The notes under the pieces were generated by a model. The model saw only the letters and a list, made by a program, of their open reading frames with translations, did no database searches and was not told the origin of the DNA. From the NCBI GenBank assembly GCA_001899445.1, contig MPOA01000006.1, positions 124,001 to 188,000 of the forward strand: 64,000 bases of DNA. The letters run 5' to 3'. This stretch comes from Candidatus Desulfopertinax cowenii. Lineage in GTDB: Bacteria; Bacillota; Desulfotomaculia; Desulfotomaculales; Desulforudaceae. The translations under genes and the position numbers were made by a program. Positions 1 through 64,000 of the stretch are shown piece after piece (the first letter of the stretch is position 1; each line of letters opens with the position of its first letter).

Positions 1-786
1 GACATCCTGGTCAAGGAAATCGTAAACGTCCGCCGGAATCACCGCCGGCGACCAGAACGGCCAAGCCTCGCAGACCTTGTCCCGCGCCTCACCGTCGATG
101 CCAAAGAATACTATGTCTCGCTGCGCCGCGGTCTCCAGTATACCGGCAACCGGGACCCCCGCCGCAAAGCTGTTCGCGTCCAGCTGCCTATCCAGGTGCT
201 GGGAAACCAGGTCGCTTAGGCCGGCGTGCCGTACGGTCGCCTCAATGCCCAGCAGTTCGAGGATCCGCGGATGGTAAGTACCGGCAGTGCCGCCGGCCGG
301 ACCCGAGCCCACTGTCTTGCCTTCCAGGTCTTCGATGCTGTTGATACCGGAATTCTTGAAAGCCCACCACTGGGAGTAGGTGGTATACATCGGGAAAATT
401 GCCCGCACGTTGGTCATCTGGACCCCGCCGGTCCAGTCGCCTTCACCGTGCCAGCCCTCCCAGGCCGGCCCCATAGTGACCAAGCCGAGTTCCAGGTTAC
501 CGTTGTGAACCAACTGCATGTTGTGGTTCGGACCGCCGGTCACTTCCACCGCGACCGGAATGCCGGTGACTTTTTCAATCACCTGGCTTAAACCCCCGGC
601 GTACACGTAATAAGTGCCGCCGATAGAAGCTGAGCCGATGGTCAACGAACTCGGCCATGCCGCCTTGCCATCATCCTTATTAGGATCAGGCGGAGCCTGA
701 GTTTCCCCGCACCCCACCACAACGAGGGCCAGAGCCGTAATCAACGACAGCAATACAATAAGCATGCCCTTGCGCTTTATTAACAC
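1..786 (-). CDS. TRAP transporter solute-binding lipoprotein, TAXI family (partial, 3' end outside window)
   Basis: Periplasmic-type binding component of a TRAP (TAXI) transporter, expected to capture an organic acid or similar ligand outside the membrane. I translated the minus strand from GTG 786, which sits behind an AGGAG site; the next residues form a lipoprotein signal with a VVGC lipobox near residue 25. The mature part has the TAXI-family pattern: a SLTIGSASIGGTYY-like opening, then VEVTGGPNHNMQLV, and an EDLEGKTVGSGPAGG stretch. About 262 codons are present, whereas family members run to about 320-340, so the C-terminus and probably the membrane subunits lie off the left edge. The response regulator at 1116-1820 is upstream on the same strand and may control it (inference). 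Confidence 0.88.
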   Translation of the reverse strand, partial: MLIKRKGMLIVLLSLITALALVVVGCGETQAPPDPNKDDGKAAWPSSLTIGSASIGGTYYVYAGGLSQVIEKVTGIPVAVEVTGGPNHNMQLVHNGNLELGLVTMGPAWEGWHGEGDWTGGVQMTNVRAIFPMYTTYSQWWAFKNSGINSIEDLEGKTVGSGPAGGTAGTYHPRILELLGIEATVRHAGLSDLVSQHLDRQLDANSFAAGVPVAGILETAAQRDIVFFGIDGEARDKVCEAWPFWSPAVIPADVYDFLDQDV

Positions 787-1115
787 CGAGCACCATCTCC
801 TCTTTCTCTCTAAATAGTCATAAACCTTTCCAAAAGACCCTCCAACATCTTCCTCACACGATGGCTAAACCCCAGTTGCAGTTGCTTATTCACTCACCCC
901 CAATCCTGTTTAGGATCATCTTCAAGTTAAACAACCCGGTTTTTAAATAACTGCTTAGTACAATATTGAAGCTATATTTTAATAATGTTAATAATGCCTT
1001 ATCTTATTTATGATACATCTTTTTTGATGTGAAACTTAGGAAACAGATAAGCACTTTTAGAAAATTCTAAATTACCACGGCCATAGGTAACAATATTTTG
1101 ATCATTAACATAATT
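787..1115. other. AT-rich intergenic region between response regulator and TRAP gene
   Basis: This 329-base gap contains no convincing gene. It is much more AT-rich than its surroundings, especially at about 940-1115, which fits a promoter and regulator-binding region for the TRAP gene. It holds the perfect inverted repeat at 1056-1071. Read on the minus strand, it also has an AACAGGATT stretch near 905, similar to stretches found upstream of the SLH gene and the sigma-factor gene. Confidence 0.5.
1056..1071. promoter_or_regulatory. Inverted repeat, candidate operator
   Basis: TTTAGAA and TTCTAAA form perfect 7-base arms around an AA centre. It lies 45 bases past the stop of the response-regulator gene and 270 bases before the TRAP start. 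It could be a binding site for that regulator; there is no U-tract to make it a terminator. The assignment is inference. Confidence 0.3.
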
Positions 1116-1820
1116 TTATTCTTTGTGATAAGTAAGCCGGTATCGCGTCGTTGGCCGGCCAACCGAACCGTACTGCAACTCCGAAGCGACCACTCCAGCC
1201 CGAACCAGGTATTCAAGGTACCTCCGCGCGGTAGCCCTGGAAAACCCGATCCCCCGTGCAACCTCTTCGGCGGACACGCTTCCTGGTTTCTCGGCAAGAA
1301 ATGAAATAACCTGGGTCATGGTGAGCCGGTGGAAACCTTTGGGAAGCCTTTCCGCGGAAATGATTGACGGTCTCCGGACCGTATAAAAACCGTCGATCCA
1401 TGCTTGGTCAACCTCGGTTCTTCGGACAAGGGTTTGCCGCCTAGCGAAGTAGGCTTCCACAGCAAATTTCAGTCTCGGCACCTGGTAAGGTTTGATGATG
1501 TAATCGAATACCCCCAACCGAAATGCTTTTTCTACAACGGAGGTGGCCTTCAGACTGGTAATGGCAACGATGTCAACCGGCAACTCCCGGCGCCGTATTT
1601 CGATAATAAAACTGATGCCATCCGTGTCCGGTAGTATTAAATCGAGCAGGAGTAGATTTCTTCCTTCAACGCTAAGTGTTTCGAGCACCGAAGCGGCAGA
1701 AACGGCACAGAGCGTCACCGCATAACCGGAGATTTCTTCCACAATCTCCCGGTGCAACTGCAGCATCGCGGGATCACTGTCCAAGATAACAGTGGTGATG
1801 TTCTTGTTATTTTTTTTCAT
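1116..1820 (-). CDS. CitB/DcuR-type two-component response regulator
   Basis: A 234-residue transcription regulator. The N-terminal receiver domain (about 9-125) has acidic residues D14 and D16, phosphoacceptor D60 in LLLLDLILPD, T88 and K110 (IIKP). A helix-turn-helix lies at about 180-215 (SAEEVARGIGFSRATARRYL). This layout is that of the CitB/DpiA/DcuR family, which usually responds to di- and tricarboxylates through a CitA/DcuS kinase. No kinase gene is visible next to it: the 315 bases upstream hold none and the next gene is unrelated. The TRAP binding protein lies downstream on the same strand, so regulation of organic-acid uptake is a reasonable guess. Confidence 0.85.
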   Translation of the reverse strand: MKKNNKNITTVILDSDPAMLQLHREIVEEISGYAVTLCAVSAASVLETLSVEGRNLLLLDLILPDTDGISFIIEIRRRELPVDIVAITSLKATSVVEKAFRLGVFDYIIKPYQVPRLKFAVEAYFARRQTLVRRTEVDQAWIDGFYTVRRPSIISAERLPKGFHRLTMTQVISFLAEKPGSVSAEEVARGIGFSRATARRYLEYLVRAGVVASELQYGSVGRPTTRYRLTYHKE

Positions 1821-2135
1821 CCCCGTTCACCACCCTGTTGTGCCGCCGGGTGTCTGCAAAGATACCCCGGCATCGCCCGCGCCCGGTTTTTGTAATAATT
1901 AGACGTGGTGCCTTCTTCATCCTCCCGGTTGCTTCTGGAACATGTAACCACGTTCAGTACCGCTGGAGGGGCTAAAACACTTGCAGGCTTGTATTTGGAG
2001 GCCAATTTGTCTCGACAAATTTTGGGTGACTGGCAGGATTTCACTTTTTATCAAAGAACTAAGGATAACACTTGTAACCGAATTAAGTACAAAACCTTAG
2101 GCTAGTCGGTTGAGTCTTTGCAGGGAGCGGCGTGA
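1821..2135. other. Divergent intergenic region
   Basis: This 315-base gap separates the response regulator (minus) from the surface-protein gene (plus) and must hold both promoters. A 75-codon minus-strand frame overlapping the regulator start shows no kinase motifs and is not called. The gap contains the palindrome at 2004-2021 and a GGCAGGATTT stretch at 2032-2041. Confidence 0.5.
2004..2021. promoter_or_regulatory. Palindrome, possible Spo0A-like box
   Basis: AATTTGTC and GACAAATT form perfect 8-base arms with a 2-base centre. Read on the minus strand it contains TTTGTCGAG, one base off the TTTGTCGAA form of the Spo0A box. It sits about 115 bases before the SLH gene. Control by Spo0A is inference from similarity only. 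Confidence 0.3.
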
Positions 2136-5126
2136 ATGAAGGCAAGAAACGGTGCGAACAGCATAGTTCGACAACTAACCGTGTTACTAGTTACCGGGAT
2201 TGTGCTAGTTTTTGTCTTCGGTAACAGTGCCCGTGCCGCCAGCGAAATCATCGACCTTGAAGTCGGTGTAGAGGGCGAATACCAAACCATCACCGAGGCG
2301 GTATACGCCGCCGCCACCCAGTTTTCCAAGAGTACAGTACGAATCTGGGTCTACCCCGGAACGTACAGGGAAAACGTGGTTATCAACGTGGAAGGTCTAA
2401 CCATCGAGGGTGTAGGAGATCCGAATGAGATAGTGATTGAACCAGATCAGAACAAACACGTGATTAGCGTTGAAGCCAGCCGTGTTGAAATACGCAACGT
2501 AACGGTTACAGGCGCTACCCTGCTGGATCAGGCAGGTGTTTTCGTTGAAAACACTACTGGGGTTACCCTGTCCAAGATCGTTTCATGCAGCAACTCCCGC
2601 GGGGTTTACATTATTAACTCTACCGACTGCACAATACAGCAAAGCATTATCACGAACAACTCGAAATATGGAATAGCATTGGCTTGGGTTCAAAACTGCA
2701 CTATTAGAGATAACGACATTATTAACAATGGCATTGCTGGTATACGGGTAGTCGGAAGGAGCGATAACCCTTCCCATTCAAATACAATAGAGTTTAATCA
2801 TATTGCAGACAATGGAGCATATGGATTGGAGTTATACGGCCAACATGTTTGGAACACCAATGTGAACTGGAATGATGTTGTCGGAAACATTACCTACGGG
2901 CTTGAAAGCACGAATTCCGTTCAGGCGGCGTTTAACTGGTGGGGCCATCACAGTGGACCGTCAGGTGGACCTGATGGTGGCACGGGCGACAAAGTCAATG
3001 TTATGGTCAACTACGGCCCGTGGCTGGGAGCGCCGGTGGGGGCCACGCCCATGACCTTCCACCTGGACGCTACGTCGAAGACTTCCAAGACCATTTCTGA
3101 AACTATCCAGATAGCTGATCCCGGGGATACCATCGTTTTACACCCGGGCCATTACACCGAGAATGTTGTCCTTGACCAAAGCATCACGCTCCGGGGTGCC
3201 GGCGGCGTTGAGCGTCCGGTCCTCAGGCCGGAGACAGGGGCCGCCCTGGTTATCCGGGCAGGCAGTGCCACAGTGCAGGGCATTGAGCTGTTACGGATGT
3301 CTGATTCACCCGGAGTGATCATCGTGGGCACGGATGCAGAGGGCGCGAACAGTCCGACAGGTGTGGTGCTCGGCGGCCCGGACGCCATCCAGAACGACGA
3401 ACTACGCAACGTTTTTTCCGGGTACGATTGGATAACGCCGGCCATTACACTGACATACGACACGCAAATTTCAACCGCCGACGTCGAGGCCAGGTACAAT
3501 GATTGGGGTGACGGCGCTACGCGTGATTCCATCGCGGAGGCCGTTTACCACCAAGACCAGAACCCAGCACTCGGGCGGGTCGATTTCCTACCCGCCTATG
3601 CCGGCACGGAAATCATAACCCGCTGGCTGATCATCACTACCGACAACCTGCCGCCCGCCACGGCAGGCCAATCCTATGAAGCCATCCTCGAAGCAGCCGG
3701 TGGCGATGAAAACTATTACTGGGAGCTTCTCGGAGCACTGCCCGACGGTCTCGAACTAACTCCGGACGGTTTGATCACCGGTGTGCCGGTGCCGGACAAC
3801 GGCGACCGCACCCACAATTTCACCGTGCGGGTGACCGACCGCCAGGGGGAAACGGCGGAACGGAGCCTGAGTCTCCTGGTCCAAGAGGCCCAAGATCAGC
3901 TAAAGCAAGAAGAACCGGAACGCCCACCGGCCTCGGCGCGGACCCGAACGCGCACCGGCCACCGATTCATCTATTCACCCGCCGAAATCACTATTGTGTT
4001 AAACTTAGGCGCTTATCCGGGCAAACCTGTCAGGGTTGTCGTTCCCGGTGGCAGCCCGGCCGTGCGGATCGTCATTCCGCGTCTGGGCACTGACCCTGTG
4101 CCGCCCATCGACATTCTGGACGCCGGCGGCCGCTACCGGCTTTACCTTCCGGCCGGGAGCCTTGCCGGCGGTCGATCCGCTGAGTCCCGGGCGTCCGCTA
4201 CGGTGTTCGTTCTCCGCCCACAGCCGGCCCTTTCGGCTATTGCCCCGGTCGTGCAGATTAAAGCTTTGCACGACAACGGCCAGCCCCTGGACGCATTCGA
4301 CAGCCCGGTGCACCTCGGCTTGCGCTACAAACCGGCATCACCTTCCGAAGAAGTGCGGCTCGGGGTATACCGGTACGATTCAGAAACAGGATCGTGGCGG
4401 CACGTCGGCGGTCGCTTGGACCGAAACTCGCGGCTGGCGTGGGTTCCCCTGACCTCGTTCGGCAGCTACACAGTACTCAGCGGCGGTGAACACCGGTTTG
4501 CGGACGTCCCCAAGGATCATCCCGCTGGGGAGGCCATCGGCACGCTGGCGGCCAGAAGAATCCTGCGGGGTACCGGCGCGGACTTTTTCTTTCCCGGGGC
4601 AGTTCTCGACCGGGCCCAGGCGGCCGCTCTCATCCTAAGGCTGCTGTACCTTAAACCCGACCGTGCGGCGCACCCGGCCTTTCCCGACGTACGGCCGGAC
4701 AGCTGGTTTTTCGACCCCGTGCAACGGACTGCCGCGCTGGGCCTGATCTGCGGCTATCCCGACGGCAGCTTCCGCCCGCACCAAGGGATCTCCGAACAGG
4801 AGTTCTTATGTTTGCTCGCCCGGCTGCTCGAACGCAACGGCATCCGGTTATCAGCCCGGAAACCGGCCGCCCCCGCCTTTCATTCAGGCCGGCCCGACGG
4901 TCCGGAGCCGGCGCCCTGGGCTGCGGCCGATGTCGCCCGGATGTGGAAACACGGCATCGTCCGCGAGGCCTTCACTCCCAACGCGCCGGTCACCCGCGAA
5001 AGAGCCGCGGTCTGGACATGCCGAGTGTTGGAGCTCCTTGAAACCCGCGAAGGTGGCCAGGTACCACCCTGGCAAAACTCTCCACCAAGTCCCCGGCAAC
5101 CCGGTGACCACACCGGTGGTGCGTGA
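2136..5126 (+). CDS. Secreted parallel beta-helix protein with Ig-like and SLH domains
   Basis: A 996-residue surface protein. Residues 1-34 form a signal peptide ending ARA. Residues of about 45-280 are a right-handed beta-helix of the NosD/PbH1 type, with repeated short turns such as SRGVYIINSTDCTIQQSI. A second block, about 305-480, begins with a DPGDTIVLHPGHYTENVVL motif typical of pectate-lyase-like helices. Residues of about 500-585 resemble a putative Ig (He_PIG) domain (LPPATAGQSYEAIL, GLELTPDGLITGVP). Three SLH modules start near 786, 847 and 926 (FADVPKDHP, FPDVRPDSWF, WAAADVARMW) and should bind it to the cell wall. The beta-helix suggests carbohydrate binding or cleavage; no catalytic residues can be assigned. 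It is monocistronic, with GGGAG before the ATG. Confidence 0.88.
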   Translation: MKARNGANSIVRQLTVLLVTGIVLVFVFGNSARAASEIIDLEVGVEGEYQTITEAVYAAATQFSKSTVRIWVYPGTYRENVVINVEGLTIEGVGDPNEIVIEPDQNKHVISVEASRVEIRNVTVTGATLLDQAGVFVENTTGVTLSKIVSCSNSRGVYIINSTDCTIQQSIITNNSKYGIALAWVQNCTIRDNDIINNGIAGIRVVGRSDNPSHSNTIEFNHIADNGAYGLELYGQHVWNTNVNWNDVVGNITYGLESTNSVQAAFNWWGHHSGPSGGPDGGTGDKVNVMVNYGPWLGAPVGATPMTFHLDATSKTSKTISETIQIADPGDTIVLHPGHYTENVVLDQSITLRGAGGVERPVLRPETGAALVIRAGSATVQGIELLRMSDSPGVIIVGTDAEGANSPTGVVLGGPDAIQNDELRNVFSGYDWITPAITLTYDTQISTADVEARYNDWGDGATRDSIAEAVYHQDQNPALGRVDFLPAYAGTEIITRWLIITTDNLPPATAGQSYEAILEAAGGDENYYWELLGALPDGLELTPDGLITGVPVPDNGDRTHNFTVRVTDRQGETAERSLSLLVQEAQDQLKQEEPERPPASARTRTRTGHRFIYSPAEITIVLNLGAYPGKPVRVVVPGGSPAVRIVIPRLGTDPVPPIDILDAGGRYRLYLPAGSLAGGRSAESRASATVFVLRPQPALSAIAPVVQIKALHDNGQPLDAFDSPVHLGLRYKPASPSEEVRLGVYRYDSETGSWRHVGGRLDRNSRLAWVPLTSFGSYTVLSGGEHRFADVPKDHPAGEAIGTLAARRILRGTGADFFFPGAVLDRAQAAALILRLLYLKPDRAAHPAFPDVRPDSWFFDPVQRTAALGLICGYPDGSFRPHQGISEQEFLCLLARLLERNGIRLSARKPAAPAFHSGRPDGPEPAPWAAADVARMWKHGIVREAFTPNAPVTRERAAVWTCRVLELLETREGGQVPPWQNSPPSPRQPGDHTGGA

Positions 5127-5224
5127 AATACTCCCGGGCCCGGAATGTCGTCGTACCACTTTTTTGACCATCGGCCGCCGCCCGGAACTGCCGCGCACCC
5201 GCCCGATCTCGCTGGGCTGCAGAG

Positions 5225-5500
5225 TTACTCAAACTTATACCGGACCTCCAGGTCCGGACCCCCAATGTCCTTTTGCTGCACGATTTCCCCCTGGTAGATA
5301 ACCAGGAAGTGGGTCGGCCACACTTCGTGTTCACAACAAATCACCGGGGTGCAAGTTAGGTCGGGCCACTCCTGGTCCATCAGCGCCTCCGCCGGAGAGG
5401 AATACTGTTTAACAATCGTGCCCGCCCATCCGCCGCAGTATAGGCACCGGCCGGCCAGTACCGCCGTCATGGACATGATTTCACTTGGAATAATTCTCAT
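5225..5500 (-). CDS. Small cysteine-rich hypothetical protein
   Basis: A 91-residue protein I do not recognise. It starts at an ATG behind a clear AGGGGGTGG site. It has a CLYC pair near residues 19-22 and a CTPVICCEH cluster near 50-58, which could bind zinc or another metal. There is no signal peptide or membrane segment. It lies convergent to the SLH gene and upstream (on the same strand) of nothing within 98 bases; the deacetylase gene at 5554-6342 precedes it on the same strand with a 53-base gap, so the two could be cotranscribed. Confidence 0.6.
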   Translation of the reverse strand: MRIIPSEIMSMTAVLAGRCLYCGGWAGTIVKQYSSPAEALMDQEWPDLTCTPVICCEHEVWPTHFLVIYQGEIVQQKDIGGPDLEVRYKFE

Positions 5501-5553
5501 CCAGTATCCACCCCCTTAACCGGTAAGCCTTCATTGCCGTTCGTTTTGACCAG

Positions 5554-6342
5554 CTACACCGATGAACCGGCCGGGCCGGTCTCCACCATTAGGCAGGAAT
5601 AGTCGTGCAGGGTAATACCCTGGGCATCAAACCACGCCCGGACCTCGGGGGAACACAAAATGGCCAGTTCCCGCTGGCGTTCGGCGACGTAGGAACTCCT
5701 GGCGGCCAGAGCCATGTCGGCCAGGCCGGGATGGGTCATCAACTCCACCACCCGGTGCCCCTCGTTCATCGCCTCGTTAATCATCCGATACAGGTTTTCC
5801 AACGAGACCCCGGAACCGATCCACTCTCCGCAGAAGTGGTCTGGGGTGGCCACACCCCGGTTACGAAGTTTCTCCCGCATGTCCGGCTCCAGGTGCCGTA
5901 CTGGAAGACCATGGCGGCGCGCCACAGTAATCAACGCTTCCAATACCGCCGGATGACGGTGGATATGATGGTGGGTATCCAAGTGGGTGACAGTCAAGCC
6001 CCGCCGCAGAACCGTTTCGATCTGAGCCTCGAATTCCAGAACAATCTCCTGGACCCTGGGGTTCTGTTTCACAAAACGACTGGGGCGATGGAAAATGCCC
6101 TGCTTATCAACCAGTGACGGTAGGTCGGCGGAATTGGCGACCGGCCTACCGGCCGTAATGCAGAGGTGCACTCCGGCACTGGGTATTAACCCGCTACGCA
6201 GGTACTGGATGGCCGCTTCCGTTCCGTCCTGATTCACCATCAGGCTGGCACTGCTAAGAATACCGCGGCTAACTCCCAGAAGTATCGCCTGGTTTACTCC
6301 GGCGGTCAGTCCGAGATCGTCGGCGTTGACAATCAGTTTCAT
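5554..6342 (-). CDS. ChbG/YdjC-type carbohydrate deacetylase
   Basis: A 262-residue cytoplasmic hydrolase of the YdjC/ChbG family, which removes acetyl groups from N-acetylated sugars such as chitooligosaccharides; members in hopanoid and lipid pathways also exist. Seen in the sequence: the N-terminal VNADDLGLT metal-binding motif (D8, D9), a GVHLCITAGRPV segment around residue 57, and a HLDTHHHIHRHP histidine cluster around 120-131. A late VELMTHPG segment matches the family. The length is normal for the family. The substrate cannot be told from context. Confidence 0.85.
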   Translation of the reverse strand: MKLIVNADDLGLTAGVNQAILLGVSRGILSSASLMVNQDGTEAAIQYLRSGLIPSAGVHLCITAGRPVANSADLPSLVDKQGIFHRPSRFVKQNPRVQEIVLEFEAQIETVLRRGLTVTHLDTHHHIHRHPAVLEALITVARRHGLPVRHLEPDMREKLRNRGVATPDHFCGEWIGSGVSLENLYRMINEAMNEGHRVVELMTHPGLADMALAARSSYVAERQRELAILCSPEVRAWFDAQGITLHDYSCLMVETGPAGSSV

Positions 6343-6652
6343 GGCTTCACGCTCCCATCCGGTTCCATTATATCATTTTGCCAGCCCGCCTGGAGCGGCG
6401 GCAACCACAGGAGCGCTATTCATACCACCTAAATTACACCATACTCACAGCTCCAGTTCGTGGTAAAGTTGGCCCAGCCTCATTCCAGGTTCCGGCCGAA
6501 GGCTTCCACGGTCTCTCCATCTACTCCGGGAGTATCATTGTTGGCTCTTACAGCCCGGTAGCCCCATCGGTGCAACAAACATGCCGGGCGCACAAGAGTT
6601 TGGCACCCGGCAAGAACCGGGTGCCAAAAGCGCAACGATGATTGGGTGACAA
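6343..6652. other. Intergenic region with one stem-loop
   Basis: This 310-base gap lies between the 56-residue membrane-protein gene and the deacetylase gene, both on the minus strand. Apart from the 12-bp stem-loop at 6599-6628 I see no gene or recognised riboswitch. Confidence 0.45.
6599..6628 (-). terminator. Stem-loop, probable terminator of the 56-residue gene
   Basis: TTTGGCACCCGG pairs perfectly with CCGGGTGCCAAA over a 6-base loop, 25 bases past the stop of the minus-strand gene. No run of T follows on the minus strand, so it may be a weak terminator or a 3' end stabiliser. Confidence 0.45.
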
Positions 6653-6823
6653 TCAAGATCTCTTCAAAGTCGGGCGAATAAAGTCCAGTAGGCTGAGAAT
6701 CACTGCCGCCAACCCAAAACCGAGCACCCCGGCACCGAAAAGGCCGCCAACCAGGAACCAACCGGCCAGCGCAACTACCGCGCCGACGATCAGGACGATC
6801 CAGGTCAGGTTCATACCTTCCAT
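6653..6823 (-). CDS. 56-residue membrane microprotein
   Basis: Translating the minus strand from ATG 6823 gives 56 residues that are almost entirely hydrophobic. Two membrane helices are likely: about 8-28 (WIVLIVGAVVALAGWFL) and about 27-48 (GGLFGAGVLGFGLAAVIL), followed by a basic tail ending LKRS. A GGGAGGTG site sits 10 bases upstream. The order resembles the small GlsB/YeaQ-like or phage-like two-helix proteins, but I cannot place it in a family. It is divergent from the gene at 6949. Confidence 0.65.
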   Translation of the reverse strand: MEGMNLTWIVLIVGAVVALAGWFLVGGLFGAGVLGFGLAAVILSLLDFIRPTLKRS

Positions 6824-6948
6824 CTTGTTTATGCACCTCCCGTGAATGGTTGTTTCTTCAAGAATAGATTAACCGGATACCCGGGTTTTCAATCTCCAGA
6901 TATACATGATAATGTTGATGAAAAGAGAAGCGACAAGGGGGTTTTCCC

Positions 6949-7914
6949 GTGGCCAGACCGCAAGATGTGCAGGAAATGCTCAGATCCCAGCTTATTGCGG
7001 CGCGACAACAGGGGCACAGCGAACGGAAACTCAACCTGGACGGCCGGGAGGTCCGGGTAACCGTCAACTCCACCTCCCTACGTATAATGGTCTGTACCAC
7101 ACCATTGTACGGCTTCGAACCTCAAGACATCAATATTCTGGACGCTGTTCGCCGTCTGCTCGGCAACCCGCCCGACGCCGTGTACACTCGGAGCCAGGGT
7201 GAGAACCAAACGGTGAACTACTGTGCTGTGTGGGGCAATCCGGAACTCAGTTTCCACGAAGAGCTGGCTCCGCTGGTCCCCGAAATCTATGCGGCAGGGA
7301 ACCAGGTCTTGCTGATTTCGCAACGCCTGCGTTCCTACCTGGTCCCGGATCATCCCCGCAAGTGGATGCCGTACCAGGTGGATCTATGGCAGCGTTTTTG
7401 GACCTTGAGACTGGAAAACCCCCACGAACGGGAACGGATCGAGTTCTTCAGCCATCCACGCACGTGGGACTACTTTCAGGTTCTAGCAAAAAAACTCGCC
7501 TCCTTGACAGCCGAGGAAATTCCTGATAAAACCCAAGCGCGCACCCTGCAACCAAAGATTGAAGAGGTGTATTGCACCGCCGCCCTTACTGGCTACCACA
7601 TCTTCCTGCTCGGGCATCCCGAACCCCTGGACTTTCGCGCTCTGGATTTTTCCCGGGTTTCCGAACTCGTACCCGGCAACATGGGCTGGGACAGCATTCC
7701 GGAGCCGGTGCTGCAGGTGATCAACGAGATCAACGTCTCGGACATCCGGACCTCGGGCAACCTCTTCAAACGTGCCGTGCTGATGTCGCCGGAGATTCTC
7801 GATGGTCTACTGCTCAACGCCAACAAGTGCGCGGTGCTAGGCTACACCACCGGAGCAATGGCCCGCCGGCTGAAGACGCAAGATATGCCGCCGGGGGCTG
7901 AGCATGTTTTGTGA
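6949..7914 (+). CDS. Hypothetical protein, 321 residues
   Basis: I do not recognise this protein. The GTG start has AAGGGGG seven bases upstream. The product is soluble by appearance, without signal peptide, membrane helix or clear nucleotide-binding motif. It has two apparent parts: residues 1-110, and about 120-321, which is rich in aromatic residues (KWMPYQVDLWQRFW) and ends with a LMSPEILDGLLLNANKCAVLGYTTGAMARR segment. It stands alone between the divergent microprotein gene and the phosphate symporter gene. The 220 bases downstream hold no clear terminator. Confidence 0.7.
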   Translation: MARPQDVQEMLRSQLIAARQQGHSERKLNLDGREVRVTVNSTSLRIMVCTTPLYGFEPQDINILDAVRRLLGNPPDAVYTRSQGENQTVNYCAVWGNPELSFHEELAPLVPEIYAAGNQVLLISQRLRSYLVPDHPRKWMPYQVDLWQRFWTLRLENPHERERIEFFSHPRTWDYFQVLAKKLASLTAEEIPDKTQARTLQPKIEEVYCTAALTGYHIFLLGHPEPLDFRALDFSRVSELVPGNMGWDSIPEPVLQVINEINVSDIRTSGNLFKRAVLMSPEILDGLLLNANKCAVLGYTTGAMARRLKTQDMPPGAEHVL

Positions 7915-8134
7915 ACAAAATCCCTTCCTAAGGAGGTTCTTTGAGCTCCGGGTTTCTTGCTGTTGACGGGTTTTTGTTTTACGGTTAGAATTTCGGTAAT
8001 GTCGTCCCCGCCGCGAGCAAACAGCGCCAGGCTACTCTGCCTTGATTTCCCCTTAGCACCATAATGTGTCTGGGGCGTTTGCGGGGACAGGTATTGCGAT
8101 TTTTTTCACATTTCGGGAGGGAGGGCAGCCCCTA

Positions 8135-9826
8135 ATGGAGTCCGCGAAGGGCTGGCTGCTGGTGATCTTCGGACTTGCGGGCGGAATGGGTCTTTTGCTT
8201 TACGGCATGCACGTTTTGAGTGAAGGCCTGCAGAAGATCGCCGGCCATAAACTGCGGAGCATCCTAAGCTCCCTGACGCAAAACCGGGTTATGGGACTCT
8301 CCGTGGGGGCTGCCGTCACCATCTTGTTTCAGAGCAGCACGGCGACTACGGTGATTCTGGTCGGCCTAGCCAGCGCCGGGGTGATGTCGCTGCGTCAAAC
8401 CCTCCCGGTAATCCTGGGTGCCGATATCGGCACGACCATCACCGCCCAGTTGATCGCCCTGAGAGTGACTGAAATCGCCCTTCCTATTGTCGGCGTGGGC
8501 GCCACCATCGTCTTTTTCACCCGGCGTGACCGCTACCGGCGGATTGGCCAGGTTTTTCTCGGTTTCGGGTTGCTCTTCCTGGGCTTAAAGATCTTGGGCG
8601 ACGCCATGGATCCCCTCCGCGACGAGCCGTTTTTTATTAACGTGCTAACTACCATGGGCGACTATCCCGTACTGGCCATGATTGCGGCGGCCATCTTCAC
8701 TTTCCTGCTACACAGCAGCGCCGCCGCGGTAGGCATCATTATGCTTTTAACCATGCAGGACCTGGTAACGTTAACCGCCGCCATCTACCTACTCTTCGGT
8801 GCTAACATTGGTACTTCGTTCACCGCCGTGCTGTCCAGCCTGGGATCGACCCGGGAGGCGCAACGTGTCGCCCTGGCCCACCTGTTGTTCAAGGTGACCG
8901 GGGTATTGCTGTTTCTACCCTTCGTGGGCCAGTTTGCGCAATTGATGATCGCCATTACCGGCTCGGTGGCCAGTCAGGTAGCGAATGTGCACACCTTCTT
9001 CAACGTGACCATCGCGCTGGCTTTCCTGCCCTTTACCAACCAGTTCGCCAACTTCTTAAACCGGATCCTGCCGGACAAGGAAACCTGCGCGCTGGACATG
9101 CGGCCCAAGTATCTGGATAATAGCATCGTCGCTTCGAGCCCGTCGCTCGCCCTGGAACTGGCGACGCGCGAGATCACCCGTACTTACGATTTGATCCGCT
9201 ACATGACCGCGAACGCCAACCGGGTCTTCGAACGTAACGACCAGGATTTGCTCGAAACTATTCTGCAAACCGAGGAGAAAGTTGATTCCCTGACCCGGGC
9301 CACCAAAAGCTACCTGGCGAACGTACTCCGCCAACCACTCTCCAAGGCCGAGTTCCAGAGGTGCATGGGGCTGGCGCACATCGTCACCGACCTGGAGCAC
9401 ATCGGAGACATCATCGAAAAAAGCATCGCCCACCTGGCGGAATGCAAGATTTACAGCGGCTGCGACTTCTCCGACGAGGGCTGGGAAGAACTGAACATCA
9501 TGCACCAGCGGGTCTGCAACCTCATGGAGAAAACCCACGAGGCCCTGGTCAACAATAACGCCCAGTTGGCGGACCTGGCCACTCGACTGCAGCCGAAGAT
9601 TTTGATCATGGAACGGAAGCTACGGCAGTTCCACATTCACCGCCTGCGGATCGGGGTCCAGAAGTCGGAGGCGACTAGTTCCATCCACTTGGACCTGATC
9701 AATGCCTACCTGCGCATCAGTGAGCACGTGCGGAACATTGCGGTGGCGATTGTCGAGGAAGTGGTGGGAGGCAAGACGCCCACCGCGCAGCAGGAAACGG
9801 CCGCCACCTTGGTGGGAAACGAATAA
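8135..9826 (+). CDS. Na/phosphate cotransporter family protein with C-terminal PhoU domain
   Basis: A 563-residue membrane protein of the NptA/Na-Pi cotransporter II family, which imports phosphate with sodium; some members work in phosphate efflux. Two inverted repeats carry the family QSS motifs: FQSSTATT at 65-72 and LLHSSAAAVG near 191-200. The hydrophobic part ends near residue 325, followed by a PhoU-like helical domain (about 345-545) that probably senses phosphate status. I chose ATG 8135, which has GGGAGGGAGG upstream, over an in-frame GTG at 8066 that has no ribosome site. It is convergent with the terpene synthase gene, six bases apart. Confidence 0.88.
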   Translation: MESAKGWLLVIFGLAGGMGLLLYGMHVLSEGLQKIAGHKLRSILSSLTQNRVMGLSVGAAVTILFQSSTATTVILVGLASAGVMSLRQTLPVILGADIGTTITAQLIALRVTEIALPIVGVGATIVFFTRRDRYRRIGQVFLGFGLLFLGLKILGDAMDPLRDEPFFINVLTTMGDYPVLAMIAAAIFTFLLHSSAAAVGIIMLLTMQDLVTLTAAIYLLFGANIGTSFTAVLSSLGSTREAQRVALAHLLFKVTGVLLFLPFVGQFAQLMIAITGSVASQVANVHTFFNVTIALAFLPFTNQFANFLNRILPDKETCALDMRPKYLDNSIVASSPSLALELATREITRTYDLIRYMTANANRVFERNDQDLLETILQTEEKVDSLTRATKSYLANVLRQPLSKAEFQRCMGLAHIVTDLEHIGDIIEKSIAHLAECKIYSGCDFSDEGWEELNIMHQRVCNLMEKTHEALVNNNAQLADLATRLQPKILIMERKLRQFHIHRLRIGVQKSEATSSIHLDLINAYLRISEHVRNIAVAIVEEVVGGKTPTAQQETAATLVGNE

Positions 9827-9832
9827 TCCCCC

Positions 9833-10900
9833 CTATATCACGCCGGAGCGCCGCAATTTTCGGCACACCCGGTACATTACTCGGGCGTCCCAACCTGCGT
9901 CGCGTAGGAGCCGGTCCGCCACCCACCGCAGTCCCTGCCGCTCGACCTTGGGATCGGACATGTAGAGCGCCAGCAGCCCCTTCACCACCGTGCGGTGGAA
10001 AAGCGGGCGCCGCAGTCTGGACGTTCGCGCCAGACCCTCCACCAGGAACAGGCGCAACCGCCCGGCGCAGGTTTCCAGGTCGGGATAGTAAAAACAGAAG
10101 TTCAGCTCCCCTTCCTCTCGGTCCTCGTCCTGGTCAATGAAATAATCCAGCAGGATGTGCAGACTGCACACCCAGGGAAAGTAAGCCTGCATCAAAGCCC
10201 GCACTTGCCGGTACTCCAAGTCGGGGCGTGTCGCCGCTGCCAGCAGGGCAAAGATGCCGAGGGTCGATCCGGAAGCCGCCGCAAATTCCCACCAGTCAAT
10301 CCCCGGATAGCGGTCACGGTGGTTGTCAAACCACGAAACCAGCAGGGGCTCCCGCGCCCAGGGCTCGATATGCTTGTACACCTGAAGGTCGCTGTACAGG
10401 CCCGCCAGAGCAATCACCTCATCCCGAACCAAAGGGTACGCAGGCAGAGTGCGCAGCACGCCGCGGCACTCGTCTACCAGCGCCCGGAGATAGCCGCCGT
10501 CGTCGCCGTATGGATACAACTGGTAGAAGTCGGGCACTTCCCGCTCGGGGTCCACGCCGCACATCATGGCCTCGTGCAGCAGGCGAAAGGCACGCCGGTC
10601 CTGGCATCCGGCCCGGTCGCAGAGGTTGTCGAGGTAGTCGCTGATGGTCTGCAAAGCGACAATCAGCCGCACCAGGTCGCGCTGAAAGCCTTCGGCGGTA
10701 ATGGCAAACACACTGCCTCCTTGGGCGTGAAAACGCTTATGGCGAATGCTGGCCGCCGCCTGCCGGGCAAGCTCTTGCTGAGGACACTCCCGGATTTTCG
10801 CCTGCCAGCGGGCGAGTTCACGGTCCACCTCGGGAAAAACCCTGGTGACCAAGCGGCCTATGATGTGCACCTGATCCGGAATATTGCGCACAACAAACAC
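9833..10900 (-). CDS. ytpB: Large-terpene synthase, YtpB / tetraprenyl-beta-curcumene synthase family (DUF2600)
   Basis: A 355-residue protein of the YtpB family. In Bacillus subtilis YtpB cyclises heptaprenyl diphosphate to tetraprenyl-beta-curcumene, the precursor of spore sesquarterpenes. The expected acidic motifs are present: DYLDNLCDR at 88-96, YGDDGGYL at 131-138, and LDYFIDQDEDREE at 251-263. The start is a GTG behind AGGAGG at 8 bases. No squalene-hopene-type cyclase or prenyltransferase gene is near, so the substrate and final product are unknown. It is a single gene, divergent from the metal ABC importer by 227 bases. Confidence 0.85.
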   Translation of the reverse strand: MFVVRNIPDQVHIIGRLVTRVFPEVDRELARWQAKIRECPQQELARQAAASIRHKRFHAQGGSVFAITAEGFQRDLVRLIVALQTISDYLDNLCDRAGCQDRRAFRLLHEAMMCGVDPEREVPDFYQLYPYGDDGGYLRALVDECRGVLRTLPAYPLVRDEVIALAGLYSDLQVYKHIEPWAREPLLVSWFDNHRDRYPGIDWWEFAAASGSTLGIFALLAAATRPDLEYRQVRALMQAYFPWVCSLHILLDYFIDQDEDREEGELNFCFYYPDLETCAGRLRLFLVEGLARTSRLRRPLFHRTVVKGLLALYMSDPKVERQGLRWVADRLLRDAGWDARVMYRVCRKLRRSGVI

Positions 10901-11033
10901 CCTAATTCCTCCTGCACGGATAAACCGACGCTAGTCTTCCAGACTCATAGCTAAAATATACCAGATTGCTTGAGGGTTAATCCACCAGCACCTTCTTTCC
11001 TGCCGGACAAACACCCAAGGTTTCAGTTTCTAA

Positions 11034-11086
11034 TATAGTAATACCGGTTACTTAGCCACGGGTAACTTTTTTATCTCACGGTTACC
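11034..11086 (+). promoter_or_regulatory. Promoter -10 and candidate metal-regulator operator
   Basis: A TATAGT -10-like hexamer (11034-11039) is followed by three related half-sites: GGTTAC (11046), GGTAAC (11061) and GGTTACC (11080). The last two form inverted arms 14 bases apart. The position between a promoter and the first gene of a manganese importer suits repression by the MntR encoded at the end of the same cluster. No good -35 was found. The operator role is inference. Confidence 0.35.
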
Positions 11087-11127
11087 ACCAAGTTTCTTTA
11101 AACCAAAAAAGGCAAAGGAGGAAATGG

Positions 11128-11889
11128 ATGAGCACCGATGCTGTTGTTGAGGTCCGTAATTTATCAGTTTCTTACCACGCCCACCGGGCACTTAATTGCG
11201 TTTCCTTTTCGGTAACCCCGGGGCAACTGGTCGGGATTATCGGCCCCAATGGAGCCGGAAAGTCAACTCTGGTGAAAGCGATCGTCGGCTTGATTAACGT
11301 TGACCAGGGTGAGATTAACATCTGGCAACAACCGGTAGCCAAGGTCCGCAAACGGATTGCTTACGTTCCCCAACGTAACGATATCGATTTGGATTTCCCA
11401 GTTCGCGTGCAAGATATTGTCATGATGGGACGCTTTCCCTATTTGGGTTTGTTTGGCCGCCCCAATAGCAAAGACCGTACAATAGTTGCTAATTGTCTTC
11501 AGCAAGTAGGAATGTATGAATTTCGAAACAGACAAATCAGGGAGTTGTCGGGTGGCCAACAGCAGCGGGTATTTTTGGCTAGAGCGTTGGCCCAGGAAGC
11601 AGATTTGTTTTTTTTGGATGAACCATTTTCGGGAATTGACTTAAACTCCGAAAGCATAATCATCAATATTTTAAAAAAGTTACGCGATCAGAATAAAACG
11701 ACGTTTATTGTATTTCACGATTTGGCTAAAGCAATAGGTTATTTTGACAGCCTGATTCTGCTCAATAAAAAGCTGGTTGCCTTTGGGAGCGGCAAAACGG
11801 TTTTAAATGCCAAACGGCTATCTGAAGCATACCAGGGGAGTATAGCTATTCTATCGAGTACAAACGAACTGATGATGGTGAACGCTTGA
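11128..11889 (+). CDS. Metal ABC transporter ATP-binding protein (Mn/Zn/Fe type)
   Basis: A 253-residue ATPase that powers uptake of a divalent metal through the permease that follows. Walker A is GPNGAGKST near residue 38, the signature is LSGGQQQRVFLARAL near 140, Walker B is DLFFLDEP, and the switch histidine is in VFHDLAKA. It resembles MntB/TroB/ZnuC. A GGAGG site precedes the ATG. Its stop overlaps the start of the permease gene (TGATG), so the two are translationally coupled. Confidence 0.9.
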   Translation: MSTDAVVEVRNLSVSYHAHRALNCVSFSVTPGQLVGIIGPNGAGKSTLVKAIVGLINVDQGEINIWQQPVAKVRKRIAYVPQRNDIDLDFPVRVQDIVMMGRFPYLGLFGRPNSKDRTIVANCLQQVGMYEFRNRQIRELSGGQQQRVFLARALAQEADLFFLDEPFSGIDLNSESIIINILKKLRDQNKTTFIVFHDLAKAIGYFDSLILLNKKLVAFGSGKTVLNAKRLSEAYQGSIAILSSTNELMMVNA

Positions 11890-12755
11890 TGGAAAACATA
11901 TCCTTCTTTTATGAATCTCTGTTTAAATATCAATATCTTCAAAATGCCATGTTCGCCGGCATATTTGTGGGCATCATCTGCGGTATGGTTGGCTGCTTCA
12001 TTATCTTAAAAGGCATGGCGCTTATGGGCGATGCTATTTCGCACGCTGTTTTACCCGGTGTTGTTGTTGCCTATATGGTTGGTTTCAGCTTCTTTATCGG
12101 TGCGGTTATTGCCGGCGTTTTCACCGCCTTGGGAATTGGATACATCGCGCAAAATAGCAAAATCAAGGATGATGCGGCTATCGGCATTATATTTACGGCT
12201 GCCTTCGCCCTGGGTATTGTGTTAATCACCTTAAGGCGGGGAACGGGTGTCGATCTTTGGCACATACTATTCGGAAATGTCCTGGCCGTTTCTCGCTACG
12301 ATTTATGGACGACATTCGGCATCGGTATTATTGTTCTGGCCTGTATTTTCTTATTTTATAAACAATTACTGTTAAGCACATTTGACGCAACCATGGCCCA
12401 AGCAATCGGCATACCGACCAAATTGATTCATTACCTATTAATGTTGCTTCTTTCTCTGGTTACCGTGTCCGCCTTAAAAACTGTAGGTATAATTCTTGTG
12501 GTGGCAATGCTGGTCACCCCCGGGGCGATAGCTTACCTACTTACCGACCGTTTCCCCGTAATGCTTGGGTTGTCCGCGCTGTTTGGAGTGTTTTCCTCGA
12601 TTGTCGGAGTATATTTCTCCTACGTTTATGACGTTGCAACCGGTGCCTCTATCGTCTTGGTCGCTTCCGTATTGTTCGCCACCGCCTTTTTGCTGTCACC
12701 CAAACAAGGTGTTTTTATCCGCTGGTTCCGGGCCTATCTGTCAAAAAAAATATGA
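11889..12755 (+). CDS. Metal ABC transporter permease (Mn/Zn/Fe type)
   Basis: A 288-residue integral membrane protein of the ABC-3 family with about eight or nine predicted helices. The conserved family segment LMGDAISHAVLPGVVVAY lies near residues 40-57, and LVTPGAIAYLLTDR is near 204-217. The ATG at 11889 overlaps the stop of the ATPase gene; a TTG one codon earlier is less likely. It forms the channel for the importer, together with the ATPase and the lipoprotein that follows. Confidence 0.9.
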   Translation: MENISFFYESLFKYQYLQNAMFAGIFVGIICGMVGCFIILKGMALMGDAISHAVLPGVVVAYMVGFSFFIGAVIAGVFTALGIGYIAQNSKIKDDAAIGIIFTAAFALGIVLITLRRGTGVDLWHILFGNVLAVSRYDLWTTFGIGIIVLACIFLFYKQLLLSTFDATMAQAIGIPTKLIHYLLMLLLSLVTVSALKTVGIILVVAMLVTPGAIAYLLTDRFPVMLGLSALFGVFSSIVGVYFSYVYDVATGASIVLVASVLFATAFLLSPKQGVFIRWFRAYLSKKI

Positions 12756-12819
12756 GTAAAAGAGGGCAGGTAGTACAACCCACAAAACTCCAATGAGTAA
12801 GAAGAGGAGGGGAAACCTA

Positions 12820-13743
12820 GTGAAAACCCAAAAAACTTTTTTGTTTATTATAAGTGCCGTTTTGGTTTTAAGCCTGGTTCTTGTGGGCTGCAGTTCGGAA
12901 CGGGCGGCGCAACAAGACAAGGAAGATAAATCCGGAGGATTACAGGTGGTCACCAGTATTTCTATTCTGGCTGACATCGCCCGCAATGTGGTTGGTGAAC
13001 GGGGACAAGTAACGTATATTGTGCCCATTGGAGAAGAACCGGAATGTTACGAACCAGTGCCTAGTAATTTTCAAAAGGTCAGTAATGCCGACATATTCTT
13101 TGCCAACGGTTTGGGGATGGAAGAATGGTTGAGGAAAATAGTTTCCAATGTGAGCGACACGGAGGTGGTTTACTTAACTACGGGGGCGCCTACCATTCCC
13201 TTGATAGGCCGGGATGGCGCGGACCCGCATCTCTGGCTCAACGTCCAACATGTAAGCGACTACTATGTAAACAATATTCTGGCAGCCTTGATCCGGCTGG
13301 ATCCCGAAGGAGAAAAGGAGTACCGCCGTAACGCGGAATTATACATTGCCCAGTTGCAGGAGCTGGACGCCTGGATTGTCGACCAAGTGGAACAGATCGA
13401 CCCGGATAGGCGCATGATTGTCATAAGTGAAAATGCCTTGAAGTATTTCGGGGAAGCTTATGGTTTTGACACCGCGGGAATTTGGGAACTGAATTCCCAT
13501 GCAGAAGGAACCCCCCAGCAGATCTCCCGGGTCATTGATCTGGTGCAAAGTCGGCAGGTCCCCGCCCTATTCGTTGAAGCTACGGTGGATAGGCGCTATA
13601 TGGAAGCTGTGGCCAAAGATACAGGCGTGCCCATCGCCGGCGAAATACATACAGACGCCCTTGGGCTGGAAGGAAGCGGAGCCGAAACCTACATCGGAAT
13701 GATGAAGCACAATGTGAATTCGCTGTTAATGGGATTGAGATAG
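12820..13743 (+). CDS. Metal-binding lipoprotein of ABC importer (TroA/PsaA family)
   Basis: A 307-residue extracellular binding protein. I chose the GTG at 12820 because GGAGGGG lies just upstream; an ATG 27 bases earlier has no site. The lipobox LVGC ends at C24. Comparison with PsaA/TroA suggests the metal ligands: H137 (DPHLW), E204 (SENALKYF) and D279 (HTDAL). The first ligand, normally His in DPHEYEP, is replaced: the segment reads EEPECYEP, with E75 at the His position. Glu at position 204 is typical of manganese proteins such as PsaA, while zinc proteins have His. With MntR next door, manganese (or iron) is the likely cargo. Confidence 0.88.
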   Translation: MKTQKTFLFIISAVLVLSLVLVGCSSERAAQQDKEDKSGGLQVVTSISILADIARNVVGERGQVTYIVPIGEEPECYEPVPSNFQKVSNADIFFANGLGMEEWLRKIVSNVSDTEVVYLTTGAPTIPLIGRDGADPHLWLNVQHVSDYYVNNILAALIRLDPEGEKEYRRNAELYIAQLQELDAWIVDQVEQIDPDRRMIVISENALKYFGEAYGFDTAGIWELNSHAEGTPQQISRVIDLVQSRQVPALFVEATVDRRYMEAVAKDTGVPIAGEIHTDALGLEGSGAETYIGMMKHNVNSLLMGLR

Positions 13744-13772
13744 GGGGTTTTCGCGTCCGGGGGTTAACAAGT

Positions 13773-14258
13773 ATGAGCAATAATGAAAACGCATTCTACA
13801 CCGTCCGCGGTTACGCACTTAGGCACCAAAAAGGCGCTTTTCTTACTCCCAGCATGGAAGACTATCTGGAAATGATTTATCGCCTGGCAAAAGATAAAGG
13901 TTATACCAGGGTGAGTGACCTGGCCGGCGCGTTACACGTGCAGTCCCCTTCAGCAAGCAGAATGGTACAAAAGCTGGCGGAATTGGGCTTTGTGAGATAT
14001 GAACGGTACGGCGTGATCGAACTCACCGGACAGGGACACGCAGCGGGCGCTTACCTGCTTAGGCGGCATAGAATTATTGAGCAATTCCTCAAGCTTATCG
14101 GTGTAAGCGAGGGCATTCTGGAAGAAACCGAAAAAATCGAACATAACATAAGTGAAGAAACCCTGGAACGGATAAATATCTTGGTAGAGTTCCTGCTTGA
14201 AAACCAAGCACGGCTACCTGATTTTGAGATTGCCAAAAAAGGCTGGGAGAAAGGTTAG
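13773..14258 (+). CDS. mntR: Manganese-responsive regulator MntR (DtxR family)
   Basis: A 161-residue DNA-binding repressor. Relative to Bacillus MntR it has about 23 extra N-terminal residues before TPSMEDYLEMIY. All ligands of the Bacillus binuclear manganese site have equivalents: D and E in MEDYLEMIY, H in RRHRIIEQFL, and E, E, H in EKIEHNI. The helix-turn-helix is RVSDLAGALHVQSPSASRMVQKL. It lies 29 bases behind the binding-protein gene and is almost certainly in the same operon, so it would control its own importer. The stop codon lies inside the stem of the terminator at 14235-14272. Confidence 0.92.
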   Translation: MSNNENAFYTVRGYALRHQKGAFLTPSMEDYLEMIYRLAKDKGYTRVSDLAGALHVQSPSASRMVQKLAELGFVRYERYGVIELTGQGHAAGAYLLRRHRIIEQFLKLIGVSEGILEETEKIEHNISEETLERINILVEFLLENQARLPDFEIAKKGWEKG

Positions 14259-14272
14259 TCTTTTCCCAGCCC
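14235..14272 (-). terminator. Intrinsic terminator of the SpoIID-like gene
   Basis: Read on the minus strand, GGCTGGGAAAAG pairs with CTTTCTCCCAGCC and is followed by TTTTTT. It lies 13 bases past the stop of the minus-strand gene and overlaps the end of mntR, so it may stop transcripts from both sides. Confidence 0.8.
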
Positions 14273-14284
14273 AAAGCGTTCCTT

Positions 14285-15253
14285 TTAATCCCAGAGCTTC
14301 ACTATCCGGATATTGTTAAAATAGTACCGCACTATGTCCTCTGCCGATGTGCCCTGGTTGGCCATCTCAAAAGCGCCCCACTGGCTCATACCGACTCCGT
14401 GTCCGAATCCCGAACCCCGGAAGGTGACCTGGTCTTCGGTCACCTCGATGGACTCGATTTTGGTGGATTTCAGTTCGGCACTACCCAGGGCGATTCGGAA
14501 ATCGGCCCCGGCCACCTCTGCGTCACCGACCCTTATCCGCATGGCGCGGCCCGACGGCCCGCGCTTGGTCACTTCGATCCGGTCGGGGTTGCCACCCGGG
14601 TCCCCGCCCAGCTGCCTGACGGCTTCGACCACCTGGCTCTTGGAGAACGTCGCCGTCCAATTGGCGTCATCCGGCGGAGCCTGGTCGGAATCTGGCGACT
14701 CAATGGACTGGATGTACGGTGGTTCCCGGTCTTTCCAGTTCAATCCCTCCCGGGCAGTGGCCGTCTCGCCGCCCGCGTGGGCGTGAAACCAAGCGTTGAT
14801 GAGTTTGTTCCGGTACACGGCCACCTTGCCCCGCGTGCGTTCCACGGCCTCCCAGATTCGGTCGTTCACCGCCGCAGCGTTCCAGGCCTGAGCCTCCTCA
14901 ATGTCGGTCGAGATGTGCGCGCCTTCGTAGCGCGATTCCTTTTCGGCGATAAACTTCAGGGCGAAGGTGCGGGCCAGGATCGCTTGGGCCGCCAAGGCCT
15001 CCTCCGGCCAGTCGTTGAGCATCTCGCCGGCTAGCACTCCGGCGACATACTCTTCAAACCTCATCTCGCGGATCTTCTCGGCCTCCACGTCGTACACCTT
15101 CAGCACCGGCTCCTGACCCTCCCCCCGGCTGATTTCCGGCGGGATCTCGGGCGTTCTCTGCTGAGTCGCGGTAAAAATGATGCCGGCGGCCACCAGCGCC
15201 AGAACCACCAGGCCAACCGGCCAGTACTTTTTATACTTATCTAGCATCGGCAT
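14285..15253 (-). CDS. SpoIID/LytB-domain protein
   Basis: A 322-residue membrane-anchored protein. One helix lies at about 12-30 and the rest faces outward. The SpoIID domain covers about 70-315, including EYVAGVLAGEMLNDWPEEAL with the catalytic-type Glu, AQAILARTFAL, FHAHAGGETATA, and the late GSGFGHGVGMSQWGA motif. SpoIID is a lytic transglycosylase needed for engulfment during sporulation; the family also has relatives acting on vegetative wall. I chose ATG 15253, nine bases after AAGGGGG, over an ATG upstream. It follows nrdJ by 72 bases on the same strand and ends at a strong terminator. Confidence 0.85.
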   Translation of the reverse strand: MPMLDKYKKYWPVGLVVLALVAAGIIFTATQQRTPEIPPEISRGEGQEPVLKVYDVEAEKIREMRFEEYVAGVLAGEMLNDWPEEALAAQAILARTFALKFIAEKESRYEGAHISTDIEEAQAWNAAAVNDRIWEAVERTRGKVAVYRNKLINAWFHAHAGGETATAREGLNWKDREPPYIQSIESPDSDQAPPDDANWTATFSKSQVVEAVRQLGGDPGGNPDRIEVTKRGPSGRAMRIRVGDAEVAGADFRIALGSAELKSTKIESIEVTEDQVTFRGSGFGHGVGMSQWGAFEMANQGTSAEDIVRYYFNNIRIVKLWD

Positions 15254-15325
15254 GGTCGCCAACCCCCTTTCACCCATATATTCTGGAGCAAAAGGGGTGC
15301 CGCTACTTAGGAAAATAATGTCAGG

Positions 15326-17569
15326 CTAACACTTGGCGAAGCCGCAATGGGGGCACACAAAGCAACCCTCGGCGCGCTTCATCCGCAGTCCGCAAACCTC
15401 ACACACGTCGGGCTCCGCATCGGAATCAAGGGCCGCGTCACCTGCCGAGGTCGTGTCTCGCTCACTGTTGCAGCGCCGGGTCAACTCGACGCTGATTTCG
15501 GTCAACTTGCGCGCGATAGCGGAAGCGCACGATTTCCCCGGCGAGAGCTTCTTGCCCCGGCCCCGGGCCAGTTGGTACGACGGACAGGCGTGGGTGCTCT
15601 GGAGCTGTTCGATTATCTCCGCTACGGGAATGCCACCCCTGATCGCCAGACTGATCAGGCGCGACGTAGCTTCGGTGTAAATCAAGCATCCGCCGTCCGA
15701 ACCGGTGGTGATAAACGTTTCCAGTATCGCGCCGCTTTCGGGCTGGTAGTTGACCGTTAGGTAGATTTTTCCACATCCCGAATCCAGCCGGTGGGTTACC
15801 CCGTGCGCGTTCTCCGGCCGGGGCAAAATCTCGCCCCGCCCGAGTTCACCCTGCCTCTCCCCCCGGACCTTCTTCTTGCCGACCGTGATCACGCCCTGCT
15901 TACAGCCGTCCCGGAAAACGGTGATCCCCTTCAGGTTCAGGTCGTATGCCATCCGGTAGCAGGTTTCCACGTCGTGGATGGTAGCCGAGTTGGGTAGATT
16001 GATCGTTTTACTGGTGGCGTTGTCCACCCACTTCTGGACTTCGGCCTGCATCAGGATATGATCCTGGGGACTGATCTCCTGCGCGCCCTTGAAGATCCGG
16101 GCGATTTCCTCCGGGATCCCCTCGACGCCCTGGCAACTGCCGCGTCGCGCCACCTCGGACATTACTTTGCGGGCAATGCCGTGCTTTTGGCAAGCCTCCA
16201 GGAACAACGGCGAAAACACCTCAAAACTCCCGGCCACGTCGGTGTCTTTGGTGTAGGCCACCGCGAAAATGGGTTCGATGCCGTAGCCCTCACAGCCGGC
16301 GATGGTGGTGACGCTGCCCGTGGGGGCCACGGTGATGCAGGCCGCGTTGCGTCGCTTCTCGTGGGGGTAGAATACACTTCGTTCCCAGTCTGGGAAACAC
16401 CCCCGTTCCCCGGCCAGTTCGCGGGAATAAGTGTGGGCCGCCTCCTGCACGGCCTTGAGAACAGTGCCCGCGAACTGCCGCCCCTCCTCGCTGTCGTAAG
16501 CTAGCCCCATCCTGATCAGCAGGTCGTGCAACCCGGTGTAACCAAGCCCGACCTTGCGCGTTGCGCGGGTGGCTTCGGCAATGAAGTCCAGGGGGTAATC
16601 CGCCACGTCGATGATGTTATCCAGGAAACGCATACCGATCTCCACCGTTTCCCGCAACCGCTCCCAATCAACCGCGTAACCGTCTCCCTCCTGCTTTAAC
16701 ATCTTGGCCAGGTTAATGCTGCCCAGGAGACACGATTCGCCCGGAGACAGGGGCTGTTCACCACATGGATTGGTGGCATTCATTACCTTTTCCGGGACTG
16801 GATTATCGCGCTGTAGGCGGTCCACGAAAATAACCCCGGGATCGCCACAGGCATGGGCGGCCTCCGCGATCAATTCCCATAGGTCGCGGGCGCGGACTGT
16901 TTCATGCACCACGCCGTTAAAGACTAGCGGCCAGTCCTCGTCCCGCTCCAACGCCTCCATGAAAGCGTCGGTGACCCCCACCGAGAGGTTAAAATGCGTG
17001 ATGTCTCCGTCCCGCTTACTCTCAATGAAATGGATTATCTCCGGATGGTCGATGTTCAGAATGCCCATGGACGCACCCCGGCGCACACCCCCCTGCATGA
17101 CCATTCCGGAGGAGGCATCGTACAGCCGGATCAGTTCCACCACGCCCGAAGCCTGTCCCTTGGTGGAGCGCACCATCGAACCCCGCGGCCGGATCGCACT
17201 GAAGTTGTACCCCACCCCGCCGCCGGACTTGAACACCATGGCGGTGTCCTTCAGGGTTTGGTACATGGATTCCAACGAATCCTCCACGGCAAGCACAAAA
17301 CACGCCCCCGGTTGCCAGGGGCGATCGGTTTTACCCATGTTCGCCCAGATGGGCGTGGACGGTATAAAGCACAAACTGCCGATGGAAGCGGCGAATCTCT
17401 CTTCCCAGACGGCACGTTCCTGCGTCCTTTCGGCTCGGGAGGCCGTTTTCGCCAGCCGGTAGACCGCCTGCTCAAAGGTTTCGGTTACCTGCCCCTGTTC
17501 ATCCTTGGCCGCGTAACGGGCCTCAAAGACCTTCCGACCACTGTCGCTAAGTTGGGCGATGTTCACCAT
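15326..17569 (-). CDS. nrdJ: Adenosylcobalamin-dependent ribonucleoside-diphosphate reductase (class II)
   Basis: A 747-residue enzyme that reduces ribonucleotides to deoxyribonucleotides with B12, without oxygen. Seen: FIPSTPIWANMG and GACFVL near the start, a FKSGGGVGYNFSAIRPRGS segment, the NPCGEQ active site near residue 270, and a C-terminal cysteine-rich tail with CEVC and CPHC pairs (about 717-747) that binds zinc and helps re-reduce the active site. The ATP cone found in some reductases is absent. It has GGAGAGGAG before the ATG. I found no B12-box or other riboswitch in the upstream gap. The segment encoding SCQGVEGI shares 21 identical bases with addA. Confidence 0.93.
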   Translation of the reverse strand: MVNIAQLSDSGRKVFEARYAAKDEQGQVTETFEQAVYRLAKTASRAERTQERAVWEERFAASIGSLCFIPSTPIWANMGKTDRPWQPGACFVLAVEDSLESMYQTLKDTAMVFKSGGGVGYNFSAIRPRGSMVRSTKGQASGVVELIRLYDASSGMVMQGGVRRGASMGILNIDHPEIIHFIESKRDGDITHFNLSVGVTDAFMEALERDEDWPLVFNGVVHETVRARDLWELIAEAAHACGDPGVIFVDRLQRDNPVPEKVMNATNPCGEQPLSPGESCLLGSINLAKMLKQEGDGYAVDWERLRETVEIGMRFLDNIIDVADYPLDFIAEATRATRKVGLGYTGLHDLLIRMGLAYDSEEGRQFAGTVLKAVQEAAHTYSRELAGERGCFPDWERSVFYPHEKRRNAACITVAPTGSVTTIAGCEGYGIEPIFAVAYTKDTDVAGSFEVFSPLFLEACQKHGIARKVMSEVARRGSCQGVEGIPEEIARIFKGAQEISPQDHILMQAEVQKWVDNATSKTINLPNSATIHDVETCYRMAYDLNLKGITVFRDGCKQGVITVGKKKVRGERQGELGRGEILPRPENAHGVTHRLDSGCGKIYLTVNYQPESGAILETFITTGSDGGCLIYTEATSRLISLAIRGGIPVAEIIEQLQSTHACPSYQLARGRGKKLSPGKSCASAIARKLTEISVELTRRCNSERDTTSAGDAALDSDAEPDVCEVCGLRMKRAEGCFVCPHCGFAKC
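16115..16147 (-). repeat. 33-nt segment shared with addA (copy in nrdJ)
   Basis: Forward bases 16115-16135 are identical to 23643-23663 in addA, and 12 further bases match at about eight positions. Both copies lie in coding sequence in the same reading frame and encode SCQGVEGI. In NrdJ this segment fits the normal family sequence, so this copy is probably the ancestral one or a chance match. Confidence 0.5.
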
Positions 17570-17823
17570 TGCCGTGCAAGACTCCTCTCCGTAACTTCAG
17601 TATCTGTTATAAGATTAGAACCCCCCAGCCAATTTTACATGGTTTTTACGTCCAAAACCAGACTTAGTATCGGGAAACAAGTCCCGACACAAGCATTGAT
17701 CGCGGGCAAAGCCCGATAAAAGAAGTGTACAGAGCACAAATTGGCCAGCATGCTGCGCAAAGGAGACGCTTATTAAGGAAAGCGGCAAGTTCATCGGCGC
17801 TTACCAAGGGGGGAAAAGCCCAT
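17570..17823. other. nrdJ upstream region with two small hairpins
   Basis: Together with the terminator at 17824-17864, this forms the 311-base gap before nrdJ. It has two short stem-loops: TCGGGA/TCCCGA at 17670-17687 and CGGGC/GCCCG at 17703-17715. No cobalamin riboswitch pattern is visible. The nrdJ promoter should be here but I cannot point to clear hexamers. Confidence 0.4.
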
Positions 17824-17864
17824 AAAAAAGGAACACGTCTGGGAAGGGTCTTCCCTCCCAGACG
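17824..17864 (-). terminator. Intrinsic terminator after the TauE-partner gene
   Basis: On the minus strand CGTCTGGGAGGG pairs with CCCTTCCCAGACG (one bulge), followed by a stretch ending in TTTTTT. It lies 16 bases beyond the stop of the gene at 17881 and insulates nrdJ from it. Confidence 0.8.
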
Positions 17865-17880
17865 CAGACCAATGAAACCG

Positions 17881-18582
17881 CTAGTGCTTGGCGCTGGCTG
17901 TAATACCCAGCCCTTCAAACAAGTACATTATGCCAAAGCCGTACCAAATGGTGTAGAATACGTAGAAGGTGAGCAGAAAGACGGTGATGCCCGCCCGTTC
18001 ACTAACCTTTGCGGCTGTGATTCCGGCGAAGTTGTAAGCCGGCTCCACCGCTCTCTTCAAGACACGTTTTACAAACAGAGATTCCTTGAACATCCCCTCG
18101 TGTACCAGAGCCTTTTCGATCTGTCCCAGGGCATCGTGCCAGTAGTACAGAACCGCACGCGCGTCCTCGACTCCGTAGCGTGACAGGATCGCCGCTTCCT
18201 GCTGATTGAACAGTTCATCGGCGTCGACAACAGCCGCCTCAAGCACGGCCCCCAAGTCACCTCTGACCTGCACGCCGTCTGCCTCGGGAATCACTTCCGC
18301 GCCCGCTCCAGCAAACAATTTGGAGACAATATCGGTCTGAGTCGCGTCCTTTGTCTTGATCTTGACGCCCACCTCGGTTCCCTGGAACTGGTCAACTTCC
18401 TCGGCGACAGCCGGGATGTAATACGATGACCCTTTAGATAACGAGTTAAACAAGTCGTCGGCCGCCTGCATCCCGGTTTGTCCGTTGAATACCGGCACGA
18501 ACAGCGGAACCAGAACGAATACGAACAAAAGCAGCAGCACTACACCTTTCAAGAATGAACGTCTATCCACAATTGCCGGCAT
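17881..18582 (-). CDS. Membrane protein of unknown function, partner of TauE/SafE permease
   Basis: A 233-residue protein I cannot assign to a named family. It has a basic N-terminus followed by one helix (about 10-31), an extracytoplasmic-looking middle domain of about 155 residues without cysteines, and a strongly hydrophobic C-terminal segment (about 198-225) rich in aromatic residues. I chose the ATG at 18582, eight bases after GGAGG. It follows the permease gene by 17 bases on the same strand and ends at a terminator, so the two form an operon. A role as accessory subunit of the exporter is inference. Confidence 0.7.
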   Translation of the reverse strand: MPAIVDRRSFLKGVVLLLLFVFVLVPLFVPVFNGQTGMQAADDLFNSLSKGSSYYIPAVAEEVDQFQGTEVGVKIKTKDATQTDIVSKLFAGAGAEVIPEADGVQVRGDLGAVLEAAVVDADELFNQQEAAILSRYGVEDARAVLYYWHDALGQIEKALVHEGMFKESLFVKRVLKRAVEPAYNFAGITAAKVSERAGITVFLLTFYVFYTIWYGFGIMYLFEGLGITASAKH

Positions 18583-18599
18583 CTGCTTCACCTCCTCCT

Positions 18600-19904
18600 C
18601 TAATGTCCGCCGCCGGCGGATACGTCAATATCGCCGGCCCGAATTCTACCCAGCCCTGTAAAGAACGAGTACAAAACCCATATGGCAAAGATGCCTACGA
18701 TAGCGAAGAAAATGTAAAAACTCATGGCATCCAGAACGGCTTTTGTCCCGGAAGTGAGTTCCAGGTAACCGGCCTTGCTCAGAGCGCCAGGCATGGCAAA
18801 GAGCCGGTTGACGAAGCCGCCGATAACGGTAACCGCAAAGAAACCCTTGATGTAGGTTCCCGGGACCACTTTCGTGGTGATGGCTCCGATCTGAATCCCG
18901 AGCAGCGAACCGAGCAACAGACCCATTGCCAGCGTGTAGAACACGAATCCGTAAACCGCGTACTGGCCGATGGAGGTGTACCCGGCAGTGATAATAATCT
19001 GCATAATGTCAGTGCCGACCGTCGTGAAAGTGGAGACTCCCAGGATATAAACGAAGGTGGGGAAGAACACGAATCCACCGCCGATGCCCATGATCGCGGC
19101 GATCAGGCCGATGACCAAGCCAGCGATAATGACCGGCCAGATCGAAAGTCTCCGCCCCCCGGGCACCCGGTTCTGGTCAAAAGTAACGTACGGGGGAAGC
19201 TTCAAGCTCTGAACCGATCTTGCAATCTTGGTCATCTCCGCCTTGACCTCGCCAGAATCCGGCGCATTGTCCCCCTTGCGCGACCGCAGGAAGTCATACA
19301 TCGTGAAGAATCCGATGAAGCCCAGGATGATTACATATACTACGCTGATGAAAGCGTCACTCATTGCCGGGTTAGCTTCGTAAATGCCCCGCTGGATCAT
19401 TGCACCGATCGTGGCTCCGGCAACGGAACCGATGACAAATACCCCCGCGAGGGCGATACTGACGTTGCCCATTTTCCTGTGGAGAGTGGTCCCCATAATC
19501 GCTTTGGCAAAGATGTGGAACATATCGGTCCCGACCGCCATGATCCCCTTTACCCCGACACTCATCAGGGCAGGCGTCAGTACGAAACCACCACCTGCGC
19601 CAATGCAGCCGGTAAGCAACCCCGCAATCAAGCCAATTACCAGGGAAACCAGGAACATTTCAATGGAGGCGAATGAAGGTGCATAAGCGCTCTTGCCACC
19701 GATGATGTGAGGTAATTCCACCGCACCGGCCATCTCCATGCCGGCGAAAATAAGAAGAGGGATAAGCAGAGCGAACAGGAGTTTTCTGCGTTTCTGGAGG
19801 ATGAAATTACTGTTTTGAATCGACCAATTGCCGTACCACCTAGAGCCTTCCATCATGGCTTCATACACCAATCGGCCGGTTCCGATCCTCTTAGCCGGTA
19901 CCAA
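18600..19904 (-). CDS. TauE/SafE family anion permease
   Basis: A 434-residue integral membrane protein with two repeats of the TauE/SafE fold, each opening with the glycine-rich motif seen here as GLLTGCIGAGGGFVLTPAL (about 95-113) and AAIMGIGGGFVFFPTFV (about 275-291). Family members export sulfite, sulfoacetate or related anions; in sulfate reducers similar genes sit near sulfur metabolism. The N-terminus has about 40 hydrophilic residues before the first helix, which is longer than usual. The start is a TTG with GAGGAGGTG six bases upstream. It is the first gene of a two-gene operon. Confidence 0.85.
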   Translation of the reverse strand: MVPAKRIGTGRLVYEAMMEGSRWYGNWSIQNSNFILQKRRKLLFALLIPLLIFAGMEMAGAVELPHIIGGKSAYAPSFASIEMFLVSLVIGLIAGLLTGCIGAGGGFVLTPALMSVGVKGIMAVGTDMFHIFAKAIMGTTLHRKMGNVSIALAGVFVIGSVAGATIGAMIQRGIYEANPAMSDAFISVVYVIILGFIGFFTMYDFLRSRKGDNAPDSGEVKAEMTKIARSVQSLKLPPYVTFDQNRVPGGRRLSIWPVIIAGLVIGLIAAIMGIGGGFVFFPTFVYILGVSTFTTVGTDIMQIIITAGYTSIGQYAVYGFVFYTLAMGLLLGSLLGIQIGAITTKVVPGTYIKGFFAVTVIGGFVNRLFAMPGALSKAGYLELTSGTKAVLDAMSFYIFFAIVGIFAIWVLYSFFTGLGRIRAGDIDVSAGGGH

Positions 19905-20222
19905 TACTTACACCTCCTCAAAATTGCTGTACACTAACAACTTTGGATTACTCAAAGGTGCTAAGCCGATACGACAATCTGGCCATAAACACTATCTGGC
20001 TGTACGGATTGTTCCTACAATCACAAAAGAACCTAAACTCGACGCTACTTTCCGCCCATTATCGAAGCATCTTAAACTCGTCTGGTACCACCCCCTGCTC
20101 GCCCAGTTGATATTTTTAAGCTTATCAGCTAGTTACGGAGATGTCAATGGTGGAATAATCCGACATTCACCGTTCCCAAAAGTACAAGTTCCACGTTGCC
20201 AGGGTTGGTTTGGGGTGCAGTT
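19905..20222. other. Intergenic region upstream of the TauE/SafE operon
   Basis: This 318-base gap carries no gene that I can support. A plus-strand open frame crosses it from inside the permease gene, but it lacks a ribosome site and recognisable sequence. The promoter of the permease operon must be here, probably in the AT-rich stretch near 20110-20135 or closer to 19925. Confidence 0.4.
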
Positions 20223-20462
20223 TTAGCCCAGGCGGGCCAGGAAATCATGGAAATCACAGACATCTAATCTGCGTTCGGTATTGCGGCCTTCGGTCATCAG
20301 GGACAGAACGTCAAACAGGAAATCACTTTGTTCATCGCCCGCCTCTGCAACAAACTCGGAGTTATTGTATTTGCTCGCGGCCCAGTCCACAATCTCGTCG
20401 TAGGAAAGGTAACCCTTTAAATGCAGCTTGATCATACCCCGTACAATATCGCTGCTAATCAT
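20223..20462 (-). CDS. Hypothetical protein, 79 residues
   Basis: A small acidic soluble protein that I do not recognise. It begins MISSDIVRGMIKLHLKG and ends DVCDFHDFLARLG; the composition suggests helices throughout. The ATG follows an AAGGAGAGGAG site, so it is well supported as a gene. It is divergent from the ECF sigma-factor gene, with 157 bases between the two starts. Confidence 0.65.
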   Translation of the reverse strand: MISSDIVRGMIKLHLKGYLSYDEIVDWAASKYNNSEFVAEAGDEQSDFLFDVLSLMTEGRNTERRLDVCDFHDFLARLG

Positions 20463-20619
20463 TTTTCTCCTCTCCTTAATTTTAATTTCTGTTTATTATG
20501 CATCGAATCAACCGCCGACACACCGACTATTCTCTGCCAGCACTCGTAAGCAGGAGAGCATCCAACAAACAGGATTTTGTCCTGACGAGCACGAATTAAT
20601 CATTGGGTGGGTAGAGCTG

Positions 20620-21204
20620 ATGGCGTTTGAGTTTTTAAAGCGAAAACTGGTTGCGCGCGACCCTCAGACTCTCGAGGAGCTTTTCAACCTGTTTAACGAG
20701 TCGGTCTACAAATCTGCCTATTATATTACGCGTGACCGGATGCTGGCCGAAGACGTCGTGCAAGATACATTCCTTAAGGCGTATGATAAAATTGATCAAT
20801 TGAAAGATGCCTCGCGGGTGGAGTTCTGGTTAATTAGGATTGCAATGAACAAGGCCCGCGACCTGTTGCGGCGCCGACAACGCCAGGTGACCACTTCTGG
20901 AAATGATTATCTTTCTCCCGATACACCGGACGATCTTCCGGAGGCCCAATTGTTGGCCCGGGAGGAGCACCTGCTGATTAACGCGGCCATCGACAGGCTC
21001 AAACCGGAATACCAGGACGTGATCTTCTTAAAGTACTACCGTGACTTCACCACCAAGGCAATCGCGGAAACATTGCAGATTCACGAGGGCACCGTAAAGA
21101 CCCGGCTTCGTAAGGCGCGTGCGCTCATTGAGTCCGCGCTCCGGGAGGCGATGGATACACGGGAAGAGGAAGGTGAACCACGTGCCCAGAGAATGGGACG
21201 ATGA
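20620..21204 (+). CDS. ECF-type RNA polymerase sigma factor
   Basis: A 194-residue sigma-70 family factor. Region 2 is at about 25-90 (FNESVYKSAYYITRDRMLAED, then DVVQDTFLKAYDKI), and region 4 is at about 130-180 (INAAIDRLKPEYQDVIFL, and FTTKAIAETLQIHEGTVKTRLRKAR). There is no region 3, as expected for ECF factors. I placed the start at ATG 20620, before MAFEFLKRKL; an in-frame ATG 192 bases earlier lies in the opposite gene and is unlikely. It overlaps the anti-sigma gene by 23 bases. Confidence 0.9.
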   Translation: MAFEFLKRKLVARDPQTLEELFNLFNESVYKSAYYITRDRMLAEDVVQDTFLKAYDKIDQLKDASRVEFWLIRIAMNKARDLLRRRQRQVTTSGNDYLSPDTPDDLPEAQLLAREEHLLINAAIDRLKPEYQDVIFLKYYRDFTTKAIAETLQIHEGTVKTRLRKARALIESALREAMDTREEEGEPRAQRMGR

Positions 21205-22114
21205 ACGCCTGGATTCGCTAATCAGGGAAGCCGTCCAGAAGCGGCTGGAACCGGCCGGCGCATTCCAGCGTGAAGTGCACTGGCAGCGCCTCCGCGAACA
21301 GCTCGATACCGGTTGGCGCGGCAAACAGGTCAAGATCGGCCCTTGGGCGGTTTCCAGACTCGGCCTGGCGGCTTGTTGCCTGCTGTTGATGATCGTGTTG
21401 GTCCCCCTGGCCTTCTCGGATCTGGCCGGTATCAGTCAGCGTTGGTCGGCCTCAGTAGCCGTCAAGGAGGACGCCGGACCACCCGCCCCGGAGATGCCCG
21501 TGGACACTCTTAAGCAGCCCGTAGAAGTAGGAGGAAACGTCCTGGAGAAACGGGGGTCCGCCGTGGATGCCGATGGGGTTTCGACGGCGACCTTCGGCCT
21601 TGAAAAAGAACAGGAAGCCGTCGGGGAGGCCGGAATGCCTTCGGCCACCGTGACCGTCACTGATACTACAACCGGCGTTCTGGAAGGGTTGACAATCGAC
21701 GAGGCGCGGGAAAAGATCCCGTTCACGGTGTGGTTTCCCCGGGAACTGCCGCCGGGATTCAACCTGGTCGACATCACCTATGAACCGCACAGCCCGGACA
21801 CCGGCAAGGTAATCCTGTATTTCGACCATCCGGACGGCAGATACCTACGCATCGAACAGGAGCGGCTGAGCGGCCCCGCGGGGGAAAGGGAACCGCCGTT
21901 CTATGAGGAATCACCACAGTTGGTGACCGTCCGAAATCGAGCGGCACAAATGCTGGTTCACGACGATGACTGGTGCGAACTGCATTGGAACGAAAACGGA
22001 ACGGTCTTTAAAATGTGGGGACAGATTCACCCCCGGGAAATGAAAAAGATGGCCAAGTCCCTGTTCGACATTTCCGCCTCGGGCAAGACGCACCTGGAAA
22101 CGCTCAGGAACTAA
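21182..22114 (+). CDS. Membrane-anchored anti-sigma factor with DUF4367-like domain
   Basis: A 310-residue protein. Residues 1-55 are a cytoplasmic helical region, expected to hold the sigma factor. One membrane helix lies at about 60-80 (LGLAACCLLLMIVLVPLAF). The outer part has a low-complexity linker followed by a DUF4367-type domain (about 180-305) opening with LTIDEAREKIPFTVWFPRELPPGF. The family commonly accompanies ECF sigma factors, as here. The GTG start at 21182 is behind GAGGAAGGTG and overlaps the sigma gene, so the two should be translated together. Confidence 0.82.
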   Translation: MPREWDDERLDSLIREAVQKRLEPAGAFQREVHWQRLREQLDTGWRGKQVKIGPWAVSRLGLAACCLLLMIVLVPLAFSDLAGISQRWSASVAVKEDAGPPAPEMPVDTLKQPVEVGGNVLEKRGSAVDADGVSTATFGLEKEQEAVGEAGMPSATVTVTDTTTGVLEGLTIDEAREKIPFTVWFPRELPPGFNLVDITYEPHSPDTGKVILYFDHPDGRYLRIEQERLSGPAGEREPPFYEESPQLVTVRNRAAQMLVHDDDWCELHWNENGTVFKMWGQIHPREMKKMAKSLFDISASGKTHLETLRN

Positions 22115-22328
22115 GCAACCCTTCGCATTCCTCAATCAGCCCGAGCAGTTCGCGGGCCAAGCGCTGATCCGGGCACTGGCTAACCGTAAGATTGTAGGCC
22201 AGGCGCAGCTGAAACATCAGCTTAGCTCGCTGCTCGGCGCTTATCTCCGGGTTTTTCAGGCGCAGGGTTTCGACCAGGTCCCTGGATTTGTCGATCAAAA
22301 CCTTAAATTCTTTTCCGGTTTTGCCCAT
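22104..22328 (-). CDS. Hypothetical helical protein, 74 residues
   Basis: A small charged protein with no recognised motif; its sequence (SRDLVETLRLKNPEISAEQRAKLMFQLRL, shown here only in part) suggests two or three helices. I use ATG 22328, six bases after GGAG, instead of an upstream TTG. Its end overlaps that of the anti-sigma gene by 11 bases, tail to tail. Confidence 0.55.
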   Translation of the reverse strand: MGKTGKEFKVLIDKSRDLVETLRLKNPEISAEQRAKLMFQLRLAYNLTVSQCPDQRLARELLGLIEECEGLLSS

Positions 22329-22444
22329 TTGTAACTCCAAAAGAAAGTGCTCTCGGGTCAAGTGCGATTAAGAAACTCTCTACTAAAAACGGACAACCCG
22401 GGTACGGTTCAAGTTCCGCATAATTGCTGTTAGTTATTGGTTCT

Positions 22445-22888
22445 TCAGTCCGGTTCGAGGTGCAGCAACCGGCTCAGGGCCGCTTCGAACCTCTGGTTGT
22501 CTGCAGCGGTGCGCTTCCGGGGCCCCTTGGTACGGCCGCCCCCGCGCCGGAAGCGGGCCTTGATGGCTCGTTCCTCCAGCAAAAACGTCACGTTCTCCGG
22601 CCGGTACACGCGCCCTTCCGGGGACAGGGCGTGTCCTTTCCGCCCCAACACCAACGCCGCCAGGCCCTGGTCCCGGGTTACCACGACATCCCCGGCCCGG
22701 GTGGCGTTCACAATCGCCAGATCGGCTTCGTCAGGTGCATCGCCCACCACGATATGCCGGTCGGACGGGATCAGGTGGTGAAAACTAGCCACCGTCCAGA
22801 CCGACACCCCCGCGGCCCGCCCCAGTCGCTGGCAAATCTCCAGTACGTCGCGGGGACATGCATCAGCGTCAATGATCACCCTCACCAC
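22445..22888 (-). CDS. YaiI/YqxD (UPF0178, DUF188) family protein
   Basis: A 147-residue protein of the UPF0178 family, which has a PIN-like or NYN-like fold; its activity is not established. It shows the family opening [12 protein letters not shown], then [24 protein letters not shown] (broken here for length) and an [14 protein letters not shown] segment near the end. I prefer the GTG at 22888, with GGGGAG six bases upstream, to the GTG at 22906. Stands alone, with a terminator-like hairpin upstream. Confidence 0.85.
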
Positions 22889-23100
22889 CGGTTTCTCCCC
22901 AGTCACTAGCTAATGATGTTTAAGGCCGCCGGATTTAAGGTCACCGTTGCTTTTAGTGCCTGCCACGTCGCATCACCCCGGTGACTAGGAAATACTGCGT
23001 TACAGCACAAGTTTCCTTCAGTATCCGGAGAGACTCCGGTGATTCTTACCAGACCGGCGTGGCAGAACACGGACGGTCTGCCCGGGCGCAAGATCCATGT

Positions 23101-23132
23101 TGAAAGACTGGCCTTTTCAAGCCAGTCTTTCA
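23101..23132 (-). terminator. Stem-loop after the DUF1540 gene
   Basis: TGAAAGACTGGC and GCCAGTCTTTCA form a perfect 12-bp stem with an 8-base loop, five bases past the stop of the minus-strand DUF1540 gene. There is no long T run, but position and stability suggest termination. Confidence 0.6.
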
Positions 23133-23136
23133 ATCC

Positions 23137-23289
23137 TTAGGCTTTTCTCTTGAAGGTTTCACACTTAGTTTCGTCCGAAGACTTGGCGTTTGCAGAGTGG
23201 TTACGGTCTACCTGAATCATCGGTGCATCACACTTCACATTCTGGTTATACTCACACTCGGTCACCGTGCATTTGATTTCGCCAGGCAT
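23137..23289 (-). CDS. DUF1540 small cysteine-containing protein
   Basis: A 50-residue protein with the four-cysteine pattern of DUF1540: IKCTVTECEYNQNVKCDA and, near the end, SDETKCETFK. Such proteins probably bind a metal and are common in spore-forming Clostridia; their role is not known. The start at ATG 23289 follows GGGGGGTG by 7 bases; an open frame extends further upstream without a site. Single gene, followed by a stem-loop. Confidence 0.8.
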   Translation of the reverse strand: MPGEIKCTVTECEYNQNVKCDAPMIQVDRNHSANAKSSDETKCETFKRKA

Positions 23290-23390
23290 ACGTTGTTCAC
23301 CCCCCTTCCTGCGCTCCTGTTTAGTGTGTTCGGGGGGCAAGCAAGTTATGCATATTCCTGGATCAATTAGGGGGAAAACGGATATTCTGC

Positions 23391-26300
23391 TTAAATGGCA
23401 AGCACACTACCGGTGGCAAAGAGGTACAGGTAACGCTCTTTGACGCGGGCGTTTAGAATTGACTCCACCGCCCGGGAGTACAGGTTGAGCTGGCTCCGGT
23501 ACCGGTCCGTCAACTCCGCTTCCCGCCCCGGGGCCACCTGATCGGTTTTGTAGTCGATCAGAACCAGGCCGTCCGGCTCCGCGAACAGGCAGTCGATAAT
23601 CCCCTGTACCACGACGGGTTCCTCTCCGGACCCGCAGCCCGAGATCCCCTCGACGCCCTGGCAGCTATCGCGGCGGTTCATCTCTTCCGGATAAAGCTCC
23701 CGCGCCGGAACGATCAGGTAAAAGGGCAGTTCGCGCCGGACCCAACCGGCACGGACCAGCCGGCCGCCCAGCGGTCCAGCAAAGAAGCGGGCGAGGGCCG
23801 ACGCGTCAATCGCCGCCGCTTCCGCGGCGGTCAGTAGTTCCCGGGACTCCATATCCGCGATCTGTTCCCTGATTCCCTCGGTGCTGAGGTCCCCCTCAAG
23901 TTCCAGGAGTTGCAGCACCAGGTGCACCGCCGCACCGTACTCCGCCCCAGACAGCCCCCGCGGAACCTGCAGAAACCGGGGCCGACGGGTGATCGAATAG
24001 CGGTAAAGCCGGTCAGTTTCTTCCGCGGCGGCCAGGGTATCAAAACGCCGTTTGACCTCGGTGGCGGTCACCTTGGCCGGCAACGTGAAAAGCAGCGGCC
24101 GCGGATAGTTCCAGGACAGGACACCGGCCACCTGTAACTCGGCTTCCGGGTCGCCGGCCGGGACCGGTTCCAGGAGGCGCAGCCGTTCCAACGTTTCGCC
24201 GGCCGCCGGGCGGCCCGCACCCGTCCCGTCTTCCGCCGCGTCAAAGCGATGCAGGTGTACCTCCCAGCGGGATGGATCGCTCACCGGCACCCCGGTGGTA
24301 AAAACCCGGCCGGCACACCGGCGCAGGGCCTCAGCATCCGAATGAGCCGCGAGGACCGGAACTAGCCAATCCAGGAAGCTGCGCGCTTCCGCCAACGCGG
24401 GGACCGGTAACTTGCCGTCCTCCGCCGCCTCCACCACCTCGCCCCACCGGGCGAGCGCCTCATCCAGCCCGGCCACCGACCCGGTCAGAATCAGCCGGTC
24501 CCGGGCTCTGGTCATCCCCACGTACAGAATCCGCATCTCCTCGGCCAGTTGTTCCAGGTGCAACCGTTCCCGCAACGCGTGCCAGGCCACCGTGGGGTAA
24601 CTCACCCTGGCCTCCGGGTCGACATACAGCGGTCCCAGGCCAAGATCCTTGTGGAACAGCACGTCCCGGTTCAGGTCCGACGTATAAAACCGCCGCCCCA
24701 GGTCGGCCAGGATCACCACCGGGAACTCCAGCCCCTTGCTCTGGTGGATGCTCATCACCCGGACCACGTCTTCGGTTTCGGCCAGCACCGGCGCCGGCCC
24801 CAAGTCCTGTCCTCCTTCCCGCAGCAGTTCCAGGAACCGTAGGAACCGGAACAACCCTCGGAAAGTGGTGGCTTCGTACTGCCGCGCCCGGTCGTGCAAA
24901 GCGCGCAGATTGGCCTGACGCTCGGCACCTCCCGGCATGGCCCCGGCGTAGTCGTAGTAACCGGTTTCCCGGTAAACGGTCCAGATCAGGTTGGCCAGGG
25001 ACCCCTGCCGGGCTTGGGTGCGCCAGCGTTCTAGATTGGCCAGGAAACAGGACAGCTTTTCCCCTAAACTCCCACCTTTTTCGGCCGTTGCGGCCGCCGC
25101 CTGGTAGAAGTCCCCGTCCGGGTGGGCAAGCCGGATCTCGGCCAGGTCCGCCGCCCGCAACCCTACGATGGGCGACCGCAACACCGCCGCCAAGGGAATG
25201 TCCTGGCGGGGATTGTCGATGACCTTCAGCAGCGCCAGCACGGTGGCCACCTCGGTGGCCTCGAAGTAACCGGTCCCCGTTTTCGCGTGGGCCGGAATGT
25301 CCAACCGGCGGAACTCCTCCAGGTAGGTGTTGGCCTTGCCAGCAGTGGCGCGCAGCAGCACCACGATGTCCCGGTAGCGTATCGGGCGGGCTCCGCCGGT
25401 GTCGGGATCGCGAACGTGCGCTGGCCCGGTTGATCCGGTTCCGGACACTAGACGTCTGATAATCCCGGCCACCAGCCGGGCCTCGCGTTGGATGACATCG
25501 GTGTCGGTATCCGCGGCCGGTTCCCCGTCCTGCTCCCCGGAAGGCGCGTCGGTTTCCGCCGGTCGTCGTTCCAGCAGGTGCACTTGTACCGGCTCCGCGC
25601 CGCCGGAGGATGGGGGTTTTTGCCCGCAGACCAGTTCGGCCACGCGGTCGTACTCCATTTCGCCCACCACCGGGGTCATGATCCGGCGAAAGATGTAGTT
25701 CACGGCATCGACGATCCCCGGCCGGCTGCGGAAATTGTGAATCAGGTCGATGCGCCGCGAGGACACCCCGTCCTCCGGAGGGTACTCCCGGTACTTCTTG
25801 AGAAACAACTCCGGCTCGGCCAAGCGAAACCGGTAGATACTTTGCTTCACATCCCCAACCAAGAACAGGTTGGGTCCCGCCTCCACTGGCCGGGACACCA
25901 GTTGCAGAATCGCCTCCTGCACCATGTTGATGTCCTGGTACTCGTCCACCAGCACCTCGGCGAAGTATTTCCGGTATTCCGCAGCTACAGCCGACGGATG
26001 GAGCCGCCCCGGCGCCGAGTCCGGCGCCAGCAGCACCCGCAGGCAGTAGTGTTCTAGATCGCCGAAGTCTACCAGGTTACGGTCCAACTTAGCTCTCCGG
26101 TAGGCTTCCCCGAACACCGCCGTCAGTTGGACCAGCCGCCGCATGGCGGGCGCCATCCCCGCCAGGTCCCCGAGCAGTTCCCCCGGCGCCCGGGAGAAAA
26201 AGTGCGCCCGCAACTCGCGAAAGCGATCCCGGGCCCGCTTGCGCAGTTCACCGCAGCGGTCTTTCAGTTCCGGGTCTACGGCGGCGGCATCCACCCGGGG

Positions 26301-27167
26301 TAACCGCTTGGCAAAGTCAAAGCCCAGTATCCCGGCGCGCAAGTCCTCCCAGGCATCGCCCGCCGCACGCGCGACCAGGGCCTCCACCGCGGCGGCTTCC
26401 TCCTGCAGGATGGCACCGTAGGCTGTGGCCCCCCCCGGCACGGCGGTCAGCCGGAGTGCCATCTGCAATTCGTACAGAATTAACTGGAGCTTTAAGCGCA
26501 CCAGGTCGCGCAAGGCGGCAGCAAGTGGCCCCTCCCCGTCCAGGCCGCCGTCCGTTAGGCCACAGTGCGCCGCCCGTGCTAACCAGTCCTCGGGCCAGGG
26601 GTTGCTGCGGGCAAAGTGGTACAGGCGCAACACCAACTTTTGCAGCTTCAGGTCGTCTCGTTCGCCCCCGTAACTCTCCACCAGGAAACGGAAAGCGGGG
26701 TCTTTGTCGATCTCCCGGTAGTGTTCTTCGATCACGGCGGCCAGGGTTTCCTGACGCAGGATAGCCGCCTCGATCTCGTTCGCCACCCGAAACTCGGGGT
26801 CCAAGTCCAGCAGATAATAGTATCGGCGCAATACCTCTCCGCAGAAGGAGTGTAGCGTGGTGATCTGCGCCTGGGGGAGCAACCGCAGTTGCCGTTCCAG
26901 CCGCTCCGACGCCGGGTCTTTATTGAGCGCTTCATTGATAGCCGCTCCGATCCGCTTGCGCATCTGGGCGGCCGCCGCGTTAGTAAAAGTAACCACCAGC
27001 AGCCGGTCCACATCCACCGGTCGTACGGGGTCGCAAAGCAAGCGGATGATCCTCTCCACCAGCACCGCCGTCTTCCCGGAACCAGCACCGGCGGCTACCA
27101 GCAGGTTCTGGTTCCGAGCCTCTATGGCGGCCCGCTGAGCTTCTGTCCAGTTCAGCTTGCCGATCAC
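23391..27167 (-). CDS. addA: ATP-dependent helicase/nuclease subunit A (AddA)
   Basis: A 1258-residue helicase-nuclease that, with AddB, resects double-strand breaks for recombination. Walker A is AGAGSGKT at 26-33, the DEXX-type motif VDEYQDIN is near 407, and a UvrD-like C-terminal helicase part carries MSIHQSKGLEFPVV and ILYVGMTRARDRLIL. The nuclease domain ends the protein: QGIIDCLF, LVLIDYKTDQ and YRSQLNLYSRA (about 1185-1230). The start is the GTG at 27167, four bases after the addB stop, with GGAGGAGTGA spanning that stop. Before the nuclease motif lies a linker (SCQGVEGISGCGSGEE) whose first part duplicates 21 bases found in nrdJ. Confidence 0.95.
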   Translation of the reverse strand: MIGKLNWTEAQRAAIEARNQNLLVAAGAGSGKTAVLVERIIRLLCDPVRPVDVDRLLVVTFTNAAAAQMRKRIGAAINEALNKDPASERLERQLRLLPQAQITTLHSFCGEVLRRYYYLLDLDPEFRVANEIEAAILRQETLAAVIEEHYREIDKDPAFRFLVESYGGERDDLKLQKLVLRLYHFARSNPWPEDWLARAAHCGLTDGGLDGEGPLAAALRDLVRLKLQLILYELQMALRLTAVPGGATAYGAILQEEAAAVEALVARAAGDAWEDLRAGILGFDFAKRLPRVDAAAVDPELKDRCGELRKRARDRFRELRAHFFSRAPGELLGDLAGMAPAMRRLVQLTAVFGEAYRRAKLDRNLVDFGDLEHYCLRVLLAPDSAPGRLHPSAVAAEYRKYFAEVLVDEYQDINMVQEAILQLVSRPVEAGPNLFLVGDVKQSIYRFRLAEPELFLKKYREYPPEDGVSSRRIDLIHNFRSRPGIVDAVNYIFRRIMTPVVGEMEYDRVAELVCGQKPPSSGGAEPVQVHLLERRPAETDAPSGEQDGEPAADTDTDVIQREARLVAGIIRRLVSGTGSTGPAHVRDPDTGGARPIRYRDIVVLLRATAGKANTYLEEFRRLDIPAHAKTGTGYFEATEVATVLALLKVIDNPRQDIPLAAVLRSPIVGLRAADLAEIRLAHPDGDFYQAAAATAEKGGSLGEKLSCFLANLERWRTQARQGSLANLIWTVYRETGYYDYAGAMPGGAERQANLRALHDRARQYEATTFRGLFRFLRFLELLREGGQDLGPAPVLAETEDVVRVMSIHQSKGLEFPVVILADLGRRFYTSDLNRDVLFHKDLGLGPLYVDPEARVSYPTVAWHALRERLHLEQLAEEMRILYVGMTRARDRLILTGSVAGLDEALARWGEVVEAAEDGKLPVPALAEARSFLDWLVPVLAAHSDAEALRRCAGRVFTTGVPVSDPSRWEVHLHRFDAAEDGTGAGRPAAGETLERLRLLEPVPAGDPEAELQVAGVLSWNYPRPLLFTLPAKVTATEVKRRFDTLAAAEETDRLYRYSITRRPRFLQVPRGLSGAEYGAAVHLVLQLLELEGDLSTEGIREQIADMESRELLTAAEAAAIDASALARFFAGPLGGRLVRAGWVRRELPFYLIVPARELYPEEMNRRDSCQGVEGISGCGSGEEPVVVQGIIDCLFAEPDGLVLIDYKTDQVAPGREAELTDRYRSQLNLYSRAVESILNARVKERYLYLFATGSVLAI
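23643..23675 (-). repeat. 33-nt segment shared with nrdJ (copy in addA)
   Basis: This copy lies in the variable linker just before the AddA nuclease domain. It encodes SCQGVEGI in the same frame as nrdJ at 16115-16147, with the first 21 bases identical. In AddA the segment does not look like conserved family sequence, so here it may be an insertion. Confidence 0.5.
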
Positions 27168-27171
27168 GGGC

Positions 27172-30100
27172 TCACTCCTCCGGCACGCCGAGTTCGCGCC
27201 ATATCTTCGCCCCGGATACCGGTCGCAGGCGGCGGTACCGGTTGGGCTCCACGAGCGGGTCGAAAGCGCACAAGGGCTTGTACGGACAAAAGGTACAGGC
27301 GCAAGCACCCCCTTTGCGGTACGGGGCGATAGCCAGTTCTCCCGCCTGGATTTGCGCTCCGGTCTCGGTGATGATTCGGTTTAGGTGCTGACGCAACCGC
27401 CCGAATTGCTCCGCCTGCACTACGGTGGATTTCCGACGCAGGCTCCCATCCCGCCTGAATCCGGCGGCAATCACCACGGACTCGCCCGTCGCCGCTTCGT
27501 CCATCAACCGGACCAGTTCGGGTTCGGCCAGCACTAGACCCTGCAACCGGAACGCCTTGAGCAGTTCCTGCTGGATCTCGTGGGGCATGGCCGGTGTGTT
27601 CCGCCGGAGCAACGGGTTTTGTATTCGGCAGTAGAAAGCGCCCCCGGGCCGACAGGGACGGCCCACGATTTTCTCGGCGTGAGTAAGGCAGGCCTCCAGG
27701 TAAACCAGGAGCTGCAAATTGAGGCCATAGTAAATATCATCCAGCCGCAACGCTGGGGTACCGGCCTTGTAGTCGATCACCCGGACGTAATCGCCGCCTT
27801 CCGCCCGCGCCACGTCGACCCGGTCAATTCGCCCGGCCAGTTCCAGTACCGCCCCGGAGGGCAACGGGTACACCAGCGGCGGAATCTCATGTCCGCGGCC
27901 GAACGGTAGTTCCCAGGCCACCGGGCGGAAGCGACCCCGGCGGGCGTGCGCTGCTAGCGCCCGGGCAGTGTGCTCGACGATCCGGCCCAGCTTGCCCACC
28001 AGGAATCGGTGCCGGGACGAGCTTAGCAGGATCTCGCTCTGAAGTTGCGGCGCCAGGCGCTTCACCACCTCCTCGGCCAAACGCCGGCAGTCCGATGCCT
28101 CCAAGGCGCCCCAGTCCAGGGAGGCGGCCGCTAGTTGATCCTCCATTGTCTTTAAGGCCGCGTGGAAGAACCGGCCCAGGTCGGGCGCCTCCAGCCGGAA
28201 CACGGGCCGCTCCTGAAGCCGTAACCCGTAGCGGGCGAAGTGGGCAAACGGACACGCCCGAAACCTTTCTAGCCTCGTAACGCTGACCACCAGCGGGTTG
28301 CCGTAAAGCCTGGGGCCCAGTTCGGGGTCCAGCGGCCGTTCCCGGTTGTGGTGGAACAGCCCGCTCAGCACCCGCGCGCACTGCGAACGCCACTCGGCCC
28401 GGCCACAGAACCAATTGTACACGGCCCACCAGACCGGGTCGATCCGGTATCCCGCCCGCCAGTCCCGCAGCCTAGCCCCGAGGTATCCCAGGGCGCGCCT
28501 CGGCACCGAGATGAACGGCCAGTCTACCCCGTCAGCGGTGCCGCGGGGTTCCACCGGCAAGGCTACCTCCCGCAGGTCCGGGAACAGTTCCCGCAGGCGG
28601 GGGATAACCCCGGACGGCGCCAGCGCCCGCCCCTCTTCGTCGGCCAGGGGGTAACTAACCCACAGGTACTCGCTGCTCCGCGTAAGCGCGATATACACCA
28701 GGTACTGCTCCTCGTACGCCCGGCGCCGGGCGTACGGGGCCACTTCGAGCCCGGCCGCGAAAAGCGTTTCTCGCTCCCGGTCGGTGAACAGCCCGGTGTC
28801 GGTGTGGCGCGCGGGCAGCACGCCCTCGGACACGCCCAGGACGAAAGCCGCCCGGATGTCCGGGTTGCGGGAATGCTCCAGGGAACCGACGAGCACTTGG
28901 TCCAGCGCCGGGGGAATCAAGGCCAATTGCAGCCCCTCCAGCCCGGAATCCAGGATCCGGGTGTATTCCTCCAGGGAAAGGTGCTCATCCCCCAACGTCT
29001 CCACTAATTGGTCAAGTAGTTCGATCACGCTGTCCCACACCTGTCGGTGTTCCCGGGCAACTTCCAATCGTCCCTCCGCCTCGGCCTCCCGGCTCCACGC
29101 CGCGAGGCGCTCTGGTACGCCCAGCACGGATAAGAGGTCGTACAATGCCGCGGTGAGTTCACGGACGTTTTGCGCCGTCGCCACCGCGCGCTGAAACGCC
29201 AGCAAGTCCCGCACCGCCCGCCGCCGTACCCGGTTGATCCAGTCCAGCCACTTTCGGTCGGCCGCCGTCGGCTCGCCCCGCTCCAAGGTCAGGGAACGGC
29301 AGTAGTGCCAGTCCTGGTCGTCGGCCCACTTTGCGCCATGAATTCCGTGCGCTAGCACGTAGTTTTCCAGGAGGTCGATTTCTTCGCGGGACACCGGAGC
29401 CAGATCAGTCTTCAGGTAGCGGAACACCGGATCGTAGGCCCAGTCGCGGCCCACTACCTCCAGGGCGGAACGGATCAGTTCGATCAGAGGGTGGTGCCAC
29501 ACGGGACGCTTTCGGTCGATGAAGCAGGGAATCCCATAGTCTGGGAACACCGTGGCCAGCAATTCGTGGTAGTCCCCCAGATTCCGGACAATCACGGACA
29601 CGTCCCGCCAACGGTAGCCCCGCTCCCGGCACAGCCGCACGATCTCCCGGGCCGCGCCCTCCACCTCGGCGCGCCGGTTAGCAGCCGCCACCAGCCTCAG
29701 CCCGGGCGCACCGCGGTAAACGGCCGTGGGCCGGCGGAAGAATTCCCGTTCCAGGTGGGCCAGGCCGGGGCTGGTTTTGAACCGGGGTAGCTCCCCCGAG
29801 TAGAGCTTTACCGCCGGCTCGATTTCGATCCCGTTCCTCCGGGCCAACTCGGAAAGCCGGGCGTAGGTTTCCCGGGGCAGGAGAAAGAGCTCTTCATCCT
29901 CGCGTCTCCCGGTGTCCGGGTCGAGGCAGAGCGCCACGTTCACCCGTGCCGCCGCGCGCAGCAAGGCCTCCAAAACCCGGAACTCTTGGGGCGTGAAGCC
30001 GGCGAATCCGTCCACCCACACCTCGGCGGCGCGTACCGTCCGGCTCCGGGACAACTGCACCGCCGCCAGGGTCAGGTAATCGTCGGGGTCGACGTACCGG

Positions 30101-30627
30101 CCCGCCAACCGGGCTTCGAAGTCTTCGTACACCAGCCGCAGGTCCTGCAGTTTGGCTTCCAGGGTGGGCGCGCCCCTCAGCCCGGCCACCCACTCCCCCG
30201 CACGGCCCAGATCCCCCGGGGTGACGAGGTAAATCTTCATCTCGGAAAGCGCCCGGGCCAGGGTTCCGGTAAAGCCGAACTGCCGGGCCGCCCGGCCAAA
30301 GACACGCAACTCGCGGCGGCGGCGCTCCAGGATACGGGCGATGACCATCCGCTTGCCCAGTTCCCCGATATGCGGCCGGGCGGCGCCGCCCGCCTCGAAA
30401 AACACGCGCCACGCCAGCCGCCGGAAGCTGAGCACCTGGGCGCGCATTGTACCGGCCAGCCCAGGGGTGGCGGCCAGGGCGTATTCGGTTTGGAAGGTAG
30501 CCTGTTCCGGTACCAGAAAAAGGAGCGGCGGCCCGTCCGGTGCCTGCCGCAGTTGATGCCTAATTTCCTCCAGGCAAAAGTGAGTTTTTCCGGAACCCGC
30601 CCGGCCCAAAATGAAACGTACCGACAA
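27172..30627 (-). CDS. addB: ATP-dependent nuclease subunit B (AddB)
   Basis: A 1151-residue partner of AddA. It has Walker A GRAGSGKT at 8-15, an inactive-helicase-like body, and the C-terminal nuclease domain with RVIDYKAGTPAL. Four cysteines that hold an iron-sulfur cluster in the family are visible: one in FRACPFAHF near residue 788, and three in CACTFCPYKPLC near the end. The start is TTG, nine bases after GGAG and 23 bases behind the fused nuclease-ATPase gene. The order AddB then AddA with a four-base gap is the common Firmicute arrangement. Confidence 0.95.
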   Translation of the reverse strand: MSVRFILGRAGSGKTHFCLEEIRHQLRQAPDGPPLLFLVPEQATFQTEYALAATPGLAGTMRAQVLSFRRLAWRVFFEAGGAARPHIGELGKRMVIARILERRRRELRVFGRAARQFGFTGTLARALSEMKIYLVTPGDLGRAGEWVAGLRGAPTLEAKLQDLRLVYEDFEARLAGRYVDPDDYLTLAAVQLSRSRTVRAAEVWVDGFAGFTPQEFRVLEALLRAAARVNVALCLDPDTGRREDEELFLLPRETYARLSELARRNGIEIEPAVKLYSGELPRFKTSPGLAHLEREFFRRPTAVYRGAPGLRLVAAANRRAEVEGAAREIVRLCRERGYRWRDVSVIVRNLGDYHELLATVFPDYGIPCFIDRKRPVWHHPLIELIRSALEVVGRDWAYDPVFRYLKTDLAPVSREEIDLLENYVLAHGIHGAKWADDQDWHYCRSLTLERGEPTAADRKWLDWINRVRRRAVRDLLAFQRAVATAQNVRELTAALYDLLSVLGVPERLAAWSREAEAEGRLEVAREHRQVWDSVIELLDQLVETLGDEHLSLEEYTRILDSGLEGLQLALIPPALDQVLVGSLEHSRNPDIRAAFVLGVSEGVLPARHTDTGLFTDRERETLFAAGLEVAPYARRRAYEEQYLVYIALTRSSEYLWVSYPLADEEGRALAPSGVIPRLRELFPDLREVALPVEPRGTADGVDWPFISVPRRALGYLGARLRDWRAGYRIDPVWWAVYNWFCGRAEWRSQCARVLSGLFHHNRERPLDPELGPRLYGNPLVVSVTRLERFRACPFAHFARYGLRLQERPVFRLEAPDLGRFFHAALKTMEDQLAAASLDWGALEASDCRRLAEEVVKRLAPQLQSEILLSSSRHRFLVGKLGRIVEHTARALAAHARRGRFRPVAWELPFGRGHEIPPLVYPLPSGAVLELAGRIDRVDVARAEGGDYVRVIDYKAGTPALRLDDIYYGLNLQLLVYLEACLTHAEKIVGRPCRPGGAFYCRIQNPLLRRNTPAMPHEIQQELLKAFRLQGLVLAEPELVRLMDEAATGESVVIAAGFRRDGSLRRKSTVVQAEQFGRLRQHLNRIITETGAQIQAGELAIAPYRKGGACACTFCPYKPLCAFDPLVEPNRYRRLRPVSGAKIWRELGVPEE

Positions 30628-30650
30628 AATCCAACACTCCAGACGGATGA

Positions 30651-32738
30651 CTAACTCAGGGACTTTTCGCGCTTACTGCTCGCCCGGATCGAACTCCCGC
30701 GCCCGTACAACACGCTGGCTCCGGACTCGAAGCGCAATATGAACACCGCGTCCGCGGTGCCGGCCAGATGCTGGCTGTGGGTGACGACGATTATCTGGCG
30801 GCCGAAGGAATCAGAGAAGGTTTTAAACAGCCGGGAGACGTGGGACGCAAAACGGCTGCTTACCTGTTTCACCGGCTCGTCGAGGATCAGGGGGCCCCCC
30901 AGCGGGGGCTGCGTCAACTCCAGGAAGGCCACCCGCAACGCCACCGAGATTACGTCCACCACCCCGCCGCCGCATGCGCTCTGGACGGCGTGGTACAGGT
31001 TGACACTGCCGGGCTCCAGGACCATTAGGAATTCGGCCTTCGGTGTCACCGACTGATCATCTAGCAAAATATGAAATTCGGGAGCCGGGTCAAACACGGA
31101 ACCCAGCGCCTGGTTTACGATATCCTGGATCCGGAAACAAACCTCCTCGCGGGATCTGGCCGCCGCCTGGGAAAGTAGCGTGCCCACCTGTTTCAGGAAC
31201 CGGGGGTCCGGCTGACGCGCGTCGTTTTCGAGGGCCAGGCGGGCCAAGCGCTCCGCTTCCTGCCGGGCGGCCTCGAACCGGAGCGCGCCGGACAGGCGGT
31301 CGATGGCCCGGGCTTTCACCGTGTCGGAATAGGATAGCAGAAACGGCTCCGCTTGTTCGGACGCAATATGTAAACAGACGTGCACGTCATCGTCCAGTTC
31401 CACCCGCGGCAGTTCGGCCGCCCGGGCTGGCTCGCCGTCCGGGAACGGGTTACCGGCATCTGTTCCGGCGGCACCCAAGGACGAGACACCGGGCGCCGCG
31501 CCCATTTTGGAGGGCACGTACTCGCGGAAAACCAAGCGCTGGTTACCAAACACCCCGGTCACTCTGCTGTAAGCTTCGCCTGTACGGAGGAAACTGTTCG
31601 CCGGGGGCTCGTTAAATAAAAGCCACTGCAACGCCCGGACAATCGCGCTCTTACCCTGGTTGGATTCGCCCAGAATCACGTTCAACCCAGGAGCAAATTC
31701 CAGGTCGGTGTAGAGGTGGGATTGGAAGTTCTCAATCACCAGCCGCCGCAGATGCCGCCCGTCCCACTCGTTCTCGTCCCGCTCCCGGACACAGGATAAC
31801 AGCCGTAACGCCTCCCGGGTCACCTCCGCCGGGAAAGCTTCCCGGCATGCCACCTCCCGCAGGATATCGGAGAAGTCGTGGCCGCCATCCCCGTTATCCG
31901 CGTTTTGCCCCACCGGCGGCTGCTTTTTTCCCCGGCGGACCATAAGCGGGGTTGTGGCGGTATTGAGCACTTCGATGCCCGGGCGCGCTGCCTGCAGAGG
32001 AATCTTGTGATGGGCCGGCACGGACCCGGAGAAATCGATCAGCAGCACCTGCGGTGTCCGCTCGCGGTCAACCGGGTGCGCCGACAGGCGGACGAGCGAG
32101 CCCGGGTTGATGAACCAGCGCCCCTCCCACTCCACATCTGGGTAGCCGAAGTGGGCGTGGCTCCCCAGCGTGTAGTCGGCCTCGGTGAACGGAGCGATCT
32201 GGCTAATGAGCGTGTACGGAGTGCCCGGGAAAAAGGGTCGGTCCAACAGCATCCCGTGCGCCAGATGGATCGCGAAGTCGCAGTTTTCCTTGGTCACGCA
32301 GTAGTCCAGCAGAGGGTCCTGGCGGTCAATGTTGTAGTGGAAAGGCGTGCCGGTAAGCTGGACAGTAACCCGCCCGTCTTTCAAGTACAGCTTCTCGCCG
32401 GCCTGCAGCACCCTTAGGCAGCCCACCTGGTGCAGCAGCCCAAGCACGGTGTGTTCGAGGGTATCGGGATTGCAGGCAAAGATGTCGTGGTTGCCCGGAA
32501 CCACGTAGACGGCAACGTCCATGTCCCGGAAAATCCTGACAAACTCCCCGACCACTGGCAACTCCGGACAGGGCTGATCGAAAAAGTCGCCTCCGTGCAG
32601 CACGGCAAACACGCCCAGTTTGCGGACCAGCCCGGCCACTTCTAGTAGCTTAGCCCGCAGCGTCGCCGGAAAGTCGTCCCGCCGGTTGCGCGGGTTACCG
32701 CTGCGAATGTGGGTGTCGGTCAGGTAGAGCAAGCGCAT
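30651..32738 (-). CDS. Fused SbcD (Mre11)-like nuclease and SbcC (Rad50)-like ATPase without long coiled coil
   Basis: A 695-residue protein combining two usually separate subunits. Residues 1 to about 250 are a metallophosphoesterase: DTH (8-10), GDFFD (50-54), GNHD (82-85), HLAHG and GSHAHFG near 193, the set of SbcD/Mre11. From about 330 an ABC-type ATPase head follows: RLVIENFQSHLYTDLEF, Walker A GESNQGKS near 358, a degenerate signature ACGGGVVDVIS, Walker B LILDEPVKQVS near 618 and the histidine loop VTHSQH near 652. Only about 260 residues separate Walker A and B, so the long SbcC coiled coil and zinc hook are missing; a short helical stretch remains. I use ATG 32738. It lies 23 bases ahead of addB, so break processing is the likely role (inference). 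Confidence 0.85.
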   Translation of the reverse strand: MRLLYLTDTHIRSGNPRNRRDDFPATLRAKLLEVAGLVRKLGVFAVLHGGDFFDQPCPELPVVGEFVRIFRDMDVAVYVVPGNHDIFACNPDTLEHTVLGLLHQVGCLRVLQAGEKLYLKDGRVTVQLTGTPFHYNIDRQDPLLDYCVTKENCDFAIHLAHGMLLDRPFFPGTPYTLISQIAPFTEADYTLGSHAHFGYPDVEWEGRWFINPGSLVRLSAHPVDRERTPQVLLIDFSGSVPAHHKIPLQAARPGIEVLNTATTPLMVRRGKKQPPVGQNADNGDGGHDFSDILREVACREAFPAEVTREALRLLSCVRERDENEWDGRHLRRLVIENFQSHLYTDLEFAPGLNVILGESNQGKSAIVRALQWLLFNEPPANSFLRTGEAYSRVTGVFGNQRLVFREYVPSKMGAAPGVSSLGAAGTDAGNPFPDGEPARAAELPRVELDDDVHVCLHIASEQAEPFLLSYSDTVKARAIDRLSGALRFEAARQEAERLARLALENDARQPDPRFLKQVGTLLSQAAARSREEVCFRIQDIVNQALGSVFDPAPEFHILLDDQSVTPKAEFLMVLEPGSVNLYHAVQSACGGGVVDVISVALRVAFLELTQPPLGGPLILDEPVKQVSSRFASHVSRLFKTFSDSFGRQIIVVTHSQHLAGTADAVFILRFESGASVLYGRGSSIRASSKREKSLS

Positions 32739-32846
32739 ACTTTCATTTCCCAAAATAGATTACTTTTTCTGCTCCCTCCAGAGATTCTATGCTCCGGACA
32801 AGAAATCCTGCCCGTAAAAACGCCCTTGCCCGGCACCACCTCGGCG

Positions 32847-33449
32847 CTAGACCGGTTTGCCAAGCGCCTCCGCCAGCTTGCGCCCCCGGGCCGCGGCCGC
32901 CGCCATAACACCCGGGTCCTGCAACACCGCTGCCCGCTCGAAAAAGCCGGTCACACCCCACTCGTCAAAGATTTCAAAACCCAGCGCCCGAAAACTCAAA
33001 GCCAGCGCGGGCAGGGTCACCCCCAGGTTCTCCGGGGTCGGCTGTTCGCAGACCGCAAACACCAACGCCTTTTTGCCCGGACCGCCCAGCCGGCTCCCCC
33101 ATTTGCGCCGGTCCGCGGAGAAATCGTAATAAGGATACAGCCGGTCGATAAACCCCTTCATAATGGCGGTGACGTTGTAATTGTGGGTCGGGGAACCTAG
33201 CACTAGGCCGTCGGCCCGCTCCAGCACCGGGTACAGCCGCTGCATGTCGTCCCTGAAGGTGCCGCACGTCTTCAGTTCCCGGCACTTTTCACACCCGATG
33301 CAGGGACTGAACCGGTAGTCCCGCAGGAACAGCACCTCGGTCCGCGCGCCGGCCACCGCGGCCCCCCGGAGCAGCGCCGCCAGCAGGGTATCCGTGTTCC
33401 CGCCCTTGCGTGGGCTGCCGCTGATGCCCACGACCAACTTTCCACTCAC
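32847..33449 (-). CDS. NADPH-dependent FMN reductase / iron-sulfur flavoprotein family
   Basis: A 200-residue flavodoxin-fold protein. The FMN phosphate loop is GISGSPRKGGNTDTLL near the start, and the flavin-contact segment GSPTHNYNVTAIMKGFIDR lies near 85-103. A cysteine group CIGCEKCRELKTC (about 50-62) resembles that of iron-sulfur flavoproteins in anaerobes, though the spacing does not prove a cluster. It probably moves electrons between NAD(P)H or ferredoxin and an unknown partner. The GTG at 33449 is six bases after AAGGAAGGTG. It sits between the dehydrogenase gene and the fused nuclease gene on the same strand. Confidence 0.85.
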   Translation of the reverse strand: MSGKLVVGISGSPRKGGNTDTLLAALLRGAAVAGARTEVLFLRDYRFSPCIGCEKCRELKTCGTFRDDMQRLYPVLERADGLVLGSPTHNYNVTAIMKGFIDRLYPYYDFSADRRKWGSRLGGPGKKALVFAVCEQPTPENLGVTLPALALSFRALGFEIFDEWGVTGFFERAAVLQDPGVMAAAAARGRKLAEALGKPV

Positions 33450-33475
33450 CCGGTTCACCTTCCTTAAATCTAAAC

Positions 33476-34525
33476 TTACAGGTAACTGACCACCAGATCG
33501 CCGACCTCGCTGGTGGAATAACCCATCTTACCGGCCGCCAGGCTCTTGAGATGGTACGCGCACACCTTTTTCACCGCTTCCTCCACCTGGACGGCCGCTT
33601 CGGCCTCGCCCAGGTGTTCCAGCAGCATACCCGCAGCACAGATGGCAGCCAGGGGATTGATTACGTTCTTTCCGGTGTACTTGGGGGCCGAGCCGCCAAT
33701 CGGTTCGAACATGGAAACACCTTCGGGGTTCAGGTTGCCCCCGGCGGCGATGCCCATCCCGCCCTGGATCATGGCCCCCAGGTCGGTGATGATGTCGCCA
33801 AACATGTTGTCGGTGACGATGACGTCAAACCACTCCGGGTTTTTAACCATCCACATGCAGATGGCGTCCACGTGGGCGTAATCGCGTTCGATGTCCGGGT
33901 ACTCCGCGCCCACCTCGTGGAACACCCGCTCCCAAAGATCGAAGGCGTAGGTTAGCACGTTCGTCTTGCCGCAGAGGGTGACCTTCTTGCGCTTGTTCCG
34001 CCGGCGGCAGTACTCGAAGGCAAACCGGATACAACGCTCCACCCCTTTGCGGGTGTTGATCGAGGTCTGGATAGCCACCTCGTCCGGCGTGCCCCGCTTG
34101 AGGAAGCCGCCGCTGCCGGCGTACAAGCCCTCGGTATTCTCCCGTACCACCACAAAATCAATGTCCTCCGGGCCCTTGCCGGCCACCGGGGTTTCTACCC
34201 CCGGGTAGAGCCGCACCGGCCGCAGGTTTATGTACTGGTCAAGTTCAAAGCGCAGGCGGAGCAGGATGCCCTGCTCCAGGATCCCGGGGCGGACCTCCGG
34301 GTGACCAATGGCACCCAGGTATATGGCGTCGAAACGGCGGAGTTCGTCCAATGCGCCCGCGGGCAGTACCTCACTCGTACGCAGGTAGTAATCGCCCCCG
34401 TAATCGAAGGTGACCGTTTCCAGCCGAAAGCCCCGTTTCCGGGCCACGGCGTCAAGAACCTTCAGGCCCTCGCGCACCTGCTCAGGGCCGGTTCCGTCTC
34501 CGGGTATGACCGCGATTTTATACAC
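33476..34525 (-). CDS. Isopropylmalate/isocitrate/tartrate-type beta-decarboxylating dehydrogenase
   Basis: A 349-residue NAD(P)-dependent enzyme of the family that oxidises and decarboxylates 2-hydroxy acids. Seen: IPGDGTGPEQ at the start, RENTEGLYAGSGG around 130, KTNVL around 190, a DAICMWMV segment, TDNMFGDIITDLGAMIQGG (about 245-263), and EPIGGSAPKYTGKN. These match 3-isopropylmalate dehydrogenase-like proteins; the length is normal. No leuA, leuC or leuD gene is near, so it could instead act on isocitrate, homoisocitrate or tartrate. The GTG start follows AGGAGG by seven bases. It sits downstream of pdp by 46 bases. Confidence 0.85.
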   Translation of the reverse strand: MYKIAVIPGDGTGPEQVREGLKVLDAVARKRGFRLETVTFDYGGDYYLRTSEVLPAGALDELRRFDAIYLGAIGHPEVRPGILEQGILLRLRFELDQYINLRPVRLYPGVETPVAGKGPEDIDFVVVRENTEGLYAGSGGFLKRGTPDEVAIQTSINTRKGVERCIRFAFEYCRRRNKRKKVTLCGKTNVLTYAFDLWERVFHEVGAEYPDIERDYAHVDAICMWMVKNPEWFDVIVTDNMFGDIITDLGAMIQGGMGIAAGGNLNPEGVSMFEPIGGSAPKYTGKNVINPLAAICAAGMLLEHLGEAEAAVQVEEAVKKVCAYHLKSLAAGKMGYSTSEVGDLVVSYL

Positions 34526-34571
34526 GTTCAGTCCTCCTGTCTTGTCTTAAATTCTTAAATATTCAATGGCC

Positions 34572-35888
34572 TTAAAGGTCTTCTTCGGTCACGACAGCGC
34601 GCACCAGGGCGCCCGGCGCGACTGGAGCGGGAGCCAGGACATAAGCCTCCCTGACCAGGGCGAGGGCTTGCGCCGCGCCCTTCCCGTTGTGGTGGATAGT
34701 GGCAAGCACCGTTCCGGGCTCCACCCACTCCCCTACCTTGCGGTACAATACCACCCCGACCGCCGGATCGATGGCCTCCCCCTTCACGGTGCGTCCCGCA
34801 CCCAGGATCAGGGCCGCCCGGCCGATTGCCCGGGCGTCAATGGCATGCACGAAGCCGGCCGCAGCGGCGGTCACCTCCTGCCGGAAAGAAGCGGTGGGCA
34901 GCAGGTCCGGGTTGTCCACCACCGCCGGGTTACCACCCTGGGCGCGCACCCAAGCCCGCAGGATCTCCAGGGCCGCGCCCGACGCCAAGGCCGCGTCCAC
35001 TTGTTCCCAGGCCGCGTCCAGACTGTCCGCCCGGCCGCCCAGCAACACCATGTGACCGGCCAGTCGCCGGCAGAGGTCGTGCAGGTCCAGCGGCGGATCC
35101 TCCCCTGCCAGCACCGCGATCGCCTCCCGCACTTCCAGGGCGTTGCCCACCGCCCGCCCCAGGGGTTCGTCCATGCCGGTCACCACGGCCACGGTGCGCC
35201 GCCCGTGCCGGCGACCGATCTGTACCATCGCCCGGGCCAGGCTCCGGGCGTCCTCCTCATTCTGCATGAACGCGCCGCGTCCGGTCTTCACGTCCAGCAG
35301 GATAGCGTCGGCGCCGGAGGCAATCTTTTTGGACATCACGCTACTGGCGATCAGGGGAATGCTGTCCACCGTCGCCGTCACGTCCCGCAGCGCGTACAGC
35401 AGGCGGTCGGCGGGCGTAAGGTTTCCGGTCTGCGCCACCACCGCCAGGCCAACCTCCCGGACCTGGGACACGATCTCCTCCAGGTTCAGGTCAGTGCGAA
35501 AACCGGGAATGGACTCCAGCTTGTCGATGGTGCCCCCGGTATGGCCCAGTCCCCGGCCGGACATTTTGGCCACCGGCACGCCGCACGCCGCCACCAGGGG
35601 AGCCAGGACCAGGGTGGTTTTGTCCCCCACCCCGCCAGTGCTGTGTTTGTCCACCTTGATGCCGGGGATGGCCGAAAGGTCGCAGGCCTCCCCCGACTCT
35701 GCCATGGCCGAGGTGAGCGCGGCCATTTCGCGGAAAGACATCCCCCGGAAGTACACCGCCATCAGCCACGCCGCCACCTGGTAGTCCGGAATGGCGCCCG
35801 CGACATACCCTCGGATCAGAAAATCGATTTCGGCGGCGGAGAGTTCGCCGCCATCGCGTTTCTTCAGAATCAGGTCGTACATCCGCAA
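34572..35888 (-). CDS. pdp: Pyrimidine-nucleoside phosphorylase
   Basis: A 438-residue enzyme that splits uridine, thymidine or deoxyuridine with phosphate. The family motif [19 protein letters not shown] is at about 108-126, with [13 protein letters not shown] at about 79-91 and [21 protein letters not shown] further on. A C-terminal PYNP domain follows. The ribosome site AGGAGG favours TTG 35888 (nine bases) over ATG 35882 (15 bases); either overlaps the end of deoB by 19 or 13 bases. Together with deoB it forms a nucleoside salvage pair: released ribose-1-phosphate is the DeoB substrate. Confidence 0.93.
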
Positions 35889-37084
35889 AACGCGGAGCCT
35901 CCTCTAGCTCGGCTAATGATCCGTCGATAGAAGCTCTCCCCCACCGGCCAGGTCAGGCCGAAGATTTCCGCTAGGGTGGCGGCCACGTCTGCCAGGGTAG
36001 CGCGCGTTCCCAGATCCACCCCACGAGCCGTCCGCGCCCCGCAAACCAGGAGCGGCACGTACTCCCGGGAGTGATCGGTGCTGGCCGTGGTGGGGTCGCA
36101 GCCGTGGTCGGCGGTGATGATCAACAGGTCGTCCGGGCGCAAGCGGTCCAGTATCTCCGGCAGCCGCCGGTCAAAGGCCGCCAGCGCGGCAGCGTAACCC
36201 TGCGAATCGTTGCGGTGCCCGTACAGCATGTCAAACTCGATCAAATTCGTGAATATAAGTCCCGGCCCGCCGGTGCGCATCACCTCCAGGGTCTTGTCCA
36301 CCCCGTGCTCGTTGCTCCGGGTGGGAAAACTTTCCGTGAGCCCGGTCTCGGCGAAGATGTTTCCGATCTTGCCCACGCCGACCACAGCCAGCCCTCTTTC
36401 CTGGAGCGCCTGCAGAATGGTCTTTCCGGTAGGCGGCAGGGAAAAGTCCTTGCGCCGCGGCGTGCGCCGAAAACTTCCCGGTTCACCGACGAACGGCCGG
36501 GCGATCACCCGGCCCACCGCGTGCTCGCCCACCAGCAGCTCCCGGGCGATCCGGCAGATCCGGTACAACTCCTCCACCAGGATGACTTCCTCGTGAGCAG
36601 CCACCTGGAAAACGCTGTCCGCCGAGGTGTAGACGATGGGCCGGCCGGTGCGGAGGTGCTCCTCGCCCAGTTCCTTGATAATCTCGGTGCCCGAAGCTGC
36701 CTTGTTTCCCAGGACATGGCGGCCGATCCGGGCCTCAAAGGCGGCAATCAGGTCGCCCGGGAAGCCATCCGGGTAAACCGGAAACGGCTGGGAAAGAATC
36801 AGGCCCGCCAGTTCCCAATGCCCGGTGGTGGTGTCCTTGCCGGCCGAGCGCATGGCCAGCTTGCCGAAAGAACCACGGGGGTTCGGCACCGGCGGCACTC
36901 CCTGAACCGGAATAATGTTTCCCAGCCCCAGGGCGCCAAGATTCGGCAGCGATAGCCCCCCCACGGCGCGGGCGGTGTTCGCCAGAGTGTTGCTCCCCTG
37001 GTCCCCGTACGCGGTGGCATCCGGCAGCTCACCCACCCCGACGCTGTCCAGGACAATGACGATCGCACGGTTGATGGCAGTCAA
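35870..37084 (-). CDS. deoB: Phosphopentomutase
   Basis: A 404-residue metalloenzyme that interconverts (deoxy)ribose-1-phosphate and -5-phosphate. Seen: [14 protein letters not shown] at the start, [23 protein letters not shown] around 85-98, [14 protein letters not shown] and [12 protein letters not shown] near 335-347. These include the alkaline-phosphatase-fold metal ligands. I chose TTG 37084, which follows GGAGGTG and gives the usual family N-terminus ([12 protein letters not shown]); an in-frame start 30 bases earlier is less likely. It lies 26 bases behind xerD and overlaps pdp. Confidence 0.94.
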
Positions 37085-37110
37085 GAAAGCACCTCCAAAT
37101 TCCCAATCCC

Positions 37111-37998
37111 TCAAGCCCGGGGGTGAGCACGGTCGTAGACAGCACGCAAGCCCCTGGTGGTCAGGTGGGTGTAGATCTGGGTCGTAACGATGTCGGCGTG
37201 TCCCAGCATTTCCTGGACGGCACGCAGGTCAGCTCCGTTCTCCAGCAGGTGAGTGGCAAAGGAGTGCCGGAGCGTGTGGGGGGTGATCTCCCGGTTGATG
37301 CCGGCCCGCCGGGCGTAGCGCTTAATCAGCTTCCACACAGTCTGGCGGGTTAACGGTCGGCCCCGGCGGTTCACGAACAGATAGCGGCTTGTCCGCCCCT
37401 TCAACAGCGCGGGCCTTGCGCGCTGCAAGTACCGCTCGACTGCGCGTAGTGCCTCGTCCCCCACCGGCACGACCCGCTCCCGCCCACCTTTTCCCAGGCA
37501 GCGGAGCAAACCGGCAGCGGCGTCCAGGTCACCTGCCTTCAGGCTTACGGCCTCGGAAACCCGCAAGCCCGTGGCGTACAACAATTCCAGCAGGGCGCGG
37601 TCGCGCAGGCCCAGCGGGTTGCCGGTATCGGGCACCAGCAAGAGCCTTTCCACCTCTTCCAGGTTGAGCACGTGGGGCAACCGCTGCTGCAGCCGGGGCG
37701 AACCGAGATCCTCGGCCGGGTTAGCGGCAACCAATCCTTCCGCGGTCAAAAACTTCAGGAAGGTACGAACCGCCGCCAGGCGCCGGGCCACGGTGGCGGG
37801 ACGTCGCCCATCCCGCTGCTGTTGCAGCAGGAAAGCGGCAATGTGCCCTCGGGTCACCTGCGCCGGAGATTGGACGCCTCGGGCAGCGAGAAAACGCACC
37901 CACTGCCCCAGATCCGCCCGGTAGGCTGCCAGCGTATTTTCGGCCAACCCCCGTTCCACGCGCAGGTAATTCAAAAAAAGCCCCACATAGTCTTCCAT
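37111..37998 (-). CDS. xerD: Tyrosine recombinase XerD
   Basis: A 295-residue site-specific recombinase that resolves chromosome dimers at dif. The N-terminal SAM-like DNA-binding domain covers about 1-90. The catalytic set is visible: R in ATGLRVSEA near 147, K in [11 protein letters not shown] near 171, HTLRH near 242-246, H in MLGHADI near 267, and the nucleophile Y in TTQIYTHLT near 274-282. Length and order are those of XerD. The neighbours deoB and pdp downstream, and SpoIIM plus a YqzK-like gene upstream, match the ripX (xerD) region of Bacillus. Confidence 0.92.
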
Positions 37999-38042
37999 AA
38001 CCGGGTCACCTACAACATATTACTATTTTTTCTCTCCAACAC

Positions 38043-38073
38043 AAAAAAATCCTACCGGAGATTGCCCCGGTAG
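38043..38073 (-). terminator. Intrinsic terminator upstream of xerD
   Basis: On the minus strand CTACCGG pairs with CCGGTAG, followed by GATTTTTTT. The stem overlaps the last codons of the YqzK-like gene. It separates the spoIIM transcript from xerD, which may have its own promoter in the AT-rich bases 38000-38045. Confidence 0.8.
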
Positions 38074-38282
38074 TACTCCCTAAGCCACTCTATTACGTTT
38101 TCCAATAGACCCCGCGCTTCGGGCGTAACGGCCGTCACCGGATCCGCCAGGGGCGGGTGAGCCCCCGTCTTGAACATCCCGTAAATCTGGATCGCCAGGA
38201 TGGTCAGGATGATCACCAGCAGGCACAGCCGGAAGGCGAACAGTATCTTGCGCTTGAGCCGCGAAATGATCAGGACAATCAC
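38052..38282 (-). CDS. Small membrane protein, YqzK (DUF4227)-like
   Basis: A 76-residue protein with a basic start (ISRLKRKILFAFR), one membrane helix at about 16-36 and an outer tail. Size, topology and position between spoIIM and xerD resemble Bacillus YqzK; the assignment rests mainly on context. The GTG start follows GGGGGAGGG by six bases. It lies 16 bases behind the spoIIM stop, so the two are cotranscribed. Confidence 0.6.
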   Translation of the reverse strand: MIVLIISRLKRKILFAFRLCLLVIILTILAIQIYGMFKTGAHPPLADPVTAVTPEARGLLENVIEWLREYYRGNLR

Positions 38283-38298
38283 GCCGATCCCTCCCCCA

Positions 38299-38928
38299 TC
38301 ATTCCGGAACGATCAGCAAAATCCCCAGCAGGTAGGGCGTGACAAACGTTTCCACCAGTCCGGCGCCCACGGCCACCAGCGCCGCCGCGGCCAACATCGC
38401 CGAATAGCGCAGGAAATTCGGCCAAATCCGAATCCCGGGATTGAACCCGCGCCGGACGAGCAGAATCGAGAAGGACAGCGCCGCCACCCCCGCAAACACG
38501 GCCGCCGGGACTAGAACCAGGTTCTGCGGAAGGATCGAGGCCAGAACCAGCATTACCCCGGGCCATCCCATTTGGCTGACCAGAAACCAGACGGTGAAAC
38601 CGGTGGCGAAACCGCGGACGAACAGCAACCCCAGCATTACCGGGATTCCGATCACCGAAAGCCCGGTGATGTAAATCGCGGCAATGAGCATGACGTTGTT
38701 ATAGGTAACCTCGACAAATTGTTCCCCGAAATTGGGGCCCGGATTACCGGCGTTAAGAAAAAGCTGGTCTATGTATTCCTGGAGTTCGCTCACCTTGGCG
38801 GTCTCCAGGCCGCTGGCGCCCCAAGCTCCGGTCAGAAGACCGGCAAGAAAAAAGAAACCCACCAGGAGGTACAGGTTCCAGTGGCTGCGTAGCGAAAAAA
38901 CCAAAAACTGCCGAAGAACCCTGGCCAC
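38299..38928 (-). CDS. spoIIM: Stage II sporulation protein M
   Basis: A 209-residue integral membrane protein. In Bacillus SpoIIM joins SpoIID and SpoIIP in the machine that drives engulfment. Five hydrophobic segments are visible: about 18-38, 78-102, 110-135, 140-155 and 180-205. The family pattern NVMLIAAIYITGLSVIGIPVMLG is present (broken here by the length limit: the key part is YITGLSVIGIP near 88-98). I prefer the GTG at 38928, nine bases after AAGGAG. The next upstream gene, DUF3866, ends 88 bases away on the same strand. Confidence 0.9.
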   Translation of the reverse strand: MARVLRQFLVFSLRSHWNLYLLVGFFFLAGLLTGAWGASGLETAKVSELQEYIDQLFLNAGNPGPNFGEQFVEVTYNNVMLIAAIYITGLSVIGIPVMLGLLFVRGFATGFTVWFLVSQMGWPGVMLVLASILPQNLVLVPAAVFAGVAALSFSILLVRRGFNPGIRIWPNFLRYSAMLAAAALVAVGAGLVETFVTPYLLGILLIVPE

Positions 38929-39016
38929 ATACACCCGCTCCTTCCCCGGGAACCTGTCCCCTACTAGACAAATCTATGGGGGCCGGAGTCGGTTTATGAC
39001 CAGTAGTCCCAACCTC

Positions 39017-40096
39017 TTAGCGGTTCCGGCACACGTCCACGGCCAGCCGGGCGGCCGCCCCACAGGCCAGGAAAAACTCGGGCGTCTCATGCGGGCCGCG
39101 CCCCATGGTGCTCACCTTCAGGTCGTAGGCCTTCATCCCCTCCAGCGCCGGACCGCCGTCAGTGACCACCACCTGGTGGCGCGCCGGAATCCCAGCCGCG
39201 GACAACTGTGATTCAATATAGCGCTGAGCTTCTTCCTCGAGCCGGGGCACGGCCACCAGGGCGGGCTGGAGCGCCACCCGACCCAGGGCGGTCAGGGTGT
39301 GGTGGCTGACACCCCGGTGCCTCTTCCGCGGGTCGGCGAAACTGATCCGCGGAATGGCAATCGGCGTTCCGCCCAGCACGCCCACGGCGTTAATGATCTC
39401 ACCCTGTTCAATACCGGTAAAGCCAAACGTCTGACCGGTACCCACGATTCCGGGGCCCATCACCGCGATGACGATGTCGGCGCCCGCCGCGGCCCGGGCG
39501 GCCAGCAACCCGCTGTATACGTTGATGGCCTCGTAATCCCCGCCGAAGGCGTGGCCACAGGTCACGGTGGCATGCAACAGGCCCCGCTGCCGCAACTGGT
39601 GCACCAGCCGGCTAAACACCAGGGGCAGCGCCCCCCCGTCGGTCATCAGGTAAACCAGCCGGAGTTCTGGCGCCAACATCCTGACCGCGACCGCGAACGG
39701 GCCAAGCATGCTGTGCAACGTACCCACGACCACCGGCAGCCCGTCGAGCGTTTCGCAATTCTTTACCGCACTGTAAAAGGGGCTGTTTTCTTCCTCGACC
39801 GCTAGCACCTGCACCTGAAAAGGTGTATAACGCAGCTTCATGATGTGCCCCGCCTCCGGGCCAGCACAGGTCAAGTGCCCCAGGTTGACCATCACGAAGT
39901 GGAAGCCGCCCGTGCCCAAGCCCAGGTGGTCCGCGGAAGTATTCAACACCACCCGGTCCCCAACCGCAACCGGCCCGGTAAGTTCTTCGTAATTCACCGC
40001 CTTTTTCACCCGGCCCTCAGTTTCCACCAGCAACTCCGATACCCCCGGCCGCCGCTCCCTGATTTCAACAACCCACCCCGGCCGCATTCTAATCAA
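39017..40096 (-). CDS. DUF3866 family protein
   Basis: A 359-residue protein of the DUF3866 family, found in Firmicutes and Actinobacteria; its function is not known. Recognised segments are VGDRVVLNTSADHLGLGTGG (about 45-64), HIMKLRYTPFQ, and a glycine-rich VMGPGIVGTGQTFGFTG near 215-231. It seems soluble. The TTG start follows GAGGAGG by seven bases. It is the first gene of the long minus-strand run and is divergent from rqcH. In other spore formers DUF3866 also sits next to spoIIM. Confidence 0.85.
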   Translation of the reverse strand: MIRMRPGWVVEIRERRPGVSELLVETEGRVKKAVNYEELTGPVAVGDRVVLNTSADHLGLGTGGFHFVMVNLGHLTCAGPEAGHIMKLRYTPFQVQVLAVEEENSPFYSAVKNCETLDGLPVVVGTLHSMLGPFAVAVRMLAPELRLVYLMTDGGALPLVFSRLVHQLRQRGLLHATVTCGHAFGGDYEAINVYSGLLAARAAAGADIVIAVMGPGIVGTGQTFGFTGIEQGEIINAVGVLGGTPIAIPRISFADPRKRHRGVSHHTLTALGRVALQPALVAVPRLEEEAQRYIESQLSAAGIPARHQVVVTDGGPALEGMKAYDLKVSTMGRGPHETPEFFLACGAAARLAVDVCRNR

Positions 40097-40211
40097 CGTG
40101 CTGCCTCCTCATTAGGCTTGTCTACCTACAGTATATGTCTGACAACGTCCATGGCAAGCACCATTGTTGATCCGTCAGTGAGCAGGCGTAAGCGACCACA
40201 CCCGGTCCATC

Positions 40212-40248
40212 TGGTGATCGAGCACAAACCGTCATTTGTCGATCACCA
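40212..40248. repeat. Perfect 10-bp inverted repeat
   Basis: TGGTGATCGA (40212-40221) and TCGATCACCA (40239-40248) pair perfectly; inside, CAAA and TTTG can add four pairs after a 3-base bulge. It is not near enough to either start to be a simple operator and has no T run directly behind it. Confidence 0.5.
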
Positions 40249-40496
40249 CTGGCTGGGAGGACCCCCCCTCGGGGGAAGCCGTTTTGAGGTCTCACTTCTA
40301 TTTCCGACCCTTCATCACCTACTTAAATCTTACACTCACTAATTGCCCATGACCCTCAAAACACCGTCTGCGTTCCAAAATAACAGGCTGTCGCACAAGT
40401 AGGCCCGTACATTAAAATCCAGATCGGGAGTAAAGCATAAAGCGGTTGACGGTGAAACACAAAACCCGCCTTGGTTTTGTTTCCACGCCCGAAGGC

Positions 40497-40525
40497 TTTC
40501 CGGGACCTGGAGATAATGGTATAGT
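40497..40525 (+). promoter_or_regulatory. rqcH: Candidate sigma-A promoter of rqcH
   Basis: TATAGT with an upstream TGG (extended -10 form) lies 17 bases after TTTCCG, a weak -35. It ends 31 bases before the start codon. Confidence 0.4.
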
Positions 40526-40555
40526 GGCAGAAGATTAATAATCAGGAGGTCAGGT

Positions 40556-42289
40556 ATGCCTTTTGACGGGCTGGTCATGGCGGCGGTGCGCCGCGAACTG
40601 GAAAGTGAGTTGGTGGGCAGCAGGATTCAGCGGGTGCACCAGCCCGAGCGGCTGACTCTGCTGCTGCAGCTTCGTGCTCCTGGCCGCAGCCAATACCTGC
40701 TGCTGTCGGCCCATCCGCAGCACGCCCGGGTGCACTTAGCCCGGGAGCGCTTTGAGAATCCGCCTTCGCCGCCGCTTTTCTGCAGCGTCTGCCGCAAGCA
40801 CCTGGAGGGCGGGCGGGTGGAAGCGGTCACCCAGCCCGGCTTGGAACGCATCCTGCAGATCGTGGTGGCCGTGCGGGACGAACTGGGCGAGGTGCGGCAG
40901 AAGATCCTGGTGGCAGAAGTCATGGGCCGCCACAGCAACATTATCCTGGTGGACCGGGCTACCGGCAACATTCTGGACGCCATCAAACGCTACGGGCATG
41001 CGGTCAGCCGCTTCCGGGAGGTGTTGCCGGGACTGCCTTACGTGGCCCCACCCCGGGAGAAAGCCGACCCGCTGGATATCACCGTGGAGCGCTGCACCGA
41101 ATTATTGGGGAGAATGCCCATCGACCTGCCGCTATGGAAGGTGCTGCAGCAGTGCTTCGAAGGTTTGAGCCCGCTGATGGCCCGCGAGATTGTCTACCGG
41201 GCCGGGATAGAAACTGATCTGGCCCTGGAGTTCTGCGGCGAGCGGGAGCTGGTGCAGATTTGGAAAGTGCTGCGGGGCTTCTTCGAAAAAGCGGACCGCG
41301 GACAGTTCGAACCCAGCCTGATCCCGGGAAAAGATGCCGCACCCGCCGACTTTGCGGCCTTTCGGGTTGGGCACCGCGAAAGCGTACTGGAGCCTGCGGG
41401 AATGAACGCGGTGGTGGACCGTGTATTCCGCTGCCGCGTGCAGGATGAACGGGCGGCCGCCCTCCGGAACGGGCTTTTGAGCGCCATCGGGCACGCGCGC
41501 AAGCGCCTGGAGCGGCGCCTGGAAGCCTGCCACCGGGCGGCGGCGGACGGTGAAAAAGCGGAAGAATTCAAACTCCGCGGCGAGATACTGACGGCTAACC
41601 TTTACCGGCTGCAGAGAAATGCCGACCGGGTGGTGCTGCAAAACTTCTACACCGGCAAACCCGTGGAGATCTACCTGGATCCCCGGCTGACCCCGGCCCA
41701 CAACGCGCAGGCGTATTTCAAGCGTTACAACAAGCTCCGCAAAGGGGCCGAGCGCGCCCGGGCGGAACTGGCCAAACTGCAAGCGGAGGCGGCCTACCTG
41801 GAGGCGCTCGAAACCGCCATTGCCCTGGCCGAAACCCCGGCCGACCTGGATGAGGTGCGCGAGGAACTGGCCGCCGCCGGGTACCTCCGCGACAAGCCGG
41901 GAGCCAAACGGACCGGGAAACTGGAGCCCCGGCCCCTGGAACTCAAGGCTTCCGACGGATCAACGGTGTATATCGGCCGGAACAACCGGCAGAACGACAT
42001 GGTCACTTTCCGTCTCGGCCAGCCGGACGATATTTGGCTGCACGCCCGGGACCTCCCGGGGGCCCACGTGATCATCCGTACCGGGGGACGGTCAGTGAGC
42101 GTAGAGACCCTCGAGGAAGCAGCATCTTGGGCGGCTTACTTCAGCAAGGCGCGTCACGGGAAGAAGGTGCCGGTGGATTATACCTATCGCAAGCACGTCC
42201 AGAAACCCAAGGGGTCCCGCCCCGGGTTTGTAACTTACACCAACGAAAAGACAGTGCTGGTTGAACCCCGGCCTATCCCAACTCCCTGA
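40556..42289 (+). CDS. rqcH: RqcH / NFACT family ribosome-quality-control protein
   Basis: A 577-residue protein of the NFACT (FbpA, Rqc2) family. RqcH binds stalled 50S-peptidyl-tRNA complexes and adds alanine tails that mark the chain for degradation; older annotation calls it fibronectin-binding protein. The NFACT-N domain starts MPFDGLVMAAVRREL and includes EVMGRHSNIILVD (about 122-134). A helical region follows (about 320-440), and the NFACT-R domain has IGRNNRQNDMVTFR and DIWLHARDLPGAHVIIR (about 478-506). It starts at ATG behind AGGAGG and ends overlapping pyrF by 17 bases, tail to tail. Confidence 0.92.
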   Translation: MPFDGLVMAAVRRELESELVGSRIQRVHQPERLTLLLQLRAPGRSQYLLLSAHPQHARVHLARERFENPPSPPLFCSVCRKHLEGGRVEAVTQPGLERILQIVVAVRDELGEVRQKILVAEVMGRHSNIILVDRATGNILDAIKRYGHAVSRFREVLPGLPYVAPPREKADPLDITVERCTELLGRMPIDLPLWKVLQQCFEGLSPLMAREIVYRAGIETDLALEFCGERELVQIWKVLRGFFEKADRGQFEPSLIPGKDAAPADFAAFRVGHRESVLEPAGMNAVVDRVFRCRVQDERAAALRNGLLSAIGHARKRLERRLEACHRAAADGEKAEEFKLRGEILTANLYRLQRNADRVVLQNFYTGKPVEIYLDPRLTPAHNAQAYFKRYNKLRKGAERARAELAKLQAEAAYLEALETAIALAETPADLDEVREELAAAGYLRDKPGAKRTGKLEPRPLELKASDGSTVYIGRNNRQNDMVTFRLGQPDDIWLHARDLPGAHVIIRTGGRSVSVETLEEAASWAAYFSKARHGKKVPVDYTYRKHVQKPKGSRPGFVTYTNEKTVLVEPRPIPTP

Positions 42290-42992
42290 CGATGGCACGC
42301 GCCGCTTGCACCGGGTCGGCCGCGCCCGTGATCGGCCGACCGATCACCAGGTAGTCGGCACCCCGGCGCACCGCTTCCGCCGGGGTCAGCACCCGTTTCT
42401 GGTCCTGCGCTTCCGCACCCGCAGGCCGGATGCCGGGAGTGACGATCAGAAAGTCCGGCCCCAGGGCAGACCGGAGCGCCGCGATTTCCAGGGGCGAGGC
42501 CACAACGCCGTCCAGGTCGGCCGCTTTGGCCAGCGCGGCCCAGTTAACCACCACCTCTTCCAGGTTCCGACCGATGCCCAGTTCCCGGCTCAGGTTCTGT
42601 TGTTCCAGACTAGTCAGCACGGTCACCGCCAGGATCTTGGGCACCGGCACCCCGAGCCGGGCCGCCTCTGCATCAGCGGCCTCCCGGGCCGCCCGCATCA
42701 TGGTCAGCCCCCCGGAAGCGTGCACGTTGATCATGTCGGCACCCAAGCCGACCAAGGCCCGGACCCCCTGGGCCACTGTTTCCGGGATGTCGTGCAGTTT
42801 CAAGTCCAGGAATACCCGCCGGCGGAGCGCCTGCGCGATCCGGCTAACGATTTGCGGACCCTGGCGGTAGAACAACCGCATCCCGATCTTGAAGCCGCCC
42901 ACCTCATCGCGGAGCGCGTGGGCCAGGGCGACCGCCCGCTCCGCGTCATCAACGTCCAGCGCAACCATGACCCGCTCTGCCGGTCTCAACAT
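42273..42992 (-). CDS. pyrF: Orotidine 5'-phosphate decarboxylase
   Basis: A 239-residue TIM-barrel enzyme for the last step of UMP synthesis. Seen: VALDVDD at 9-15, FKIGMRLF, the catalytic [10 protein letters not shown] near 61-70, and TPGIRP near 183. It is the last gene of the pyr operon and overlaps pyrD by seven bases. The usual next gene, pyrE, is not here; rqcH follows on the opposite strand. Confidence 0.95.
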
Positions 42993-43921
42993 CGACTCCC
43001 GCCTCCTCCGCGATGGGCCGCGCCCACCAGTTCGTTAATATCTGCGATACCCTGTTCCTCCAGGTAGCGAGCAAGACCCGCGATCACTTCACCGGCCGCG
43101 CCGGGGTTAACCAAATTGGCGGTGCCCACCGCCACCGCCCGCGCCCCGGCCAGGATAAATTCCAGGGCGTCCCGGGCGGTCATGATGCCCCCCATGCCGA
43201 CCAGGGGCAGGTTCACCGCCTGGTACACCTGCCAGACGGCGCGCACCGCCACCGGCCGGATTGCCGGCCCGGAAAGCCCGCCGCTGATGTTGCCTAAAAG
43301 AGGACGTCGTCGATCCACGTCAATCGCCATTCCAGTCAGGGTGTTGATCAGCGACAGGGCGTCAGCGCCCGCCCCAGCCGCAGCCCGGGCGATGGCCCGA
43401 ATGTCGGTAACGTTGGGGGAAAGCTTCGCGATCACCGGCAGCCCGGTGTTTCGCTTCACGTCTTGCACAACCTCGGCCGCCATGTCGGGCTGAGTACCGA
43501 AAGCGATGCCCCCGGCCTTGACGTTCGGACAGGAGATATTGACCTCCAGGGCGGCGATTCCCGGCACCCCGTCCAGCCGCGCCGCCAAACGGGCGTACTC
43601 GTCTACGGTCTCGCCAGCGATGCTCACGACCACCGGCACGTCATAACAGGCCAGCCGGGGCAGTACTTCCCGAACCAGAGCCTCCACCCCCGGGTTCTGC
43701 AGTCCGACCGCGTTCAGGACCCCGGCCGGAGTTTCCGCGATCCGTGGCGGCGGGTTGCCGGCGCGGGGCTTGAGCGTAATCGTTTTGATCACCAGGGCGC
43801 CCAGGCTTGAAAGATCGAGGTAACGCGCATATTCTTCCCCAAAGCCCACCGTTCCGGACGCGGTCATGACCGGGTTTTTCATTTTGATTCCGGCGATCTC
43901 CACCGCGGTGGCCGCGCTCAT
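42986..43921 (-). CDS. pyrD: Dihydroorotate dehydrogenase B, catalytic subunit
   Basis: A 311-residue FMN enzyme that oxidises dihydroorotate to orotate. It has [13 protein letters not shown] near 16-28, the catalytic-cysteine segment [14 protein letters not shown] near 125-138, AKLSPNVTD, and [19 protein letters not shown] near 241-259. Cysteine as the base and pairing with PyrK make it the NAD-dependent B type. Its ATG overlaps the pyrK stop (ATGA). Confidence 0.95.
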
Positions 43922-44712
43922 TCCCAGACCACCTCCCCAGCGGGGAATACCGGGCCGTCAGCACAAACCCGCTGGTAATTCCAGTTCTCAGGGCTACCGA
44001 TGCGGCAACTGCAGCACACGCAGGCGCCGATGCCGCAGCCCATACGTTCCTCTAGGGAGAACTCCCCCGGCAGGCCGAGCCGGCGCATCTCCTGGCCGAG
44101 CGCCCGCAGCATCCCAGTCGGACCGGCGGCCGAGACCCAGTCCGGCTGCACTTCCGGTGCCAACTCCTTGAAAAGCCCAACCACCGAGCCCCGGAAGCCC
44201 AGGGAACCGTCGTCGGTGGCCACCCTCAGGTGCACCGGCAAGGCGCCGAAGTTGACGAAATTCAGTTCGCCGGCCGTCCGGGCCCCGTGTAGCACCCATA
44301 TCGCGCGCGTCAGGTCAACGGCCAGTTCCCGCACCAGGAAAAAGAGAGGAGCAATGCCCATCCCACCGCCCACCAGAACCACCCGGCGGCATTCCAAGGG
44401 AACCTGGAAGCCCCGGCCCAGCGGCCCGAGGACGTTGACCTTCTGTCTCTTTCTCCGGGTGGCCAGCAGGGCGGTGCCGCGCCCGACCACCCGGTAAAGC
44501 AGGGTCACCAGCCCGCGCTCCCGGTCCACGTCGTGGATGCTAAAGGGGCGCCGGAGCAGCGGGTCAGCGGTGCCGTTGCAGCGGACGTGCAGGAACTGGC
44601 CGGGCCGGGCGACTGCCGCCACTTCAGGCGTCGCCAGAACTAGGCGGCGGCAGTCGAGGGCCACTTTGTGGTGGGAGACAATCCGGCAATCGAGCACGAG
44701 AGACAAATTCAC
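43918..44712 (-). CDS. pyrK: Dihydroorotate dehydrogenase B, electron-transfer subunit
   Basis: A 264-residue FAD and [2Fe-2S] protein that passes electrons from PyrD to NAD. Seen: [13 protein letters not shown] (FAD binding, about 53-65), [16 protein letters not shown] (nucleotide binding, about 114-129), and four cysteines in [11 protein letters not shown] and RVCADGPVF (about 226-251). The start may be the GTG given or a TTG two codons later, which is better spaced from GGAGG. It lies 24 bases behind carB. Confidence 0.93.
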
Positions 44713-44736
44713 ATACCTCCAAAGATCCTTAAACCG

Positions 44737-47700
44737 CTATTTAAGATAATCCTGTAGCGGTACCAGGGGGACTGTTTCGCCGGCCTGCCGCGCCCGCATC
44801 ACCTCAATTACCATCTGGGCAGTGTCCAGGGAGGTCAGACAGGGAACGCCCGTCTCTACGGCCGCCCTCCGGATCCGGAAGCCGTCCCGGGTCTGCATCT
44901 TACCCTTGGTCAGGGTGTTCACCACCAGGTGGATGCGGTTTTCCCGGATCAGGTCCACGATGTTGGGTGACCCCTCGTTAAGTTTGCGGGCCACCTCCAC
45001 CGTAATCCCCTTGCTCCGCAGGTAATCCGCCGTTCCCTGGGTGGCCAGGAGTTCAAATCCCAGCTCGACCAGGTTTTTGGCCAGCGGCAAGGCTTCGTCC
45101 TTATCCTTGTCGGCGATGGTCATCAGCGCCGTGCCGCTGGTGGGCAGGGAGTATCCGGCCGAGAGACAGGCTTTGTAAAGGGCCAGGGCGTAATCCTTGG
45201 CCACCCCCATCACTTCCCCGGTGGACTTCATCTCGGGTCCGAGGCAAACATCCACGTCCATCAGCTTGGCGAAGGAGAAGACCGGCGCCTTCACCCCGAT
45301 GTTCGGGCTGTCTTCATACAGGCCGCCCTTGTAGCCCAGTTCCGCCAGAGTTTCCCCGAGGCAGACCCTGGTCGCCAGGTTGACCATCGGGATGCCGGTG
45401 ATTTTGCTGAGATAAGGCACCGTGCGGCTGGAACGCGGGTTGACCTCCAGCACGTACACCTGCCCATTGTGCAGGACGTACTGGATGTTCACCAGGCCCC
45501 GTATCCGGAGTGAGCGCGCCAGCCGGAAAGTGTAGTCCACGATTTGCTGCTTGGCTTCCGCGCTGAGATTCTGGGGCGGGCACACCGCGATACTGTCGCC
45601 GGAATGCACCCCGGCTCGCTCCACGTGCTCCATAATGCCGGGAATCAGGATGTCCTCGCCGTCGCAGATGGCGTCGACCTCCAGTTCCTTGCCCAGCAGG
45701 TACTTGTCAACTAACACCGGGTGTTTGGGCGTGACCCGGACCGCGGTGGCCATGTACTGGAGCAGCTCCTCGGCAGTGTGCACGATTTCCATGGCCCGGC
45801 CGCCCAGCACGTACGAGGGCCGGACCAGCACCGGAAAGCCCACCTGTTTCGCAATTCTCTGCGCCTCCTCGACCGAGAACCCGGCTCCACCGGGGGGGCG
45901 GGGGATGCCCAGCTCGTTGAGCAGGTGGTCGAACTTGTCCCGGTCCTCGGCCCGATCGATGTCAGCCACCGAGGTGCCCAGAATGTTGAAGCCGGCGCGT
46001 TCCACCGGGCGGGCCAGGTTGATCGCCGTCTGACCGCCGAACTGGACGATCACGCCGTCGGGCCGCTCCTTGTGGAGGATGTTCATCACATCCTCGGGGA
46101 CCAGAGGTTCGAAGTACAGCCGATCCGCAGTGTCAAAGTCAGTACTGACCGTCTCCGGGTTGTTGTTGATGATGATCGTCTGGATGCCCTTTTCCTTCAA
46201 AGCCCAGACCGAATGGACCGAACAGTAGTCGAACTCGATGCCCTGGCCGATCCGGATCGGTCCCGAGCCAAGAACTACCACTTTCCGCACTTCCTGGGTT
46301 TCCGCCTCGTCCTCGTCCTCGTACGTGGAGTAATAGTACGGCGTGGTGGCCTCGAACTCGGCGGCGCAGGTGTCCACCATCTTGTACGTCGGGTTGACCC
46401 CGTGCTCCTGGCGCAGCCGGTGGATCTCCCGCGGTGAGGCACCGACCAGTTCGGCGATGGTGGCATCCGAGAGGCCCAGGCGCTTGACCCGGCGCAACAT
46501 CCCGGGCGTCAGCCCGGCCAGGCCCGCAGCCTGCACCACGTCTTCCGCTGCAACAATGTTTTTGATCTTATCCAGGAAGAACCGGTCGATCCGGGTGATC
46601 GCGTGCACTTCATCCACCGGAAAGCCCCGGCGCAACGCTTCAGCCACGGCAAACAGGCGGGTGTCGTCAGGCTTGGCGAGCTTGGCGCGCAGCACGTCGT
46701 TCGCCAACTCTTTGACCTCGGGCATGGCCAGCCCCACCACCCCGATCTCCAGGGAGCGCACCGCTTTGAGCAACGCCTCCTCGAAGGTCCGGCCGATAGC
46801 CATCGCCTCGCCGGTAGACTTCATCTGGGTGCCTAGGTTCCGGTTGGCCAGCGAGAACTTGTCAAACGGCCAGCGTGGGTACTTCACCACCACGTAGTCG
46901 ATGGCCGGCTCAAAGCAGGCGTAGGTCTTGCCGGTGACCGCGTTTTTGATTTCGTCCAGGGTCAGGCCGATGGTCACCTTGGTAGCCACCTTGGCGATCG
47001 GGTAGCCGGTGGCCTTGGACGCCAGCGCCGAAGAGCGCGAAAGGCGCGGGTTGACTTCGATCACGTAGTACTCGAAGCTCTGGGGATCGAGGGCGAACTG
47101 GATGTTGCACCCGCCCTCCACGCCGAGGGCGCGGATGATCTTCAGGGAAGCGCTCCGCAGCATCTGGTACTCCCGGTCGCTCAGGGTCTGGGTCGGCGCG
47201 ACCACGATGCTGTCCCCGGTGTGGATGCCCATCGGGTCGATGTTCTCCATGCTGCAGATGGTGATGCAGTTATCCGCCGCGTCACGCATGACCTCGAACT
47301 CGATTTCCTTCCAGCCAATGACACACTTCTCCACCAGGACCTGGTGAATCAGGCTGAGGGTAAGTCCCCGGACCGCAATTTCCCGCAATTCGACCTCGTT
47401 GAAAGCGATGCCGCCTCCGGTGCCCCCCAGGGTGTAAGCCGGCCTAACGACCACGGGGAAACCGATCTCCCGGGCGAAAGCCAGAGCGGCGTCGACGCTG
47501 GACACGATGGCGCTTTCCGGGACCGGCTCGCCAATTTCCTGGACCATATTCTTAAACAGCTCCCGGTCCTCAGCGCGCTGGATGGAATCCAGGGGCGTGC
47601 CCAAAAGCCGCACCCCGTACTCCTCCAGGACACCGGCCTCGGCCACCTGCTTGGCCAGGTTCAACCCGGTCTGACCGCCCAGGGTAGGCAGCAGGCCATC

Positions 47701-47949
47701 CGGTTTTTCCTGCCGGATTACCTTGGTTACAAATTCCAGGGTCAACGGCTCGATGTACACCCGGTCGGCCATGTTGGCGTCGGTCATAATGGTAGCCGGG
47801 TTGGAGTTGATCAGGACCACCTCGAGCCCCTCCTCCCGGAGGGCACGGCAGGCCTGGGTTCCAGCGTAGTCAAACTCGGCGGCCTGGCCGATGATGATCG
47901 GCCCGGAGCCGATGACCATCACCTTACGCAATTCACGGTCACGTGGCAT
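44737..47949 (-). CDS. carB: Carbamoyl-phosphate synthase large subunit
   Basis: A 1070-residue enzyme that makes carbamoyl phosphate from bicarbonate, ammonia and ATP. The duplicated ATP-grasp halves are visible: first half opening [20 protein letters not shown] and second opening [19 protein letters not shown] near residue 556. The oligomerisation domain lies between, and a C-terminal MGS-like allosteric domain (about 935-1070) ends the chain. Length is normal. The ATG overlaps the carA stop by one base (TAATG). Confidence 0.96.
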
Positions 47950-49028
47950 TATCTCCCCTCCTGGCGGATAAGTTCCATAAACTCGTCAAACAGGTACTCC
48001 GAATCCCGGGGGCCCGGAGCGGCCTCTGGGTGATACTGGATGCCGATAACCGGCAGGTGCCGGTGGCGGATGCCCTCCACCGTGCCGTCGTTCAGGTTCC
48101 GGTGGGTAACCACCAGGCCGGTTCCGACGAGAGACTGTTCATCCACCGCAAAACCGTGATTGTGGGAACTAATGTACACCTTATTGCTCACCAGGTCCTT
48201 TACCGGGTGGTTCGCCCCCCGGTGGCCGAACTTCAACTTATAGGTACGGGCGCCCAGAGCCAGGGCCAGGACCTGGTGCCCAAGACAGATGCCCAAAAGG
48301 GGTTTTTTGTCGACCAGTTCGCGCACCGTGTTGATGGTTTCCGTCACTCGAACCGGGTTCCCAGGACCGTTGGACACCACGATTCCGGACGGGTCCACGG
48401 AAAGGATGTCGGCCGCGGAGGCGTTCCACGGAAAAGTGACGACCCGGCAGCCCCGGCGCTGCAAGCAACGGATGATGCTCTGCTTCGCGCCCAGGTCAAC
48501 CACGGCCAGGGTCGGACCATCTCCGTCGTAGCGTAGTACCTCGCGGGTGGATACCTCCGGCACGAAGTCCTGCGTGCTGAAATCGGGGCAGGACCGGGCT
48601 CTCGCCACCAGGTACTCTGGCTCCAAGTGTTCGGTGCTGATAATGCCGCGCATGGCACCCTTGGTACGGAGACGTCGCGTTAGCGCCCGGGTGTCCACCC
48701 CGGAGAGACCAATAACCCCCTCGCTGGCCAGGAATTCGGCCAGTGTTCCGGCGGCGCGCCAGTTGCTGGGATGATCGCAGTGCTCGCGCACCACGAACCC
48801 GCGCATAAAACTGCCCTTGGACTCAAAGTCTTCAACATTGATGCCATAGTTACCCACCAGGGGATAGGTCATCACCACGATCTGGCCGCAGTAGGACGGG
48901 TCGGTCAACACCCCCTCGTAGCCAGCCATCCCGGTGTTGAACACTACTTCCCCCCAACTCTCGCCGCCGCCGCCAAACGCCTTTCCGTAATACAGAGTCC
49001 CGTCTTCCAGCGCCAGCACCGCCTGCAA
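47949..49028 (-). CDS. carA: Carbamoyl-phosphate synthase small subunit
   Basis: A 359-residue glutamine amidotransferase that supplies ammonia to CarB. The N-terminal domain has the family segment [16 protein letters not shown], and the class I amidotransferase domain has the nucleophile cysteine in LLGICLGHQ (about 239-247) and the His/Glu pair in [11 protein letters not shown] placed the start at the TTG at 49028, eight bases after GGAGG; open frame extends 34 codons further without a site. Confidence 0.95.
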
Positions 49029-49059
49029 TTGCAACACCTCCGTTGGTAATCGCGCCCGT

Positions 49060-50337
49060 TTACCGGTCGCGCAAAAATACTTTGCCGCCCACGACAGTGG
49101 CGTAGGGTAAGCCCTTAAGCCGGTAACCATCGAAAGGCGTATTCTTGCTCTTACTTACGAGTAACGCCGGATCCACGACCTCCGAAGCATCCGGATCAAT
49201 GACGGTTAGGTCGGCCACCGCTCCCGGTTCAATATCACCGGACGGTAAACCGAGAATCCGGGCCGGGTTCAGGCTCATTTTGGCCACCGCGGCCGGAATG
49301 TCTAGCACACCCTTGGCGACCAGTTCGGTGAACACCAGCCCCACCGCCGTTTCCAACCCCACCAGGCCAAATGCGGCCGCGTCGAACTCCACGTCCTTCT
49401 CGTGCGGCGCGTGCGGAGCGTGATCGGTGGCAATGACGTCGATGGTACCGTCCGCCAGCCCCTCCCGCACCGCGGCCACGTCGGCGTCGGTCCGGAGGGG
49501 CGGCTTAACCTTGGCCAGCGTGTTGTAATCCCCCACCGCCCGGTCAGTCAGGGTGAAATGGTGCGGCGTAGCTTCGGCCGTAACTCGGACCCCGCGTGCC
49601 TTGGCCTCCCGGATTAGGCGCACGGCGCCCGCGGTACTCACGTGGGCGACGTGCAGGTGGCAGCCGGTCATCTCCGCCAGGATGAGGTCCCGGGCCACCA
49701 TCACCTCCTCGGCGGCCGCCGGAATCCCCCGCAGGCCAAGCCTGGTGGACACCAGGCCCTCGTGCATCACCCCGCTGCCGGCCAGCGTTTCGTCCTCGCA
49801 GTGGGAGATCACCGGCACCCCGAGCATCCGGGCGTACTCCATCGCCCGGCGCATCACCGCGGCGCTGGTCACCGACCGGCCGTCATCCGAGAAGGCCACC
49901 GCCCCCGCCGCGCAGAGTTCGCCCATTTCGGAGAGTTCGCCGCCCCGGCTGCCCCTCGTGAGCGCCCCGACCGGGCATACACGGGCGTAGCCGGCGTCCT
50001 CGGCTTTTTCCAGAACGTACCGGATCACCCCGGCCGTGTCGGCCACCGGGTCGGTGTTGGGCATGGCCGCCACCGCGGTGAAACCGCCGCGGGCCGCGGC
50101 CCTGGTGCCGGTGGCCACCGTCTCCTTGTATTCCTGGCCCGGCTCCCGCAGGTGCACGTGCATGTCAATCAGTCCGGGGAGCACCAGTTTACCCTCGGCG
50201 TCCAGGACCCGGGCCCCGCGGGCCGGAATCCGCTTCTCAACCGCGGCCACCCGCTCCCCGTCCACCAGGACGTCGGACCGGTACATCCGTCCCCGGGCCG
50301 GGTCGACCACCGTGCCCCCCCTGATGATCAGCCGCAT
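49060..50337 (-). CDS. pyrC: Dihydroorotase
   Basis: A 425-residue class I dihydroorotase that closes carbamoyl aspartate to dihydroorotate. Seen: [21 protein letters not shown] (shown here in part; metal ligands in HVHLREPG near 60-67), [14 protein letters not shown] near 180, LHVAHVST near 232, and [12 protein letters not shown] near 305-316. The zinc ligands are all present. Its ATG overlaps the pyrB stop (TAATG). Confidence 0.96.
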
Positions 50338-51257
50338 TAATTTTCCCTCCCGAGCGTCAAAAGGTACAACACGGCCATCCGCACGGCCACGCCGTTGGCC
50401 ACCTGGTCGGTGATCAACGCCCGCGTCCCGTCGGCGACGTCGTCGGTGATCTCGACTCCCCGGTTGATCGGGCCGGGGTGCATCACCACCGCGTCCGGCC
50501 GGGCCAGCGCCAGCCGGGCCGCGTTCAGGCCGTACAAGCGCGCGTATTCCTTGACCCCTGGAATCAGGCCCTCCCGCTGGCGCTCCCGCTGCAGCCGCAG
50601 AACCATCACCACGTCACTGTCCACCAGCGCGTCTTCCGGGCGGTGATGCACGGTCACCCCGGTTTGCCCGATACCGGCCGGGAGCAGGGTGGGCGGCGCC
50701 ACCAGGTGCACGTCCGCCCCAAACTTGGTCAGCCCCCAGATGTTGGACCGGGCCACCCGGCTGTGCAGGATGTCCCCGATGATCACCACTTTGAGGCCCT
50801 GCAGTTCCCCCTTTCGCTCCCGCAGGGTGAACAGGTCCAGCAGCGCCTGCGTCGGGTGCTCGTGCATCCCGTCCCCGGCGTTGATCACCGGCACGTCGAT
50901 CAGCCGCGCCAGGATGTGGGGCGCGCCGGCAGCCGGATGACGCAGCACCACCAGGTCGGCACCCAGGGCCTTGATGGTCCTGGCGGTGTCGAACAGGCTT
51001 TCCCCCTTGGATACACTAGACGTGCTGACGGACACGTTGACGGTGTCGGCGCTAAGATGTTTGGCGGCAAGTTCAAAGGAGATCCTCGTCCTGGTGCTGG
51101 GCTCGAAGAAAAGGATCACGACTGTTTTCCCTCTTAAAGTGGGCACCTTTTTGATGTCCCGGCTGATCACCTGTTTCATCGGGACGGCGTTGTCCAGGAT
51201 TTCAGTCATTTCTTCGGTCGACATGTCAGCCAGCCCGAGACAGTGCTTGCTCTGCAA
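50337..51257 (-). CDS. pyrB: Aspartate carbamoyltransferase catalytic subunit
   Basis: A 306-residue enzyme joining carbamoyl phosphate to aspartate. It has [19 protein letters not shown] (carbamoyl-phosphate loop, about 50-68), the HPAAGAPH segment, [16 protein letters not shown] near 127-142, and [13 protein letters not shown] near 264-276. I use TTG 51257 after GGGGGGAAG; an open frame upstream runs through the attenuator and is not translated. No pyrI regulatory subunit is present, as usual in Firmicutes. Confidence 0.95.
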
Positions 51258-51273
51258 GATACTTCCCCCCAAC

Positions 51274-51304
51274 AAAAGACCTCTCCCGCTTTTCCGGGGA
51301 GAGG
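51274..51304 (-). terminator. pyrB leader attenuator terminator
   Basis: On the minus strand CCTCTCCC pairs with GGGAGAGG across an 9-base loop, followed by TCTTTT. It lies between pyrR and pyrB, 17 bases before the pyrB start, and is the terminator half of PyrR control. Confidence 0.85.
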
Positions 51305-51324
51305 CCAGCACAAGTCAACATCCG

Positions 51325-51365
51325 CTTCCCTTGCCGGCCTCTCGGGACCGATTCTTAAAAGGAAG
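51325..51365 (-). promoter_or_regulatory. PyrR-binding element upstream of pyrB
   Basis: The minus strand reads CGGTCCCGAGAGGCCGG in the loop region of a stem closed by CTTCC and GGAAG. This matches the PyrR anti-antiterminator consensus with a UCC-GAGAGG core. Binding of PyrR with UMP should free the terminator at 51274-51304. Confidence 0.85.
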
Positions 51366-51396
51366 ACCGCCTAGTTAACGCCTTCAAGGACTTCAT

Positions 51397-51945
<549 letters not shown>

Positions 51946-51958
51946 TCACACCTGCACG

Positions 51959-51992
51959 AAAAAGCCTACCTGCCACCATTTGGCAAGTAGGC
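51959..51992 (-). terminator. pyrR leader attenuator terminator
   Basis: GCCTACTTGCC pairs with GGCAGGTAGGC on the minus strand, followed by TTTTT. It ends 16 bases before the pyrR start. Confidence 0.88.
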
Positions 51993-52023
51993 ATAGTCTA
52001 CCCCGCGCCGGGCTCCCCTATGT

Positions 52024-52057
52024 CACCTTACCAGCCTCTCGGACCGATTTAAAGGTG
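52024..52057 (-). promoter_or_regulatory. PyrR-binding element upstream of pyrR
   Basis: The minus strand has CGGTCCGAGAGGCTGG in a stem closed by CACCTT and AAGGTG. Core and neighbours match the element upstream of pyrB and the known PyrR consensus. It lies between the promoter and the terminator, as in Bacillus pyr leaders. Confidence 0.88.
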
Positions 52058-52071
52058 GCTTAATCCCTATT

Positions 52072-52100
52072 AGACTACCTTGAATCCCGGCCCTTGTCAA
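52072..52100 (-). promoter_or_regulatory. Sigma-A-type promoter of the pyr operon
   Basis: A perfect TTGACA lies 17 bases upstream of TAGTCT on the minus strand. The -35 overlaps the last bases of the YqhV-like gene. The leader from here to pyrR is about 120 bases and contains the attenuator. Confidence 0.7.
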
Positions 52101-52372
52101 GTTAAATTTTTCAGATAACTTAAGCCCAGGAAAATCAAACTGACCCCCGCCAGAATAAAGACCATCCCCACGGGAGAAACCTTGCCCGCCAAACCGAGAA
52201 GGCCCATACTCGTCACCGCTAATAGAATGGTGGGACCTACCAGGGCCAGGGTAGCGTTGATCTTAAAGGCGGTTTCGACCCGGCCGAAGTACAGCATCAG
52301 CATCGCGGCGGAGAATTCCATGGTGGCCGAAAGGAACCGGAGGGTGGCCATCCCGATCACGATTTTGTCCAT
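52097..52372 (-). CDS. YqhV-like small membrane protein (DUF2619)
   Basis: A 91-residue membrane protein with three predicted helices. The family signature MATLRFLSATMEFSAAMLM and KINATLALVGPTILL are clear. YqhV-type proteins are of unknown function; in Bacillus yqhV lies next to spoIIIA. Its ATG is behind GGAGGCG. It ends just where the pyr promoter begins, so pyrR does not depend on read-through from it. Confidence 0.85.
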   Translation of the reverse strand: MDKIVIGMATLRFLSATMEFSAAMLMLYFGRVETAFKINATLALVGPTILLAVTSMGLLGLAGKVSPVGMVFILAGVSLIFLGLSYLKNLT

Positions 52373-52472
52373 TTAGTCGCCTCCGTAAAATACCGTTAAG
52401 CTGTTTATATGCCGTTCCCCACCGGTATATGGCTAACCGGGCCGAGTTAAACTAACCGCCGGGAGGTTTTTG

Positions 52473-53690
52473 ATGGAGACGAGAGAAAAGTTCGCCTTGG
52501 CCGGGCTCAGTACCGTGCCTTTTGTGATGGTCCTGGGCAATTCAATGTTGATCCCAATTCTGCCGGCCATGGAGCGGGCCCTCGACCTGACCTCCTTTCA
52601 AGCCAGCCTGGTGATCACCCTGTTTTCGGTTCCGGCCGGTCTGACCATCCCGCTGTCGGGTTTCATCTCCGATTACTTCGGCCGGAAAATCGTCATCATC
52701 CCCGCGCTGTTGCTTTACGGTCTAGGAGGATTGATCGCCGGCGGGGCGGCGCTGATCGACGCCGCCCCGACCTACGCCATCATGCTGGGCGGCCGGATAC
52801 TCCAGGGCATCGGGGCCGCGGGAACGGCACCCATCGCCATGGCCCTCACCGGCGACCTGTTCGCCGGGAAGCATCGGGGCAAGGCTCTGGGGGTGATCGA
52901 AGCGGCCAACGGCTTCGGCAAGGTGGTCAGCCCGGTACTCGGGGCGGCCGTAGGGTTGATCATCTGGTTCGCGCCCTTCTTCGTGTTTCCCGGGCTGACC
53001 GTCCTGGCCGCGGTGGCCATGTGGTTGATGGTTAAGGAACCGGAACGCCAAAAACAACCGCAGGCTCCAGCGCAGTACTTCCAGTCCATCAAGAAGATTT
53101 TTGCGCAAAAGACCGCGCTACTCCTATCCTCTTTTCTCACCGGTTCGCTGGCCCTGTTTGTCCTGTTTGGAATCATGTTTTTCCTGTCCGAGCACCTGGA
53201 ACAGCGGTACCACCTATCCCTAATCGTCAAGGGGTTAGCCCTGGCCATTCCGGTGCTGTTCATGGCGGTGACCTCCTACATCACCGGCGCGGTGATCAAG
53301 AAAGAGCTCGCGCTCATGAAGTTCCTCATCACCGCTGGCCTCGCCTTGATGGCAGGGGCCCTGGTCTTTATGCCGCTCTCCGATAACACCTACCTGTTCT
53401 TCACGGCCGTGTCTCTCATCGGGATCGGGGTGGGCCTGATGCTGCCGTGCCTGACCACCCTGATCACCAGCAGCGTCGACTTGGCGAAGCGGGGCCTCAT
53501 CACTTCCCTCTACGGCGGGGTGCGCTTCTTAGGCGTAGCCGGGGGACCCGCAGTCTTCGCCCTGCTGCTGCCCCTGGGCATAAAACCCACGAACTGGATC
53601 GTCGCCGCTGGCACCGCGGCCACCGCGGTCGTGGTGACCATTTTTATCAAGGTTGAACGGCTCGCCAAGAATTCCTCCTCCGGCCCCTAA
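52473..53690 (+). CDS. Major facilitator superfamily transporter
   Basis: A 405-residue permease with about twelve helices. The loop 2-3 signature is GFISDYFGRKIVIIPALLL near 62-80. There are LGGRILQGIGAAGTAPIAMAL near 108-128 (key part GRILQGIGAAG) and a GKALGVIEAANGFGKVVSP segment of the drug-efflux type. It resembles multidrug or small-molecule exporters of the DHA1 group, but the substrate is unknown. The ATG follows GGGAGG by six bases. Confidence 0.88.
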   Translation: METREKFALAGLSTVPFVMVLGNSMLIPILPAMERALDLTSFQASLVITLFSVPAGLTIPLSGFISDYFGRKIVIIPALLLYGLGGLIAGGAALIDAAPTYAIMLGGRILQGIGAAGTAPIAMALTGDLFAGKHRGKALGVIEAANGFGKVVSPVLGAAVGLIIWFAPFFVFPGLTVLAAVAMWLMVKEPERQKQPQAPAQYFQSIKKIFAQKTALLLSSFLTGSLALFVLFGIMFFLSEHLEQRYHLSLIVKGLALAIPVLFMAVTSYITGAVIKKELALMKFLITAGLALMAGALVFMPLSDNTYLFFTAVSLIGIGVGLMLPCLTTLITSSVDLAKRGLITSLYGGVRFLGVAGGPAVFALLLPLGIKPTNWIVAAGTAATAVVVTIFIKVERLAKNSSSGP

Positions 53691-53809
53691 CTGTAACAAG
53701 TTGCCAATGTCCTGCATACATTACACCCAAACTACTGTCAAAAGTGCAAAAAGCTGGCCGAGGCGCTACCGGCAACGCCACCAGTATGAACGCGAAAGGA
53801 GTTGGCAGC

Positions 53810-54604
53810 ATGGAGAGCTGGCGAGAAATGGTAGCCTTTCCCCTTACGGGCCGAAGCAGAAAACCGCGGAGCAAGGGTCTGACCATGATGTTAGACAAGG
53901 GCCTGGGGCTCGGGGAAACCAAGGATTTACTGGACATTGCCGGCGACCACGTGGATCTCATCAAACTCGGCTTCGGCACCTCCGCTCTATACCCGGACGC
54001 CATCCTCCAAAAGAAGATCGACCTGGTACGCTGCTACGGTATCGATATCTATCCCGGCGGAACCTTCCTCGAGGTAGCCATTGCCCAAGGTAAACTGCTC
54101 CCGTTTCTGCACACCGCCAAGAAACTGGGTTTCACAGCGGTGGAAATCTCCGACGGCACCCTGTTTCTCGACCAGAATATGCGGCGGAAAGCAATCTCCC
54201 TGGCGCTCGAAATGGAAATGAAGGTACTAACCGAGGTGGGCAAGAAACAGCCTAGCAGCCGGGAAAACTGCTACCACCTGGCGCGCCAGGCGCGTATGGA
54301 TCTTCAGGCGGGCGCAGCCTGGGTGATCGTGGAAGGTCGCGAATTCGGCCGGAACGTAACCGTGTACGACGGCCAGGGCCGCATTTCTGAAGAGTCGGTA
54401 GCCGTGTTCCTAGAATGCATAGACGATCCAAGCCTGCTAATCTGGGAGGCGCCGCTCAAGGAGCAACAACAGGAACTGATTCTTAGGTTCGGCCCGGACG
54501 TAAATCTCGGCAATATTCTCCCGCAGGAAATCATGTCCCTGGAAGCGCTCCGGGTGGGGCTACGGGGTGACACGCTCCGTTTCTGTTACCAGCAAATGGT
54601 CTGA
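53810..54604 (+). CDS. comA: Phosphosulfolactate synthase (ComA family)
   Basis: A 264-residue TIM-barrel enzyme that adds sulfite to phosphoenolpyruvate, giving phosphosulfolactate. This is the first step to coenzyme M in methanogens and to sulfolactate in spore-forming bacilli (YitD). Seen: GLTMMLDKGLGLGETKDLL, DLIKLGFGTSALYP, GIDIYPGGTFLEVA, AVEISDGTL, and VLTEVGKK with GAAWVIVEGREFG. I chose ATG 53810 after AAGGAG; an open frame extends further up. No comB or comC gene is visible here. The adjacent MFS gene on the same strand is 119 bases away. Confidence 0.9.
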   Translation: MESWREMVAFPLTGRSRKPRSKGLTMMLDKGLGLGETKDLLDIAGDHVDLIKLGFGTSALYPDAILQKKIDLVRCYGIDIYPGGTFLEVAIAQGKLLPFLHTAKKLGFTAVEISDGTLFLDQNMRRKAISLALEMEMKVLTEVGKKQPSSRENCYHLARQARMDLQAGAAWVIVEGREFGRNVTVYDGQGRISEESVAVFLECIDDPSLLIWEAPLKEQQQELILRFGPDVNLGNILPQEIMSLEALRVGLRGDTLRFCYQQMV

Positions 54605-54657
54605 AAACGGTAATAAAGGGAGTAGTGGGCGCATAGCTTGGCAAAAACGGAAAGGCG

Positions 54658-55116
54658 ATGTCCGTGACTCCCGAACTCATCCTGGTGGCGCTGCTCCTGA
54701 TCGGTATCCTGACCAAATCGCACCTGATCGCAGCCGCGGCCTGCATTCTGCTGATCATCAAGCTGGCCAGGATCGAGATCGTGTTTGACTTCCTCGAACA
54801 CAAGGGGCTGGAAATCGGGCTGTTGATTCTGCTGTTGACGATCATGGTGCCCCTGGCTAACGGCAAGATCGACGACCAGAACATCATCTACAACCTGACC
54901 TCGGTCCCGGGACTATTGGCCATCCTAGGCGGCGCGCTCGCCACCCACCTGAACAGTCAGGGCCTCCAGATGTTGCGGATGGACCCGGGAATCATCTTCG
55001 GCCTGATCATCGGCTCGCTGTTCGGGATCATCTTCCTGGGGGGAATTCCCGTGGGGCCGCTGATGGCGGCCGGCGTGGCCGCCCTGTTCATGGAGTTTTT
55101 CCGGTATTTCAAATAA
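54658..55116 (+). CDS. DUF441 (UPF0756) membrane protein
   Basis: A 152-residue membrane protein with four helices, of the YeaL/YtwI family, function unknown. Typical segments are GLEIGLLILLLTIMVPLA near 50-67, a PGLLAILGGALATHLNSQG region, and the last GGIPVGPLMAAGVAAL. It lies 53 bases behind the phosphosulfolactate synthase gene, probably in one transcript, ending at the terminator at 55190. Confidence 0.88.
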   Translation: MSVTPELILVALLLIGILTKSHLIAAAACILLIIKLARIEIVFDFLEHKGLEIGLLILLLTIMVPLANGKIDDQNIIYNLTSVPGLLAILGGALATHLNSQGLQMLRMDPGIIFGLIIGSLFGIIFLGGIPVGPLMAAGVAALFMEFFRYFK

Positions 55117-55189
55117 CGTGCCCGCGGTGTTGGTGCTTTAGTTCCGGTGCTCCGCGGCGGCTTCTCCCGCAGTCATCCAGGGACTTGCC

Positions 55190-55213
55190 AACGGGTTATT
55201 CAAGCCCGTTTTT
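55190..55213 (+). terminator. Intrinsic terminator after the DUF441 gene
   Basis: AACGGG and CCCGTT pair around a 9-base loop, followed by TTT and an AT-rich stretch. It overlaps the last codons of rluD on the other strand. Confidence 0.65.
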
Positions 55214-56122
55214 CATTAAGCGGTCCAGTACCGCGGCCAGCTCCGCCGGCAAGGGTGCCTCGAACACCATCCGCTCCCCGGTGCGCGGGTGGGTAAACCC
55301 CAAAGTGCCGGCGTGCAGAAACTGCCCGGACAAGCCCATTTCGGGCCGGGCGTGTCCGTACTTCAAATCCCCCACCAGCGGGTGGCCAAGATAACTCATA
55401 TGCACGCGGATCTGGTGGGTGCGTCCGGTATCCAAGGTGAGTTCCAGCAGGGCCAGGTTGCCCAGGCGCCGCAGCACCCGGTAGTGGGTCCGCGCCTGGC
55501 GGCCGGACCGGTAGTTTACCGCCATCCGCTGACGGTCCCGGGGATGCCGCCCGATCGGGGCCTCCACCGTGCCCGACTCGTGCCGGGGACAGCCGTGCAC
55601 CAGGGCGGTGTAACGGCGCAGCACTGTCCGGTTCTGCAGTTGCTCCGCCAGGGCCAGGTGAGCGGCATTATTCTTGGCGACCATCAACAGCCCAGAAGTA
55701 TCCCGGTCTAGACGGTGGACGATACCAGGACGGAGCATCCCGTTAATGCTCGACAGATCCCGGCAGTGATAAAGCAGCGCGTTCACCAGGGTGCCCGAAT
55801 AATGACCCACTGCCGGGTGCACCACCAGCCCCCGGGGCTTGTTCACCACAACCACGTCCGGGTCCTCAAAGTAAATGTCGAGGGGAATATCTTCGGGGTC
55901 GATCCGGGGAGCTTCGGGTTCCGGAACCTCTAGATAAACGCGGTCGCCCGCCTTGAGCCGGTAACTGGACCGTACCGCCTGGCCGTTAACCGAAACAAGG
56001 CCCGCGGCGATCAGCTTCTGGATGCGCGAGCGGCTCAGCTCCGGGCTCTGGTCGGCCAGAAACACGTCAATCCGGGCCTGTTCGTCCTCCGGTTCCGCCA
56101 CATAGTGGTTAAGCGTGGCCAT
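55196..56122 (-). CDS. rluD: RluA/RluD-family pseudouridine synthase
   Basis: A 308-residue enzyme that converts uridines in 23S rRNA to pseudouridine. An N-terminal S4 domain (about 14-75: DVFLADQSPELSRSRIQKLI) is followed by the catalytic domain with VNKPRGLVVHPA near 95-106, the catalytic aspartate in GIVHRLDRDTSGLL near 134-147, and TGRTHQIRVHMSYLGHPLVGD near 228-248 (core TGRTHQIRVH). It follows lspA with a 14-base overlap, the usual order in Firmicutes. Confidence 0.9.
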   Translation of the reverse strand: MATLNHYVAEPEDEQARIDVFLADQSPELSRSRIQKLIAAGLVSVNGQAVRSSYRLKAGDRVYLEVPEPEAPRIDPEDIPLDIYFEDPDVVVVNKPRGLVVHPAVGHYSGTLVNALLYHCRDLSSINGMLRPGIVHRLDRDTSGLLMVAKNNAAHLALAEQLQNRTVLRRYTALVHGCPRHESGTVEAPIGRHPRDRQRMAVNYRSGRQARTHYRVLRRLGNLALLELTLDTGRTHQIRVHMSYLGHPLVGDLKYGHARPEMGLSGQFLHAGTLGFTHPRTGERMVFEAPLPAELAAVLDRLMKNGLE

Positions 56123-56570
56123 CCGGTCCCCCCCGTTGCCCGTTTTCCCGCCGCAGGAGGAGAAAACTCAGCAGCACCGCGCCGGCCACAATGGCCACGT
56201 CCGCGACGTTGAAAACCGGCCAGAAACCCACGTCGATAAAGTCCACCACTTTTCCGCAACGCAGGCGGTCGGCCAGATTGCCAAGTGCGCCGCCGAAAAG
56301 CAATCCCACCGGCCAAACGTACCCGGCCCGGATGATCCAAGGAAGGGTCCCCAGCACCACCACCACCGTAAGAATGCCTATCGCCAGCAGCACCATCTGC
56401 CGGTCGCCCAGGATCCCGAATGCTCCCCCGGGGTTCAGCACATAGGTAAACCGCAGGATTTGCCCGGCCACCTCCGTGCTCAGTCCCGGGGCCAGCAACC
56501 GCTGCACTGCCAGCTTGGTACCCTGATCCAGGCCAAACACAGCCAGGACAATCAGCCAAAATTTAAGCAA
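56109..56570 (-). CDS. lspA: Lipoprotein signal peptidase (signal peptidase II)
   Basis: A 153-residue membrane protease with four helices that removes lipoprotein signal peptides after lipid attachment. The two catalytic aspartates lie in the motifs seen as NPGGAFGILGD (about 47-57) and GNLADRLRCGKVVDFID (about 97-113). It starts at TTG nine bases after AGGAGG and overlaps rluD. Its substrates would include the two lipoproteins in this window. Confidence 0.93.
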   Translation of the reverse strand: MLKFWLIVLAVFGLDQGTKLAVQRLLAPGLSTEVAGQILRFTYVLNPGGAFGILGDRQMVLLAIGILTVVVVLGTLPWIIRAGYVWPVGLLFGGALGNLADRLRCGKVVDFIDVGFWPVFNVADVAIVAGAVLLSFLLLRRENGQRGGPDGHA

Positions 56571-56642
56571 TCACCCACTCCTCCTGCTTCGTGTCTCCGG
56601 CGTTTACTCCGAACGCGGTATCGGACGACAACTTTGCGTCGT

Positions 56643-56671
56643 TTGCCCGTCATTACAAGACGTGTTATAAT
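56643..56671 (+). promoter_or_regulatory. selC: Promoter of selC
   Basis: TATAAT (56666-56671) lies 17 bases after TTGCCC. It is 34 bases before the tRNA and faces it. The -10 is perfect and the -35 fair. Confidence 0.75.
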
Positions 56672-56705
56672 GTAGAATGGTTTTTGCCCCCCGGTTCCAA
56701 ATCGC

Positions 56706-56799
56706 GGGAGTGGATGGGTCCTGGTGGGCCTCCTGGTCTTCAAAACCAGTCGCGGGGTGAGAAACCCTGGGTGGGTTCGATTCCCACGCACTCCCGCCA
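56706..56799 (+). tRNA. selC: tRNA-Sec (anticodon TCA)
   Basis: A 94-base tRNA with the layout of bacterial selenocysteine tRNA. The acceptor arm GGGAGTG pairs with CACTCCC before G and an encoded CCA. The anticodon stem CTGGT/ACCAG holds the loop CTTCAAA, with anticodon TCA at 56740-56742. A long variable arm (GGGG..CCCT) and the TTCGATTC T-loop follow. TCA reads UGA, so the organism inserts selenocysteine. The sel genes are not in this window. Confidence 0.95.
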
Positions 56800-56840
56800 A
56801 TCATTTCAATCCTACCCCATTCGTCGCCGGTAACGCAAAG

Positions 56841-57038
56841 TCAGCGGTTCGGACAGAAGAAGCCCCGTTTCAGCAATTCATCCCGGGGCACTTCCTGGTA
56901 TTCCACCCGGCCGTCGGCATAAACAATCATTAGCTCGATCACGTCCTCACAGAGTAGCCGGCCGTAGACGACGGCACCGAGGTGAAAAGGAAAAAGAACG
57001 GAATGGCAGTTGGTGATTTCCACCCATTCCTCGACCAC
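56841..57038 (-). CDS. Hypothetical protein, 65 residues
   Basis: A small protein I do not recognise. It contains EEWVEITNCHSVLFPFHLGAVV near the start and DVIELMIVYADGRVEYQEV (both shown for their hydrophobic-aromatic pattern), and two cysteines plus a C-terminal FFCPNR. I chose GTG 57038, a few bases after GGGGGTG; an open frame reaches 57110. It lies between selC and the rnjA terminator. Confidence 0.5.
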   Translation of the reverse strand: MVEEWVEITNCHSVLFPFHLGAVVYGRLLCEDVIELMIVYADGRVEYQEVPRDELLKRGFFCPNR

Positions 57039-57120
57039 GATCACACCCCCGCGATTATGGTACCACCAATGCCCGTGAAGGGGCAAACCATATGGTTTCC
57101 CCCAGGCCACAAAGAATAGG

Positions 57121-57144
57121 GGCCGGGGTGGTTTATCCCCGGCC
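57121..57144 (-). terminator. Stem-loop terminator of rnjA
   Basis: GGCCGGGG and CCCCGGCC form an 8-bp stem over 8 bases, seven bases past the rnjA stop. The following minus-strand bases (CCTATTCTTTG) are only moderately T-rich. Confidence 0.65.
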
Positions 57145-57150
57145 TGTACC

Positions 57151-58815
57151 TCAGGTCTCCATAATAATGGGCAGGATCATGGGTCGCCGCCCGGTCCTCT
57201 CGTACAGGAACTTGCTCAGGGCGTCCCGCACGTCCGACTTGAGAGTGGGCCAATCGCACACCCCGCGTTCGATACATCCGTCCAGGGCGTTGCGTACCCG
57301 AGTTCGGGCCGCTTCCATCAATTCCTCCGACTCGCGTACGTACACAAAACCCCGGGAGACAATGTCCGGCCCGGCCAGCACCTGCTTGGATTCTGGGTCA
57401 ATGGTGACCACCACGATCAGAATCCCGTCCTGGCCGAGCTGTTTGCGGTCCCGGAGGACAATGTTCCCCACGTCGCCGATCCCCAGACCGTCAACCAGAA
57501 TTCTGCCGGAAGAAACCCGTCCCTGGATGCGCCCCTTCTTGCGGGTGAATTCCAGCACCTGTCCGTTTTCGGCCACAAAAATATTTTCGGGCTGCACCCC
57601 CATTTCCCGGGCCAGGTCGGCGTGCTTCACCAGCATCCGGTATTCGCCGTGCACCGGTACGAAGAACTTCGGCCGCACCAGGTGTAGCATTAGTTTCAGT
57701 TCCTCGGCGCTGGGGTGTCCCGAAACGTGGATCCCGGATGCCGCTTCGTGAATGACGATCGCTCCATGCTTGTACAAGTGGTTGACGACCCGCGCCACCA
57801 ATTTCTCGTTCCCCGGTATCGGGGTGGCCGAGATGATGATGGTGTCTCCCGGCAGGATATCGACCTGGCGGTGATCCCCGAGCGCCATCCGGGTCAGGGC
57901 CGACATCGGCTCCCCCTGGCTCCCGGTGGTCAGGATTACCACCCGGTTCCGCGGCAGTCGGTTGGCCTCGTCCAGGTTGATGAGCGTTCCCGGGGGAATT
58001 TCCAGGTAACCTAGTTCGTACGCGATATTCACCACGTTGATCATGCTGCGGCCGGACACCGCCACCTTGCGCCCGTGCTTGTACGCCGCGTTGATGGCCT
58101 GCTGCAGCCGGTGCACGTTAGAAGCAAAGGTGGCCACAATGATCCGTTCTCGGCAATCACCGAACACGTCGTCAAAAGTGGCCCCGACCACCCGCTCCGA
58201 CAGGGTGTAACCCGGACGTTCCACGTTGGTGCTGTCCGAAAGCATCACCAGGACGCCCTGCTCGCCCAACCGGGCAAACCTGGGCAGATCGATCACCTCG
58301 CCGTCCACCGGGGTATAATCGATCTTGAAATCGCCGGTGTGCAACACGGTTCCAATCGGAGTGTGCAGGGCAATCCCGACCGCATCCGGAACACTGTGGG
58401 AAACCCGGATGAATTCGGCCTCAAAACAGCCAACCCGCACGGTTTCCCGCGGATTGACCGTAATCATTTTCAGTTCTTCGTCAAACACGTGCTCTTCAAG
58501 TTTCGCCTCCACCAGACCCAGCGTGAGCTTGGTGCCGTAAACGGGTACGTTAATCTGCTTGAGCACGTAAGGGAGAGCGCCGATGTGGTCTTCGTGGCCG
58601 TGCGTTAGCACAATTCCCCGTACCTGTTCCTTATTTTCCAGGAGAAACTGGATGTCGGGAATCACGATGTCGATACCCAGCATTTCCTCTTCCGGAAACG
58701 CCAGGCCGCAGTCGATAACTAAAATGTCACGGCCGCAACGCACAGCCGTGATATTCTTACCAATCTCGCCCAGGCCGCCGAGAGGTACGATTTGCAGTTT
58801 GGTCTCTTGCGCCAA
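57151..58815 (-). CDS. rnjA: Ribonuclease J
   Basis: A 554-residue metallo-beta-lactamase-fold RNase with endo- and 5'-3' exonuclease activity, central to mRNA decay and rRNA maturation in Firmicutes. The zinc-binding motif HGHEDHIG is at 72-79, SHSVPDAVG near 140, a HTGDFKID segment near 162-169, SGRSMINVV in the beta-CASP domain, and GSQGEPMSAL, HVSGHP near 365-370. The C-terminal domain is present, so it is full length. The TTG start follows AAGGAGG. It lies downstream of dapA by 41 bases on the same strand, as in many Clostridia. Confidence 0.95.
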   Translation of the reverse strand: MAQETKLQIVPLGGLGEIGKNITAVRCGRDILVIDCGLAFPEEEMLGIDIVIPDIQFLLENKEQVRGIVLTHGHEDHIGALPYVLKQINVPVYGTKLTLGLVEAKLEEHVFDEELKMITVNPRETVRVGCFEAEFIRVSHSVPDAVGIALHTPIGTVLHTGDFKIDYTPVDGEVIDLPRFARLGEQGVLVMLSDSTNVERPGYTLSERVVGATFDDVFGDCRERIIVATFASNVHRLQQAINAAYKHGRKVAVSGRSMINVVNIAYELGYLEIPPGTLINLDEANRLPRNRVVILTTGSQGEPMSALTRMALGDHRQVDILPGDTIIISATPIPGNEKLVARVVNHLYKHGAIVIHEAASGIHVSGHPSAEELKLMLHLVRPKFFVPVHGEYRMLVKHADLAREMGVQPENIFVAENGQVLEFTRKKGRIQGRVSSGRILVDGLGIGDVGNIVLRDRKQLGQDGILIVVVTIDPESKQVLAGPDIVSRGFVYVRESEELMEAARTRVRNALDGCIERGVCDWPTLKSDVRDALSKFLYERTGRRPMILPIIMET

Positions 58816-58856
58816 TAGTTCACCTCCTTAGCGGGACCACTTGAGAGCGTCTTTCA

Positions 58857-59741
58857 CTAGAGCAACTGGGCCTCCTGCAGCAAAACGCGGAGCTTTTCCT
58901 TTTCCCGTTCGTTAAGGTTGACCAACGGCGGCCGGGGCGAACCGACGGCTAGGCCCACCATCCCCAGCGCCGCCTTTACCGGTACCGGGTTGGTGGTGAT
59001 GAACATGCCCTTAAACAGCGGGAACAGGCTTCGGTGCAGCTTGCCGGCCAGCGTAACATTCCCCGACGTGAAAGCGTCGATCATCTCTTGGATCTTGGCC
59101 CCGACCAGGTGTGCGGCCACGCTCACCACTCCCTTGGCGCCGACCGCCAGCAAAGGAAGGGTCAACGAGTCGTCGCCGCTGTAGATGCTGACCTTCTCGG
59201 GAAGGACACGCCGCAGCTCGGTGGCCTGGTCCAGGTTTCCGCTCGCTTCCTTGACCGCCACGATGTTGTCGATTTCGGCCAGCCTGGCTACCGTCTGGGG
59301 CAACAGGTTTACCCCAGTACGCCCCGGAATGTTGTAAAGCATCACCGGCAGGTCTGTACTCTCGGCAATCGCGCGGAAATGCTGGTATAGTCCTTCCTGG
59401 GAGGGTTTGTTATAGTACGGGCAGACGAGCATCACCGCGTCCACACCAAGCTTTTCTGCCGCCTTGGTCAGCGTAATGCTGTCCGCCGTAGAGTAGCTCC
59501 CGGTGCCGGCCACGACGACGGCATCGCCCCCCACTTCGTCCACCACCGTCCGGAATAGTTCCAGCTTCTCGTCTTTGGACAGTGTGGGCGATTCCCCGGT
59601 CGTTCCTGCCACCACCACGCCGTCCGAACCCGTGTCCACCAGGTGTCGGGCCAGTCTTTTGGCCATCGGCAGGTTTAACTCCAGGTTCTTGCCAAAAGGC
59701 GTAACCATGGCCGTCAGTACCCGCCCAAAGTCACCAGTCAA
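58857..59741 (-). CDS. dapA: 4-hydroxy-tetrahydrodipicolinate synthase
   Basis: A 294-residue aldolase joining pyruvate and aspartate semialdehyde, the entry to lysine, cell-wall diaminopimelate and dipicolinate. Seen: GTTGESPTL near 43-51, VCPYYNKP (Tyr) near 105-112, [10 protein letters not shown] near 131-140, and the Schiff-base lysine in IVAVKEASG near 159-167. TTG 59741 follows GGAAGGTG and gives the normal N-terminus ([15 protein letters not shown]); the open frame upstream is not used. Confidence 0.95.
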
Positions 59742-59784
59742 GTTTTCACCTTCCTTGCTTTGCTTTTTGTTTCGTCCAAGCCGC

Positions 59785-60795
59785 CTACAGCAGGTTCTCG
59801 CGCACCAGCAACTCGGCGATTTGGACGGCGTTGGTGGCCGCGCCCTTGCGCAACTGGTCGGCGGCCACAAACAGATTCAGGCCGTTCTCCAGCGTATTGT
59901 CCTGGCGGATCCTGCCGACGAATACCTCGTCCCGATCGGTGACGTCCACGGGCATCGGATACCTCTTATTCGCCGGGTTATCCACGATCACAATTCCAGG
60001 AGAGCGGGACAGTATTTCGCGGGCCTGGTCTGGCAGAAGCGGTTTTTCAGTTTCCACGTTGATCGATTCCGAGTGGCTCCGAGAAACGGGAACCCGCACG
60101 GCGGTGGCGGTAATCCGCATGTTTTCGTTATGGAACATCTTGCGGGTTTCGCGGACCATTTTCCACTCTTCCTTGGTGTAGTCCAGTTCCTGAAACACGT
60201 CAATGTGCGGGATCAGGTTGAAGGCGATTTGGTGCGCGAACGCCTTTGGCGTGAACGGTTCCCCGTCCAGCACCGCCCGGGTTTGGTCGAGCAGTTCTTG
60301 CATACCCGCCGCCCCGGCTCCGGAGGCGGCCTGGTAAGTCGATACAACCACGCGCTTGATGCCGGCGGCATCGTGCAGGGGCTTTAGCGGCACGACCATG
60401 ATGATGGTGGAGCAGTTCGGGTTAGCGATGATCCCTTTGTGCCAGCGCACGTCCTCGGGGTTGACCTCGGGGACCACCAAGGGTACCTCCGGGTTCAGCC
60501 GGAAGGCGCTGGAATTGTCAATTACCACCGCGCCCGCCTTCCGGGCCGCGTCCGCAAACTCGGTGCTGGCCGCGCCGCCAGCAAACAAGGCGATGTCCAT
60601 GCCTTCGAAGGACGAAGCCCGGGTTTCTTCGACCGTCAGTTCCTCTCCGCCGTAAGCAATCTTCTTGCCCGCCGAACGTGCCGTGGCAAGCAACCGGAGC
60701 TTTGCCAGCGGAAATTTTCGCTGGGCCAGCACCTTGAGTATCTCTTGTCCCACCGCACCGGTGGCTCCAACCACACAGACGCTGTATTCGGCCAA
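59785..60795 (-). CDS. asd: Aspartate-semialdehyde dehydrogenase
   Basis: A 336-residue NADP enzyme reducing aspartyl phosphate. It has [13 protein letters not shown] near the start, the catalytic cysteine in [10 protein letters not shown] near 127-136, and [16 protein letters not shown] near 156-171. The start is TTG, eight bases after AAGGAGG. It lies between spoVFB and dapA. No aspartokinase gene is in this operon, unlike the Bacillus spoVF-asd-dapG-dapA cluster. Confidence 0.95.
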
Positions 60796-60814
60796 ACAGA
60801 AAACCTCCTTAGTC

Positions 60815-61402
60815 TTAGCTATATGTTACGATCAGTGGCTGTAATTGACGCCCCTGAAGTGCCTCCACTATTGTAGCTCCCAGTAAGTCCATCTTGGCGA
60901 TGAGCGAATTGGGCTTGTTCCGGGGGCTATCCTGGCCGAAGGGTACAAAATATACATTCCGGGTATTCAGAAGGCTACCTAAATTCCGGGCGTTCAAGCC
61001 GAGACCATCATTGGTGGAAATGGCGATCACTACGGGACGCTGGTTTCTGAGCTGCGCCTTGGCGGCCATCAACACCGCCCCGTCCGTGATCCCGTTCGCC
61101 AGCTTCGCCAGCGTGTTGCCGGTGCAAGGCGCGATCACCACCACATCCACTAGCTTCTGGGGACCGATCGGCTCCACGTCCACGATGCTCATCATTACCT
61201 GCTTTCCGGTGATCCGCGTTAGTCGATCCATCCACTCCCGGGCTTTGCCAAAGCGGGTGTCGACCGTGGCCACCTCCCGGGTCATGATCGGGTAGATTTC
61301 GGCCCCTTCCCGGGTGAACCGTTCTATCTGCTGGAGTACCGGTTCCAGGGTGCAGAACGACGCCGTTAGTCCAAAACCAATTTTAACGCCCGTCAGCTGC
61401 AT
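60815..61402 (-). CDS. spoVFB: Dipicolinate synthase subunit B
   Basis: A 195-residue flavoprotein-fold subunit of dipicolinate synthase, made in the mother cell for the spore core. It opens GVKIGFGLTASFCTLE and has EPIGPQKLVDVVVIAPCTGNTLAKLANGITDG (core VIAPCTGNTLAKLANG near 92-107). I chose ATG 61402, spaced seven bases after GAGGGGGTG; the start overlaps the end of spoVFA by 20 bases. Confidence 0.93.
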   Translation of the reverse strand: MQLTGVKIGFGLTASFCTLEPVLQQIERFTREGAEIYPIMTREVATVDTRFGKAREWMDRLTRITGKQVMMSIVDVEPIGPQKLVDVVVIAPCTGNTLAKLANGITDGAVLMAAKAQLRNQRPVVIAISTNDGLGLNARNLGSLLNTRNVYFVPFGQDSPRNKPNSLIAKMDLLGATIVEALQGRQLQPLIVTYS

Positions 61403-62315
61403 GGGCAAGCACCCCCTCGTGCGGCAAGTGTGTCTTGGGGGGGTGCTCTTGCAGCAACCACCGGATGGTATTGGCGATTATCCGACCCGCCGTCTTGGGC
61501 GCCACCTTTCCCGGCAGGTTCGGAGCCAGGCTAGCGTTCAACCCGAGCGCTCGGGCCGCCTCAAAATCGGTGCCGCCCGGCGCCGAAGCCAGGTCAATAA
61601 TACAGGCTTCCGGATTTACCGACTCCAGGGCCTCTCTGTCAAGGATCAGGGCGGGAACCGTGTTGAATACCAGATCCGCTCGCTTCAGATGATCGGTCAG
61701 TTGTTCCGGAGCAGCGGCTTCCAGGCCCATTTCGTACGCCCTGGCCCGGGCCGCCAGATTGCGGGCGATAACGGTGGTCCGCGCACCCAGGGCGCTCAAG
61801 GTGCGCGCCAGCGTCATCCCCACATTGCCGAACCCAAGCACCACGGCCCGGCATCCGTGGACGGTGATCGGCATCCGCTCCATGGCCAGCTGTATCGCCC
61901 CTTCAGCCGAGGGGATCGAGTTGTAGATGGCAAACTCCTGCAGTTTCGCCAACTCGACGACTCGCAATTCCAACTGGCCGGCAACGCCGGCGAGATACGG
62001 TCCGGCCATTACCGTGTAAATGGGCACTTCCCGGCCCATACTTTGCAGCAAGGCCTTGTCGATCACCGGAGACTCGCCCGACATTGTGTAAAGGCGGCCG
62101 TATTTATCAATGCCGGGCAAGGGCACAACTAAAACGTCAAGCCCGGTTAAGGCCTCGGCAGCGTTGCGGCAAACCGACACCTTGGCGCCTCGATCCGAAA
62201 CGGGTATACCCAGTACCTTCACCTGGGCACCCATGGAGGCAAATTCCTCGACTACGTAAACGCTCCGGGCGTCGCCACCCAGCACACTGATCCTTAAACC
62301 TACCAGCGGCAGCAC
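61383..62315 (-). CDS. spoVFA: Dipicolinate synthase subunit A
   Basis: A 310-residue NAD-dependent subunit. With SpoVFB it oxidises the DapA product to dipicolinic acid, which gives spores heat resistance. The start is GTG 62315 after GGGGGAGGTG. The N-terminal part has RISVLGGDARSVYVVEEF, the Rossmann motif AVVLGFGNVGMTLARTL is near 153-169, and IDLASAPGGTDFEAA lies near 238-252. Its place between dapB and spoVFB links spore chemistry to the lysine pathway. Confidence 0.94.
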   Translation of the reverse strand: MLPLVGLRISVLGGDARSVYVVEEFASMGAQVKVLGIPVSDRGAKVSVCRNAAEALTGLDVLVVPLPGIDKYGRLYTMSGESPVIDKALLQSMGREVPIYTVMAGPYLAGVAGQLELRVVELAKLQEFAIYNSIPSAEGAIQLAMERMPITVHGCRAVVLGFGNVGMTLARTLSALGARTTVIARNLAARARAYEMGLEAAAPEQLTDHLKRADLVFNTVPALILDREALESVNPEACIIDLASAPGGTDFEAARALGLNASLAPNLPGKVAPKTAGRIIANTIRWLLQEHPPKTHLPHEGVLAHAADGR

Positions 62316-62395
62316 TTTGGCACCTCCCCCTTGGTTGCTAGCCAATATATGACTAGCCGTCAAGAGTGGTGCCTGTCACCGCGGCGTGCCCGGCT

Positions 62396-63208
62396 TTACT
62401 CGAAGATCAGGTTTTCCAGTCCCACAACCATTTCTTCCAGACCGATAACTCGGCGTACGGCCAGAACTACCCCGGGCATGAAGGATTCCCGGGAAATCGA
62501 ATCGTGCCTCAAGGTAAGGGTTTGTCCAAGCCCACCAAAGATGACCTCCTGGTGGGCGACCAACCCAGGGAGGCGCACACTGTGGATGCGGATCCCGCCG
62601 TTGTAGCTGCCGCCCCGCACGCCCTCAAGGGCGGTCATCGCGTCAACCGCATCCTGGCGGTAATCCCCACCCCGGGTCTGACTGATCTTCTCAGCTGTTT
62701 TCAGCGCCGTACCCGACGGAGCATCCAGCTTCTGGTCGTGATGCAGTTCAATGATTTCCACCGCGGGGAAGAATTTGGCCGCCATCTCGGCGAACTTCAT
62801 CATCAGGACCGCCCCAACGGCAAAGTTCGGGGCGACCACGACTCCCACCCGGGTTTCCGCGCTCAGCCGGCCCAGTTCGGCCAGGTCTTTCGGGTCCATC
62901 CCCGTGGTGCCGATCACCGGCCGCACCCCCGCCCGGATAGCAGTGCGTGCGTTTTCGGCCACCGCGGCGGGCGAAGTGAAATCGACCATCACGTCGGGCT
63001 GGGTACCGACCAGCGTGCCTTTTAGATCGTTGCTAACAACCACCCCAAGGGGCGCGATACCGGCGACGACCCCAGCGTCGGTACCGAGGTCGTGATGGTC
63101 AACGGCCCCGACCAGTTCCAAGCCGTCCTCCCTAGCTACGGCCCGCACAACCTCGCGTCCCATCCGACCGGCGGCGCCGCAAACGGCTACTCGGATAATG
63201 ATATTCAC
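62396..63208 (-). CDS. dapB: 4-hydroxy-tetrahydrodipicolinate reductase
   Basis: A 270-residue NAD(P)H enzyme of the diaminopimelate pathway. Seen: VAVCGAAGRMGREVVRAV near 7-24, GTTGMDPKDL, and the catalytic ELHHDQKLDAPSGTALKTAE near 153-172. It is the first gene of the operon dapB-spoVFA-spoVFB-asd-dapA; the gap to spoVFA is 80 bases. The GTG start has GAAAGGTG close upstream. Confidence 0.95.
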   Translation of the reverse strand: MNIIIRVAVCGAAGRMGREVVRAVAREDGLELVGAVDHHDLGTDAGVVAGIAPLGVVVSNDLKGTLVGTQPDVMVDFTSPAAVAENARTAIRAGVRPVIGTTGMDPKDLAELGRLSAETRVGVVVAPNFAVGAVLMMKFAEMAAKFFPAVEIIELHHDQKLDAPSGTALKTAEKISQTRGGDYRQDAVDAMTALEGVRGGSYNGGIRIHSVRLPGLVAHQEVIFGGLGQTLTLRHDSISRESFMPGVVLAVRRVIGLEEMVVGLENLIFE

Positions 63209-63255
63209 ACACCTTTCGGGTTTTTTTCTGGCTATTTCGAATTTACTTTCTATCT

Positions 63256-63283
63256 ATTATGGCATGTCCATCCTGGATGTCAA
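63256..63283 (-). promoter_or_regulatory. Sigma-A promoter of the dap/DPA operon
   Basis: A perfect TTGACA lies 16 bases before CATAAT on the minus strand, 48 bases ahead of dapB. This would drive vegetative expression; a sporulation promoter before spoVFA is likely but not seen. Confidence 0.75.
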
Positions 63284-63340
63284 GCAATGTCAGTGCCGGC
63301 CGCCCAAAAACGGCTGCTCGTCGCCGGTTGGAAACAACGG

Positions 63341-63517
63341 CTATTCCTGAAGCTCCCGTACTACTATCATCCGATGTTCACCCGGCCTGGAATAAGGCAT
63401 CTCGAATTCGGCCGACGGATACCCGCTAGAGTCGGATAGGGAGTAATAGCGGCTGGGGCGATGGTACCGGAACCGCACCCGGTAAACACGGACATCAGGT
63501 GCACTCTTTTTTTTCAA
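63341..63517 (-). CDS. Hypothetical basic protein, 58 residues
   Basis: A small basic, tyrosine- and arginine-rich protein (VYRVRFRYHRPSRYYSL) that I do not recognise. TTG 63517 lies nine bases after AAGGAGG, and it overlaps the stop of the upstream gene (TTGA). The coupling supports it as a real gene in an operon with the partial gene at the right edge. Confidence 0.65.
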   Translation of the reverse strand: MKKKSAPDVRVYRVRFRYHRPSRYYSLSDSSGYPSAEFEMPYSRPGEHRMIVVRELQE

Positions 63518-64000
63518 TTGTGGTTTCCTCCTTGTGCACGGCGCCAACCCTGGCGCAGAATGTTTACGTTGAACTGACCTTCCGGGTCACGTCTTTCAAC
63601 GACGCCGCTGAAAACGAAAGCGTCCTGGCCGACCTCCGATTCCACCAATCCGCCAACCACCTCGAAGTCCGTACGGAAACCCCGCATGACCTCCGCCGGG
63701 TTAAACGGCTGGTCCAGAAGCAGTTCACGGTGAAAGTCCTCAAACAACTGCCACAGCAGGATTTCCAGTTCTGGATCGGGATAGGTAACCGCCAGCCCGA
63801 TTTTCGTGGCGGCTTCCCGGCGGGGAATCATGTGGTTGTGGGCGTAGAGTTTTTCGGTCAGACTGTCCACGATGTGCCGCACCTGTTCCGGCGGCGGAGG
63901 CTTTCGGCGAAGGGAAAGTAGCTTCTGGGCTAGGGAGCGTACCAGCAGGTAATTGCGGTGCACATTTCCCAGGGCCAACGGGTGAATCTTCTCGGCCAGC
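63514..64000 (-). CDS. Unidentified protein, C-terminal part (5' end outside window)
   Basis: About 162 codons are open to the right edge. The sequence includes KIHPLALGNVHRNYLLVRSL and DSLTEKLYAHNHMIPRREAATKIGL. The His-rich segment and the RREA..IGL ending resemble the C-terminal part of SDH-type Clp-fold serine proteases (PF01972), but the active-site region would lie off the edge, so this is tentative. The last 60 residues contain no motif I know. It overlaps the 58-residue gene by four bases. Confidence 0.4.
   Translation of the reverse strand, partial: LAEKIHPLALGNVHRNYLLVRSLAQKLLSLRRKPPPPEQVRHIVDSLTEKLYAHNHMIPRREAATKIGLAVTYPDPELEILLWQLFEDFHRELLLDQPFNPAEVMRGFRTDFEVVGGLVESEVGQDAFVFSGVVERRDPEGQFNVNILRQGWRRAQGGNHN

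Follow-up and report, generated by a model that had tools for sequence, protein, structure and literature searches.

The arms and zinc hook of Rad50 are regarded as central to the protein; in yeast, loss of about 500 residues of its coil abolishes homologous recombination functions (PMC6315862). The bacterial SbcCD complex uses ATP to clip blocked DNA ends and hairpins (PMC6265447). In Bacillus subtilis, its genes form part of the operon addB-addA-sbcD-sbcC, and SbcC and AddAB are non-epistatic despite this shared operon (PMC1533848). Nuclease and ATPase can also share a chain: Mre11/Rad50 (SbcDC) fusion proteins were described in 2011, including Mimivirus R555, which has 1351 residues and a predicted coil comparable to that of cellular homologues (PMC3175470). 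In two further fusions, from Anaerostipes and from Bacillus phage 0305phi8-36, one of the P-loop segments was not observed (PMC3175470). These two may consist of a metallophosphoesterase (MPE) joined to an ATPase N-lobe, with a separate C-lobe. In archaea, a HerA-NurA-Mre11-Rad50 gene cluster is known, in which Rad50 is one chain (PMC2288612).

The window considered here is a stretch of 64,000 nucleotides from Candidatus Desulfopertinax cowenii. It contains a minus-strand gene (open reading frame 32753..30651, ATG at 32738, stop at 30651) in which nuclease and ATPase are joined in one chain of 695 residues, in the same order as in R555 but without the coil (Table 1). With canonical SbcCD and Mre11-Rad50 the protein shares the Mre11 metal ligands, a Rad50-type head and, as in B. 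subtilis, linkage to addAB; it differs in being a single chain with neither coil nor zinc hook, in its degenerate signature, and in having no obvious full capping domain. A first-pass annotation, made from the DNA alone, took SbcD and SbcC to be separate proteins elsewhere, which in view of the 2011 fusions is not strictly true. An Mre11/Rad50 fusion is thus in itself already known; among open-licence papers, no description was found of a coil-less, hook-less one, of a 'split Rad50', or of the fusion gene in Desulforudis.

Table 1. The fused gene, its parts and its neighbours, in window coordinates.
Feature	Position	Strand	Description and evidence
Whole gene	30651..32738	-	single-chain MPE (Mre11/SbcD-like) + Rad50-like ABC ATPase, 695 aa
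Metallophosphoesterase domain, residues 1-262	31953..32738	-	Pfam Metallophos 4.5e-9; all Mre11-type metal ligands
Two predicted helices, residues 289-299 and 304-315	31794..31874	-	AlphaFold
ABC N-lobe with Walker A, residues 328-470	31329..31757	-	AAA_23 1.3e-11; phrog_16465 2.7e-20; AlphaFold
Walker A GESNQGKS, residues 357-364	31647..31670	-	sequence; family conservation
Stub helices at the Rad50 coiled-coil place, hookless, residues 472-548	31095..31325	-	AlphaFold; coiled-coil prediction
ABC C-lobe, residues 549-690	30669..31094	-	phrog_15167 3.3e-34; AlphaFold
Degenerate signature ACGGGVVDVIS, residues 588-598	30945..30977	-	family consensus GGGVxDVIS
Walker B LILDEP, residues 617-622	30873..30890	-	sequence; family conservation
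H-loop His654	30777..30779	-	sequence; family conservation
addB	27172..30627	-	starts 23 bp past fusion gene; ADDB_N 7.9e-103, PDDEXK_1; TIGR02773 1223 bits
addA	23391..27308	-	UvrD-helicase, UvrD_C, PDDEXK_1; frame as listed

The first-pass annotation had described a single-chain nuclease and ABC ATPase on the strength of phosphoesterase, Walker A, Walker B and histidine-loop motifs. All of these are located in the 695-residue frame, which bears out the description, and profile searches with both halves agree (Metallophos with Mre11/SbcD for one, AAA_23 with Rad50 chains for the other). The nuclease domain is an Mre11-type metallophosphoesterase with a full set of metal ligands: DTH (residues 8-10), GDFFD (50-54), GNHD (82-85), H161 and GSHAHFG (192-198), of which D8, H10, D51, N83, H84, H161, H194 and H196 are invariant in an alignment of 25 relatives. 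Among solved structures, Mre11 and SbcD come out on top when a profile built from 25 members of the family is searched (6.8e-11, entry 3qg5). The other half is a bipartite ABC head of Rad50 type with Walker A, Walker B and H-loop all present, and Rad50 supplies its top PDB chains in phmmer. A canonical LSGG-type signature is absent from the fused protein and the D-loop aspartate is replaced (LDEPVKQVS). The degenerate signature that had been noted is indeed there; it is not, however, peculiar to the fused gene, as GGGVxDVIS stands in this place throughout the family, split forms included. In PHROGs the ABC half falls into two separate families, one for the N-lobe and one for the C-lobe; it was this that first suggested a split ATPase in other genomes.

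The distance from the Walker A lysine to the Walker B aspartate is 257 residues, against an initial estimate of about 260. The long coiled coil and the CxxC zinc hook are both missing, as proposed from the start: a Lupas-type score predicts no coiled coil in the fused protein (maximum P 0.02), whereas the split N-lobe proteins tested in the same way reach P 0.99 or more, and a sequence scan finds no CxxC past the N-lobe. The AlphaFold model, built on a 37-row alignment of which only four rows spanned the nuclease half, shows a confident ABC head: pLDDT is about 90 or higher over most of residues 331-680 and weaker around 411-440. Helices 472-483, 485-504 and 512-548 occupy the position of the Rad50 coil, so that sequence and model together indicate replacement of coil and hook by a short helical hairpin. 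Searched with Foldseek, the ABC model retrieves Rad50 heads on top (best PDB match 3qkt_A, E 6.4e-16); this and the AAA_23 match place the C-terminal half within the ABC ATPase superfamily. The alignment is shallow over the nuclease half, whose model is therefore of low confidence; it is sequence comparison that identifies this half as Mre11-like. The two halves are joined by a short linker and two helices, 289-299 and 304-315; the helices have block-mean pLDDT values of 91-92 (residues 291-310) and 77 (residues 311-320), and are a candidate remnant of the Rad50-binding helix-loop-helix of Mre11.

The same fusion occurs, intact and stop-free, in five other genomes, two of the same genus (G001, G002) and three of the same family (G004, G006, G007), with lengths of 679-783 residues. 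This makes six fusion-bearing genomes in two genera; among 113 genomes of the order, the one-frame fusion is confined to the window's family. Purifying selection acts on both ABC lobes and on the nuclease domain: dN/dS is 0.1-0.25 overall, with 0.10-0.15 for the nuclease domain and 0.10-0.24 for the lobes, as compared with 0.19-1.1 for linker and inserts. Of the parts of the gene, the nuclease domain is conserved best; the ATPase lobes evolve faster. Two irregularities were seen within this set. Between the window and G001 (L031), the nuclease half (31953-32738) has a dS of 0.30 and the remainder of the gene 1.2-2.5, as if the nuclease half had recently been exchanged by recombination. The longest fusion, that of G006 (L034:6353-8704, minus strand; 783 residues), carries long Gly/Pro-rich inserts in its ATPase, and the AddB of this genome is also longer than usual.

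Relatives, scanned with home-made profiles, place the fused gene among direct homologues in a split Rad50-like operon of Bacillota (PHROG 16465 and 15167). The recurrent gene order is nurA - herA - MPE - ABC_N - SM - ABC_C (Pfam: NurA 3.4e-21, HerA 2.3e-15), and the ATPase appears from sequence to be made in three pieces: an N-lobe with coil and hook, a small coiled-coil protein (SM) and a C-lobe. The MPE has about 325 residues, ABC_N 431-535 (more where the frame over-extends), SM 77-111 and ABC_C about 216-240. These are the same partners as in the archaeal cluster, in which Rad50 differs in being one chain (PMC2288612). Every complete cellular ABC_N of the operon set has a CPxC 18-32 residues from its C-terminus, and the AlphaFold model of one of them (445 residues) shows long helices 158-249, 257-298 and 301-411, followed by CPLC and a short helix. 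SM has a conserved GVxPEEL turn and looks like a helical hairpin, while ABC_C carries GGGVxDVIS, Walker B and H-loop. The split forms provide a Rad50 in which the part with the hook is a chain of its own; compact and fused forms have neither the three chains nor the long coil and CPxC hook. Between fused and split homologues, the nuclease shows about 40-55% identity and the ATPase lobes 33-46%.

The split set is found in Ammonifex, Syntrophomonadaceae, Thermoactinomycetaceae, Peptoniphilus, Mahella and others, in similar places on Bacilli plasmids, and in viral contigs and Bacillus phage vB_BboS-125; searches from the viral relatives returned few further named phages. In vB_BboS-125 the N-lobe and C-lobe carry separate annotations as chromosome segregation proteins, and the nuclease gene is unannotated (L123, about 4869-5678; MH884509.1 22426-23235). 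Two viral contigs (L110, L111) have an intermediate architecture, with the nuclease fused to ABC_N and ABC_C separate. The length of the ABC_N arm looks quantised in steps of about 47 residues: distances from Walker A to CPxC cluster at 285, 331, 383, 430, 476 and 572 (L042, L045, L066, L075, L078 and others), with 389-392, 310-320 and 481 outside the clusters, and the coil has a lag-47/94 self-similarity.

A compact type consists of a separate MPE and one ATPase of about 352-406 residues without CxxC; it occurs in five genomes (G003, G005, G008, G012, G021), the fused type in six. Fused forms are one clade in the nuclease tree (100/99), among compact and split forms, and again in the ATPase tree (100/99), where fused and compact forms lie on one side of a branch (98/96). 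Both the window-type fusion and the two-gene coil-less type are apparently derived from split forms, and the simplest reading of the sequences would run from split via compact to fused, on trees that are unrooted and in which the compact branches are long. The proposal of a distinct, untethered Mre11-Rad50 branch holds in so far as the fused forms make up a clade of their own that is coil-less and hook-less; what it missed is the apparent origin from a split, three-gene form. Supply of the coil in trans by SM is rejected: SM is absent from every reduced genome searched and present in three split controls. In G021 (57% complete), alongside a compact locus, another nuclease fragment lies on the nurA contig (C72, C197), and compact and split types may coexist there.

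The position of the fused gene 23 bases ahead of addB, in the same orientation and with addA next, is confirmed; the start of addA is probably downstream of the listed one, since its frame overlaps addB. A survey along the lines first suggested finds all six fused genes directly ahead of addB. This place is also taken by the compact ATPase gene of G012 and by nuclease-only genes of G013 and Pelotomaculum; in the compact genomes G003, G005 and G008, AddB is elsewhere in the genome, away from the ATPase gene. AddAB accompanies the reduced forms in this order, and NurA-HerA the split ones. Full AddB is found in all reduced-form genomes except the incomplete G021 (that of G002 is cut by a contig end), and NurA in none of the fused-form genomes. 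NurA is present in each of the eleven split-form genomes, and AddB passes the cut-off in none of them; for 34 further genomes reached via loci, nearly all split form, the counts are 32 and 0, although frames distantly resembling AddB occur in some and a broken AddB in one Pelotomaculum record. The nuclease-only G013 has both AddB and NurA. This association is to be taken as a lead, and no statistical significance is claimed for it because the family tree gives only 1-2 independent contrasts. Searches of the window genome reveal no NurA, HerA-like protein, SM or canonical SbcC; the HerA matches are short P-loop matches in frames of 730 and 372 residues. No HerA-NurA pair was thus found elsewhere in this genome, in contrast to the archaeal arrangement. 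Canonical SbcC is present in G002, G004, G005 and G007, and in G004 the fused protein may therefore have another task.

These data make it probable that the window protein is a predicted coil-less, single-chain, Mre11-Rad50-type ATP-dependent DNA-end nuclease that prepares ends for AddAB, a partnership suggested by the gene order and the distribution above. In principle, two copies would dimerise both via their nuclease domains and via ATP sandwiched between the ABC heads. Binding of ATP would shut the heads on a DNA end; hydrolysis would then give access to the nuclease sites, and these would clip hairpins or protein-blocked ends locally. Without arms, such a dimer could neither tether ends nor form an arm rod. 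What is needed for clipping is retained in the fused protein, and what is needed for tethering is lost. The proposal is that it cleans ends ahead of AddAB: it would supply blunt, clean ends, on which AddAB would load, resecting them to 3' tails for RecA. The arms could have been given up once AddAB had replaced HerA-NurA as the resection engine. Several points weigh against this reading: the effect of coil truncation in yeast (PMC6315862), the non-epistasis of SbcC and AddAB in B. subtilis (PMC1533848), the additional canonical SbcC in G004, the degenerate signature and replaced D-loop aspartate, the few independent contrasts behind the AddAB association, and the low-confidence model of the nuclease half.

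The B. subtilis result keeps alive a second, rather unlikely reading, in which the same enzyme works parallel to AddAB, clipping hairpins, cross-links and protein adducts at forks, and adjacency reflects co-regulation of repair genes only. There, SbcC and AddAB act independently although co-operonic (PMC1533848), and the remote AddB genes of the compact G003, G005 and G008 fit the same picture; the invariable position of the fused genes, shared by the ATPase gene of G012 and by the genes for the nuclease alone in G013 and Pelotomaculum, does not. An improbable alternative is that ATP-driven cutting has been lost and the protein serves AddAB, under ATP control, as a sensor of ends or a loading factor. 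The degenerate signature, altered D-loop, loss of the coil and faster evolution of the ATPase lobes would be in keeping with this, as would AddAB-linked relatives that have the nuclease domain alone. Yet Walker A, the Walker B glutamate, the H-loop and all metal ligands are conserved, the nuclease domain is the best-conserved part, and the odd signature is common to split forms too. RecF and RecN share an SMC-like ABC head, have no fused nuclease, and in the case of RecF no long coil. A nuclease-RecF chimera with a RecN/RecF-like ABC half and no Mre11-Rad50 logic is very improbable: the best NCBIfam match of the head is RecN (6.4e-13, against 3.5e-9 for Rad50) over a short N-lobe stretch, but structural matches to RecF and RecN are weaker than those to Rad50 heads, Rad50 leads the phmmer chains, and the split relatives pair their Mre11-like nuclease with an N-lobe whose coil and CPxC hook are characteristic of Rad50. 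That a sequencing or assembly frameshift joined two genes can be dismissed, even though two-gene compact relatives exist, since the same stop-free fusion is present in six genomes of two genera with dN/dS well below 1.

For the preferred reading, that of an end-preparing nuclease for AddAB, a wider scenario can be put forward as possible rather than probable: Rad50 was split into three chains with arms of 47-residue modules, then rejoined armless and fused to its nuclease when AddAB replaced HerA-NurA, giving an untethered end-cleaning enzyme and a distinct branch of the superfamily. If true, arms and hook would be dispensable in a natural setting. The fused form is a conserved, natural version without them; the series of apparent intermediates, comprising the hook-bearing three-gene split, the two-gene compact form and the one-gene fusion, makes the role of the arms directly testable. 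The fused protein also offers a small, one-chain reagent for structural studies of how ATP gates the Mre11 nuclease.

A nuclease-only paralogue of about 260 residues belongs to one family (L052, L053, L054, L055, L056, L098); its gene lies just ahead of addB in L053 and L098 and near addB in L052, and adjoins a topoisomerase gene in L055. Elsewhere in the window, a tRNA-Sec gene is located at 56706-56799 on the plus strand.
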